From contig NC_041020.1 of assembly GCF_004193775.1 (NCBI RefSeq), forward strand, positions 50,199,097-50,263,096: 64,000 bases of DNA, given 5' to 3'. Origin of the DNA: Glycine soja (taxonomy: Eukaryota; Streptophyta; Magnoliopsida; Fabales; Fabaceae). Shown here one piece after another: positions 1 to 64,000 of this stretch (the first letter of the stretch is position 1; each line of letters opens with the position of its first letter). The translations under genes and the position numbers were made by a program. The notes under the pieces are model-generated. The model saw only the letters and a program-made list of their open reading frames with translations, was not told the DNA's origin and searched no databases.

Positions 1-1372
1 CCTAACAAGCCATTACTGCCACGCCCATCAACCTCAAAACTTGTTCCATTTCCTTCCATCTATTCAAAGTTAAATATCCCAAAAGATTCTAACCCACAAA
101 ATTTACCCTTCTTAGATCAAAACATCGATGCTCTCAAGCCTGTCTTTCTTTCCCTCTCAGCAATCTCTTTTCCATTGTTATTAGAAACCAAGGCAAGCAA
201 GCATCTGCATCCTCCCTCGCATTCTTTCATTTGATTTTGTGATGGTGATGATGGGTGTTGTGTTATTGGCACAGGATGCTCTTGCTGTTGGAGGAGAGTT
301 TGGGATATTGGAAGGAAGATCATTTGCTCTCATACACCCCATTGTGATGGGTTCTTTTTTCTTGTATACCTTGTGGGCAGGGTATTTGGGGTGGCAATGG
401 CGGCGAGTTAGGACAATCCAGAATGATATTAATGAACTCAAGAAACAAGTCAAACCTAACCCAGTCACCCCAGATGGCAAACCAGTGGAAGAAGCAGCAC
501 CATCACCAGTTGAACTCCAAATACAGCAACTCACTGAGGTAGGTACAAAAAGTGTATTGAAACAATATAATGTATGTCTCTCTGCATACCCTGATTTATA
601 TCATTACACGAACAATTTAGACAATGCCATAGCGTGTGGTTGTTTCATTAATTTCTGGATGCTGGATTATAATGGCAGCCAATAAAACAGTAAAATGCAT
701 GGAGCTAATCATGGAATGCTAAATTCTGTATCTGAATCTGATGAAGCATCTAATATGTTGGATACTCATATTCAGGAAAGAAAAGAGCTGATAAAAGGTT
801 CCTATAAGGATAGACACTTCAATGCAGGATCCATACTTCTAGGATTTGGGGTGCTTGAGTCAGTTGGTGGAGGAGTGAACACATGGTTTAGGACAGGAAA
901 GCTTTTTCCCGGTCCACATTTATTTGCGGGAGCAGGTAAAGATTAAATTTGTATTTGATGAACCAAAAATAAAGAGGGTAAAGATAACACAATACAGTTT
1001 AATTTCTATGCAGTAATGTCAATCAATAAAAAAAATTCTACAATTATTGTAGAAATTAACAAATTTACTATTCATGATCACTTGTTATTGGATAATAATA
1101 TAAAAATCCTTAATTCTGTTAGTGCATACACTATTTATTCTTCTTATATAAATTGGTGGTAAAAAAAAATGATAATTCTTGTGCAATCTCCAGCTATTAC
1201 TGCTTTATGGGCACTGGCAGCAGCCCTGGTACCATCAATGCAAAAAGGAAATGAAACAGCCAGAAATCTTCACATCGCGCTGAATGCAGTAAACGTTCTG
1301 CTCTTTGTGTGGCAGATTCCCACTGGAATTGACATTGTGTTCAAGGTGTTTGAGTTCACAACATGGCCTTGA
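1..1372 (+). CDS. DUF4079 family chloroplast membrane protein, 5' end outside window
   Basis: Four exons are visible: 1-192, 275-538, 776-935 and 1194-1372 (stop TGA 1370-1372). All joins keep frame, giving at least 264 residues. Exon 1 is open from base 1 with no in-frame ATG, so the start lies to the left; its Ser/Pro-rich start fits a plastid transit peptide, which is inference. The first intron (193-274, 82 nt) begins with GC (AAG|GCAAGC) and ends CACAG; with it the protein reads LLLETK-DALAVGGEFG. The other two introns are GT-AG. The mature part has several hydrophobic segments (for example IHPIVMGSFFLYTLW and ALWALAAALVP), the HFNAGSILLGFGVLESVGGG stretch, GKLFPGPHLFAGAG and a C-terminal VFEFTTWP. 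This matches the cyanobacterial/plant DUF4079 family of unknown function, probably thylakoid or envelope. A model starting at 239 would lose exon 1 and has only a GTG start. Confidence 0.85.
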
Positions 1373-1795
1373 ATGTAAGATTCTAAATTGTAAGTTCCCT
1401 GCTATTTTACTTTCAATTTTGCCTTCTGGCAACACCAAATAACGCAATTTTTGAAATTTTCCATTCTCGTTTAGCATGTACCATGACAGAGTGCCAGACA
1501 AGCATTGTATAATTGCATTACACCATTCTTTAGTGTAAATTAGCATGTAAAGAACTTATTACATTCGCATTATTACGTAATTGAATGAGTAGTGCTTGTA
1601 GTCTTGCACCTTGCTTATTCGGTAGGAAATATTTTAGAAATAATGTTGGAAATAATTCACGAAAATTGCAAATTTTCAAATTTCTGAGGTGCAGGGACCC
1701 TGATTTTAGATAGATATTCCTGATGAAATACGCCTAAGTACACGATAAATAAGTATTTATCGCGGTTATAACTTCCTTCTTTCACTGATTGTATA
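1373..1795. other. 3' flank of the DUF4079 gene, no gene seen
   Basis: AT-rich downstream sequence, probably including the 3' UTR. I see no coding exon. Confidence 0.5.
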
Positions 1796-2110
1796 TGTTG
1801 GGGGAAAATCCCCTTCGGATTCACAGTTAGAATCAAAGGTATGAGACACATATAAAACTATAAAAAAAAGAAGCAGCAAAAAGACATGTATTTAACGCGG
1901 TTCGACACTTTTACCTACATCTCATCAAAACATCTCAACAAATATCCACACACAATCAATTAATTGATGCTAATAGAGAGGATTTCGAATGACTCTTTGA
2001 ATAAGCATCGATGGATTGTTTCTCACAATTCCAAGAGCCAGCTCCCTTAGAAATTGGAAACAATTACACTTATACTCTTTGCTTTTTTGAATTGCACAGA
2101 ATATCGCTCT
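1796..2110 (+). mobile_element. Truncated LTR fragment, Copia-like
   Basis: The stretch begins TGTTGGGGGAAAATCCCC and contains TTTAACGCGGTTCGACAC followed by TTTTACCTACATCTC. That succession is characteristic of many plant Copia LTRs. No matching second LTR, coding region or clear right boundary is visible, so this is probably a truncated or decayed solo LTR. Confidence 0.45.
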
Positions 2111-2599
2111 TTTTTTATTTTATTTATATACTTTGAAAAATATTATTTTGACACCTCCTTATATATTATATTAATTGCTAAATTATTTGAAAAATACTAT
2201 ATCATATCCCTATAAAGAATGTTGTTGTAAACCTTAAATAAGGATGACTATTGTGTGTGCACTTCAAAAAAACCTCACAGGATATTAATGTAATTTGTGC
2301 TAGAAGTGATCACATCTAGATCTAGATCAATAGTAATAATTTTCACTTTTTAAATTTATTATATATTAAATCCACTCCAAATAATATTTGAAAATTTGAA
2401 TTGATTTTCTCAACACTATGGATCAGTTTAATTTGAAAAAAAAATGTAATACCTGACAAGATAACTCTAATTGTAGCATGTTTGATTTGAAAGACAAAAA
2501 TACTCCCTTATCTCTTCTTTCTCTCCCCCACTCTCTTGTTTCAGTTTCTGATTTTACTCAAAACTGTCGTCTTCTTGCTTAAGCGTATCAAACGCGAGT
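2111..2599. other. AT-rich intergenic, no gene seen
   Basis: No supported reading frame and no clear repeat structure. Confidence 0.4.
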
Positions 2600-3100
2600 G
2601 CGGATCCTCTGTAAAAGAGAGCAGCATTTGAAGCAGTAGCTTATTTACTGTTCAATACAGGACTTAAATTGTACAACTTACCACATCAGATCCATTCTCT
2701 ATAATGTCCATAATTTGCAAAATTTCATTTATTTTATTATTCTCTTTTCCCTGTTTACCTTTTGGTATTCCACAACAGAAAAAAGAGAAGAACAAGAACA
2801 CGCACAAACTTAGAAGACTAACGGAAAAAAAGATCACCGAATATAACCAAATACAAAGGTGCACCCACTGTACACGAAATGCATTCATCTTCGTCACTTT
2901 TCTTATTGTAATTCTCGTATAATTTTTTGCAGCAAGTGCAAAGTTTGATGGAGCATTTTAAGTATGGATTTTTAAGAGAATGGAACTGATGTGGTAAGGA
3001 ATACAGTTTAAGTCTCTTGTTGATCAGTAAATAAGCTACTGCTTCAAATATTGTTCTCTTTTACCATTGCAGAGGATCTGTACTAATCAAACGCACCCTA
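2600..3100. repeat. Foldback / MITE-like element with long imperfect inverted arms
   Basis: The left arm (about 2600-2701) and right arm (about 2974-3100) are imperfect reverse complements. Both carry GATCCTCTG, then TTTGAAGCAGTAGCTTATTTACTG-type sequence, then a segment ending ACCACATCAG..TCCATTCTCT. About 270 bp of AT-rich loop lies between the arms. It has no transposase, so it is a non-autonomous foldback or MITE. The outer ends are degenerate and no target-site duplication was identified, so the superfamily is unknown. Confidence 0.65.
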
Positions 3101-5348
3101 GGTGTGTATTACATATAGAATATTAAATATATAAATTAGAAGTACTAAAGGCAAGATTGATTTATTTAACAAAAGGTTATTTTATAAACATGTGGGTTTC
3201 TGATAGAAGGTTATTTTATAAGTATGTGTTAAGAGGTTTTAGTTTTACCAATACAGACTAAGATATTTCTCATATTTGAAGAACACATAAGAATTTCTTC
3301 GTGACCTTTTAGCAAATTTGCGGTACATATCAGTTTTTCTTTTATTAATAGGTTTCTTTATTAGTATACGAACTTTTTAATTTAATATATCTTTCAAAGA
3401 TTAGTGTATCAATATCATTAAATTTTTTTAATTAAATTGTTTTCTAAAAATTAAAATATCATGCATTTCTTTTTATAAAGGACTAAAATGGTGATACAGA
3501 GTGATAAATTTGATAACCGTTCCTAGTTCAAAAGAATTATATCCTATTTTAAAATAACTTTGTTACTATCAGGCATTAGCATATAGATGTGCATGATTTG
3601 TTAATCTCACGAGTAGTATACTATTTTGTTACTGAAGTTAATTTCGGGCAACACTCGTAACGTTGAGCCTCTACAATATCTGCATCTTCGCTGAATTAAT
3701 AAATTGGGGTTCAAAATTTTAGTTTTTATCATTTATTCAGTCAAAATATAATCAAATGCCAATATAATACACATACATAAAATTAAAACATTATCATTAT
3801 TTTTCATAAAGTAGTTATTTATTGAGTTGACTCAACGAGTTATTAAGCATGTAATTCAAAGTTTCAAATTCACTCCTTTAACAAATAAGTAAAAAAAATC
3901 AACTTAATAAATTATCACTAAATTAACTGAATCCTGATCTGATTTACTTACGAGTTTCTACTAATTTTACTTGTAATACTCAATAACATACTTTTTGGGC
4001 TTGGGTAAAATTAGCTGAAAAATTAATTAGAAGTTAAAAAGTTAATTGATGATTGAAAATTAAAAAAATAGCTTATTACATTTTAAGTGTATGATAAAAT
4101 TAACTTTTGAAATAATTAAAAAGTGTAAAATGATAAAAAAAAATTATAATTTATTTAAAAAGGATAAATAAAAAATTAAATAAATATATTAAAGATAAAA
4201 ATAATATAAAGAATCGTATATAGAAAACTAATATACAATTTTTAAATCTAAAGAATATTGATGACTAAATATGTGATATATCAGTATAATAATTAGGGCA
4301 ATATATAAACAAAAGTGGTAAACATAATTTTTCAGTCGAATGTAATATATTTGGCAAGTTGGAAAGAGTTGAATATTGTTATATCTGTGTTTATCGGTTT
4401 CTATCTAAGATAATGCAGTATATCACATTTATTGGCATTGTCTATGTTTATGAAAACATTTATTTCTTAAGTTTTAAGATGGCATCAAAACTACAAATGC
4501 ATTAGTATTATAACAATTATTCTCTAAAAAAAAAAATAACAATTATCCTAAAGAAAGTGTAACAAAAGAAAATTATCGTAAAGAATAAGAGGACGTACCA
4601 ATTTGAAGGCTAAAAGCACATTCTGAACGACGGTTAATTAAAGAAGAAGAAAGAAAGCCATCAACCATGGAATGGAACCCTCCATAAACAGTCAGCAGCA
4701 ATAAAGAAACAGATTGACTTCAAATAGACGTATGAAGGACAACGTCTGGTTTATATAAAATACATAGAGGTTCTTTTCGTCTGGAACGTTGAAATAGGTC
4801 AGTTTCGTACGGTAAAGGAAACCGCATGAAGCATCTTGAAAAGAACGAAAGGGAAGGAAAGGAAAGGCAGAGGCTATTATAGAGGATCGCTCCCTCACTG
4901 CTCCTGCAAGCAAAGTCACTAGCAAGAAAGTAAAATGAAGGAAGCTGCATCATGTCATGGTATTGGTATATACCAAAATTAAAATTGCCGTCAGTTTTGA
5001 CATATGGCATATGGTGTATGCTAGCCGTAATTATATTGTTGCATTACAACTATGATCATTCATTACCATTGTGAGCATGTAGCTGGTGTGTTATGTCAAA
5101 ACTCAAAACTAAATTCTAAATGACTCCAACCACGGATACCAAGCTTACTTTGTGAGCTTGTGTCAGCTGGAAGTGCCTACTGAATCAGATGCTTACTTAT
5201 TATTATTATTTTCTTTTTATGCTGTTACCAGTCTTGTCTCGCACGCCGTAGTCAGAATTCACTTTTTGTTTCTTTGAACGTGGGACTAGGGACAAGTTGT
5301 AGTATTTTTTGCACATTTCCTTTTCGCCCTACAGGCATTAGATGATTC
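3101..5348. other. AT-rich intergenic, no gene seen
   Basis: Short open frames occur but none has family resemblance, splice support or codon structure worth calling. The last few hundred bases presumably hold the promoter of the gene at 5447. Confidence 0.4.
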
Positions 5349-5356
5349 TATAAATA
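5349..5356 (+). promoter_or_regulatory. TATA box (TATAAATA) of the 5447 gene
   Basis: A perfect plant TATA box lies about 90 bases before the ATG at 5447, leaving room for a 5' UTR of roughly 60 bases. Confidence 0.6.
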
Positions 5357-5446
5357 ACATGGCGTCCACCATATACTTTTGTGCTCATCATTCTCCTCCT
5401 CATCCCTATTTCCTTCACGGTTTGAACAGTTCCTAAACTAAAAGCC

Positions 5447-6400
5447 ATGGCTAACCCACCCCCAGTTCGTCCATGGTTCCGCTTAGCCTCTATTCGCTCT
5501 ACCCCTGCCCCTGCCCCTGCCCCTGCCCAAGAGTCTCGCACTACTTTGGGTCTGCCCGCATTTAGAACCGCTTCAGCACCATCATCACCACAGACTCAGC
5601 CAACTCAGGTTCAAGAACATTCTCAACCTAACAGATTCTCTTCTTCTTCTTCTTCTTCACTCCCAACTTCACTTGTCCACAATGCCACACTTTCAACATC
5701 TCCCCCAGAGAAGCACACCCGTGTGCCCGTGTCAAGTCCCACTCACTCTCCAAAAATAATAAAACAATCTGACCCTAGCCCAATGCACTCACCAAACAAT
5801 AACAGAACCACCGCATCTCCACCCTCTCCCCTCACCCTCCCACCTTCCCAGTTGATGGCCGAGCCCAATATACCCCAACAGCCCGATCCCAAGACCGTGC
5901 TAGTCCAGAAAACCATTGACAGGCCCAAGCCCTGGCTCACTGGCGCCACTGGATCCCATAAAAACCACGGAAAACACGTCACCGTCAAAGAGAGTGAATC
6001 CAAGGAGAAGGGTATTCACAGAAAGCTTTCGCAGTCTGAGGAGTCTGGTATGAGAGTCATAACCATTGCAGGGGAAAACAGAGGAGCGTACATGGAACTC
6101 ATCCAGTCCCCGAAGAAACACGATCCAAAGTATCTTCACAAGAAAGGAAATTCCAACATCAACGTGGACGGGGTTGAATCCGCTGAAGAAGGGAATGTGA
6201 ACAAGAATCAGAAAGGTAGAACTTCTTCTTCGTTTCCCATGGCTGCGTACATGAACAGCAATGTGCAGTGTGTGAACAACTCGCTGCTGTACCACACTTC
6301 TTGCTCCCATCACAACCCCGGTGTGCGCCTCTCTCTTTCCAAGAAACCATTCGGGGAAGGTTTCCATCTCAAGGAACACGCTGATGGTCACAACACTTGA
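5447..6400 (+). CDS. Proline/serine-rich plant protein of unknown function, single exon
   Basis: The frame runs unbroken for 317 residues from ATG 5447 (context AAAGCCATGG) to TGA 6398-6400. I do not recognise a named family. The first ~150 residues are low-complexity: a PAPAPAPA run near residue 20, a polyserine run near 66, and many SP/TP dipeptides, suggesting a disordered phosphorylatable tail. The second half looks constrained: a PKPWLTGATGSHKNHGKH segment near 160-175, an RVITIAGENRGAYMEL segment near 203-218, and a Cys/His-containing C-terminus (TSCSHHNPGVRLSLSKKPFG) that could bind a partner. No signal peptide or membrane segment is visible. A TATA box sits about 90 bases upstream. 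The long antisense frame over the same region is a shadow. It is a real gene with good confidence and unknown function. Confidence 0.8.
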   Translation: MANPPPVRPWFRLASIRSTPAPAPAPAQESRTTLGLPAFRTASAPSSPQTQPTQVQEHSQPNRFSSSSSSSLPTSLVHNATLSTSPPEKHTRVPVSSPTHSPKIIKQSDPSPMHSPNNNRTTASPPSPLTLPPSQLMAEPNIPQQPDPKTVLVQKTIDRPKPWLTGATGSHKNHGKHVTVKESESKEKGIHRKLSQSEESGMRVITIAGENRGAYMELIQSPKKHDPKYLHKKGNSNINVDGVESAEEGNVNKNQKGRTSSSFPMAAYMNSNVQCVNNSLLYHTSCSHHNPGVRLSLSKKPFGEGFHLKEHADGHNT

Positions 6401-9169
6401 TTCCAAAAACATATATATTGGATTTGCTTCTTTTCTGTTTTCTGGCTTGCGGTATATATTGTTGGAGAAAATAAAAAAGATGGAGTTATCAACTTGGGGC
6501 ATGGAATGATTCTAATTCTTGTGCTTGTGGAGGAAAGTTGAAGATTCTTCACTACCCTTAGTGGCAAAAATAATAAATATGTATGGCTGATTATTACGGC
6601 TTTGATTACTTTTTGTATGGAAGAGATTCTGAACTTACCAGTCTATTACAAGGGTTGTGTATTGTTGATGATCCTTTGTTATTTGTTCCTTCACACACTG
6701 CTGTTTTTGTAATAAATTTGTATGACCTATGATGTTGTGTTCAAACATTTGTAAAAAATTGTGTCGTGCTCAACTTTGATGTATTTAACTCAAATATAGC
6801 ACTTCCATTCTTGTCTTTCGTTCTAGCATATTACTTCCTTATCTTTCCTAAAATTTTCAATATCTGGTTATGAAAAAAGATAGTGAATCCTTTTAAAAAT
6901 AATATAATTTGATTATAAAAGATAGTTGGGTTAAGTCAATTAAATTGCCAGCTAATAATTTGCTAATTCAACTCTTTACAGGCTTGCATAATAGTTGATA
7001 ACTTTTTTTTTCTTTATGCAAAAATTACTTGAAATCACATTTGAGACGGAAAAGTAACACTATATTGCATCTGATATAAATCTCTTGAATTTGTAACAAA
7101 TATATTGTAACAACTACAAACTTGTAAGTGAAAAATAGACATAAAACTTTTAAACGTAGAAAAGTAATCCTCTAAATATAAAAGGTAAAAATCATAATCA
7201 GTCAATCAGATTACATCATGATAAAAAAAAAAAACATATACAACATCTTCAAATGGAAATACTTTAATGAGTTGCTTAACTTTTTTATTTTATTTTTATA
7301 TTAAAGCAGATGACATGAAAATTGTTTATATAAATAATTATTACTTAACAAAATTTATATGATAAATATCATATTTTTTAAGTATTATAATACCTATAAA
7401 ATTAAATTAAACATTCCCTTTTAAAAACTTTAATATTTGTTGTACGTAGTAATCATGATCCATTAGTGGATAAGTGAGTCAGCTTTCATTTGTTAGAAAG
7501 TTAGTTAATTAGTTAGTAGTTTGTTGCTAAAAAATAGAAAGTAAGGTGTTGAGATATAATTTTCAGTTTTATCATTTCAGTCCTTAACAATAATATATAA
7601 ATACAATTAATCATTTAATAAGATGGTTGAATGAGTTTATACATTTACTAAGAAGAATAGATTGTGATAAAAAAAATTCTCTCTCTCCAATCTCATACAT
7701 TTTTTTCTATTAGAGTAAATTCATATGTTCTTGACATCAACAATATTAGAGTAAATTTTCATATAAAATATTTAAATTTATATAAAATTACAAGACCTAA
7801 CTATAAATATAAATAATTCATTTAAGTAACTATATAATGTAAATGGTCTAAGATGAGGAGTAAAACAAGTGCACAAACTCTACTCATCAATTAGTCAAAC
7901 AACTACTATTGTTTGGTTTGGTTTGGTGAGTATAAAATGATTATGAGTTTACCTAAAAACAATTATTTTATTGCTTCTAAAAAATAAAAATCAAGGTGAG
8001 TCGTAAATCTGAACACATTAAAACAACAAATAGAAAATCAATAAAATGAAAAAAAGGAGAAAATTCATTCACATTGTGAACTAAATATCTGTTTTCATAG
8101 CCAATGGTCTGATCGTTGAATTTAAGAATAGTTTTATTTACTGTATTTAAATGCAAAACTTGTTTTAAGATAATGTAACTTTGGACTATTTGTAGTACAG
8201 GTTTTCTTACCTCGAGGCTGGAGGCCATAGGCGGTTAGCTATAGCGGTCATAAACATAATAATAATTAAGCTTTTACATATTTTATTGTTGTTGATTCTC
8301 GTAATCACCAATTAAATATAAACATTTTTGGTAAGAGAGAGTTAAATATAGACATTTTACTCTACAGCAATATTTAAAAGATTAACTTTTTGTTTCACCA
8401 GTTTATCGTAATCTGAAATTAATTTTAACATATTCGAGTTTTAAAAATTAACTTTTTTTTTTATCAGTAACTTTATCTATTTAAGGAAGAGGTTAGTACA
8501 CTTTGATATTTTATTTTCCTTCAAATTTTAAATATTTTTAAGAGAAATTTTTTATATATTTTCACAATTATATATTGATAATAACATTTTTTTACTTAAT
8601 GATAATATTTTATATAATATAATATAATATAATAGCGATATTATGTATTTTATTGTAAATATGTATTATAAATTATAATTTAATTTAAATCTAGTATTTT
8701 ATCTACAATTTAAATAATTCAGTCTTACCTCATATATTATTAATTTTTAATCAAATCAAATTTAAATCAATAAATGACGCTATTAAATGAAGTTGGAATT
8801 AAAATAAGTCCATTATAACATATACTATAAATTCAAAAAAAATGAAAAATTTATTACACAAAACACCTCCACATATATTCATTTTTTTTACTCAAAAAAA
8901 ATTATTCATTTTTTTAAACACGAGCATATCATGCATCCAATATATTACTAGAAATCCATCTCGTGGAACGCGTGGCTTTTAATATAATAGTTCAATTTAT
9001 GGGAAAGAAAAACTAAGCATTAGCTCTCTTAAAAAAAAAAAACAACAACAAGTAACAAAATAAAATAAAATTGAAACGTATATTTAATACTAACTTACTT
9101 TTAAAGAATAATGTATGATACCTAAAATACGAGCAATTAATGTTCGAACTAAGTAGATCCGATCCGATG
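6401..9169. other. AT-rich intergenic, no gene seen
   Basis: Includes the 3' UTR of the preceding gene. The rest is AT-rich with no supported exon. Confidence 0.4.
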
Positions 9170-9177
9170 TATAAATA
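9170..9177 (+). promoter_or_regulatory. TATA box (TATAAATA) of the cytochrome b5 gene
   Basis: It lies about 190 bases before ATG 9359. The leader may contain a short 5'-UTR intron, with a GTAAG donor near 9249 and a TTGCAG acceptor ending near 9347; this is a guess from splice signals only. Confidence 0.5.
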
Positions 9178-9358
9178 AGTTGTGAGGTAGAAAGGTAGTG
9201 CTTTGAACTTCAAGGGCAAAAAAAGTTGTGCTGTGCCGCCTCTTCCGTGTAAGAATTTTTCTTCAACTTTTCCCATTTTGTGTTATTTTTTTTTCCTCAC
9301 TAGTTGTGAATAATCTGGGAGTGCGTGTGGTTGATTTTGTGTTGCAGAGGCAGCAGCA

Positions 9359-12300
9359 ATGGCCTCAAATCCCAAAACTTTGACCTTTGAGGAGGTAGCT
9401 AAGCACAACAACAAAAAGGATTGCTGGATTATTATCAATGGAAAGGTCTGCTTCTTCTTTCTCTCTATCTTAGTTGATCTGTTTCACAGTTTTCAGTTTC
9501 TGGGATTTAACATGATGCGTGCTAAATGCTCATGAAGATGACCGAGGAATTAATTATAGGGGTGTGATGCGGTTCAGAAGCCACATGTTAATCTCCAATA
9601 CAGTGTATTAAGCTAATCAATTTTATTCAGAGTAATGTTAATGAGCATAATAAATCATCTAACTTAACTAGTTATCAAAGTGAATTGCTTGATTTGTTGA
9701 GAATTGAGATTAATAACCAAAATGTAGAAACAAAAAATTCAACTCTGCAATACAAAGACAACGTTGGAACAGAATGCCAACAGATTAGAATTTGGAAACC
9801 TTATCAAGCAATCCAGATTTGAATGCCTATTCTGAAAGTGACATGCTAATAAAATTTATGGAGAATTGACTCTTATATTATTCACGTAGTTATGTGATGA
9901 CCAAAAATATATGCTCGAGTTAGTAACAGCCTGCTGATAACAAGAGACGTCTTAAAAACAGTTATCCTAAGTTTGAATTTCAATATACAACAACCTCAAC
10001 CGAACAATTATACCTATTATGAAGAACAGCACAATTGCAATGGAAGTTGTTAGGCTTGATGTTATCCCTTATTACCCCCTTCTTCATGTTGGAGAGTGAA
10101 GATTAAGATTTAAGAACTCCCAACTTGGTCAACGGGCCGTGAAACTGCCTAGAGCCCAAAAGCCTTAGTAAATACATCATCTGGTTGTTGCTTAGTGAGA
10201 ACATAATTAGTAGCGATGATGCTGGATAGAAGATGCTCATGGAAAACGGGAATCACCGATATATGAAGGGCTTTATTGATTATAACAAAAGTGGTGTAGG
10301 AGTCTTAGAAGGGACTCACAGAGAAGTCAATAAACCTCCCAGCCAAATTATCACACTAGTTGCATGAGAGATGCGCATGCATTCGGTTCATTACCAGCAA
10401 TCACTTGCTCATCAATGTACGAAAGTATGACTAAGAAAGTGGATCCAAAAGAACAAGTGAATAGACTATGGTTGAAGCCATATTTAGTTAATGCTTGTGA
10501 AACTTTTGTATACCAATTTCTCAATGTAATCTGTAGGAACTGCCATGAACATTTCTTGATTGAATTGTCAACAATCATTGAATAGTTGTCATCTTAACCA
10601 TGGATGTAAATGTCTCTCTAAAATCTTCTCCTTCAATCTATGTGTATTCCTTTGCAACCAAGCATTTTTATATTTATCAACCAACCCTCTTGCATCCTAC
10701 TAATTTCTTTCCTTCAAAGTAGCAGTTCCATCATACATTGTTTGGAGCAATGACATACATCACAACATTCCAATTTATTTCCATCAAATTGAAAACTGAG
10801 AGATCCACTAATAGTGCGATAAAACATGCCTTTGGCTTCCTCATTAATTTCTCTAATATTTTGAATTATTGATCCCAAATATTTAAACTTGGAAACTTGT
10901 AGTATGACATCTTCTCTCATATTTATTTTTTCTAGTAATATTCCCCTTGTGTGTAATGAATATACTCCCTCTTATTCCTACTTAAGCGTAAGGTCAAAAA
11001 CCCTTTATTTCCAGTGTGTCTCCAAATTTCAAGCTTACGGTCAATTGTTTCCCTTGATTCCTCAATCAAGACTATATCCAATTGCAACTAAATTGAGGAA
11101 TAAAGAGAACATTGTGCAACTTCATCATGTTGTTAAGGTTCAAGGGTCCCTTCTTAACTACCACAACATCTCCTGTTGGCACAGTTATATGCAGTGGCTT
11201 GTCAAGACTTTGTATGTCTTCAAGTATAGAATATATAAGGGTCATGTGTTGTGAAGCACTACTGTCTGACACCCAGTTATTGAACCATGTATTAAATGAT
11301 TACCGGATTCATTATTGTGTTATCATTGCTCTTATTAGCATGAGATCTGTGGAATGCATGATTGTTGCAGTTTCCTTCTGCACCTGAGACCTTACTCTGG
11401 TTATTATCAATGCATGCTAGGTGTGCTCTTCCTGAAACCATGATTGTTGCAGTTTTTAGTTGAGTTCTTTTTGCTATGGGAGGCTTTTGGTTGAAGAACA
11501 AGTCCTACATTGGTAGGTTAGAAAAAGTTAAAGGGTATATATGCAAGAGGACCATGTGTCCAAAGTACCTAGGAATTTTTGGACAAATAGATCACTCATA
11601 CTAAAACCCACTACCTCTCTCTCCCATACTCTTGGACAGTAGTCTGTACATAAATTCTAATACATGATTGATTGCTAAGCTACTGGCAAGTAGACAAAAA
11701 TTATTGAAAATTTTCAGACGTGTTTAATGTAGAATCACATATTGTTACATAGTTATTGAACATTTCTTTTCCTTTTTTTTTTTCCCGCGGTAGAATAACA
11801 GAAAGGTGATTACTGAATTGTGCAGTGTATGATGAATGAGACCCGTAACATCATGAGTATTTCAGTAATTATTATTTATTGTAAGTTGTAATGACACAGA
11901 CAGTTTTCAACATGTTGGTGAAGTGATATATTCATTCTTTAAAATGTTAAAAAATCTGGACGTGGAAGAATCTCATCTGTGAAATCAACATCCTCACAAG
12001 TCACAAGCAGCTCTTGATAGGTTAATCATGTCTTGTCCAGTATCTTGGATACCTAAGCTAATATCTTCACTATCCTCTTCTATAAGAATCTCCCTGGCAG
12101 CTGATACATTTTTTAATAGCAACATCCTCAGTACCCCAGGTTTAACAATTTTTTGTTCAAACTGAGTCTATAATTGATCTAGCAATCCCATATCTACTAA
12201 AGGATTGAAGTTGGAATCTGAATAATTCATATTCATTTGAATAACTTTGAATAATGTCATCATATCTGATGAATTATCACATTTCCCTTAAATTTTACAT

Positions 12301-13682
12301 CATCTTTATTCCTAGAGAGAAATAAATATGTATTCATCAATGATTAGTCTACAAACTTTTGGGGCTGCTAATGTTGTTAGGCATATACGTTTGTCAAGAT
12401 GCATTCAACAGGGTACATTGGAGAAATAAATTTTTGATTATGAATTGACTAGTCAATAAAAGAGTGGTGTTTTTATTCTTCCTAGTTATCAGACCATAGG
12501 ATGGATCTATTAGAAATTTATAAGTCTATGATATTAGTAAATACAATGCATAAAAATGTCATGTTTTAGTGCTTTGCACTGAAGAAGAGGGATAAAAAAA
12601 AGAAAAGAAACTAATAAAATGGAATGAGATACGTATCCTTACCGTCGTTTGTAGATGTCAAATGAATATGTGCCAAAGATTCTGTTATGAACGCTATGAA
12701 GGACCAAGATAAGAGACACCACAATTGCAACTCACACCAGCAGAGGCAAATCACAGAAACCACAGATACGAATCACAGGCAAAGGAGGGTGGTGAACAAA
12801 CCTCAATATCTGAAGGATTACGTATAACAGCTTGGCTAAGGGAATGCTGACGTGGCAGGAAGATATTGGCTCCTGAAGATTACCTTGTCTGCTATTTTGT
12901 AATTCTGTTATGATCTAATCCTTTTTCTGTTATGCCCTGTATTCAGAATCAATAGGAAAAGCTGTTAGCACTAAAGCTCTATATAAAGAAATGTGTAATG
13001 AAAATCAGCAGACTGAATAAAATCATCTTTTCTTATCTTTGCTTTGGAGAGACCTAGCTCTCGAATCTAGGAATCCTCTGGCCAATTCTTTGGCCATAAC
13101 AGATTCAAATTGAATTCTAACACTAATAATATTCTATATTCCCTCTACAATTGGTATTTAAAACTTCAACTTTTATGACTAGTGTGCCCATCAAATTATT
13201 ATACTTAATGAAATGCATTCCACTGTGACAGGTGTATGATATCACACCATTTTTGGATGAGCATCCAGGAGGTGATGAAGTTTTGCTGACGTCAACAGGT
13301 AATCAATTTCTCTTTGTTGGCTGGTTCATATTATCCGTCTGTAGGTCGGGCAAGCAGAAGTAGTAACTGGAAAGGAGTGGACTAAGAAACTCAGCCATGT
13401 ATTTTTATAGGGAAGGATGCCACCATTGATTTTGAAGATGTGGGCCACAGTGATTCTGCTATAGAAATGATGGAAAAATACTTCATTGGGAAGGTTGACA
13501 CTTCCACTCTTCCACCCAAAGTTAGCCATAGTCTGCCACAACCTACACAAACACATGGCGCTGGCAATCAATCTTCTGGATTTGTTGTAAAGATCTTGCA
13601 ATTCCTGTTGCCATTGTTGATACTGGGCCTCGCATTTGCCCTGCAGTATTATGGCCAAAAGAAGCATGCTAGCACCTCATGA
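9359..13682 (+). CDS. CB5: Cytochrome b5, ER tail-anchored
   Basis: Three exons, 9359-9445, 13232-13298 and 13411-13682, give 141 residues. The joins (phase 0, then phase 1) are clean GT-AG and restore the family fold. The protein is a small haem electron carrier that normally supplies electrons to fatty-acid desaturases, hydroxylases and P450s at the ER. Visible support: [10 protein letters not shown] at the N-terminus, [17 protein letters not shown], the first haem ligand in HPGG (His40), [13 protein letters not shown], and the second ligand in DVGHS (His64). A Pro-rich linker follows, then a C-terminal hydrophobic anchor (about 109-131, rich in Leu) and a basic tail QKKHASTS facing the cytosol. 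Intron 1 is 3.8 kb and filled with transposon remnants; intron 2 is 112 bases. All diagnostic residues are present, so the gene looks functional. Confidence 0.93.
10050..10590 (-). mobile_element. Degenerate Copia pol, RT to RNase H C-terminus
   Basis: Reading the minus strand, 10578-10351 contains a Copia reverse-transcriptase segment: [20 protein letters not shown], then a degraded catalytic stretch [14 protein letters not shown] where functional elements have YVDD-V-I-GN. Further on, 10230-10160 reads [19 protein letters not shown], the typical end of Copia RNase H, followed by a KLGVL-like tail and a purine-rich tract resembling a polypurine tract. Internal stops and the altered YVDD show it is dead. 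It lies antisense in intron 1 of the cytochrome b5 gene. Confidence 0.75.
10714..10920 (-). mobile_element. LINE reverse-transcriptase tail fragment
   Basis: The minus strand encodes [20 protein letters not shown], which resembles the conserved FKYLGS-I-Q segment after the LINE RT domain. A GMFYRT motif follows, seemingly after an internal deletion, and then unrelated residues. It sits between two Copia fragments, so it is either a nested insertion or a rearrangement. Too short to place in a family. Confidence 0.5.
11072..11272 (-). mobile_element. Copia gag-pol protease fragment
   Basis: The minus strand reads [10 protein letters not shown], then [20 protein letters not shown] and [13 protein letters not shown]. 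This matches the Copia aspartic protease region, with DSSA replacing the active DSGA. It lies on the same strand as, and 5' of, the RT remnant at 10050-10590, so both probably come from one decayed element. The open stretch at 11292-11501 may be its gag end but is not recognisable. Confidence 0.7.
12683..13101. mobile_element. Solo LTR with 5-bp target-site duplication
   Basis: The 419-bp element starts TGTTATG and ends CATAACA, a perfect 7-bp terminal inverted repeat with the LTR-type TG...CA ends. GATTC directly flanks it on both sides (12678-12682 and 13102-13106). Inside are a TATA-like CTCTATATAAAG near 12978 and AATAAA near 13017, as expected for an LTR promoter and polyadenylation site. 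No internal retroelement sequence is present, so this is a solo LTR left by recombination between two LTRs. It lies in intron 1 of the cytochrome b5 gene, about 130 bases before exon 2. Confidence 0.85.
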
Positions 13683-16600
13683 AAGAGGAAGTTGAGCTAG
13701 AGCCGAAGTTTCAGTAGGTTTCTTAATTCATTGCCTACTTCAATGCAGTATCAAAGTGGTAATAGACTTTAGTCAATGTTGTGTCTCTGTGTCATTAAAA
13801 TTCGTTACCCCACCCCACACCATGCAGGCCCTTGATGCTTTGTGGTGTCTTTGCTCAGTCATGCTAGCTGTTCATTTAGACAAATGATTTTTGATTTAAT
13901 CTCTCATGTTTGAATATTTTGAAATGGATTTTATTAAATCAATTGATTGATCCCTATGTTTTTTGGTCAATGATCTGGTGATTTTTCTTATTCATTTTTT
14001 TTTCTTGAGATCATGTAGGATTTAGAACAACAGGGTTGAAAGGAAGCCTTCTGATGAATAATGTTATTTTTTTTCCTCTCTTTTTTCACACATCACTTCT
14101 CACGCGTCTGTTTCACTGCACTCTTCCTTTCTGGTTTTTCCGTACTCCCTCACCTATGGTTTCACTTTCATTGCACTCCTCTCGGTTTTCTTTTCAAAAA
14201 CACCTTATGAAAACAAGGAAATCATACAACACAAAATTGATCAACTCACTCAACGGCTAACATGTCAATATGACCGAAAAGTAAAACAAATCTAATCAAA
14301 AGTTACTACAATATGTTAACTTACTCCCCACCTTAAATTCCATAAATTAAATTTCAGCCCTTACACTCAAAGCTCAACTCGTTGCACAATGCTTCACCTG
14401 TAGTGCTCTTCATCATCACAACACATCAGTTTTTACTTCTTGCAGCCATCGCAACTCCTCATAGATGGGGAGTGCAGTGTAACTAGAGCGAGGAGTGATG
14501 TTTACAAAAGTTGAGAAAATAAGATTATTTAAGTAATTTTACATAGAAAATTAATTAAAAGAAAAGGACAGTGTATTTAGTAAATGGAGGTGTTAATAGA
14601 AAATGCTCTGAATGCGGTGTTAGTGTTAGCGTTCGTTCTCTCAGCCCGAGCTAACTGTTAGTTGCGCTGCGCCTGTTCTTCGGCTGTTGCTTCCTGCACC
14701 TCCAAGTTACTTCCTTCATCCTTTCCGAGATATTTTTTTTACCTTTCGGATTGGACATTTCTTGAAGTCAAAATCTGTAATAATTGCGGAATGTATTTTT
14801 ATATTCTGGAAGCCAAAAAAGAGGTGCAGAAAGTAACTTAGTCCTACTCAATTCACACAATACTGCTTCCATCAAAAGCAGATACCCGGTGTCTATGAAA
14901 AAAATTGATATGTTACAAGTTAATTTAAGTTATTTAGATTCAATCAAATATTATCATTTTATTTAATTATTTTGGAACTAAAATTGTGTTAGAAACAGTT
15001 GAAAGATACTACTATGAGCTAAGAGAATCCTAAAACTTCTCTCAATGTATTGTCCCAATACCATAACCATTCGTCCATTTTGAAGTATGGATACTTTTGC
15101 TGCATATCGTCAGGAAAAAGGAAAAACAAATGCTGTTACGGATTTGAAGTGTGTCTATGACTCTATATATACCTGTTATTAACATAGCTTCGAACTCTCT
15201 TTCTCTTTATTTATTTTTTTCTGACTGGGTAAGACTGGGTATATACTTGTATTATCAGGAGGAAAAAAAATGAAAAAGAGGAAAAGAGGTTGAAGCTGTG
15301 CTAATGGTGTGTAACCAAAGCCATAAGAAAAAAATAACAACTTTCTAAAACTGGGGAAAAAAACATATATCATTCTTGATAATATATTGTTTGCATTTGC
15401 ATCTTTGGATTTAGATCCTTTCATGTTAGCAAGTAACAAAGCTAAAATGCTTATACAAATAATGGTTGGTCTATGGGACTTAATTTGAGTTATTTATTTA
15501 TTTATTATTATATCTACTGTATGCATAATATTTGCCATATAATTAAATTGCTTTGATGAATACAATTTATGTTGTGCCTCTCACATCCGATGCTTTGTAC
15601 ACGTTCGAAGCAAAGCATAAACAAATAGAAACAAAGGACTTCTCCTTACATGGAGCCAAACAAGCTCCAAGATTTCGTCTCCAAAACGAATGGATTTGAT
15701 AACCTGAAAATCCTGAAAGATTTCTTTCTCGAACTGTCCTAGTAAAACCACGCTAGTGAAAAGGATTGGTTTTAGTTTCCATTGTCATTAGTCAAGTGAC
15801 ATTTTAAAATTAGGCGTAGGACTACATAATTCTTATCTCCAGTTTCTGAAAGAAATGGAGTGGTTTGGTCCCCAGATATAGATATAGATGCAAAATACTT
15901 GTCAAAGCTCAATTTCGGATTTGGTCCCCGCTTCATGCATATCCATGAGAATATGTCCCATTTAGGTGATAACATCGTTGGACCACTCTTTCTTTTGGAG
16001 CTAGAGGACAATTTTAACCAGACTCAAATTCCTTTTAGCCCAAATAAATGAGTAGTTGCAACCCACAACCCACGAATGAATTTGTTCCCTTTGTTTTGTA
16101 TTTAAATTAATAAAAATTATTGTCTCCACTTTATACACTTGAAATAATTGTACGTCTACCCTCTGAATACAACCTCACAATTTTCACTTTTGTTATATAT
16201 ATATATGATCTATTTTTTTTGGGACAGGAAAAGGATATAGAGTCGTGTTTTACTTGTGTCTTCATCTTTGGGTAAGATTTTTTTTCACGTAATCAAACAG
16301 AGGGAAAAACCTTTACTAAAAGATTTAATGATACATTATTATATTACTTAATAAATTTAACATCTGGCTTTTAAAAAAATTCACTCATAATCAAATGTAT
16401 TAAATATAGTGTTAAACTGTTAATATGTAATAAGAATTTATCTCAAATTGATTGAGTATGATGCATGAATTCTTATAAATTATCTGTCTTTAATATCTAT
16501 GGGTAAAAAAAATTATTAATATGAATGACTAAAAAAAATGTTCATATGAAATTAAAAAATAATGTAAATTTACACTATTTTATACATAAAAAAATAATTA

Positions 16601-19600
16601 AGAATCACACTTAAATATTATCTAAATGTGTTTTTGACTTAATAAATTTTTAGTTTCCCTAAAATGTGTTTTTTGATCTTCTATTTTTTTCATTTTGATA
16701 TTTTTTTATTATTTTAGTGATGATTACCACACAGTCTTTATAAAATTGTAAATTTTATAAGGGTTTCTCTTATATAGAAAAGATTTTCATTCTTGATGTG
16801 AGAGACTAATTAAGAAAAAAAAAAATAGAAACACAAAAAAAAAAGATGTAGTTTTATAAGTCCTAAAAACTTATTCAAACCTTTGATTTTCACAACCATA
16901 TATACGATTGATTTTATACTTTTGTATCTATATAGCATTAACATTCATTGTATGCAAAAAAGTATTTGTGGATAGTGATCTATATAATTATTCTTTAAAT
17001 AATCAATAGACTTTTCTGCAAACATACATGAACAAGGAAGGCGATACAATCCACATGAAATGGGATTGAAAGAGAAGGGAAGACAATCTTTAAAAGCAAT
17101 AGAAAAGCATGATCTATCAGTCCACTACTTAACCTCGACAGGCTATGATGTTAATTATAAATCATTGAAAGAAATAAATATCTCACAGTTAAATCTCATA
17201 ATCTAAACCATGTGTTTGTCTTCACGTCTTTTTTTTTTTAATCTTCGGTATTCATTGTTTGTAAGAAGTGTTCATAGATAGAGTTTACATAATTATTGTT
17301 TAAAGGACAAGTAAGGCTATACAATCCACGAGAAATGAGACTCATTAGTAGCTTAAGTTAGAGAATTTAAATATATAGCGAAATTCAATTTTCTTGTTAT
17401 ATACTTTTATTTGTTTCTTGGAATGTCAAGCAGTCAAACAATTAGATTTACTTGAAATATAAATTTGGTTTGGTTTGTGGAATCGTGGTTTCATAGGAAG
17501 TTCAAAAGCACGCAATATTTACTTTACTTTATATAACAATTAGATTTACTTGATAGTTGATATACTTCTTGCATGTTTTCTAAATGTCATAATTACGGAG
17601 ACGAGTAATGTAAACCTACTTTTTGTATTGCTGCATTTGCATGGTTTTATACGGCTATTTTCAATGGCACGCCCATTTTCGGTTATGATGAGTATTAGTA
17701 AATATCAATAATTCTGCTCATGAATGTAAATATAGTCCTAAAGATGGAAAAGACAATTAGTCTCTCTGCTTGGTCGGGTTTTGCTAGGTTCCTCTTGCGT
17801 GTGAAAAAACAACTTCTAGCAGAAGTGGACCCTCTTGAATCAACTGGACCCAAATTATTGCACGAAAGGGCGTTGCTAAGAACTTAATTGGTCGATTTGT
17901 TTTCATTAATTGTGTCTCAAATCTGCGAGATTCTGGGGATATGCCACATTAATTGGTTGGGGGGTTAATCAGATAAGATGCCACGAATAATCAACTTCAC
18001 CGAACAGACACACTAAGGAAAGTAGTAAAGTTGGCATTGGACGGTTATGTCAAAATCAGAAAAGGGAACTTTGGTACGGTCCATCTTGATCATAATATAT
18101 ATCTTTCTGGTTAATAAAATATCTCTGTGTTCATTATGCAACAGAAAAGTGCACAAATGAAACCTTTATTATTGATGAACCTCCAGAATGCCTAGTTTTA
18201 TCAGGAAATCACGTCATTACATTAATGTATTATAACTGTACATAGTCTAATTGTTAAATTCTAAAACAAATTTTGTTCATCTTCTTATATATAACTTTGT
18301 GATCATAATACATATACTTGCCTAGTCGTTTGTTTGCTCTTGGATAACCACCCAAAGGACTTGACAGTTGATCCAAATGAAATATTTGTATTGTTTCAAT
18401 GTGACAACCCCACAGAAAGAACGTTAATCTGATCTTTCGAAGCCTCCGTTAGACACAAACTTATTCATTTATTTATTTTCTGACTAAGCTACTGTCATTA
18501 AATTAAAACAGAACAGCTACCACACATATAGTTATCATATATATCCAAACAGGCACTAAGCATCTTTCGAGAGCTAGGAGTAATCAGATTGAAATAGACT
18601 TGAAATCAGTGGTATATCAAAACCCTATTTAGTTTAAGCTGCTTTTCCTTCTCCTTCTTCAAACAAGGGAAGTCACCATTTTGTTCCTTGTGCTTGGATT
18701 TCCTTTCGGGTCAGTGTCTCTGTCTATAGTGAAGTATAGGGCAATCCTTAACTAATGGAGATCAAGGGTGATCTTAAGGTTTTTTAATTGATGTATTTAC
18801 CTTAAAGTGTATTTGGATGAGAGAATTTAAAATTATGAGAAATTTTATGATGATGATAAAGAAAATATGCGAATTTTTTGAAAGGTTCCTCTATCAAAAA
18901 GAAAATTTCAATTTTTTACCTTTTAAAAGAAATTAAAATTTTATATTTTTAGTTATTTAAACAATGAATTTTAGATTAAAAAATTTAAATTTTTTGATAA
19001 ACTTCTTTTCTGGGTTAAAATTTTTTATTCAAAGGAACTCTTAATTCAAAGGAACTCTTAATGAATATTGTTTGCAATTTTCAAATTCACCAAGAGGAAA
19101 GCCCTAATTGTCTGTTAGATCATTGTCGTGGGCTCCATGTGTATTGTGTTCCTTTCAACCATCTTCATAACATGATCCCAATATAAGCACGGTACTCGTA
19201 AAGTTTGATGTCAGGGTTTACTCAAATTTAACAAATAAATACTTGCAATACTTTTTTTCAACACATTCGTTATTTATTATTGAAAATACAATACTATAAC
19301 GGATTCCACATCAATTTCCGGGTGTTAGAGTTTCTCATTTTAAATACAATACTATTGAAAACTCTGAAGTGAACCAGATTAGTCAAAAGATATGATCAAT
19401 TGAAACAATTGGCTATGGATATTAAAGATGTCTCGTTAGCAATTAGTTTTGCACATAATATTATGCATACATTTGTGGCAGATACATTTTATTAATCTGG
19501 ACTGAAAATTAATTAAGCAGCCTTCTTCTGAATATTGCAAGATGGTTTTGATTATATTTCAGGCTCAAAAACCAGTTATGAAAACAATGGGCAGGGTAGA

Positions 19601-19735
19601 CTGGTGCAGGCAAAACAAAACATAACTTGATATTTTCAATTATTCGAAGCAGAAATTAGAGGAAGCTACCAATGAAAAGGACTACTTCTTACTTAATACA
19701 TCCTGTAGAGTCATATATCTATCTCTCTCTCTCTT

Positions 19736-19766
<31 letters not shown>

Positions 19767-22700
19767 GTTAAATTTAAATACAAGTATATTTAATTAATTT
19801 ATCTTATTCAATATTATCATTCGTAAAAGGTTCTTCATTTAATTTTATTTTTATTTTTAATGACACTTTTTATTCATGATTTTAAATTTCAATAAATAAT
19901 ATTTTAGAAATAATTTTATTTATTATTTGAAATTAATAAAATTAAATAATATTAATCAATTTTATTAAAATTAATTATTTTTTATTTATACATGAGTAAT
20001 GAAAAAATATAAAACATAATTAATTAATTGTTATACAAATGATGACGCTAGCTAATAGGACTCTTTTTTCAGCTGATGATCTAGTTGTTGCAAAAGCCTA
20101 GTCAAGGTTTAAATAAAAGATGATGTGACAGCCCATCAATTATAAGCAAATTTATGTTCGTCTCAAGTGTGACTGTACAACAGTATATGTGTTTATTATT
20201 TCGGAGGAAAACGATAAAAAGTAGGAAAACCAACTTTACGAAATAGTACAAATTAGGTTGTTATAATATACTAACTTTATTGATAACTGAATTTTGTTCC
20301 AACTAATCCATGTATATATGATCATGCTCACCCACCCTAATCGGTTAAACTAGCAATTCGTGACTTTTGTGTATTGATGGCTCCATACGAAACAGCAACT
20401 TTGTTATTTCAAGTATATATGTGTATATGCATATATAAAGGAAAGGAAATGATAGTGATAAGTGTTTAACCGTCTTTGATCAAGCTTTCTTTATAAACCA
20501 ATTCAACCGAGAGAATTCAAAGTTTGAGATTCTTGTCAACAAAACATGAAAAAATCATTACATACCCAATTCATGGTATATTGGGGGTGAGTAAACGGGG
20601 AATATTTTTATCAATAAAAAGAGAAAAACTAAGCCAGACACAAGCACAACAAAACCATCAGTATCTTTATCTATGTCCTTCACAGAATTGGCGCTGTCCA
20701 TTGCAATATTCATGTTGTTTCCAAAAAAGTTAGGACATATTATTTAATGGGGCGGGGCCCAGTTAAGCATAAGCGTGTCTGTTTTGATGAACTATATAGA
20801 TTTTTACTTTTTATTTTTAATCTGTAGGACTTTCTGTTAGTAATTAAGGAACAGTAAACTCTTTTGTGGTCGTGCTAGACTCTTCTAGTGAGTCGGATTT
20901 CTTCACGAATGGTGCTGCTTGCTGCTGTTCTTCCGGTGGCTCCAAACAGCTGAATGTAGGGTTAGATACATATACTTCAATGCTAAAGTCTGAATTTCTT
21001 CCAATAAAGTAATATTAGCAAAATAGGATAAGGGTAATAGTGTACCACAGGAAAAATTATTATATTGTTTGGTCTAGAAACATTATCAACTCCACCAATC
21101 TCGATCAATATAATATATAATTGAGTAAAGATTAATTGAGATCATAAACATGTGATACTTGGATCATTACATTAATTTCTCATATCACAAACACGAGAAT
21201 TGCAACCAAGTTTAACGAATTTTTGTTTGAAATAGAATTTGACAATATGTTCCACAATAACAAAAAATTAATTACCTCTTGTTATTAAGATGACCAAAGG
21301 AAAAATAAGAAGAAATTTAACTTCATCAAAATATGATAGTTGAACTGGAAAAAATAACACTGTAATTGCAAAATGTCAATACCAAGAATCGAATCTTACA
21401 TTAATTTTTGAAATAAATGTTTCCTCTAATATTCAGACAACTGAGAAAAAGAAAAGAGGAAAGAAAGTCTTTGTATAGAGAAGTCTTTGACTTCCATGGT
21501 CATAACCAAAGAATATACGAAATTTGGTGAAAATGTCCTTGGTGGTCATCATCTATATACCCTTTTACCTATCATACCATGATGATAGTAACCATTTTCA
21601 CTGGGGGCAAAGCCGCTTTGCATAAAATTTATATCATATTGTCGAAACAGAAAAACAAATTCAGAGGAAGTATGGTAATAAATAGAAACATTCCATTATG
21701 TAGTCGCTAAACTTGTGCAAGATTGAAGATTGTAGTACCTTTTTATTATAAAAAAAACACATACAATCAATCCCAAGTTAGGTCAAGTGGTTAAAGGAAT
21801 TTATTCCAAACATGTCATGTGGATGGTGAGATCAATAGTAGCAGACTAATCTGTACTTGTCACCATTCATTTTCTTGAACTGAAAAAGAATAGAGATGAT
21901 GGTGGTCCAATTTATGAAAAGGAAAGAGCTTACAATATAGACCGTCATAGGTGGAAGGAGGACAAGGAGAAATTAAAGCCCATCAAGTGTGTAATGGAGA
22001 TGTCATTGCGCGTAAGAGTGCCTATGAACTAGAAAGACGAGGGAACCATGTACTTTGTGGAGATCAGATATGGCCAAAGGGTTTTGGCTGTGACTGCGTA
22101 GTGCCAATTATAGGTCCTACGTAATAGCTATGGGACCATCTCTGCTCAACCGGACTTCGTCTTGAGAAAAATGTTTAATCACACCCAAATGCAACTAAGT
22201 GAGAAAATATGATTAGTGATTGCTAGATAGGTGCAGCCTAATTAATATGGTGGTCGCTACAACAGACCCTAATGGCGGTGTAAATTTAAATCACATGAAT
22301 GCTCACAATGCATCCGCAACAAACTTACAAGTTACAACCAAAATGCAATAAGACCATACAGAACCTAAACATGATTCTATATCATTTTCTCGTAAAAAAA
22401 GTGGTCGAATGGGTGTGCTCATGTGAGATGTTAAGGAGTGTAAACGCCATCTTAGAACATCTTTTTCTTAATGAATACAATTTAAATAACTTATTTTGAA
22501 TTATTTATCTTTTTTTAATTAATTCCTATAATATCATATCATAATTAAATAACTTATATTTTATTTTAATAGTATCATTTTAAGTCATTCTTAAATAATA
22601 ATAAAATATTTTTTTAAACAGAAGCAGTTATTACTTATACAAACTACCAACGTAACACATAAATTTCCTCCAACTAAGCAAATATATATTGAATATAAAC

Positions 22701-23601
22701 ATAAGTAATCATTAATTATACAAGCAACCAACATAACATGTAAATCATTGCTGATATTTAGTACTTTTTTTCTTTTCTTTTGTTTATATATTATTCTTTT
22801 AAATTTACTTTTTTTTACAGATCTTTTTATTGCCCCTCCACCAATCTAACATTTTCCGTCAATGAAGGGCTCAGATTCGTAACTGATAACATTTGGCATC
22901 ATTTCAATCTTTTCCATTTTCTAACTGGGACATGAAAGGATTTAGCATCTAGGTATTTTATATTCAGAATTCTGATTGCATATGTCTTGGCTGAATAAAG
23001 GGTACGGACTATATTCTTACCTTTACCATGTTGATGAGCGTCAATTCTCCCGGTTTTGGAGGTTAGCTGCACATTATTTATTTTTCTTCGCTGGTTGTAT
23101 TGTTTTTCTTTTTTATTCTGAAGAGGGGGGAATTATGATCAAGTTATTTCTAAACCAGCTTACATATGATTCTAAATAATTGACATTAACATGATTATAA
23201 TTTTGTAATTATTCCAGAATTTAGTGATTACCTACTTAAAATAATTATTTTTTAATAACATGAAACTGATTTATTTATTTTTGACTGTATAACGCGAAAC
23301 TGATGGAAACATGGAAGTCAACTAAAAACGTATTAAGTTTATTTACACTGGCAACAGTACTTTTTTTGTAATAAGAAGACAAGCTGAGAAGACTTAATAC
23401 TTGACCACTAAAAAAAAAAAAGAGAGCCTAACCCATCCCTTCCACCATATTACCATTGTGTGGCTGCACACCTGCCACCAACCACCAACCTACATGCAGC
23501 AACATGCATAATCTTTACTTTACTTTCTTGTCTGTTTTATTTCTATATATTTCATTTTCTTTTTTTCTTGTTCCCTTTTTAATAAAAGCTTCAACTCTCT
23601 C
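13683..23601. other. Ten-kilobase gene-poor AT-rich region
   Basis: Apart from the cytochrome b5 3' UTR (about 13683-14000) I find no exon chain or recognisable protein. Short open frames (for example 14036-14260, 15772-16051, 20524-20733, 22976-23179) have no family resemblance. A TA/CT simple repeat lies at about 19720-19760. Near 18800-19075 an AT-rich block ends with an 18-base unit (ATTCAAAGGAACTCTTA) repeated twice, possibly a MITE remnant. The last ~300 bases lie downstream of the minus-strand P450 gene. Confidence 0.4.
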
Positions 23602-25371
23602 TTATCCACGCCTGGGGCGCACTTTGACGGTGAGAGGGTTAGCCATTTCACTAGAGAGCTTCAGCACCTCCGTCAGATCAACACCCTTCTCATCAGACGG
23701 TACCCATTCGAACTCATGCAAGAGCGACGCCACCCAAAAGTTCACCGTAGCCCATCCAAGAGTCTTCCCTGGGCACGCTCTCCTACCCGACCCAAATGGA
23801 GCAAGTCTTGGATCCGACCCGAGTATCGAAAATTCGGCATCTCCACCCGCAGTGACAAACCTCTCGGGCATAAATTCGAGTGGGTCCTTCCACACGTGTG
23901 GGTCCCTGCAAATAGCCCACATGTTGACCATAGCAGTGGTCCCCGCAGGTACGTGATACCCATCAATGGTCGTATCATTGATGGACAAGCGGGCCCATGA
24001 TAGAAGTGGGCCCGGCGGGTGCAGCCGCAGCACCTCCTTCACCACCGCTGGTAGGTACGTCATCACTGCCACGTCATCCTCTGCGACGGCGCGTGCTTTT
24101 CCGACAACTGCATCTAGCTCCTCTTGAACTTTGGACTGCACATGAGGATGAAGCGCCATCCTCGCGAGTATCCACTCTATCAAAACCGCTACCGTGTCCG
24201 TTCCTCTGAATATCATTTCCTGAAAAAAACAAAATAAAATTGCACAAATGAAAAAACATTTTAGTGCCACCTCCACTCACCACTTCCGCTTTCTCAATTA
24301 TTCTCATTAACATTTTTCCCTCCCACACTTGGACCAATGGAATTATTCTCAAAATTAAGCGTGTCACACTAGAGTAACAAAATGCCATTACACTAGGATA
24401 AAATTGATTGAACTTACCCAAAGTACAGCGATCATGTCGGAGTCTGATAATTGATCAGGTTCCGGGAGAGAGAGCAAGACGTCAACAAAATCACGATTGG
24501 TTTCGGTTTTACTAGCTCGGTGTTCAGCGATGATTGTGCCGACGAAACGGTTCACCATGGGGACGAGGTTGGAGCACCTGAACCGGATATTTTGGGCGTC
24601 GAAATGTGCAAGAAAAGGAAGGTGGTCGGCCCAATTAAACAGGCCCAACAGGTCATAACCTTGGTCCACTAATATTCCAAGGTCTTCCATTCCGCTGTTT
24701 GGGTCGTGCAGCTTATACTCTTGTCCAAACACGGAGCACATCATGTTACTGAGCGAAGCCTTTTTCAGCACTTGGCGAACACGTAAGCTGCGGTGGCGCT
24801 TGTTATTTAGGATGTGAACCATTTGGGCGGCGATTTGAGAGCGTTGGAGCTCAGAGGCTTTTATCTGGCGGGGGCAGAAGAAGTGATTAGAGGCGATTCT
24901 CCTGAGGCTTCGCCAGTAAACTCCGTAAGAGGCGAAGCCGATGGCGCGGTTAAACATGAGGCTGTATGCGGATTCTTTGACGGGACGATCGGCGAAGACG
25001 GAGCTGTTGAGAATCTCCTTGGCCACGTCGGGGTGGCACGTGACGATGACACGTGTGTCGCCGAGACTAAAGGCCATGAGGCGCTTGGCTCTGCATGTGG
25101 CGGCCGCGGCTGCGATACGGTGATGGGCCAGGGAAATCATGAGGCCCATGCTTCCAATAAGAGGGAAGCCTTTGGGACCGGGAATGATTGAAAGGGGGGG
25201 AGAGTAGGTGTAGTACTTGCCCCAGGCAGGACCACCGGGGTGTGACCAGTAATAGAAAGTCATGGTTAACCAGAGTGAGCCCATGATCAAAAGGACCCAT
25301 GCAAGGTTTTCTTGGGTGCATTTCGAGGTCAGGGCTATTATCCAGAGGTTGTCGTCAATGTGGCTTGTCAT
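23602..25371 (-). CDS. CYP78A: Cytochrome P450, CYP78A subfamily
   Basis: Exon 1 is 25371-24418 and exon 2 is 24219-23602, separated by a 198-bp phase-0 GT-AG intron; the product is 523 residues, normal for CYP78A. Visible landmarks: N-terminal membrane anchor (about 20-45), Pro-rich hinge with [14 protein letters not shown]-helix oxygen-binding FRGTDT (322-327), K-helix ExxR (E380-R383, in [11 protein letters not shown]), FMPERF (434-439) and the haem loop [11 protein letters not shown] with Cys467. The FRGTDT helix and the [14 protein letters not shown] loop point to CYP78A, the KLUH group of ER monooxygenases that promote organ and seed size through an unidentified mobile signal. Which CYP78A paralogue this is cannot be told by eye. 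A TATA box lies about 55 bases upstream. No lesions are seen. Confidence 0.93.
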
Positions 25372-25425
25372 GGTGGGAGGGATAGTGCTTCAGTGAGTGC
25401 CAAATATTGCACAGGTTGCTTTGGC

Positions 25426-25433
25426 TATTTATA
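25426..25433 (-). promoter_or_regulatory. TATA box (TATAAATA) of the CYP78A gene
   Basis: Read on the minus strand, a perfect TATAAATA lies about 55 bases before ATG 25371. That gives a short leader of some 25-30 bases. Confidence 0.65.
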
Positions 25434-26059
25434 GAGCAAGTGAGGACTGGTCCGTCACCAAAAAACAAAGACAAAGAATCAATAACTGTTACGGTTATGT
25501 GTGCTTTCTCATTCCTACGCACTCAACCTACACTGCATAACGCAATATAACCAAAACTAATTCTTTTACACCCTACTTTTCTCATAACTCCTTTTTAAAT
25601 TTAGCAATCATATATAAACATTTACTTATTTTAAATACTTTATAGTATTTTTTATTTTTTTATCACATCATAAATCTTATAATATTTATATTTTTTTTTC
25701 TTGTTTTAATTTCTCTTGATATCTTATAATATGATGAACATCCATAAAGCATTTTTCTTTTAAATTATCTTGGAAAACCAATAATTACTCATTAAGGACA
25801 ATAAGTAACTTATCATTTCTGAATATATTCGGCACTTACTGTACAGGTCTATAAAATAAGTTTTAGTGATCAACAAATAATATACCTTACACTTAATGTC
25901 GTCGTTGTCAAGAAAAAAAAACGTTACACTCATAAATAATATCGTTTTTTAAAAAGTAAATAAGGCATGTGCGTACCAATAGTTTAAGAGAATTTTATGC
26001 TGTAATTAAATAAAAAATTAATTAGAACTAATGATAAATTGATTAACTCAATGGCTATC

Positions 26060-26061
<2 letters not shown>

Positions 26062-26120
<59 letters not shown>
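26062..26120. repeat. (TA)n microsatellite
   Basis: Nearly uninterrupted TA dinucleotides with two single-base breaks. The open frame across it (Ile-Tyr repeats) is meaningless. Confidence 0.9.
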
Positions 26121-26121
<1 letters not shown>

Positions 26122-27232
26122 CATATTATCTATTTCCAATCAATACATATCGTTTATAACTGTTTTAAAATTAAAAAAAAAAACAAAATATAAAATGATT
26201 GGTGTCATTAAAAGACGTAGAAAACAAATTATAAAAAGTGATATAAAAATAAGAATGCAAATAATATTTTTACCACCTTTCTTTAAAATTCTTCTAAATC
26301 ACAATTTTTCATCATTTATAGTTTTTATATAAGACTCTAGGTCTTGCATTTCTGATAAAATAAAATTTTATACAAGCAACTTTCTTTCACACTCCATCAC
26401 TACTAGTTTTTCTTTTCTAAGTCATTAATGCATCTTTTAGTATGTACAACATTGTCTTCTTATATTTTTTTATCCTCATTTAGAGATTATTATTAGTGTT
26501 CTTCAATTCATTATAGATCATATACTAATCTCACTCATGCATCACTCAATTATAACATGCTGCATTCAAATTTTGATTTCTATATATTAATTATGACTTT
26601 ATGCAATAGCGGCTAGTATAGGAAGTTGCAAACAAATTTTTGTTTTGTTGTTAATTTATGACTTTATGCAATCAATTTTATTGCTACAGTGTCATTTTTT
26701 CATCTTGATAATGATGTTAGTTTTCATTTCATATTTGTATTGAAATTGATTTAAAATCCATTATTTTGGGCTAAATCATTACATTTAATATTTAAAATAA
26801 ATAAAAAAATACTCATTTTATGTGCGCTAATAGTTCCTAACAAAAATTAGTCATTATTTTTTACGAAAATAACTTAGGATCATTATCATGGTTAGAAAAA
26901 AAAAATAAAAAAAATGCAAGAATCAAAACATGTTCATTTAGCATGAATGGAATCATTATCCAAAGTGAGACAAGTTACATGAAGGGGTGATTTCTCAAAT
27001 TTATGTAGAAAATTTATAATTTGACATGAGAATATAATTGTGTAATAAGATATTTCCATGGACATGGCAAGAAATGTTGAATCTCATAAAATTACTCTTT
27101 TATTATTTATATTTTGTGGTGTTATTTGTATGTTCTATCTTGTAGAAGATTTTCATAGTATCTTGCAAAAAAAAATCAATATATATTATTTGATGATTTC
27201 TAAAACTTATTTTAATTTATCAGAGATCATCA

Positions 27233-27236
<4 letters not shown>

Positions 27237-27298
<62 letters not shown>
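27237..27298. repeat. (TA)n microsatellite
   Basis: About 60 bases of pure TA repeat just downstream of the FAR1-related pseudogene. Confidence 0.9.
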
Positions 27299-27300
<2 letters not shown>

Positions 27301-27448
27301 ATAAAACACTGTTGGACAGATTGCCAACCAAGATCAACTTGTGGAAAATGAACACTAATTTATCTAATAGTGACATTTTTTTTTTCTGTTTTGTTTCTCC
27401 GCAGGAGGAAACCACAAGTCATGTGCTTCATCATATAACAATGCAGCT

Positions 27449-27995
27449 CTAAAAACAAGTGTGTCCCTCTAATGGTTGAAGCCTGAAAACAAAGCCAAAT
27501 GGTCTATTAGCGCGATTGGTACAATATGTTGTATCCAAAGAAACCATGTCACGAAAATATCTATAGTCCAAGATCATTTTTGCATCAACCCAAAATACAT
27601 TGGTGATTTGTTCCTCACAATCCATTTGATAAGCATGATAAAATGATGGATTCTCCAATATTTTTATTTTTAAATATTGCATGAGCCTACCAACTTCCAC
27701 ATACTCCATGCTACGCTTGTCTTCTTGCTTGGAGATAATTCTTGGCATCCAAGCGTGTATAACCAAGATTAGCTCTATCTCCTGCAACGTGTGCACTCAT
27801 AAGCGGAAATGAAGCCTTTTGCTTCATTCCTGAGTCCTTCTCTATCTGAATCTCATAGGCTTGAACTTCAGATATTTTGCGATGTGATGATAACATGTGT
27901 TGTTTCTGCAAGCTGTAAAGGTGGTTATGGGTATCCACGAACTCATGGATTACAAACTTTCCATTCTTTTCACTAAATGCAATTCTTGCTTTATA
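27449..27995 (-). pseudogene. FAR1-related sequence (FRS) gene fragment, frameshifted
   Basis: Reading the minus strand from about 27995: a zinc-finger end RIAFSEKNGKFVIHEFVDTH with the HNH ligands, then LSSHRKISEVQAYEI, KQKASFPLMSAHVAGDRANL and NYLQARRQ. In another frame follow VEVGRLMQYLKIK, NPSFYHAYQMDCEEQI, NVFWVDAKMILDYRYF and MVSLDTTYCTN, the start of the MULE-type DDE domain with its first Asp. The order matches plant FAR1/FHY3-related proteins, which are domesticated MULE transposases acting as transcription factors. The frame changes near 27720, and the second half of the transposase domain, SWIM finger and N-terminus are missing, so it is a truncated pseudogene. Confidence 0.8.
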
Positions 27996-29578
27996 AGTAA
28001 TTTATGAAGCAACGTATTAATTTGTTAATAAAAAAATATAACATGATATATGGCATGAAAATATATGCCAAAGGAATGAATTTAATATATCATATAATAA
28101 AATTTAAAGAAATTATAATCCATTAAAAGTATTATATTCTTCGAAGTACCTAAATATTTTTAAAGTGAGAGCTATCCTGTTCTTGAGAATAAAATCAAGC
28201 TCGTGACTTGTGCTATTTAATTATGCTATATATCAAGTAGCTACGCTTTATTAAAAAAAAAAATCAAGTAGCTACGCTTAGTGCTTGACGATGTGTATGT
28301 TCATTAATAAAAACGCAACATAACCAATGCTTAGTTACAAGGAAAAACTGAAGAGGAAATATAAACCGACACAAAGTACTTTCTACTTAATTCAAGCTTA
28401 TATTTGCTAATAACTTAATAAGGGTGACAGTGGCATAGGAAAAAAGAGGGGAAGGCCACATGGCGGTAATAATGATCACAGTAATAATGACAATGAGAGT
28501 AATAATTATTGATTAATATTTTTTTCATCTCATAATAATAATAATTGTTTAAGAAAATTTTTGTTTCAAATAATTATTATTTAACTTCTTAATGTGAATT
28601 ATTTTTTTCACTTATATTATATCTCTTATAATATTAATTATAAGGTTAATTTTATAAAATTGATATTATGTTTTTATCTATTTATTAAATTTTTTATTTG
28701 TATAAAAAAATTAGAACGATAATTATATGAAATGAAGATAATAATAAATAATGATTGTAACAACCAAGAAAATTATTAGTAATAATAATGATAGAGATAA
28801 TTTTTGTTGTTGAATATAATGATAATAGAGATAATGATAACAAGGAAATGATCTGTATTTTTATTTTTTAGGAAATGATCTGTATCTTTCTTGATAGATG
28901 AAATACTTAAATTATATATGCAACTAAAAACAAACTAAAATCGTGCTTTTCAAAATTCAAATATGAATTGAAAATGTTAAAATTAAATTAAAAACTAAAA
29001 TTTTAGCTGGTACGTTATATCAAATAAATGTTTATTTTATAAAATTAAAATTTATAATTAAAATATTTTTTAATATATAAATTATATTATAATTAAAATA
29101 TGTAATAAATATTTTTTAACATATAAATTATGTTTTAGATTTGTGATAAATAATTTATGTTATGAAACAATGTTATTTTAATTATTGATAATTTTTATTA
29201 AGAAAATATTCAAATTCAAGTAAGAACTAAAGATGATGAAAATAATACATTGAAAGAGATAAGTAATAAAGTTAAACTGGTTAATTGATATTAAAAGTAT
29301 AAGATGATATATTGAGTGCATGTAAGGAACATATTTAAATTTTAAAGATAAAATATATTTTTATATATATGTATATTTAAAAATAGTTTTTTATATTTAG
29401 TACATATTGTTAAAACTATTTAATTGATATTCAAATTTAAAAGTATACATAAGAAACATGCCTAATGCATGCTAGGAGAATGAAATTCATCACTTCATGA
29501 AAAAAAAATATTTAAATGGCAGTGAATATGAAAAAGGGTGAGAAGAATAAAGATTAGAGAACATAAATAGATTTAAAC

Positions 29579-29634
<56 letters not shown>

Positions 29635-32600
29635 TAGGAGATTAGTTTAACTCCATTTTAACTAATGCATTTTAATTTAAAAGTTAATGTTCAATCAACA
29701 CAAATTCACAATTTATTGAGCTTGCCATGCAAGGGACCTAACCCACTGGGCTCTAAACAACTCTTATTTTACATGTTGGTTAATTGGATTCGATGCCATA
29801 TATATATATATATATGCTTCTGTGCTGACTGATTTTTGTGGTTTGTGATAGCCGGGCAGAATTACTTGCCCTCGTTAATTTTATTACACCACTTTATATT
29901 ATTTATAAAAGATTTAAATAATTTTTTAGTTAACCAACAATAATTAACATGGTAGAAACTTGTGTTTCCTGATGAAATGTTGAATTTAGATTTTAGTCAT
30001 TCAAATTAAAATATTTTTAATCTCTGTAATTTGAAAAAAAAACTCATTTTTAATCCTTATATTGAACTATTTTCAAATTAGGAAAAAAATAATAATTACT
30101 TTTAAATTCAAGAGACCAAAAATAAATTTGATCCAAATTTGAAGGACTAAAAGATTATTTATATTTTTGTTAAATAATAAAATAGAAGAAATATACATAT
30201 TTTAATGTATTTTCTTCCTTCACCTCTCCTAAAATAAAATATGCAAGAAGTAACGGTACATGGTGCGAAAAAAAGTTATCCTTTGAGTCATATCTTTTCT
30301 TTTCTTTTTCTTTTCCTTTATCTCCATACATACTTTCATCAGAAATGGATCTTTTAGTGAAGAAAATGTTTAACAATTGGGATCCGTGGTCCTTTGATTT
30401 TTCAAGGGTTTTTAAGGCTTGCACTAATGGACTGATGACAGAGCACATCTCTGTGCATGCCACTTTCTTTTTGACTTGCTAAATTGAAAAGTAGTCATAA
30501 TATATGGAAAGCATAAGTCGCAGGAGGCAATATTTCCGAGATGTGAAATTGGGTCCTACGCTATATAGATCTTCATGTTCTTATTCTTCTGAAATATCAT
30601 TACTTCTAAAAGATTTGAACCATTTTAATGTTATACCTTTGAAAAAGTTAGGAAGTAATCACTACTACTGAAATAGTCATAAAGTTAAAGTTCCTGTCAG
30701 CCTAGCTAGATATATATCCTATTAGTATATTTAATTCAGGTAAATGTACTACTGTAAGATCCTTTTATGAACATGAAATTGGGCCACATGTAACTTCACT
30801 CAATCATTTGAATAAATTAACTGTGGACAAATTGAAATTTTGACATACAGAATTAGAAGGAAAGTGCAATCAACTGCATAAAAACCCTAACATACAAAAA
30901 AAAGGGGTGTTTTACTCCAGGTCCAGGGTATTTGTATCTGATTTATTTAAGCATGGCGCATAACCAACAAAATGCAATCAACTGCATAAAAACAGAAGCA
31001 TTATCTATAGCTCATAATATTCTTGTTTCCTTTCCAAAGATTTGATTCGAGATGCAAAACGTTAAACGTATATTTTAAAATCATTAAATTATACCTCATG
31101 CAACTTGCTTGCTTAATATTCACAATAAATTCACACATGATCCTATTTTAGATGTTTCGTTATCATTTATATTTATTCCTGCAGCTATTTTAATTGGTTG
31201 GTTTCGGCAGCCCTGTCCCAGTTATTAAATATATAATCTTCCTAAACACCGCAAAGGGTTACCTCTGCATGGTAGTATGGTGTGATCTAATCAACCGCTT
31301 TAGTAATTTATACAACCATATCAGCTTTAGTATGGTCTTTTTCTTTTTCTGTTTCAGTTATACGCCCGCTTTTTTAGTATAGTTTTCTTTTATATATATA
31401 ATACAAGATTTGTACAACCATATCAGTTAGAGTTAATTAATTTATTGTAAAGCAGAATACTAGGATATGGATCGATATATTTGCTATGGATGAAAGGAAC
31501 AACTTATGTTGATTACTAGCAAGTTGTTTATTGGTTAGACAGGAATCGCACCGTGGTTTCAATTAATGTGTAACCACTCAACGAAGATTAATAGTAGTAT
31601 TGAGCTATTTTTTTTTTTTTTTTGAGCTACTTACTACTTAGTTATATACTCCCGTATTTTTTAACTTATTTCTTTTTGTTTTTTTTTCAATGATAGTCAT
31701 TAACTTGTTAATTTTTTTCTATAAAAACTGGAAAAGATTTAAATTTACCATCTCTTCTTACTCTCCTCCTCTCTTAACCATCAACCAAACCTATACCTCT
31801 AACTAACTTTATTTTTTTGTGATAGATGAGATAAAAAACAAAAAAAAACAATGTAAGTAATTACATCGTAAAAGATTTTTACAAATCGAATGACTATGCA
31901 TTGATTATAAAAACAATGTATTATAAATGGGAATTTCAGTACAAGATGTGCTTGAAATTCAAAATTGAAAAGTTTGAACCATGACAACATATTATTATTT
32001 GTATAAGACTTTTAATTATAATAAAATTCAACTGATTTATTATACATTATAATTATAATTATATGATAATATAAAATTATTTTATATTATTTTTTAAGAT
32101 AATTATTTTATATTGTTAGTACATAATTTTTTTTATATTATCATTTAATTATAATTTATGATGTATGATATATTTTTCAATAATTTTTATCATAATTATC
32201 TTAAAAATTATATCAATGATTATTTTTTATTGCATGACAATGTAAAAAATTATACTATTAATATATAAAAATTAAACTCTAAAAAATTTATATATATATA
32301 TATATATTTTTTTTTATTTTATATATTTTTACTTAATTGGTTCAATCTGTAGATAGAGTGTGATATTTTTTTTTTGTGTGTGTGAACTTTCTTGCAAATT
32401 TCATGTTAGCTGCTCGCTATGTATGTCTGAATAGACAGATTTATTAATTTATATAAATCGCATAACATTGTGAATTTGTCGTTGCTTTGATGCTTAGTTG
32501 CAACTTGATTGGTCATGATAGGGATCTTTGAAAAATTTCAACAAAACCAAACTTCAATTAAAAGGGAAGAAGAGTCAATGGAAAGTTGAATATCTCGAAT

Positions 32601-33314
32601 TTTAAAATAAAGATAAAAAAAAAGTATAGAATGAGAAGAAGGAACACATGCAGGACAGGACAAGAGCATTGAAGTTGAAATGTGAAGGAAGGAAGCCAAG
32701 TCCTCTATAGAATCTTGAATCTTATTTGAAGTCCCTGTAGTGTAATTTGTGTGATGTGGTTTTTTTATCAAGCAACCAGGTAAATATGTCCCCTCCAGCT
32801 TTAATTAAAATTAAAAAGGATTCTCTCCAACACTTTTTGTTTGACTCTATATACAAGGAGAAAGACAAAAAAAAAAGAGAGAGAAAATAGTAACATAGAT
32901 GTATGTTTTGGGTGAAATAAAAATAAGTAAGGAAAATAAATAAAATTCTCTTTTACTTATTTAAATAAGTAAAAGAGTAAATCAATAAAAATAATTATAT
33001 TGTATAAAATGACTTATTCATCCTCTATTCATTCCCTCATCACAGCCGCATAGAGGGGTGTTTACGGGTATGAGTCATGATTTCGAATTTACTCAAATCG
33101 ATTCAAATAGTTTAGATTGAATCATTTATATATTTAGGTTAAAATCGAACTGAATCAATCAAAACCGTTCATGTATGTGTTGGGTCACGATTTTAGATTT
33201 ATAGATTTATAGATCTGTTGACCTGATCCATGAACTCGTAATTAAAATATAAATTTTATATACTAAAAAAATGAATTTAGAATGAAAATGAAGAAAAAAT
33301 AGGGTGAAGTACAA
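27996..33314. other. AT-rich intergenic, no gene seen
   Basis: Very AT-rich, with AAT/TAAT-rich stretches at about 28480-28860 and a long (TA)n at 29582-29630. At about 33054, GAGGGGTGTTTACGGGT resembles the outer end of a plant hAT element and may belong to the remnant that follows. No coding exon could be supported. Confidence 0.4.
29582..29630. repeat. (TA)n microsatellite
   Basis: About 50 bases of uninterrupted TA repeat. Confidence 0.9.
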
Positions 33315-33540
33315 AAAAATGAGTTAGATAAGTATTTGATGGATGATGTTGAAGATGACCAACCTTAATTTGACATTTTGATTTGATGGAAATTGAAATC
33401 ATCCAAATATTATATTTTTTTCTTGTATGGCTAGAGATATATTGATCATTTATGTATCTATTGTATCATTTGAGTCTGTATTTAGTACATGAGATAGAAT
33501 TCTAGATTCATTTTATAGTTAGACTTATGCCCAAAATTGA
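33315..33540 (+). mobile_element. Remnant of hAT transposase C-terminal dimerisation domain
   Basis: Near 33320-33400 the plus strand reads ELDKYLMDDVEDDQP, a stop, then FDIL, like the ELDKYL...FDIL-WW block of plant hAT transposases. Near 33475-33530 it reads VFSTxDRILDSFYS, matching the AFSTGGRILDPFRSSL block that follows in intact proteins. Stops interrupt both blocks and the spacing between them is altered. The element is dead; its borders are not resolved. Confidence 0.55.
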
Positions 33541-34489
33541 CTTAGATTTGCTAAGCAAAATGTTAATGACTTGCAAGTATAAATAAATGAAGCGGAAAAG
33601 GTTGAATCAAGTGTGTAATCTCTTATTTTATTTTTTATATTTGTATAAAATACCAATTAATTTTTGTGCTAACGAGATTTTGTTTAAATTTGTAGAGTTG
33701 TTTGGTTTAAATTTAAATACGACTAATGTTGAAACTTCTTAAGGTATTGCTTTCAGGTACATTGTTATTTGTATCACCTTTTTTCATATTTATTTTTTCT
33801 ATCATGTTTATAATATTAATGGATCATATTTTGTTCATTTGTTTCAGGAAATCTAGTGGTAGTAGATATGGTTGTAGCGAAGCTTATTGCAATGAATTAG
33901 TTTGCAGAAAATAGTTGTGATTTAAACTATTATAGTAAATCTCGTTGAATAATATTTTTTAATTTATATTAGTTTATTTTAGAATATTATATTGATGAAA
34001 TTAAATGAATCAATTTTGCTACTTTTAGACATTTGATAATATTGTGTTACTTGTATTGGATATTTGAATGAATCATAATATAAAATAATAGTTCTAAGAA
34101 AAAAAATCAAATTTAAATAGGTAATCCGTTGGTCTGAATCGAACCACATATAATATGGTAAAATAAAAGTATAGACCCAAAAATAGTTTAATTTTTGTTA
34201 GAAAAAATTCTAATACTTTGTTAGTATTATTTTAAAAATACTTTTTTTAGTAATCTTCGTAATTAAGACTTTTTACTCTTGAGTTTGATTATGACATTAT
34301 GTTAGTTTTTAGTTGATAACTATGAAATTTGAGTTAATTTGATAGTCAATTTTGGCTAATAACGATTACAGTTTCTTCACTTTGTTGTTTTTAATGAAAT
34401 AACGAAGAATTAATATCATTGTAATTTTTTATCAGCAGAAGTCAAAAGAAGAAAATTTCAAGTACTTTTGAAGAAAATCAATGCAAAAC

Positions 34490-35600
34490 TTAAAGAAAAG
34501 TTGGAAGAATTAAATAGTTCGCTTAGCGCACAAGTTCATGCTCAGCGCACACCCTCTCTTAGCGGATAAGCTTGGGCTTAACGTGAAGAAGGCTCACGAA
34601 GAAGTCCAAAGGCAGGCTTAGTGCAATATTCAATGCTAAGCGTGTGACCACCTCGCTAAGCCTAGAAGAGGGGCGCTTAGCGCGAAGTCAGCGTGAAAAA
34701 TAAGTTACTTAGGACCTATAAAAAGAGTAGGAAGCAAAAGGGAAAGACACATCGAGCCTCAGAACTCTTTATTGAAAATATTCAATGAGCATCTCTAATA
34801 AGAGAAACCCTCTTTCTCTAGCCATTCCTCCCTTATTTTCTTTTAGCCATCCAATAACTTTTCCATCCATATTAACCCACAAAGTGTAAAGTCTCTCATG
34901 GTCATGAGATGCTAAACTCCCTCTGTTGGGAGCCTAGCCGTCAACACCCTTGTAATGTAACTTCTCTTATTATCTATTAAATGCAATTTCTATTTCTATT
35001 ATCTCTTTTTGCTCTTTATCTTTATTGTATGGTCTAATCATCCATACATTAATTTTAGGAGTTATACATTGGGAAATGATAATTTCTAAAGAATGGGAAA
35101 AGAACATCTAAACAATTCATTGTTAGGGATAAAGTGACTTTGTTTTGTCTTCGCATACATCTCCATGCTTAATGTGATTTACTATTTTATCTTTGCAAAG
35201 AGATTTGGGAGAGAGAATAAGTAAATTAGACTCTTCATCGCGAGGGATCAAGGTTGAGTGTCGTAGTATATGTAGGTGAAAATTAGGAAAGCATTAAATA
35301 AAGAAAAAACATTAGTATTACATCAAAAGTAATTAGATATGTTAGGCCCCAACATATTTAAATTCTGAAGGTATTTTTTACATTTAATCTTGTTTATTTT
35401 ATTGCTCTCACCCTTTTTAATTTTCAAATTCTTTTATTTCTTCTATCCATTGCAAACTCGGTATACATCAACTCAAGTACAAATAAATTCTCTGTGAATT
35501 CGATACTTAGACTTTCATTTTAATTTTATTACTTGTGATAAATTGATGTACTTTTCAACGAGTTAATATTAATCAATAAAAAAAAGTTTGTTTTAAATCA
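34490..35600 (+). mobile_element. LTR-like dispersed repeat, copy A
   Basis: The block starts with several CGCTTAGCGC-like GC-richer motifs and continues through a TATA-like CCTATAAAAAGAG near 34718, TGTTGGGAGCCTAGCCG near 34924 and TCTATTAAATGCAATTT near 34973. It ends near 35490 with CTCTGTGAATTCGATACTTAG, which resembles the U5 end of plant Ty3/Gypsy LTRs. A diverged copy lies in reverse orientation at 58000-58535. No gag or pol is visible, so this is a LARD-like or solo-LTR fragment. Borders are approximate. Confidence 0.55.
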
Positions 35601-36355
35601 GTAAGCTCTCATTTGAATATATTTATTTTCTCTATTTTTAATTTATGTAAAATTTAAAATAATATAAATCAAGATTTAACTAAGGTCTAATATTCGAAAT
35701 TTTTGCATGAAAAAAGATTCGACTGAGAGTGTTAGTTTCAGTATGCTGTGAAAACTATGAAACTAGGTACCAATACACCACACTTATATTCTCTTTATAT
35801 ATAAATTGCAATAGTTATACGGAATGAGGGCATTTTTAAAAGTTATTATTCTACGAGGGCGATTTTAAGAATTTTTTTTATCAACGAGAGCGTCCTAGAG
35901 ATTTTTCTTAACCTCCTATATTTTTTAACGTATCTTTTTACTTTTATTTCTGAATTAAGAATGTTTAGCATTTTCCTAAAAGAAATTATAAATAGTTAAA
36001 AATAACTTTGTATTAAAATGTAATTTGTTTTCATGAATTTAAAATATAATTTATATGTTAAAAATTATTTATTTATGAATTTTAATCATAATATAATTTA
36101 TTTATTCAAAATTATTTATTTATTTTAAATTTTAATTATATAAAATAAAAAATTATCTCATGTATTGTAGAGGCTAAAATACTAATTGTACTTAAATTAA
36201 TGTAAAACTAACAAAGAAAATTCTTCTCTTCCTTTTTAATATTTTACTTAATTTATTTTCAATTTTTACCCAATAATACATTTTTTATATCTAAATCTAA
36301 ATAAAGCATTCAAGAAGAAAGAGGCCCAAAATTGTTGGGCCGAACACAATTATAA
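35601..36355. other. AT-rich intergenic left of the MULE, no gene seen
   Basis: No supported exon. This is the DNA into which the MULE inserted. Confidence 0.4.
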
Positions 36356-36364
36356 TTTTTAGTA
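36356..36364. repeat. Left target-site duplication of the MULE
   Basis: TTTTTAGTA, identical to 47377-47385. Nine bases is the standard Mutator duplication length. Confidence 0.92.
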
Positions 36365-36435
36365 GGGAGTTGCTACGTGCACCCAGCATTATTGCTGGGG
36401 CACCCAGCAAACAGTGAAGTGGCAAAATTGCCCTT
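36365..36435. repeat. Left terminal inverted repeat of the MULE
   Basis: It pairs with 47305-47376 with few mismatches over the outer ~45 bases and weaker matching beyond. Within it the unit GTGCACCCAGCA, or a close variant, recurs in both orientations around an ATTATT core, so each end carries several copies of the same possible transposase-binding word. Confidence 0.9.
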
Positions 36436-36440
36436 CAATA

Positions 36441-36602
36441 ATTCTTCTTCCGGAAGAAGTATTTCCGTAAACTTTTCGGAACAAGCTTTTCCGGAAAAAG
36501 ACTTCTTCCGGAAAAAGAATTTGGGAATTCCGGAAGTACTCACAAACTTCGTCCGGAAGATCGTCATCCGGAAGTTTCCGGAAGAAGGTTCTTCCGGAAC
36601 TG
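36441..36602. repeat. Subterminal CTTCCGGAAG palindrome array, left outer cluster
   Basis: About eight CCGG-centred palindromes, mostly TTCCGGAA with flanking C/G or A, lie in ~160 bases just inside the left terminal repeat. The same word fills the clusters at 36957-37378 and 46699-46987 and appears as no comparable cluster elsewhere in the window. Confidence 0.9.
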
Positions 36603-36956
36603 AACTTTTTTTAAAAAAAAAATTAAATAATATTTAATGCGTATGTAATGACGATTTTGCCCTTATGTAATTTTCTTTAAATTAACGCGTAAACGCTTCT
36701 TTCTACTGCGCTTTCGCTTTCTTCGCTTCTTTTTACTGCCTTTCGCTTTCTTCTACTTTGTTTCTTCCGGTTGCTTTGTTTCTTCCGGTTGCGCTTTCGC
36801 TATTTTGGTGTTCTTCCGGTTGCGCTTTCGCTATTTTGGTGGTGGTCCCGTGAAGTATTTAGAGATTCGGTGGTCCCGTGTTCGGTATTTGAAGTTTTGT
36901 TAGTGGCTGTTCTTCCTATTTTGTCGGAGGTACGCTTTTATGGGTATTTTTTTTCT

Positions 36957-37378
36957 TTTCCGGAAGAAAAGTAGTAAAAAAAATGTGTATGCGGAAGAAA
37001 TTTTAGGCACTGACGCCTTTTCCGGATGAAGTGTTGCCGGAAAACACATCCGGAAGACCGTCTTCCGGAAGTTTCTGAGGCCTATTCCGGAAGAAGTGGT
37101 TCCGGAAGTGTCTTCCGGAAGCACTTCTTCCGGAATGGGCCTCAGTGACTTCCGGAAGACCTTCTTCCGGAAGTTACTGAGGCCTATTCCGGAAGAAGTG
37201 CTTCCGAAAGACACATCCGGAACCACTTCTTCCGGAATAGGCCTCAGTAACTTCCGGAAGAAGGTCTTCCGGAAGTCACTGAGGCCCATTCCGGAAGAAG
37301 TGCTTCCGGAAGACACTTCCGGAACCACTTCTTCCGGAATAGGCCTCAGAAACTTCCGGAAGACGGTCTTCCGGAAGT
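36957..37378. repeat. Subterminal CTTCCGGAAG palindrome array, left inner cluster
   Basis: By eye about 22 CCGG-centred palindromes are embedded in larger units that alternate orientation, with GAGGCC(T/C)ATTCCGGAAG and its reverse complement as landmarks. The middle (about 37096-37328, centre near 37212) is close to a perfect large palindrome: translating either strand gives almost the same peptide. It could form strong hairpins in DNA or RNA. It lies upstream of the transposase gene, so it may be part of its promoter region or leader. Confidence 0.9.
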
Positions 37379-37539
37379 GTTAAATTATTAGATTTTTTTT
37401 TATTTATGTTTTATAATTTATATATATATATATATTTGTTTAATAATGGATTATTTGTTTAATTAGGTATAATGGTATATATTGTGGACATTAAAATTTA
37501 TAACAATAAAATTCATTTAATAATTTTTTTGTTTTATAA

Positions 37540-37540
<1 letters not shown>

Positions 37541-37606
<66 letters not shown>
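37541..37606. repeat. (TA)n microsatellite inside the MULE
   Basis: About 65 bases of TA repeat between the palindrome arrays and the transposase gene. Confidence 0.9.
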
Positions 37607-37607
<1 letters not shown>

Positions 37608-37908
37608 CTGTTTTATAATTTTTTGTATTTCTGTTTTATATATGTTGTGGATAATTTAATTAGGTATAATGGTATAATATTAAATGATTTAGGTAACTTA
37701 AATGTATAATGGTACAAAAATGTTTTATTAGTTGTTTATTATAGTGATAAGTTTAGTTTAAGTAAATAATGTAGTTATAAATTTAGAATATAGTCGTGTA
37801 TGATGCATATGTCCTATTAATATGTTTGTTATTTAAGGTGTAGTAAATTTTTGGATGTGGTTATATGATAATTTGAATGTACTTGTGTATGATGCATATG
37901 TCCTTAAG

Positions 37909-40888
37909 ATGGACGAAGATCAATGGAGGTATGACTTTGCGATGTCACAAGAAGTTCATATGGATTATGATTATGATAATCAAGAAGAATGTGGAGTGAA
38001 TGAACCACATGTCGATTGTTCAAATGCTTTTAATACATCTCAGGTAATCATAGATAATTTGAGTCATTGGTTGAATTGATGGTTTGTATGAAAATTAATG
38101 TGTTAGGGTTGCGTTGTAGGTATTCGCTACTCGAGATGATGTTTTGCAATGGGCTCGAACAGTTGCCCATGAAAATGGATTTGTTGCAGTGATTATGAGA
38201 TCTGACACAGAGACCGGTAGCAGAGGAAGAAGTTCATTTGTGTTAATTGGGTGTGAAAGGAGTGGTACGTACAAGTGTAGAAATAAAGAATTCGTTAGAA
38301 AAGACACCGGGAGTAGGAAATGTGGTTGTCCCTTCAGGCTTCGTGGGAAACCAGTGCGTGGAGGGGAAGGTTGGATGGTGAAGTTGATCTGTGGGATTCA
38401 TAATCATGAATTGGCGAAGTCCTTAGTTGGACATCCATACGCCGGGCGATTGACTAAGGAAGAAAAGAAAATTATTGCTGATATGACAAAGTCGATGGTG
38501 AAACCGAAAAACATCTTGCTAACGTTGAAGGAACACAATGCCGACAGTTACACCACGATAAAGCAAATTTACAATGCAAGAAGTGCATATCGTTCTTCAA
38601 TAAGAGGAGCTGATACCGAAATGCAGCATCTGATGAAGCTTCTCGAACGTGATCAATACATTCATTGGCATAGATTGAAGGATGAAGTTGTGGTGCGTGA
38701 TCTGTTTTGGTGTCACCCAGATGCAGTAAAGTTATGCAATGCATGTCATCTGGTGTTTTTTATAGACAGTACCTACAAAACAAACAGGTACAGACTCCCA
38801 CTACTTGACTTTGTTGGAGTGACACCAACGGCGATGACATTCTCTGCTGGGTTTGCATATCTGGAGGCTGAGCGTGTTAATAATATTGTATGGGCTTTGG
38901 AACGATTTCGAGGCCTATTTTTAAGACACGATCGCCTCCCTCTTGTTATTGTCACTGACAGAGACCTAGCACTGATGAATGCAGTGAAAACTGTGTTTCC
39001 CGAGTCTACTAATTTGTTGTGCAGGTTTCATATCGATAAGAATGTGAAGGCGAAGTGCAAATCTTTAATCGGGGAAAAAAATGTGTGGGACTATGTAATG
39101 GATAACTGGGGTACTTTGGTTGATTGTCCGTCCGAATACGAGTTCCATGAGTCACATCAGAAGTTTCAAGTTGCTTGTTCGCCTTGGCCGATGTTCGTTG
39201 ACTATGTTAACGACACATGGATTATCCCCCACAAGGAAAAATTTATTACAGCATGGACGAATAAGGTCATGCACCTAGGCAACACAACAACAAACAGGTA
39301 TTAACAACTGATTTTATTTGTTAGTAACGATTAATATTAAATGGTATTTAATTGTTGTATATTTTCATGTTTGTTGTGTATTTTAAATGTAGGGTTGAAT
39401 CAGCTCATTGGGCTCTCAAAAGAGTACTACAAAATAGCGTTGGAGACCTATGTAGTGTTTGGGATGCCATGAACAACATGATCACGCTGCAACACGTCGA
39501 AATTAAAGCATCCTTTGAAACCAGTACGCATGTGGTTGGCCATGTATATAAAAAAACCTTATACAAGAGGCTTCTTGGGATGGTTTCGAGGGATGCTTTA
39601 AATCAGATTGCTTCTGAGATTGATCGTCTACGTTATCTCGGCAACAATCTCTATTCTTGTGGTTGTGTGATGAGAAGCACGCACGGGCTTCCTTGTGCAT
39701 GTGAGCTTTCTAGGTATACTGCTAGCAGCATCCCATTAGAGTCAGTCCATCTTTTTTGGAGGAGACTTTGCTTTTCAGACCAAGGGTTATGTGAGACGGA
39801 AGTCACCATCAAGGAAGAAATAGAGGTTATATCTAAAAGGTTTGATGAACTTGATGTGGCTGGCAAAGTAAATCTGAAGAGTAAACTTCGAGAAATCGCA
39901 TACCCTGATCATAACTCTATGTGCCCTCCTCCATCAAAGGTGAACACTAAAGGTGCACCGAAGAAACCGATGAAAAGAAGTCAAACATCCACAAAGCGTG
40001 ATCCGTCTTACTGGGAGTATGTTGATGCTTTTCATTCTGTTCAAAGCAGCAACTCTCCAGTGAAACGAAGTGCATCATGTTCTCAACCGCGTCAGCCAAC
40101 AAGGATCATCCCGATGTTGGATCAATTTGCGTCATTCTTTCAAGGTTTCATTCGTGACGTTGTGGATGTGAAAGCGGACGGTAACTGTGGATATCGGTCC
40201 ATTGGCGCTTTATTAGGTATGGGGGAAGATTCGTGGCCGTTAGTGCGTAATGAATTGCTTAAAGAACTTGGCAGGTGGTCGCATGAGTATATGAACCTCT
40301 TCGGTGGCACAGAGAGATTTGAACAATTAAAGTTGTCCCTACTTGTTGATGGATTTTCAAAGGTATGTTTTTAGGTTAATTTTTTTTAATAACAATGTTT
40401 AAATTACTTACATGTGTATGTTTGGTTCATTCAGGTTAGTGTGGACAAGTGGATGGATATAACAGACATGGGATATGTGATTGCTTCACGGTATAACGTA
40501 ATCCTTGTATCGTTGTCCCAACAACAAAGCATGACATTTTTCCCTCTTAGAAGTCAACCACCACCTGACTCTTCTGGCCACCGCATCATATGTGTCGGTC
40601 ACGTGTTTGGAAATCATTTTGTTCAGGTACATTGAATATAGTTAGTGTAACAATTATGCAATGACTTCGCTTGTTCGTTTGGCACGGTCAGCGCATGATA
40701 TAATGTTTGTTCATGTACAACAGGTTTATTTGAAAGACCATTGTCCGTTGCCGCCCCCAGCGCTGTTGTGGTCAACCAATTGTTATTCTCAGGCAAAGCA
40801 ATGGGCAATTCCATATATTAGTAGAATGCAGGAATACACAAGCTTGATGTCATTCAAAACACACTATGTAGACCTAAATGAAGACTAA
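37909..40888 (+). CDS. MULE transposase fused to an OTU cysteine-protease domain
   Basis: Exons 37909-38043, 38120-39297, 39393-40362, 40435-40626 and 40724-40888, all GT-AG and in frame, give 879 residues. Domains in order: acidic start MDEDQWRYDF; FAR1/WRKY-GCM1-type zinc finger (about 89-142; CRSGTYKC-like start, KCGCPFRL, ending GIHNHEL); MULE DDE nuclease with Asp261 in FFIDSTYKTN, Asp325 in IVTDRDLA and probable Glu440 in TTNRVESAH; SWIM-like finger (about 527-543, CGCVMRSTHGLPCAC, where the usual final His is Cys); a basic linker; then an OTU domain with ADGNCGYRS (Asp700, Cys703) and GNHFVQ (His822). OTU proteins cleave ubiquitin or similar chains; here it may protect the transposase or act on host chromatin proteins (inference). 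An in-frame ATG-less stretch precedes the chosen start. The gene is intact. Confidence 0.9.
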
Positions 40889-41329
40889 ACATTCATTGTT
40901 TATTTATTTGTATTCATTATGCGATATAATTCGTTGTAACCCGTCACTAACCAATTAATATTATCAACTACTCGTTTGGTTAAGCAAGGAAATTGTTGGT
41001 CCAACAAAAATCATTTACAGCATACATCATTGTCATAATTGACAACACATAATGACATGCATGCGTGTTACAGTTTGAGCGTGACAACACATTGGTTGAC
41101 TTCAGTACACATTTTGAAACTAGCAGTCGCTCAACAACACATTGGTTGACTTGACTACACATTAGCGACAACACATTGGCTGACTTGACTACACATTTAC
41201 GCGTGTCTATTTTTTTGTAAACAAAGTTAAACAAAGGCTCGGTCACAACCATCTATATATATGGCAGACTAGGCTACTAAATCACACATTATCTTGCTTT
41301 CAAATAATCTCCCAACTGATACACAAACT

Positions 41330-42151
41330 ATGGCATTTCTAGGAGAAACTAGCAGTCAGACGATTGTCAACTCAAGGTTGGCTTTCATTTATCCAAATGG
41401 ATCGATTATTCACAATGATACTGGGGTTTACTTCCAAACTTCAACTCCGATGCCCATTCGAGTACCAAATAGGTGTGATTTTGCAAGCCTAAAAACCAGA
41501 ATACACAATACCCTTCAGCTATCCGACAAACAATTTTTGGATGAAATTCACTACCGGAAGCCATTCACCGATACAGGTAACCAAATTCGCTTTGAGTGTA
41601 TCAAATTGATAAATGATGACGATGTCAACACAATGTTAATGTGTAATGATCAATTTTCTTGTGTTGGTCCGATTGAGTTATTATGCACCGTTGGAAGAAC
41701 ACCAGATGGAATAATAAACTTACTTGAACGCACTATGCCTCGTATTCATGACGCGATCCTGTATTACAACGGCAAATGGAACATGCCACCGCAGAACAAA
41801 TTTGTTGGTTGCGCGTTCACAGGAAAAAATCCTAAGAAATTTCAAATTCCTTCAACATGTACCATCGACGAACTGAAGAATTTAATCAAGCAAGTTGCAC
41901 CTAAAGGGATCCCCCCTCTTGGAATTCACGAATCACAAACGGTAAGACGATTGTTTTTCCGCCAACCAGCTCGGTTTGAGTATTCAGATACGGTTATAAA
42001 ATATGAAATAAATGAGCTGATCACCAACGAAGAACTGCTGAAGGTGTTAGTACAATCTAACTACTGGAAAAAATATGGACCAATAGAAATTTTAGCTGTC
42101 TTTACTAAATATGTTGAAGACGAGGTCAGTGGGACGTCGCTAAACAACTGA
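41330..42151 (+). CDS. MULE-borne protein with two ubiquitin/PB1-like modules
   Basis: The single-exon frame runs from ATG 41330 to TGA 42149-42151, 273 residues. The first ~35 bases of the open frame before that ATG have no ATG of their own. Two modules of about 100-120 residues resemble each other. Module 1 (about 18-120) has FIYPNGSI, CDFASLKTRIHNTL, IHYRKPF, a DDDVNTML stretch and GPIELL. Module 2 (about 142-262) has LYYNGKW, CTIDELKNLIKQV, LFFRQP, TNEELLKVL and GPIEIL. The pattern of a basic/aromatic start, a helix with LK--I and an acidic DDD/NEE stretch recalls PB1 or related ubiquitin-like interaction domains; this is my reading, not a proven assignment. It lies about 440 bases downstream of the transposase on the same strand and could play the accessory role that a second gene has in some MULEs. 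It could bind the OTU domain or ubiquitin; function unknown. Confidence 0.75.
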   Translation: MAFLGETSSQTIVNSRLAFIYPNGSIIHNDTGVYFQTSTPMPIRVPNRCDFASLKTRIHNTLQLSDKQFLDEIHYRKPFTDTGNQIRFECIKLINDDDVNTMLMCNDQFSCVGPIELLCTVGRTPDGIINLLERTMPRIHDAILYYNGKWNMPPQNKFVGCAFTGKNPKKFQIPSTCTIDELKNLIKQVAPKGIPPLGIHESQTVRRLFFRQPARFEYSDTVIKYEINELITNEELLKVLVQSNYWKKYGPIEILAVFTKYVEDEVSGTSLNN

Positions 42152-42270
42152 ATGTCATGTTTAATTTTTTGTTTTTTTGTTGATGTAACCTTTATATGTT
42201 TACGGCGTGTTTAATTCCCATAATAAAGTTGAATGCGTTGTTTCAGTGGTCCAAAAATTTAATTGTTAAA

Positions 42271-43230
42271 AGGGTTCATTTCGTAGTTTTTTGGATTTTG
42301 AGACTTTGTTTTGACGTGTTAGTTGACGGAACTGGGGAACGGGACTATTTTTTTTGGATTCTTTGACGTCCAAACATGAGAAATGGCCGCCCTCCATTGT
42401 CTCAGGGCACAGGCACACCCACGCAAAAAAATCCCAAACATGGGTACTTGAACATGGAAAAAGGGTTCATTTCCTATTTTTTTGGATTTTGAGGTTTTGT
42501 TTTGACGTGTTAGTTGACGGAACTGGGGAACGGGACTATTTTTTTTGGATTCTTTGACGTCCAAACATGAGAAATGGCCGCCCTCCATTGTCTCAGGGCA
42601 CAGGCACACCCACGCAAAAAAATCCCAAACATGGGTACTTGAACATGGAAAAAGGGTTCATTTCCTATTTTTTTGGATTTTGAGGCTTTGTTTTGACGTG
42701 TTAGTTGACGGAACTGGGGAACGGGACTATTTTTTTTGGATTCTTTGACGTCCAAACATGAGAAATGGCCGCCCTCCATTGTCTCAGGGCACAGGCACAC
42801 CCACGCAAAAAAAATCCCAAACATGGGTACTTGAACATGGAAAAAGGGTTCATTTCCTATTTTTTTGGATTTTGAGGCTTTGTTTTGACGTGTTAGTTGA
42901 CGGAACTGGGGAACGGGACTATTTTTTTTGGATTCTTTGACGTCCAAACATGAGAAATGGCCGCCCTCCATTGTCTCAGGGCACAGGCACACCCACGCAA
43001 AAAAATCCCAAACATGGGTACTTGAACATGGAAAAAGGGTTCATTTCCTATTTTTTTAGATTTTGAGGCTTTGTTTTGACGTGTTAGTTGACGGAACTGG
43101 GGAACGGGACTATTTTTTTTGGATTCTTTGACGTCCAAACATGAGAAATGGCCGCCCTCCATTGTCTCAGGGCACAGACACACCCACGCAAAAAAATCCC
43201 AAACATGGGTACTTGAACATGGAAAAAAGA
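42271..43230. repeat. Five near-identical ~191-bp tandem repeats
   Basis: The word AGGGTTCATTTC starts copies at about 42271, 42462, 42653, 42845 and 43036, with a decayed sixth start near 43227. Spacing is 191-192 bases and copies differ by only a few bases. Each unit has T-rich tracts, GTGTTAGTTGACGGAACTGG and GGCCGCCCTCCATTGTCTCA. Shorter imperfect pieces of the unit continue to about 43445. The array sits exactly between the 3' ends of two convergent genes. Long open frames on both strands here are repeat artefacts, as 191 is not a multiple of three. Confidence 0.95.
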
Positions 43231-43627
43231 TTCATTTATGTAATTCTTACAAACAAAACTCATGATTCTAAAAACTTATGTTTTTTATGTAATTCTTACA
43301 AACATGGAAAAAGGGTTCATTTATGTAATTCTTACAAACATGGGTACTTGAACATGGAAAAAGGGTTCACTTATGAATTATTAATCATTTTAAAAACTTT
43401 TATTTTTTATGTAATTCTTACAAACAAAACTCATGATTCTAGGTTCCCTTTTTTTAAAAATAAATTTAAAACAACCGTAAACTTCGCTTAAGGGCCACAA
43501 ACAATCGGAATAACAAACTATATTATAAAATAATAAACTGTGCAAAACACGTCAACTATATTAAACAAAAACTGTAATAATTACAAATATTCATGTCAAC
43601 TACAACACAACAAAATAAATACAATGA

Positions 43628-45677
43628 TCAATGGTCCGTGCGGCGTCTCTGACGAGCCCTGACCGTCCCATCAGCACTGGGTCCCCCTCTCGCGATCGTC
43701 AGGCAGTCCTGCATAATGTCATATAACTCTGTGCCTGCAGTGACTATCCTAAGGTTGAGCACACGCTCCAACCTCTGTGCAATCGCCTCATATCCCTCGT
43801 AATCATCCTGTCAAAGTCAGTAAAAACATTTATTATGAAATTCAAAATAAACAGCAACTCATAAAACATTAAACGCGCAAATAATCTTACCACATATGGA
43901 GGGGGGTCAAATGCCACTGGAACCTGGGGGCTGGGCGGCTGTATGTAGTCCTCAGGGTCTGCAGCTGGTGCATCCCTCTGCTGGTCAGCTGCCTGGGTCG
44001 GTGTCATGAAAGGGTGAGATATGCGGAAAAACCACTCAATGTAATCTGCAGATACCTGCCCAGGCACTAAACAAGGCTGACCCGCAGGTAGTAAGTGATC
44101 CGCAAACTCCATCCACCTGTCATCTATCTGATCCTGTGACAATCGTGCACTAACAGGCGGTGGAGGGATGCTCTGGATGTAACCGAACTGGCGTACCACC
44201 CTCTCCGGTCGAATTGCGACGATCATAGGACCCCATCTGAGCTGACCCTGGAACGATGAAATCTCCTGAAACGCCCTAACACCCCGATGCTCCGTGTACG
44301 GCAACCAGGACACATCTGTGACGGTCAAACCATCACAACGTGCCCTGTAGGGTGCTCCTGTGATGCCCTTCATGTGCGCCTTCGACGTCAACCACCGGGA
44401 AGCACGTGGGGACGTCTCCTGGTATGTGTCGTCAGTCACGCACTGATGCACACTAGGGAAGTGCTCATAGATCCAGCACTACACAATAATTGAGGTTAAC
44501 ATAACATAAAAACATGTTTAAATCATAATCGAACCTAACATATTAATAAACACAAAATTTACCTGAAATAGCGTCAAGTACCCCGCAAGCTGTCGGGTGG
44601 TGGTCCTACAAGCCTCATCTAACTGGTCGTACATATGAACCAGCGCGGCAACCCCCCAAGCGTAACCACCACTATGAGCGAGGTCCCGGAAAGCGTCAAG
44701 GTGGACCACATGCACGTATGTTGCACTCTTATTAGCAAAAAGAGTGCAACCGACAAGGTGCAGCAAATAAGCGCGAGCTGCGACAATCCACCGCCGGGCC
44801 TGACATCTGGTCTCATAAATGTCACGAACCCATCCTAATCGTACATATGCTCCACGTGTGAGCGCTGTCTCGGCTCTGGCCTCCTCCGCAGACACTTCCA
44901 GCAACTCCGTGAGCAAGAATCTGGCCTCCTCCGTAGAAAGAGCGTGGAAACTGTGCAAGGCGCCAGTGATGGGCAAATGTAGAATGGACGACACATCATC
45001 CAATGTGATCGTCAGCTCTCCTACTGGAAGGTGGAAGGTGCTAGTCTCACTGTGCCACCTTTCCACAAATGCGGATATAAGTCCAGGATCGCCAGTAATA
45101 ACTGAACAATCTATCAGTGGACTTAATCCTGTGGCAGCCACCAGGCCTTCAATCTCAGGCACTGGCCTCCCAATCAGTGTCAGCTTCCTCCCATGTGACA
45201 CTAACTTCAAATCAGGACGTTCCTGATTTGAAGTACAAATTATACAATTATTAAAAAAAAATTAATCATAAACAAATAAATAAACAATGACAAATAATTA
45301 ACAAATTAAAATACCTGTCCACTCCACACGGCATGTGCAACATGCTCGGCAAATGATGTGAGCACTGACGGGTCACGTGGACCACCAGGGAATCCCTCTG
45401 CAGCATCATCACCATCTGACCCCTCACCACTATCAGCACCCTGTGCGTCCGCACGCATCTCAGGTGCCTCCGTAGGCTGCTCAGGAACATCATCAGTCAT
45501 GTCAGCGACGTCCTCAGCCATATCACGTCCCTCCGTAGTCATCTGATGAACGCGTAGCCTACGGGCTGAGGCAGTAGGCCTACGCCTCTCGGGAACATCG
45601 CCAGCATCCTCGTCAGCAGCTCTATCTCTGCCTACAACTCTACCTATGGCACGACCTAAACCTCGTGTTCTGGCCAT
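43628..45677 (-). CDS. Plant Mobile Domain (MAIN/MAIL1-type) protein carried by the MULE
   Basis: Minus-strand exons 45677-45315, 45222-44563, 44478-43891 and 43807-43628 (TGA) join in phase 0 throughout to give 596 residues. Residues 1-121 are a basic then acidic disordered leader starting MARTRGLGRAIGRVVGRDRA. The PMD follows: GRKLTLIGRPVPEIEGLVAATGL, SAFVERWHSETSTFHLPVGE, TITLDDVSSILHLPITG, then YLLHLVGCTLF, YAWGVAALVHMYDQLDEAC, LAGYLTLFQCWIYEHFP and SWLPYTEHRG. These are the hallmarks of the family often annotated as PP7 long form or MAIN-LIKE. The Arabidopsis relatives act in the nucleus on heterochromatin silencing and genome stability. There is no phosphatase domain here. Exons are clearly GC-richer than the transposase exons, hinting at a separate origin. 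The frame is intact. Confidence 0.88.
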
Positions 45678-45769
45678 GATCTGTAAATCATGTCGAACAC
45701 GTATTTTTTTCGGTCAAAATATACACAATTTTCTTTATAAAAAATCAACTTTATTTATAAACAAATAAG

Positions 45770-46530
45770 ACTAACTTAAATCAAATTATTTTCACACATA
45801 CACGACCTAATTTTAAAAAAAAAATTAAACAACTTCATTTATATAAAAAAAAACAACTAATGTAAAATAAAATTATTAATAAACATGCACAACTTAATTT
45901 TTTTTAAAAAAAATTAAACAACTTCATTTATAAAAAAAAAAACACAACTAATATAAAAATAATTCATTACTAAACATCCACAACTTAATTTTTTAAAAAA
46001 AATAAACAACTTCATTTATAAAAAAAAAACACAACTAATGTAAAAAAAATTAATTAGTAAACATCCAACTCTTAATTTAAAAAAAAAAATAAGAAACTTC
46101 ATTTCTAAAAAAAAACACAACTAAATTACTTAGTAAACATCAACAAGTTAATTTTTTTAAAAAAAAAATAAACAACTTCATTTATAAAAACAAAACACAA
46201 CTAATATAAAAATAATTCATTACTAAACATCCACAACTTAATTTTTAAAAAAAATTAAACAACTAATGTAAAAAAAAAATTATTTAGTAAACATCCACAA
46301 TTTTTTTAGTAAATAAAATACTTCATTTATAATAAAATAAACTAATTAATTATAAAAAATTAGTATTTTTATAAAACTTCCAAAACACACAACTTTAATT
46401 ATAAAAATAGACAACTTCATTTTTAAAGAAAAAACACTAATTTAAAAAAAAACAATAAACAAAAACAAACACAACTACTTTTATAAAAAAAAATTAATTT
46501 ACAAATTAATATTTAGTAAAAATACACAAT
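45770..46530. repeat. A-rich degenerate tandem repeat, unit ~60-70 bp
   Basis: Repeated blocks of the form AAACAACTTCATTTATAAAAA, CACAACTAAT and ATTACTAAACATCCACAACTTAATTTT recur about ten times with drift. They lie just upstream of the PMD gene, so they may contain or follow its promoter; no TATA box can be singled out in such A-rich DNA. Confidence 0.75.
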
Positions 46531-46698
46531 TTAAATTATAAAAAAAATATGACATCAAAAACCCAAACTTCATTTTTCATAAAATCTAAAAAACAAAATA
46601 ACCAAAATAAATAAAATAATTCATTTAAAAAAAAAACAAAACAATTTCTGTTTAAAAAAAATTTTAAAAAAAAAACACAAAAAAAAAACAAAAAAACC

Positions 46699-46987
46699 AC
46701 TTCCGGAAGAAGTGGTTCTTCCGGAAACACTCCGGAAGAAGGGTTCTTCCGGAAAGGTCTTCCGGAACTTTGAAACTTCTTCCGGAAGTGCGCGTCTTCC
46801 GGAATTCTTCCGGATGAACCACTTCTTCCGGAAAGTTCCCGGAAGACGTTTTCCGGAAGTCTTCCGGAAGAAGTGTTCTTCCGGAAGACGTTTGGTTACT
46901 TCCGGAAGAACACTTCTTCCAGAAACTTTCCGGAAAACGTTCTTCCGGAACTTCCGGAAGAACCCCTAACGGGTCTTCCGGAAGACT
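46699..46987. repeat. Subterminal CTTCCGGAAG palindrome array, right cluster
   Basis: About 18 CCGG-centred palindromes occur in ~290 bases, the counterpart of the two left clusters. The order is not a simple mirror of the left arm, so it arose by separate amplification of the same word rather than as part of a long terminal inverted repeat. Confidence 0.9.
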
Positions 46988-47304
46988 CCGTCGTCAGCCA
47001 TTTCCCCATTTTTTTCAGCGTCTCCTGCTCTCGTCTTCTACCCTACGGTTCCGCTAACCTAAGGTTCTTCTAACCTACCCTAAATGCTACAACTACAGTG
47101 CATAATAAAAGCAAAGGGAAGATTAGGGACACCTACCTCGAACGGAAATGGCGTCCAACCGAAAGAAGCAGCACCTGGGCTCGCGATGAAGGAGAAGGCT
47201 CGCGGAAGAGGTATGCAAAGGAAGAAAAGCAGAAGCAAGAAGAAGGCTTAGTGATTCCGGGAGAGGAGAAGAAAACTATTTAAATATTTTAAACTTTTTT
47301 AATG
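46988..47304. other. Right subterminal region of the MULE
   Basis: Mixed sequence between the palindrome array and the right terminal repeat, with GAAGAAG-rich stretches. An open frame at 47098-47283 has no family resemblance and is not called. Confidence 0.4.
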
Positions 47305-47376
47305 AAGGGTAAAATGGTAGTTTCAATAAATTGCTGGGTGCACCAGCAATATTGCTGGGTGCACCTAGCATATCCC
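47305..47376. repeat. Right terminal inverted repeat of the MULE
   Basis: Reverse complement of 36365-36435. It contains two direct copies of TTGCTGGGTGCACC and ends TAGCATATCCC. Confidence 0.9.
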
Positions 47377-47385
47377 TTTTTAGTA
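47377..47385. repeat. Right target-site duplication of the MULE
   Basis: TTTTTAGTA, identical to 36356-36364. Confidence 0.92.
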
Positions 47386-47958
47386 CAATAGCAATGAAGC
47401 TTTTACTTCCTACTAACAACGAGACTGGGCCAATAACCCCTTACAATCTGCCCAAAGTCCAGACTCCTCCACAGAAACCCTGCCCGAATTTGTTTTTGGA
47501 AGGCCAGTTAAAAAACATATAACTATTATTTTTACGGTCTCCATCCATGCCATATTATAGGGTGAGGCACGTCCAGCCCTAGCAGCTGGGTAGCTGCGAT
47601 ATTTTTATTTTATAAGTGATCATTAGAAAACGAACATAAAGCTTCATAAATTATTGTTTAAGTCTCAATTTGTTTTCGTAGTTGTAATAATTACTTTTCT
47701 TTTTCTTTTTCAAAGCGTGAAAATTATTTGGTTTTCCATGAAAAGTGATTGAATTTATGATATTTCAGTCATATACACATGCACTTTAAGCACCTAAGTA
47801 TTTGGTTGTTGTGTTTCCTTTGTTGGCATTGTCAGTTACTATTCTTCAACCAACCTGGTTATATATATCCGTCTTGTATCTGATTATTATCAATGAAATA
47901 AGTTTTACCCCATTCTTTAATCTTTATATGGTATAAGCTTAGCCTGCGCTTAACAGTT

Positions 47959-48797
47959 TTAGGACCAGAAGTCCCACCATTGATAATCACAGCTGGTTGG
48001 TTGACCTAAGATATCATCGGATTCTAACACACCCCAATCTTCTGATGATGTCAAAGAACCATCAACATGTTCAACAAAGTTCAGCTGGGCAGGTTCATCT
48101 TCCATTTCAAAGTATTGTTCTGCTTTTATGCTGCGGTCACATTCCCAGAGAACACCAACAATGTGTTGTGATCTTTCTATTGACGTGTTTGACTGCTTTA
48201 CCTCTTGTTCACTTTTCATAGTTGTCGTTTCACTCTCCGTGCTGTTTGCTGCTTTGTATCCTGTAGTACAACTTTGAGCTTGTTCTAGTGGCTTTTGTAT
48301 TCTATCATCCAGTTCTTGCAACTGTTTGAAAATTGAAACCATAATCATTAGCCTCTAATAGGGAAGTAATAATGGATTTGAATAGTAAACGCCTCTAATA
48401 TAATGAAATGTTTTATATAATTGGATAAATACGCTAGTCCAACCTAGAAACTTAGGAACAATTAATTATGTGTTAATTGCAAGTATCTTATTCACCTGTG
48501 TTGGCAATGATTGATGCTCCTTGTTCAGAGCATCAAATTGTTATAGCTGGCTCGAAGTATGGTGTAGTCTCGTTGAAGCCGCTTTGACTTCCATCGAGCC
48601 CTCTTGTTTTGGAACCATATGGCAACCTGTCTTGGTTGCAACCCAAGCTCTCTTGCCAACTGCAATTTCTTTGTGGGTTCAAGTCTTGCGTCTGCTTCAA
48701 ATATGGATTCTAATGATTTGATTTGTTCATCATTCAACCTTCTTTTATTTTTGCTTGGCATGGGAGTTCCTATCATGAGTGAAATTTCCAATTGCAT
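47959..48797 (-). pseudogene. HD-Zip class I gene (ATHB7/12-like) with frameshift in the zipper
   Basis: Exon 1 is 48797-48496 and exon 2 is 48321-47959, with a 174-bp GT-AG intron. Exon 1 encodes a full homeodomain: [38 protein letters not shown] and [16 protein letters not shown]. The zipper starts (ILRASYNNL) but hits a stop at 48525-48527. In the next frame [14 protein letters not shown] continues the zipper and joins exon 2 (LQELDDRIQKPLEQ) in phase. The leucine spacing suggests a ~13-base deletion between two TTTG words. Exon 2 encodes an acidic tail ending QWWDFWS, typical of the stress- and ABA-responsive ATHB7/12 clade. As it stands the product is about 90 residues: a homeodomain without a working dimerisation zipper or activation tail. 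It could be a pseudogene, a young null allele or a sequencing error. Confidence 0.82.
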
Positions 48798-48837
48798 TTG
48801 TTGCTTTATACTCCAAAACTCAATGGGCCTGGTTTAA

Positions 48838-51800
48838 CAAGTTAGTGCTCTTCCCACCTCTGCCTTCTGAACCTTACATTAGTTGATTACCTTTAATTCT
48901 TTGATAAATAATCAAATTTATTCTTAAAATAAGATACAATGATAAATTAGTCGATGAAAAATATAAATTTAATTTTTGAACGTACAAAAAGTTCAATAAA
49001 TTAGTTCCATTATTAAATTTTTTAAACTATTCTATCATTAAATTATAATTTTCAATGATCAATTTAATAAGTTATATTTTTTATGAATAATTTGACATTA
49101 AGTTACGAAGTTTAGAGGTCAATTTATGATTAAATTGTCTATAAGATTAATTTTTTATACTTTTTACATATTCGGAGATTAAATTTAAATTTTTTATCTT
49201 TCAAAAACTAATTTATCAACGTCTCACACTTTCATAACAAATTTAATTATTTATCTTTGATTCTTCTGTGGTTCTTTCTGGTATGAAATGAAACAATTAT
49301 TCACTTTAGTATCTTATTAAAAAAAAGGTGATATTATTGTTCCTTCATTAATAAAAAAATTTGATTTTTAGAAAATATTTTAATCATCCAGTAATAGAGA
49401 TTTTTAGTTTTTCAAATCAAAGATTTGAAGACCTATTGGTTCTAATAAAAGAGTGGATCTTTCATACCATTCAATTCATAGAGTGTATGGTTGAACCATA
49501 TTTTTTCTCTTGACTTGGATCAAGTGACTTGCCTTGCCTTATGACTAAAATTAAAATTATAAATGTATATAATTTTTTTAAAGCTGTAGTGTGATCTTTA
49601 ATTAACTTATATATAATCTTGATTTTTTTATTTAAACTTTTAATCTTGACTATTAAATTGTCCAAATTTATAATTTGTATATATTTAAAATGAAAAAGTT
49701 CTTACTAGATATATTTATATATAATTGTATGACCTAAATCTATAGTTTTCACATTTTTAAAACACACATGAAAAAAACAGATACTTTTTTATAAAAAAAT
49801 CAAAATAATATTTTTTTTAAAATCTATTAGCTTTATTATTATTATTATTATTATTATTATAAATTATCGGAATTTTAATTAATTATAGTTTTATTTTTAT
49901 TAAAGTAAAAATATTTTTCTATTAATATGTTATTTTAAAATATTAATTATTTTGTCAATTATACTCTTATAAGTACCATTAACACGAATTGACTATTTCT
50001 CTTATGTCATTACATGTTTAAGGATTTGTGAGTACTGATGAAAAATGTAACTAATTAATATTTAATATTGTTCTAGATGAATTGCTAGAGGGCATTTCTT
50101 CTGGTACTTCTCTACGGTTTGCGTCAAAGGAAAGTCTTTTATACGTATAGGAGGGGGCATTGAGAATTATATGTATTTGTTGAGGGTTGTTATGGGATAT
50201 TTATAAAGAACCAAATGCCATATTAGATAATTATTCGAGACAAACCACAAACTTAAATATAACTACATAAGTGCTTTTGATATTATTCTCTAATTAAAAT
50301 TGAAGTTTTTCTTCTAATGAAATTTTTTATTATGAAAGTTATATAATTCAAACTTAGATTCTCATTTAAAAACAACACTAAAAATCTTAAAACCTATCTT
50401 TATGGATTTATATGATATTTAACCTTTTTATCTTTACATTACTTCATCCTTTATTCCAATCCTATCTATAAAGGTAATTTTAAATATGATTAATGTTATG
50501 AGGACGAAATAATCAGGCATTCAATGGTTTAACGACTACTCGATCTTATCATACTTCCATAATAAATACATATCACTGCCAACTCTCTTTTTTACTTTGC
50601 GGTTTTGTCCAAATTAGCAGTGCAGTTATGAATCACATTCTGGCATTCTCTATTAAAATTTCGTCTTACCCTAGCGTGACAATAATTACAACTTATTTAT
50701 CAGGTAATGGATTAATGTTGCATTCAGGAATTAAAAAATGTTTACACAAATCTGGTTAGGTGATTGAACAATTTTTTATTTGAAGCCTCCTCATTAATTT
50801 AGCATTACATGCGTCTCGTTTTTGTTCCTATGGAGCCTTACATTATACGAACCAAGTATTCAAACTCAAACGGCTTTTCTCTAACTTTGTTGAGTCAATT
50901 TGTCATCATCGTGTTTATCTTCTTCATCTTTTTTGTCAATTTTTTAATTAGTTAGTAATTCCCAGCAACACTATCTCATTTATGGATAAGAAAAATAAAG
51001 TGCATAATTATAATTATTGATGAGAAAATAACAAAAAAGATTGATACATTTTTTATTAACAGTTATAACTTTATAATCTTAAATTTTATCTTTAAAATAA
51101 ACTTCTAATTTTGGTGTAGCCAAATTCTAGTGAATAACTCGGAAATTAATCAAAGTCGGCAACTTGAGCTCAAAGCTTTCAGCTTAATTATTAGCCTCTG
51201 GCTAAGCCGGATCATCATCACCTACAACACAACCTGCCCATCTTTCATTCTTCACATTTAATGTCGTATTTTACTCAGAGTCTAATATTTCGCACTAATT
51301 TTGAACTTGGAAGAAAGGCGAAAAATTCCCATGAGTGGCTCCAATTTTGGAAGAGCATGACACCAAAAAAAAATAGTCAAACTAGCTACTGTAAAGACAA
51401 GTTTATATATAGAGAGAGGGGGGGTGTGGCGGTTCCAAAGCGAGATGATATTGTTGGACTTGGACTCAAATTAGCTATTTTCTTAGTCAATTATCAACCA
51501 ACTGCTTAGTTTCTCCCTATATAAACTTCACATTCCACACAAGATAAAAAACAAAGAAACCATAAGTGTGATTGCATAGGGGTGGGAGCAGGCATTTTCC
51601 GCTTATGAATAAGTTTGAGGAACAATAGTTTTCTTTTTTTTCATCTTTAACATTGCCTAATATTTTGCACCATTGTTACCAGTCACCATGCATCTAGATA
51701 TAAATATTATCACATATGGTCCTCCACCATTGTTGACCATCTGATTTGGTCCTTTGCCTTAAGCGACCATCTCATTATCAGTTTACAACAACTCATAAGT

Positions 51801-52528
51801 AAAGAATAGTACTTTTTCTGTACCATAATAATTGTCCTATAAAAAAAATTATTTCAAATTATTTTTTATTTCAATTTTTTAGTATAACTAATTATTTTTT
51901 CTACTTATATTCTTTATAGTATCAATGATATGGTTTAAAAAATTAAAAATGAATTAATGGTAATAAGGTTAATTTTATAAAAATTTATTTTTCTTTCATT
52001 TATTTATTATTATTATTATTCATGTGTAACACAAATTAGGACAACAGTTACAACAAGACAGAAGAAGTAATAGGATAGCTAAACTTCGATCAAAAAAAAA
52101 AATCGTAATATAAGAGCTCCCGATATCAAAACCTTTTTTTTTTCGGGCCCTGCTACTCCAAAGCTCCCGATACCATTAATTTTATATCTGAAATATATAA
52201 ATTTTCTTAAAATATTATAATGTTCCTAATTTATTGTAATGTATTATAATAATTCTATTTTTTTAGTAATATCTTAATAATTATCTTGATTACTAAATAG
52301 AAAAGTATTTTTTATATATTTAAAATATTAAATTATGTTTTAAAAGAATTGGTCAGACTGCATAGAATAAAATAGTAGACCTAGTTAAAATTTATGAATG
52401 GATTATTTCCAAGTGACCAAGTCCACCCTTCCCCACCTTACCTGGATGGATTGACTCCTTTTCCCATTTAGTACGCTCTTCTTCATTGGTGCGTTCCCAG
52501 ATGGTTCCTATCCATTCCTTCAATATAC
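48838..52528. other. AT-rich intergenic, no gene seen
   Basis: It holds presumed upstream sequence of the HD-Zip gene, an (ATT)n tract near 49838-49860 and no supported exon. The open frame at 51261-51509 has no resemblance to a known family. Confidence 0.4.
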
Positions 52529-52535
52529 TATAAAA
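52529..52535 (+). promoter_or_regulatory. TATA box (TATAAAA) of the SAUR gene
   Basis: It lies about 110 bases before ATG 52643. Confidence 0.6.
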
Positions 52536-52642
52536 CCCTCATCATATCCATTCCTTCATGCATCGAGATAGCACTCGCAGCTTCGGCTTCTTGGGTTTTT
52601 TCTCCCTTGAACCATTTTGATCTTTGCTTCAAATTAATTAAT

Positions 52643-52990
52643 ATGTTGGGCTTAAATTTCAAACAAGTTCCGCAGACATACGATGAAGGTCAGCACGAGG
52701 GAAGGCAAGCGGTGAGCAAAGAAGACATACAGATACGAAAAGGTTGCTTGAAAATCAAGGTGGGTCAAGGCGAAGAGCAGCAGAAAGTAACGGTGCCCGT
52801 GAATTACCTGAAGCACCCTCTCTTTGTTCAGCTTCTGAAGGAGGCAGAGGAAGAGTATGGTTTTTCACAGAAAGGAACCATAACTATCCCTTGCCAAGTG
52901 GCGGAATTTAAGAACGTTCAACACTTGATTCATACAGAGAGGTCCCTCCACCACCACCATCACCTCGTTGCCACCTGCTTCAAGGCTTGA
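52643..52990 (+). CDS. SAUR: SAUR32-like auxin-responsive protein
   Basis: Intronless frame of 115 residues, as usual for SAURs. The ATG at 52643 is chosen because upstream in-frame codons offer only a TTG. The SAUR core runs from about residue 35 to 95: GCLKIKVGQGEEQQKVTVPV, YLKHPLFVQLLKEAEEEYGF, KGTITIPCQVAEFKNVQHLI. A His-rich C-terminus (SLHHHHH) is typical of the SAUR32 group. SAURs inhibit PP2C.D phosphatases and so activate plasma-membrane proton ATPases, promoting cell expansion; SAUR32-type members are linked to apical hook growth. The usual MG-start with an N-terminal His run is replaced here by MLGLNFKQVPQ. No lesion is seen. Confidence 0.9.
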   Translation: MLGLNFKQVPQTYDEGQHEGRQAVSKEDIQIRKGCLKIKVGQGEEQQKVTVPVNYLKHPLFVQLLKEAEEEYGFSQKGTITIPCQVAEFKNVQHLIHTERSLHHHHHLVATCFKA

Positions 52991-55900
52991 TCTCAACAAC
53001 TTTATAAAGTTAATTTCATGGCTATATGTGTTTCTCTCTTCATAGATATGGTGATCCAATTGCTGTACAATTCACGTATATATTAATATGAGCTTTGATA
53101 GAAAGTCACTTGCTTGCAATTGTATTTTCTTTCCCCAAAAATCCTGTGTTAATTAACTAGCAGATGTTATAGATATATAGGAGAAAAAATTATTTTAATT
53201 TACAAAATATAATTAAATAAGATTGCTCGCGTAGCTTGCAGAAAATGATACAAGATACATAATCAAAAGTGAAATTGAAGGAGAGGATAAACGTGATGAA
53301 AATAAGAAGATAAGAAAGAAGTCAAAAAAACCATCTCTCGGTTATATCTTTTTTTTAAAAAAAAGATATGCTTTAAGAATAATTTTCAAAATTTAATTAT
53401 TTTGAACGATTTGATTAGTAGATGTGAAGTTGTTTTAGAATATAGTTTTAATAATATAAAAAAATAAATGTAATGAGAACGTCATTGTTTATTGTAGGAG
53501 AAATGATTGAATATACAGGATCAACTTGCGGCAAAAAGACAAGTGGTTATTTCCATCTTCATAGATAAGTAAATGGGATCATGCACCTCTCATTGGCTCC
53601 TAAATTTTTCTAAATCCCAAATTACCCTTTTTCATATTATACCATTTTAAAATAATCCTTCCATACTGTAAAATATAGTTTCTGAAATATAATTTCTGAA
53701 ATAGGTGTTTCATATCAAGTAAAAAACAATTTTATCTTTTAAAACAATTATTTTATAACAGTAAAAAATAACTTTTAAGAATAAATATTTCATGATAATA
53801 AAAAATAATTTTATCTTTTGAAATAGGTGTTGGATAACAGTAAAAAAATTATTACAAAATGTACTTTTGAAAAGATTATTCCATAAATAAAAATAATTCC
53901 TTTTTAAAAATGTTTGAAGCTGACAACATGAAATAATAAAATACCAAATTGAAACTTTTAAAAATAAAGAAATCAAATTTAATTTATCTTAAAAATAAGA
54001 TACATAATTAAACCTATTAAAAATAAAGGAACTAAATTGAAAATAATAAACAAATTAAGGAGCAATAAGATTAATTTACTTAATATTTATAACTTTTTTA
54101 TATCTATGTATATAATAATCACATTTTTTTATACTATAACTCAATAATAAGATAAAAATATTTTAATTTTAGTAAAAAAATACTAAATAGAAATGTGAAC
54201 ATAATAGGCCTACGTTTTTGTTGTATTTATAACTTTTTTTTATATCCATGTATATAATAACATTTCTTTATACTATAACTTAATAATAAGATAAATTATA
54301 TAAATTTTAACACGATAAAAATGTATACAGACGTATACGATTACCGTGACTGTATTTCCCCGGGTATTTATTATATTCTTCCTAATTTAAGTGTCTAAAA
54401 TTGATTTTACTTTGAAAAAGAAATTTGTTGCAAAAATATTACTCCAAAAACATCTATAATACTGTATTATATATTTTGGAACTGCCGTATCCCATAAACT
54501 CTTGCACGTGCCTATCAACAGTTCAACACGAATATGGGCCATAAACTGAAATTAAAATTGGGTTTGCCTGCAGAAAGATTAGCATACTATGAGAATTACG
54601 TGTCTTTGTTTTATATTTTTATTTTTTGAAAATTATTTTTATTTTTAAAAGATTAGAATTTTAAAAATATGTTTAGTTTGATTTTTTATTTTTTGTTTCA
54701 AGAAATAAAAATACTGAAAATGCGTTTTAAAAAAAATACATTTTTAAATTTGTTTAAAATTTCATTCTTTACGACCGCGTCATTTTACTTAAGATGAAGT
54801 TCTGAGAAAACAAGATTTTATTGTTTTCAACTTTTAGTTTGTTTGAGAAAATATTTTCATCTCATTTCCTTTATGTGATATAAACAATTAATTAAAAAAG
54901 GAAAATGAACGCTCGATTTCTGATCACTTTTATATTCATAATAAATATTTTAAATTAATCAAAAATTATATATTTTTTTTAGTTGGATAAACAATTTACA
55001 TTGTTATACAAGATTATTTTTCATTATTTTTTTTAAAAAAATAGAAATAAATTTAGAAATATACATCAATTGAAACACAAAGAATATTAAAAAAAATGAT
55101 AAAAATGCTATCTTTGAAGAAAAACACTCTCATTCATGTAGTTATTCTAATTAATTATGTGTGCATAATAAATACTTTTTTCATATATAACTAAAATTTA
55201 TCTTAATAAATATTTTTAAGATATATATCATAATTAATTTTTGTAATAAATTTTTATCTTATATATTGTATTTTAGATTTATAGTAAATAATTAATATTG
55301 TGATACAAGTTTATCTTTAATTATTAGATGTATTTTTTAAAAATATTGAATTCAATTTAAAAAAATAAAGACAAAAATGATAGATCGAAAGAGACAAATA
55401 TTTTTTGTACAGAAGAAAGAGATAAATAGTTAAGGAAATCAAACATACAAATAAAGATAAAGATAGAGTAGTTTGAAGAAAATATAGAAAGATTTTCTTT
55501 TGAATTAGTTATTAAATTGAATCAAATTTGAAATTAACTATTTGATGGAGATTGATTATTTACAAAATGATGAATATTTCGGGTCTATAAAAATGATAAA
55601 AAAAATATCTTAATTATTTCAATACTTATTAAAATATCTCAAAAACTACCACTTTGTTAATATTTTTATTTTATTATTAGTTATAATTTTTTTATTGGTT
55701 GAGGATAAATATGAGATCTTGAGTTTGTGCTCATTCAATAATTTCTTTACATATGGTTGGTCTCATATTGCAAGAAGTATTATAGGAGGATATTCACGAT
55801 AGAATCACAATAAAAAAATACACCCGTCTATATTTATTTTAAAATTTATTGACGATTAATTTTATTAAAATGAGTCTCATGAATCTGAAAAAAAATTAAT

Positions 55901-57999
55901 ACTAAATTTTTCAATTTTTTATTATTCTTTAAATTCACTTTTAATGTGGTTTTTCATTGTGGTTATTATTTTTTTATTCAAACATAAGTTAGATTTTATG
56001 ATTTTCTTATAAATTAATTTAATCGAATAATTTTCACATTTCAAATTAATCAAAAATGGTTTCAATATCACATCCAATAATAAAAAAAAATCATTATTTT
56101 AAAATGATCATTTTAACTATTTTAAAAACATGAAAGACTAAGTAGAAATAAAAAATTAAAGTGAAAAGAAAAACTAAAACAAAAAGGATGAAACATGTAG
56201 TTTAGTTAATATTTATTTTTGTACATGGCGCACTTGAACAAACAACTAGCAGGGACTCCACACAGCACAGTTGACAGGGTTGCCCCCCCTAACTCCACAC
56301 ATAACGTGAAGTGTCAGAATGCTTATGCAGACACTATGACAATAAGTTTAATGCTCATGTCGGGTGGTCAAATAAGGTCAACAGGAAGAACTTTTAACAT
56401 AAAGTTGACTCAATATTTTCTATTTTAGCTTTGTTAATTACGCGTTTGTTTAATTACATTATGGCAATCAGGGATTGGGCGGAGAAAAGAACAAATATTA
56501 GATGATTGTAGAGAATTGTCACCAAAATTTTATTTTGTTTAGGGGAAAATACATTTTAATGCTGCAAATTAATACAGTCTATTTGTCCACTAAGAGGCAA
56601 GTTTTAAAACAATAGTCTGAAAAACACTGGGCCTAGAATTTTCTACCCTCCATGTTTTTCGGCCTGAGTAGAATTTAGCACTTAGCGCATTCTTGGGCCA
56701 GAGGCTAACTCTGTTTACGATCCATATCTATTAGTGTTCTATCCAAACAAATAATCAGTGAGATTTTAATTGATTAATTATCTGACATAAAAAAAATTAG
56801 AGATCAATAGAACCAAAAAGATAATTCTTTGTTGGTTAAGTCAACTTCCATATAATCTACATATATATTAAATCTGTCGAGCACCTTGTGCGCTAAACTA
56901 TTTTTTTTTCTTTTTTTTCTTATACTATTTTTGGAAAAAAACTGTGCAACTGCAGAGGCCCACATCCAGTTTGTTTAAATTCTGTTTGAATATATATTTT
57001 TTGAATATATATTATACAAAGCTACGCGTCAAAGAGGTGCTTAAAAGGCTATAAAGAGTACACATATCGTTGACATTTGTAAAAAAAAAAGAGAGAGAGA
57101 GAGAATAATCTTCGGTTTGATATGCCGACCAATATATACTAAATTACTGTTTGAGCATTTAATACCTTAGAGCTCACACTTTTTGTTCGTTAAGAAGTTT
57201 TATTCTAGTTGGTGGGGTTTTAGTTAAACTGTTACACACGCACCTTCACCTAATTTGTTCTCTCATCCCCCAAAGAAAACTCCCTTTGGGGAGGCTATGA
57301 ACTCCGAAGCTCATTATGGAGTAGCTTAAAAGTAACTCCTAACCAAATTAAGACTAGTATAGAATATATGCATGGAATTGGTAGTGCATGTTGTTCAATG
57401 CTTCGAAGGCAACCACATGATAATGACTCAAAACAATTTTAAATGATGGTGGGTGTTTTAGGAATGGATGACACAATTAATCATGGATAAGATATATTCA
57501 ATCATCAATCATATGTATGTATGAAGGGAATGTCTGCAGAAAACAACTTCACCAAGCTGATTTCCTCAATATGTATCTTATAATAGAAAGGAGGGCTTAA
57601 TAGAAGCAGTCCCCCGGTTTTCAACTATATCTACCATCAAGACCCATGGCTGATGGCTAGCCTCCAAGTTTATTCACAGGGTCTGAGAGATAGCGGATTA
57701 CCCTTTGAATCTGATTACGTTTTTATTTTGTCCAAATGGTTCTTTATTACTCTACTTTTCCAAACACGTAATTAACATTCGTAACATTTTAGAAACTCGC
57801 TTTTAATATGTTGGGACCTATCATGCCTAATTACGGTCAATATTAACGTGTTTTTTTATTTAATATTATTTCAATTTTCACCTACATCTATTATGATACT
57901 CAATTCTGATCCCTCATGATGAAGAGCATCAAACAGTAAATTAAATTACATAAAATTTAAAGATGTATACATAGACTAAACAATATCACCCTATCTTTA
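52991..57999. other. AT-rich intergenic, no gene seen
   Basis: It contains imperfect local repeats: AAAAATAATTTTATCTTTT-type units around 53700-53880, and a ~70-base direct duplication at about 54085-54160 and 54225-54300 (TATATCTATGTATATAATAA type). No exon chain or recognised protein. Confidence 0.4.
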
Positions 58000-58535
58000 A
58001 CCATGATTTGTTTAGATGACCTTTCCCAGTCCTTTAGAAATGAAAGACTTCCTAATGCCTAATCCCTAAACAGATGCATAGATGATTAGATCATAACAAT
58101 GACAACAAAGTGCAAGAAAGAAACAATAAAAATTGGCATTGTATTTAATAGATAGTAAGAAAAAATTACCTTACAAAGGCATTGGCGACTAGGCTCCCAA
58201 CGATGGAATTTAGCCTCTTATTGTCATGAAAGACTTTACACTTTAGGGATTGATATGAATAGAAGAAGAAGAGAGATGAATAAGGAAAAGAAAGAAGAAT
58301 GACTATAAAATGAGGATTTCCCCTATTAGAGATGCTTATACTTTGAATGTACTCATCAAAGAGTTATGAGTTTAGGTGTGTCCTTATCTTTGCTTCCTAC
58401 TCCTTGTATTGAGCTTAGCAAGTATCGCGGTGATCACATACTCAGTGCAGGATTCGCGTTAAACATGCCTTTGAACTTCTTTGTGGGTCTTCTATATGCT
58501 AAGCTTGTGCTGGTACTAGACGAGGCAACGAGTCT
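58000..58535 (-). mobile_element. LTR-like dispersed repeat, copy B
   Basis: The reverse complement matches copy A (34490-35110) in order: a CTTAG-rich start, AGTAGGAAGCAAA, AACTCTTTGATGAGTAC, AGCATCTCTAATA, CCTAAAGTGTAAAGTC, GTTGGGAGCCTAG, CTATTAAATACAAT and the region around ATCTAATCATC. It is diverged and shorter. The open frame at 58366-58572 is an accident within the repeat. Confidence 0.6.
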
Positions 58536-58830
58536 ATATATCTTCATCTTTTTTTTCGATGTCATTTTTTAAATTTTCTTTCAAATCCCATTGGTAAAAA
58601 ATTAACATAATATCAAACTCCTCATTTTTTTCATTAAGAATAATAATAAATAAATGAATTCTAATTATTCGTAGTCAAAATTGATTATCAATCAAATCTA
58701 AATTTTACAATTATCATAAAGATGTGTTAAATAAAAAAAATATTGAATTTCTCGTTACCTTTTATGTAAAAAAAAACAAAATACGTACAAACAAAGATTT
58801 TTTTTTTTTTACATATTCTGATTTTTTTTG

Positions 58831-59258
58831 TACATACGTCACAAACAAACTAAACCAGAAATTTTATTGATACATTTTCAATGTATTTTTAATAGATTAT
58901 TCAAATATATATTTTACGTATATTTTAAAATATATTTTATAAATTATATTATATAAAATACTAATAAAATTATTAAAATTGTTCAACAAGAAATTATTCG
59001 TATCTAGATTTGACAGTAAATGTGGTTAAATACTAAATATATAATATTTTTAATTAATATATTTTATATAATATTATTTATAAATAAAATTTATATTTAT
59101 TTTAAAAAGAATTTATAAATAGATTTTAAAATATATAAATACTAATCTATTTAAAATGTATTTGATATATTTCATGTTATATAATTTACAAAATATATTG
59201 AAAAATACATAGAAAATATATTTATAAAATTTCTGGTTTAGTTAGTTGGTTACATATT
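58831..59258. repeat. Foldback / MITE-like inverted repeat, ~430 bp
   Basis: The left end TACATACGTCACAAACAAAC followed by TAAACCAGAAATTTTAT is mirrored at the right end, where the complement of AAAATTTCTGGTTTAGTTAG lies at about 59225-59245. The arms then stay loosely complementary through AT-rich sequence for over 100 bases. No coding sequence. A target-site duplication was not established. Confidence 0.55.
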
Positions 59259-61320
59259 TTTATTTTATTTACATAAACAAAAAATAATAAGAGAAATTAT
59301 ATATATTTTTAATTATTTAACATATCTTTATAAAAGAGAATTATTTATATAAAAAAACTAATAAATGGAGATATATATATTTTTATATTTTACTACTCGC
59401 CAATTATATATTAGTTATGTCTAAGAATAAGATGATAGGTATGTGATAAACCAAGCTTTCACTGCATACAAGTTTCACGAAATAAGTAAACCGGAACGGA
59501 ATTATCTTCCTAGGAAAGTGAGCTTGCCTACATGGTACTACAGTACTGACTCATTTAATATGCCAACTAGTGCAGCATTTCATTGTTCAAATGCTTCTTG
59601 GTTTCTGCAGCTTCAAAGTTGAAAGCCACTTTTTACGTCCCCTTCCTTCCCCTCTCGAATTCATTGAGTTTTGGAGTTTGGACTCTTCAGAAAATATGTT
59701 GATAGTAGTATTTATATTACTCTAATTACCTAAATATTTACAAATTTTCTTTAAAATAGATTAACTTTTTAAAATATTTTAAATTATAATAACTAAATTT
59801 TGACTCATGGGTTGTTGTTTTTTCTAGTTTAAATTAGACTTCGAGCGTAACTAATTAAAAACTAGATGACATCGCAGTAATAATCAGTACAATCTAATTA
59901 CATCTAGTACATTTTTTCCAAAAACAAAAAGGCACTCGTGTCAGAGATTAGAACATTGATAAAAATACTCTAATTGTAACGCTCTAATATTCCAAATAAA
60001 TTGAAAGTCCCTAACTCTTAAGAGGTAGTACATAGAAGTTCCAACTATGTTTCCCCAAGGCCACATAATATTGGGATTGGAAGATTATACAAATAGTTAA
60101 ACTCAGTACACGTACACTTGGAGTAATGCATCTCGACGTTAGGATAAAAAAGTTGAGAGAAAAAAGAAACTGAAAACGATTTTGTAATAGAAAATAGGAT
60201 TAAAACTGAAACCTGTGACTCCATTGGCATGAAAATAATATAAGAAAATGGTTTTTGTTAGAAATACCTAATGGTAAGTTGTAATATAGGATACAGGCTA
60301 ACAAACAATACACGTGATGCATGGGGTGGGGACCAAAGAAAACCCCACGGGTAGATAGCATCACGCGGAGGTGGCATAGTAATGACAGGACAGGTAGGTG
60401 CATTTGCATGATGTGTGCTCTCATGCCCTATGGGTCGGGCCACCCCGAAAAATGACACAGTACACTTTCCACTTCACTTGTGTGAAATTTCATTTTTTTT
60501 TTAATCTCAGCCATGAAAGTCTTGCAGCTTCGAACAAGGAAGGAACATGTACCCATGTGACTTTGGTGTGGGAGTTCGGATGCAAAATCCAAAACACGGG
60601 CTGTACTTTTCTAGCTGTAGCGAATCCATTCTGTGACATTTAACAATGTTTAGAAATTTTCTCTTTTTCGAAGCTCAATTAAGTTAAGCAGGGAAAAACG
60701 GCGTAATTAGTTCATTTTAATTTCCAAAGTTGCTGCTTGCTCTGCTCAGCTTTTTATTGACACCCTATTTTCCCCCTGTTTCAAGGTTTAGTATCTTTCT
60801 TGATGTGGGGTGAAACATACCTTTTTTTTTGCATAAATCTATATACCCCATCTAAACTAAATGTTAGAAAAAATTTAAGATGAACAAATAAAAATCTTTT
60901 TTAAAGAAATTTGATGCCGAGGAGGAGATGCTAAAATGTCAAAACTGCATTAACTACCGTCAAATCTTCCATTTCACTCTCTCACGTCAACTAGATCATT
61001 TTGTTCACTTTAACTCTAATGGCGTTTTTCTCACTAACCCGCCTTTTTTTTTTTTCCTTTGCGTTACTCTCAACCAAGTGCCACCAACATAATAGCCCCC
61101 CAAAAAAAGTACCACCAACATAATACTAACAAACAAAAAGAAAAGCAACTTGTCTCCATCAACCTTACCAGCATACCATCCCAATCCGATCGTTGATTCA
61201 TCCCTCCTTCCTTGCTTCTTCTCTCCTTTTCACCACTTAACCAAACCCAACTCATTTCTTCTGAAATTGCCTTTAAAAGTATTCCCTTTTAGTTATAGTT
61301 TTACCGCCCCCATTTTAATA
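59259..61320. other. Intergenic and promoter region of the RopGAP gene
   Basis: No supported exon. The last few hundred bases become C/T-rich, as in many plant 5' leaders. Confidence 0.4.
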
Positions 61321-61329
61321 CTCTCTCTT

Positions 61330-61362
<33 letters not shown>
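61321..61362. repeat. (CT)n(CA)n microsatellite in the RopGAP leader
   Basis: A CT run switches directly to a CA run about 50 bases before ATG 61414. Such pyrimidine tracts are common in plant 5' leaders. Confidence 0.85.
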
Positions 61363-61413
61363 TTCGGATCCTTTTAACACCGCCCCATTATTGCTTGCTC
61401 GTTAATTACGGCA

Positions 61414-63877
61414 ATGACTCGGCTATTTCGATCCAAATCTTGCGGACTGGTGGAGTTCAACGCTGCTCCGCCGAGTCCACTTTTCCATGATGTGAAAAGT
61501 GAGGACGAAGACAATGAAGAAGATGAAGATGAAGATGAAGAAGAGGAAGAAGAAGAAGAATTGGACAGTGATGATGATGTTTCGAGCAACCCGGTTTCAA
61601 CGGCGTTGATGAATCCAGGGTCAAAAGTGGAGAACAAAGGTTGGCGTGGTGGGCATGGTTGCCAATCTAACCAGTTTGCGATGTTGGATATTTTGTTGGC
61701 TGCGTTGAAGAAGTCGCTGGTGACTTGCAGTGTGGAGAGAGAGGATATTTCTTCGTTGGATATTAGCTGGCCCACAGAGGTGCGCCATGTCTCGCATGTT
61801 ACCTTTGATAGGTTCAATGGCTTTCTCGGTTTGCCCTCTGAGCTCGAGCTTGAGGTTCCCAAGAGAGTCCCCAGTGCCAGGTGAACTTACATTTCACAAT
61901 TCTCTCTTCTTTCAATTTCGTCCTTTCTTCTTCTTAACTAATCTTTTTCAGAGTGTAATTGAAGTTTCAATTTTGTTGACACTTTTCTCGGTACAGATCA
62001 GAGTGTTTTGATTCACATTTAGCTTAGGATTAGATGCATTTGTTTTTTTTAGTGTATGAATAAGTTTTTTATTTTATGAAGTGAGCTTCTTTTATGAGTT
62101 CAAATCACTTCGACTTCTACATAAATTGCATGATAACTTTGATTAAAGTATAGTACATAAATTATTACCTAGAAGTTTATCCAAACGTAACCATTTGTAA
62201 TGAACTAAGCAACATAATGGCCCCAATTAGGACTAGGACCACATCTTTGTGTGTTGGTTGATGCAGAAATGTTTGTAATTTTGCATCGACCGGGGTGTTC
62301 TGAAACGGAGAAGATATTGGTTTTCGTGTTGAAGTTGCAAATTCTAGGAAACTTTGGTTTCTAAAGTTGAGATGCCCTGGATATTTTATGAGCCTTCCCA
62401 CCTTGAAAGATTTTGGCTTTGTCCCTTGGTTGACGTCTGTTCAAAGTTTTATTTGAATGCATTTTCAATTGAAATAAGTTGCTTGATAACTGCGAATTAA
62501 AGGTTCGATGACTTACAGATGGGGAGGAATTAAACAGTTGGGTATGGATCTATTGTTGTAAACTCAATACAGCTTAGAAAGGTTCTTTGATTGGTCTTGT
62601 GGTTGTTGGTTGTAATCTCTTCATTGCCTCTTCTCTGCTCAGTGGAGGCAAGATAATGAAAAAACTATGCTGAGAGTTGATTGCTTTACCTTTCACTTTC
62701 ATATATGTACTACCCTCTTCCTCTCTTTTCATTTAAAATCTATTTTTGACTGAGTTCATATGATCATGCAGTGCTAAGGTATTTGGAGTTTCTGCAAAGT
62801 CAATGCAGTGCTCTTATGATGAAAGGGGGAACAGTGTCCCAACGATTCTGCTGATGATGCAAAAGCGATTGTATTCAGAGGGTGGCCTTAAAGTATGTTA
62901 TGTTTGTTCTTTAAAAGCATTTAATTGGTTTTGCTTTTCCATAATTGCTCTTTAGCTACAGGATACCGGTATGCTGGCTGAATTATAAACCTTTATTGAT
63001 TGTTTGGTGTAGCTATAAATGTTTAATAGTTCATTAAATAAATCGATCATTAATCAAATTTGGTGGACAACCTAACTCGACTATGGGATAAATCCCCTTT
63101 AGTTCCACATAAATTTTGAGGCCTAATTTCATGCTTTTGCTATGCCTGAAGGCGGAAGGAATATTCCGAATTAATGCTGATAATAGCCAAGAAGAATTTG
63201 TGCGTGATCAGCTAAACAGAGGTCTGGTACCACTTGGAATCGACGTTCATTGTTTATCTGGTTTAATAAAGGTATATACTAAATTCTTAATTCTTAATTT
63301 AACTTTTCTATTATGCTTGACTTGATATAACTTAGAGTTAATTGAAATCTACTTTTATTTTAGCTTGACATTTATGATGCTTCAATTAGTACGGGATTTG
63401 TTATTGTTCTTTCAACATTTGGAAATATATGGAAAGGAAGCTCAGCCATAAAGTTGGTCTCTTTATGTGATTTGCAAAATTTATTAGTGTTCATATCGCA
63501 TTTTATCAGTTAGTGTGTATTATTAAGGAATTCTTTCTTATAATCAACAAAGTGACAGCATTGATGAAATGTTGATAATTTTCTTAATCTGTTACCGAGA
63601 TCTTCTGCCCACTTTTATTATTATTTTAATTTAATTTGTCTTGCAGGCTTGGTTTAGAGAGCTTCCAACGGGGGTACTTGATTCCCTCACCCCCGAACAG
63701 GTGATGCATTGCAACACAGAAGAGGATTGCACCAATCTTATGAAGTTGCTTCCTTCAACTGAAGCTGCATTGCTTGACTGGGCAATCAATTTGATGGCAG
63801 ATGTTGTTGAGCGTGAACAGTTCAACAAAATGAATGCTCGCAATGTTGCCATGGTTTTTGCGCCCAACATGACACAG
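61414..63877 (+). CDS. ROPGAP: ROP GTPase-activating protein (CRIB + RhoGAP), 3' end outside window
   Basis: Exons 61414-61880, 62772-62892, 63152-63271 and 63647-63877, all GT-AG, keep frame and give the first 313 residues; further exons must lie beyond base 64000. Order: MTRLFRSKSCGLVEFN start; a long Asp/Glu run (about 28-55); a CRIB motif (about 110-137) reading ISSLDISWPTEVRHVSHVTF; then the RhoGAP domain starting AKVFGVSAKSMQCSYDERGN, with the catalytic arginine finger in AEGIFRIN (Arg202), the LSGLIKAWFRELP segment and NARNVAMVFAPNMTQ. Plant RopGAPs switch off ROP (Rho of plants) GTPases at the plasma membrane, for instance in polar growth, cell-wall patterning and oxygen-deprivation signalling. 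The acidic run is encoded by GAA/GAT/GAG repeats, and its antisense reads as a polyserine frame. Confidence 0.92.
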
Positions 63878-64000
63878 GTTAGCCAACATTATAAGCAAAG
63901 GTGTATTCTTCTGTTGTTTCGTGTTGGTTTCTCTCAAACAGTTTAATCAGGCTCATTATTTAGTTGAGCTTCCTTATGTTTTAATAATTTTTGTAAGGGT

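Follow-up and report, generated by a model that had tools for sequence, protein, structure and literature searches.

The window, a stretch of 64,000 nt of Glycine soja DNA, contains a Mutator-like element (MULE) that is complete in structure and whose three genes are all open (Table 1). A sequence-only reading of this stretch had described GGGA...TCCC ends, a perfect 9-bp duplication, inverted repeats of about 71 bp and three unbroken multi-domain reading frames running across eight splice junctions. The ends and the exact duplication are present in the sequence, and the spliced models of the three genes contain no internal stops. The inverted repeats also exist, but their length is about 78 bp and their identity about 77% (60 identities in 78 aligned columns, with 89% over the outer 47 nt). 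The count of splice junctions had to be corrected, as the models contain seven introns, of which gene 1 has four and gene 3 has three; every one is of the GT-AG type. No second copy of any of the three proteins was found in the 64-kb window (E up to 1e-3).

Table 1 Features of the element and its right-hand neighbour (positions in the window)
Feature	Position	Strand	Details
MULE	36365-47376		11,012 bp; ends GGGA...TCCC; from sequence
Left 9-bp target site duplication	36356-36364		TTTTTAGTA; from sequence; overlap of exactly 9 bp in flank-joining search
Right 9-bp target site duplication	47377-47385		TTTTTAGTA; from sequence and flank-joining search
Left terminal inverted repeat	36365-36442	+	GGGA...; TGCACCC at 36378; 60/78 columns identical to right end
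Right terminal inverted repeat	47299-47376	-	...TCCC; two TGCACCC sites, minus strand
Left subterminal array	36443-37381		24 TTCCGGAA palindromes
Inverted repeat inside left array	37043-37206 / 37218-37381		164 nt, 99%
Gene 1, MULE transposase	37909-40888	+	879 aa; exons 37909-38043, 38120-39297, 39393-40362, 40435-40626, 40724-40888
Gene 2, two tandem PB1-like domains	41330-42151	+	273 aa; single exon
Tandem repeat between genes 2 and 3	42268-43237		period 191, 5.1 copies
Gene 3, plant mobile domain (PMD) protein	43628-45677	-	596 aa; exons 45677-45315, 45222-44563, 44478-43891, 43807-43628
Right subterminal array	46701-47000		15 TTCCGGAA
HD-Zip-like homeodomain gene	47959-48809	-	adjoins right end of the element

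Neither the terminal repeats nor the duplication is decisive singly, since one in 2000 random pairs of same-length window stretches reached the alignment score of the repeats, and TTTTTAGTA recurs in the AT-rich window, with seven occurrences on the plus strand and one on the minus strand. Chance is ruled out by the other copies of the element described below, which have the same ends in differing flanks. When the two flanks were joined and searched in the genome, the sole matches were the separate halves at this locus, which overlapped by exactly 9 bp; no homoeologous empty site was found in this search, which covered the same genome.

On sequence grounds, gene 1 is a MULE transposase with a putative AFT/FAR1-type zinc finger. 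The MULE domain PF10551 was matched above the Pfam cut-off (3.4e-21). At the N-terminus, PF08731 (AFT) scored 22.9 bits with a cut-off of 21.6 and PF03101 (FAR1) scored 18.9 bits with a cut-off of 28.1; among 30 relatives, searched in Pfam at E up to 0.1, AFT was found in 23 and FAR1 in 19. Stretches starting at residues 258, 322 and 437 resemble the DDE signatures of MULEs. A CxC...CxC stretch is present at residue 527, and Pfam found SWIM neither in gene 1 nor in the 30 relatives. The predicted structure of the transposase (pLDDT 36) was too poor for use.

The C-terminus of gene 1 appears OTU-like by motif alone: it contains the stretches DGNCGYRS and GNHFVQVYL, which we take to be OTU-like motifs. 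No OTU match was found in Pfam (30 relatives; three fragments) or in NCBIfam. A PDB profile search gave three weak matches, the best of which (E 0.29) was an unrelated envelope glycoprotein. The other two (E 0.3 and 1.2) were viral polymerase chains, presumably OTU domains, one of which aligns at the DGNC motif. In the accessible text of a soybean FRS-gene paper (PMC13026280), OTU is not mentioned.

The protein encoded by gene 2 models as two PB1 folds, which are of the ubiquitin-like beta-grasp type. The ubiquitin-like domains of USP7 occupied the top Foldseek rows for gene 2 and were rejected, as the alignments were long and loose. A search of gene 2 against PDB sequences gave a single match (E 0.11), which was unconvincing. 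Gene 3, antisense to the transposase, matched PF10536 in Pfam at 5.6e-56; the PMD domain is also the one employed by the MAIL1/MAIN pathway of the host.

The right end of the element lies about 0.58 kb past the stop of the neighbouring homeodomain gene, which we take to be a member of the HD-Zip family. In a second G. soja assembly, one gene model comprises the HD-Zip gene, the flank (47604-47536), the right end of the element (47215-47132) and then a PMD sequence with 100% identity. The model spans the right end and continues into the identical PMD gene, and the insertion is therefore present in at least two assemblies. The frame of the HD-Zip-like gene is apparently shifted in the leucine-zipper part, a stretch that the model in the other assembly skips. 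Elsewhere in the window, on the minus strand at 23605-25389, there are two long open stretches that look to us like a cytochrome P450 gene.

Copies of the element were searched for with 101 nt of its 5' end. As 40 of 650 candidates were scored, the counts are lower bounds: there were at least 45 matches, of which at least 17, including the window element, were identical over all 101 nt. Twenty other copies, the first in the match list, were retrieved. They represent at most 19 independent insertions; the common left flank of L017 and L018 (C10, ~37.455-37.479 Mb) marks these two as duplicated locally. L018 continues into a second partial transposase. Both ends were read in nine copies. MULE target site duplications are 8-11 bp long. 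In seven of the nine copies the insertion is flanked by its own exact 9-bp duplication; L028 has an 8-bp duplication and L011 has none. The DNA past the right end of L011, read in L034, is the left target duplication of L009, which is on an unplaced contig; this oddity suggests either a misassembly or misjoin or an ectopic exchange.

When the 20 copies were judged by the exons of the window element, the transposase was complete in 18 and open in 11. Gene 2 was open in ten copies and the PMD gene also in ten, the PMD gene of L013 extending past the retrieved stretch and having length changes as well. All three genes were open in two copies, L012 and L024. At least one gene is thus broken, missing or cut off in 18 of the 20, and this, with the occurrence of the insertion in a second assembly, might be expected of a dead relic, or of a host-domesticated gene cluster, in which the frames are open by chance. 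We regard such an origin as very improbable: the two all-open copies lie at other places, each with an exact 9-bp duplication, and differ from the window transposase at only 6 and 11 of 2640 nt (11 for L012), and intron segments, each including 20 nt of exon at either end, show differences of only 0.2-0.4% from those of the window. A domesticated gene would moreover be expected to hold its position and lose its ends.

The mean pairwise difference was 0.66% for the transposase (17 sequences), 1.1% for gene 2 (12 sequences) and 1.3% for the PMD gene (14 sequences), incomplete or length-changed genes having been left out for 4, 9 and 7 of the 20 copies, respectively. At a substitution rate of about 6e-9 per site and year, the differences correspond to roughly half a million to one million years. 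The family spread recently, and the low divergence of the 17 transposase sequences bears out the recent origin that had been read from the window. Within this young burst omega was 1.06 for the transposase (p 0.65), 0.74 for gene 2 (p 0.19) and 0.54 for the PMD gene (p 0.0005). The PMD value was 0.70 (p 0.07) once L012 and L026, which are mosaics, had been removed, and 0.30 for the window against L012. Among near-identical copies, changes in the transposase look neutral and constraint on gene 2 is not significant.

The anatomy of the element, together with the recent spread of its family, supports the sequence-only interpretation of a complete MULE with three open genes. We put at roughly 80% the probability that it is a complete and potentially autonomous Glycine MULE, and that it transposed in the recent past by a DDE cut-and-paste route in which the target is cut with a 9-bp stagger.

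The order of the three genes in related copies had been named beforehand as a test of whether the unit is coherent, and this test was run. At least 50 transposase gene models continue into gene 2 (best 120 of 578 protein matches), and among the best 120 matches of each protein search all organism names, where given, are Glycine. A search with a diverged gene 2 protein gave at least 141 matches from 2365 candidates. Six loci in which gene 2 is open, with 66-92% identity to that of the window, were chosen and their surroundings retrieved. An antisense PMD gene was found behind gene 2 at all six and a transposase in front of it at five; at the sixth, L035, there was no transposase within the 3.8 kb read. 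The 2 kb upstream at L039 contained no match to the ends of the window element. Viral contigs scanned with gene 2 and a transposase exon yielded no relatives.

Omega for the diverged loci against the window was 0.18-0.35 for gene 1, 0.20-0.37 for gene 2 and 0.12-0.37 for gene 3, calculated only from columns whose local identity was 50% or more, which lowers dN, and with those PMD dS values that exceed 1 being near saturation. These values show purifying selection on all three genes between subfamilies. The three genes form a coherent old unit within a young burst.

Gene 2 is nevertheless gone, or reduced to a 25-aa remnant, in five of the 20 near-identical copies (L014, L015, L016, L021 and L028). 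In three of these, L014, L016 and L021, the transposase and PMD genes are still open and the copies have their own target duplications, so gene 2 is dispensable in cis. A 747-bp sequence replaces gene 2 in L014; its first 70 bp are a gene 2 remnant, and the foreign DNA lies at 4915-5591. The 367 bp in L015 (2154-2520) and the 454 bp in L016 (4772-5225) match parts of this insert at 99.8-100%. As these three copies with a common insert lie at separate genomic sites and have their own duplications, this lineage must have moved after the loss of gene 2. In L021 (4774-6150) a different sequence of 1377 bp is in the place of gene 2. The absence of gene 2 from copies with otherwise open genes, and its replacement by other DNA, common to three copies and of another kind in L021, would be consistent with genes 2 and 3 being passenger cargo of host origin on a one-gene MULE, in the manner of a Pack-MULE, with no role in mobility. 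PMD genes are indeed thought to have been captured by MULEs, according to the available part of PMC5418596. Passengers would not, however, be expected to show an antisense PMD gene at six of six diverged loci with gene 2 adjoining the transposase at five, and omega values of 0.12-0.37 are unlike those of passengers, with the caveats that the loci were picked for an open gene 2, that columns were filtered and that PMD dS values above 1 approach saturation. A passenger origin is therefore considered unlikely.

The two halves of the element appear to differ in their history. L012, one of the all-open copies, differs from the window at 38 of 1791 nt in the PMD gene, against the 11 of 2640 nt in the transposase, and many of its PMD variants are common to L026. 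At four-fold sites the PMD gene diverges more than the transposase in all five diverged loci that have both. This excess also holds at sites that are not CpG-capable, in a comparison made without a formal test on 39-85 such PMD sites in each locus. On these small numbers, CpG decay was not supported as an explanation for the greater silent divergence seen in the PMD gene. Trees were built from eight sequences, leaving out L035, which is without a transposase, and again using columns with at least 50% local identity. In the tree for the transposase and gene 2, L036 pairs with L039 (support 94) and L037 pairs with L040 (99), whereas in the PMD tree L036 pairs with L037 (100), and each data set rejects the tree of the other (AU p 0.0008 and 6e-16). 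The conflict between the trees points to an exchange of modules, and the left (transposase) and right (PMD) halves appear to recombine between lineages.

Both ends of the element carry dense arrays of a short motif. All 39 occurrences of TTCCGGAA in the window are in the two ends (24 and 15), the number expected from base composition being 0.57 per 64 kb. In the 20 near-identical copies the stretch from the left end to the start of the transposase contains from 8 to 29 TTCCGGAA, and their longest hairpin arms, as measured with a lax script, range from 14 to 182 nt. Among the diverged loci, L038 has six TTCCGGAA in the read part of its 5' stretch and ten in its 3' stretch. TTCCGGAA is absent from what was read of L036, L037 and L039, which contain ACGGAAG/CTTCCGT instead (4 and 6 in L036, 7 in the 3' part of L037, 1 and 6 in L039). 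L040 has seven ACGGAAG/CTTCCGT in its 5' stretch, with a total of 13 CGGAAG/CTTCCG, and none in the 3' stretches read, and no array motif was found in the 3' stretch of L035. CGGAAG is the core common to the motif-bearing subfamilies, and the letters flanking it vary by subfamily.

These arrays bear a resemblance to the VANC target arrays of Arabidopsis VANDALs, which expand, contract and differ between subfamilies (PMC10398659, PMC5735166, as far as available). VANDAL21/Hiun with VANC, as described there, is also a multi-gene MULE with dense short-motif arrays in its non-coding parts, but the VANDAL motif is YAGTATTAY and that of the present element is of the CGGAAG type, the likeness lying in the DNA arrays alone. 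By analogy, the CGGAAG arrays would be sequence-specific landing sites for some protein of the element. The variation in motif number and hairpin arm length among near-identical copies would also be expected if the arrays had arisen as by-products of replication slippage, or of gene conversion within palindromic DNA, or if they gave rise to hairpin RNA by which the family is silenced. This is a real possibility, though one that we do not favour, since the position of the arrays and the CGGAAG core persist, while the flanking letters change, in subfamilies whose 5' ends can be aligned only partly.

A second motif, TGCACCC, has six occurrences in the window; three are in the terminal repeats, and the rest of the element has none. 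The looser pattern YRCACCCR is less telling, with 16 occurrences in the window, three in the terminal repeats and six elsewhere in the element. The first 78 bp contain TGCACCC in all 20 copies, a set selected on the 5' end, and the motif is also present in the two diverged left ends that were located (L036 and L040). The yeast iron regulators Aft1 and Aft2 belong to a transcription-factor family thought to be derived from transposases, and the AFT profile matched by gene 1 is that of the Aft2 protein. In yeast, Aft1 has been associated with TGCACCC and Aft2 with ACACCC (PMC6250833, available text). Our hypothesis is that the AFT-like finger of the transposase may read the TGCACCC boxes.

Plant MULEs with an antisense PMD gene have already been published, and the present element is a variant of them. 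They appear in Table 1 of Dupeyron et al. 2019 (PMC6446971), as far as that source was available, in groups 42 and 47-50. Judged by the descriptions in that table, the MUDR, MUDRAVI2, MDR and MULE-Solanaceae_1 groups likewise have 9-bp duplications and a transposase with an antisense PMD gene, and group 42 also lists an unknown ORF plus an antisense PMD. These groups are listed with SWIM, CCHC or C2H2 fingers, whereas the finger here appears to be of the AFT/FAR1 type. Among the PMD groups of the table FAR1 is entered only for two Phytophthora members of group 50, and the FAR1-bearing groups list no PMD. No ovarian-tumour domain, tandem PB1 protein or motif array is entered for those PMD groups, and an ovarian-tumour gene only for a cnidarian element. 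The Jittery group in the same source has a FAR1-type N-terminus, which the present element may share, but is given one ORF and no PMD, whereas three genes are found here. MULEs of grasses and Amborella also carry a PMD, for which an anti-silencing use was already suggested (Ikeda et al. 2017, PMC5418596, available part); in those elements it is fused to the transposase, whereas in this legume element the PMD protein has an antisense gene of its own. A tandem PB1 gene 2, this combination of domains, subfamily-specific arrays and the exchange of halves were not found in the literature searched, largely without subscription papers.

In the cut-and-paste reading that we prefer, gene 1 would recognise the terminal-repeat TGCACCC boxes through its AFT/FAR1-type zinc finger and perform the cutting and joining with its RNase-H core, while its OTU-like tail might target ubiquitin. 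The functions of genes 2 and 3 are inferred, as are all molecular roles except that of the transposase and present-day activity: the tandem PB1 protein could be an oligomerising partner or scaffold, and the PMD protein may counter host silencing. A bolder proposal, which we put forward as speculative and rather doubtful, is that the element is a modular system in which a PMD counter-silencing module and the CGGAAG arrays co-evolve and are reshuffled against a less diverged transposase-PB1 module, with a transposase that reads TGCACCC using the finger type and site preference of Aft1/Aft2. If this were true, one DNA code would be common to living transposases and to the transcription-factor family thought to be derived from them.

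Soybean contains a defined set of almost identical three-gene MULEs, in some of which every gene is open, and this makes the role of PMD genes in transposons directly testable. Copies that have or lack gene 2, and whose arrays differ, provide a natural comparison for dissecting the encounter of a plant transposon with silencing. Glycine annotations treat many of these transposon proteins as products of host genes, under names such as FAR1-RELATED, PKS-NRPS hybrid synthetase and MAIN-LIKE, and this naming is relevant to studies of gene families.
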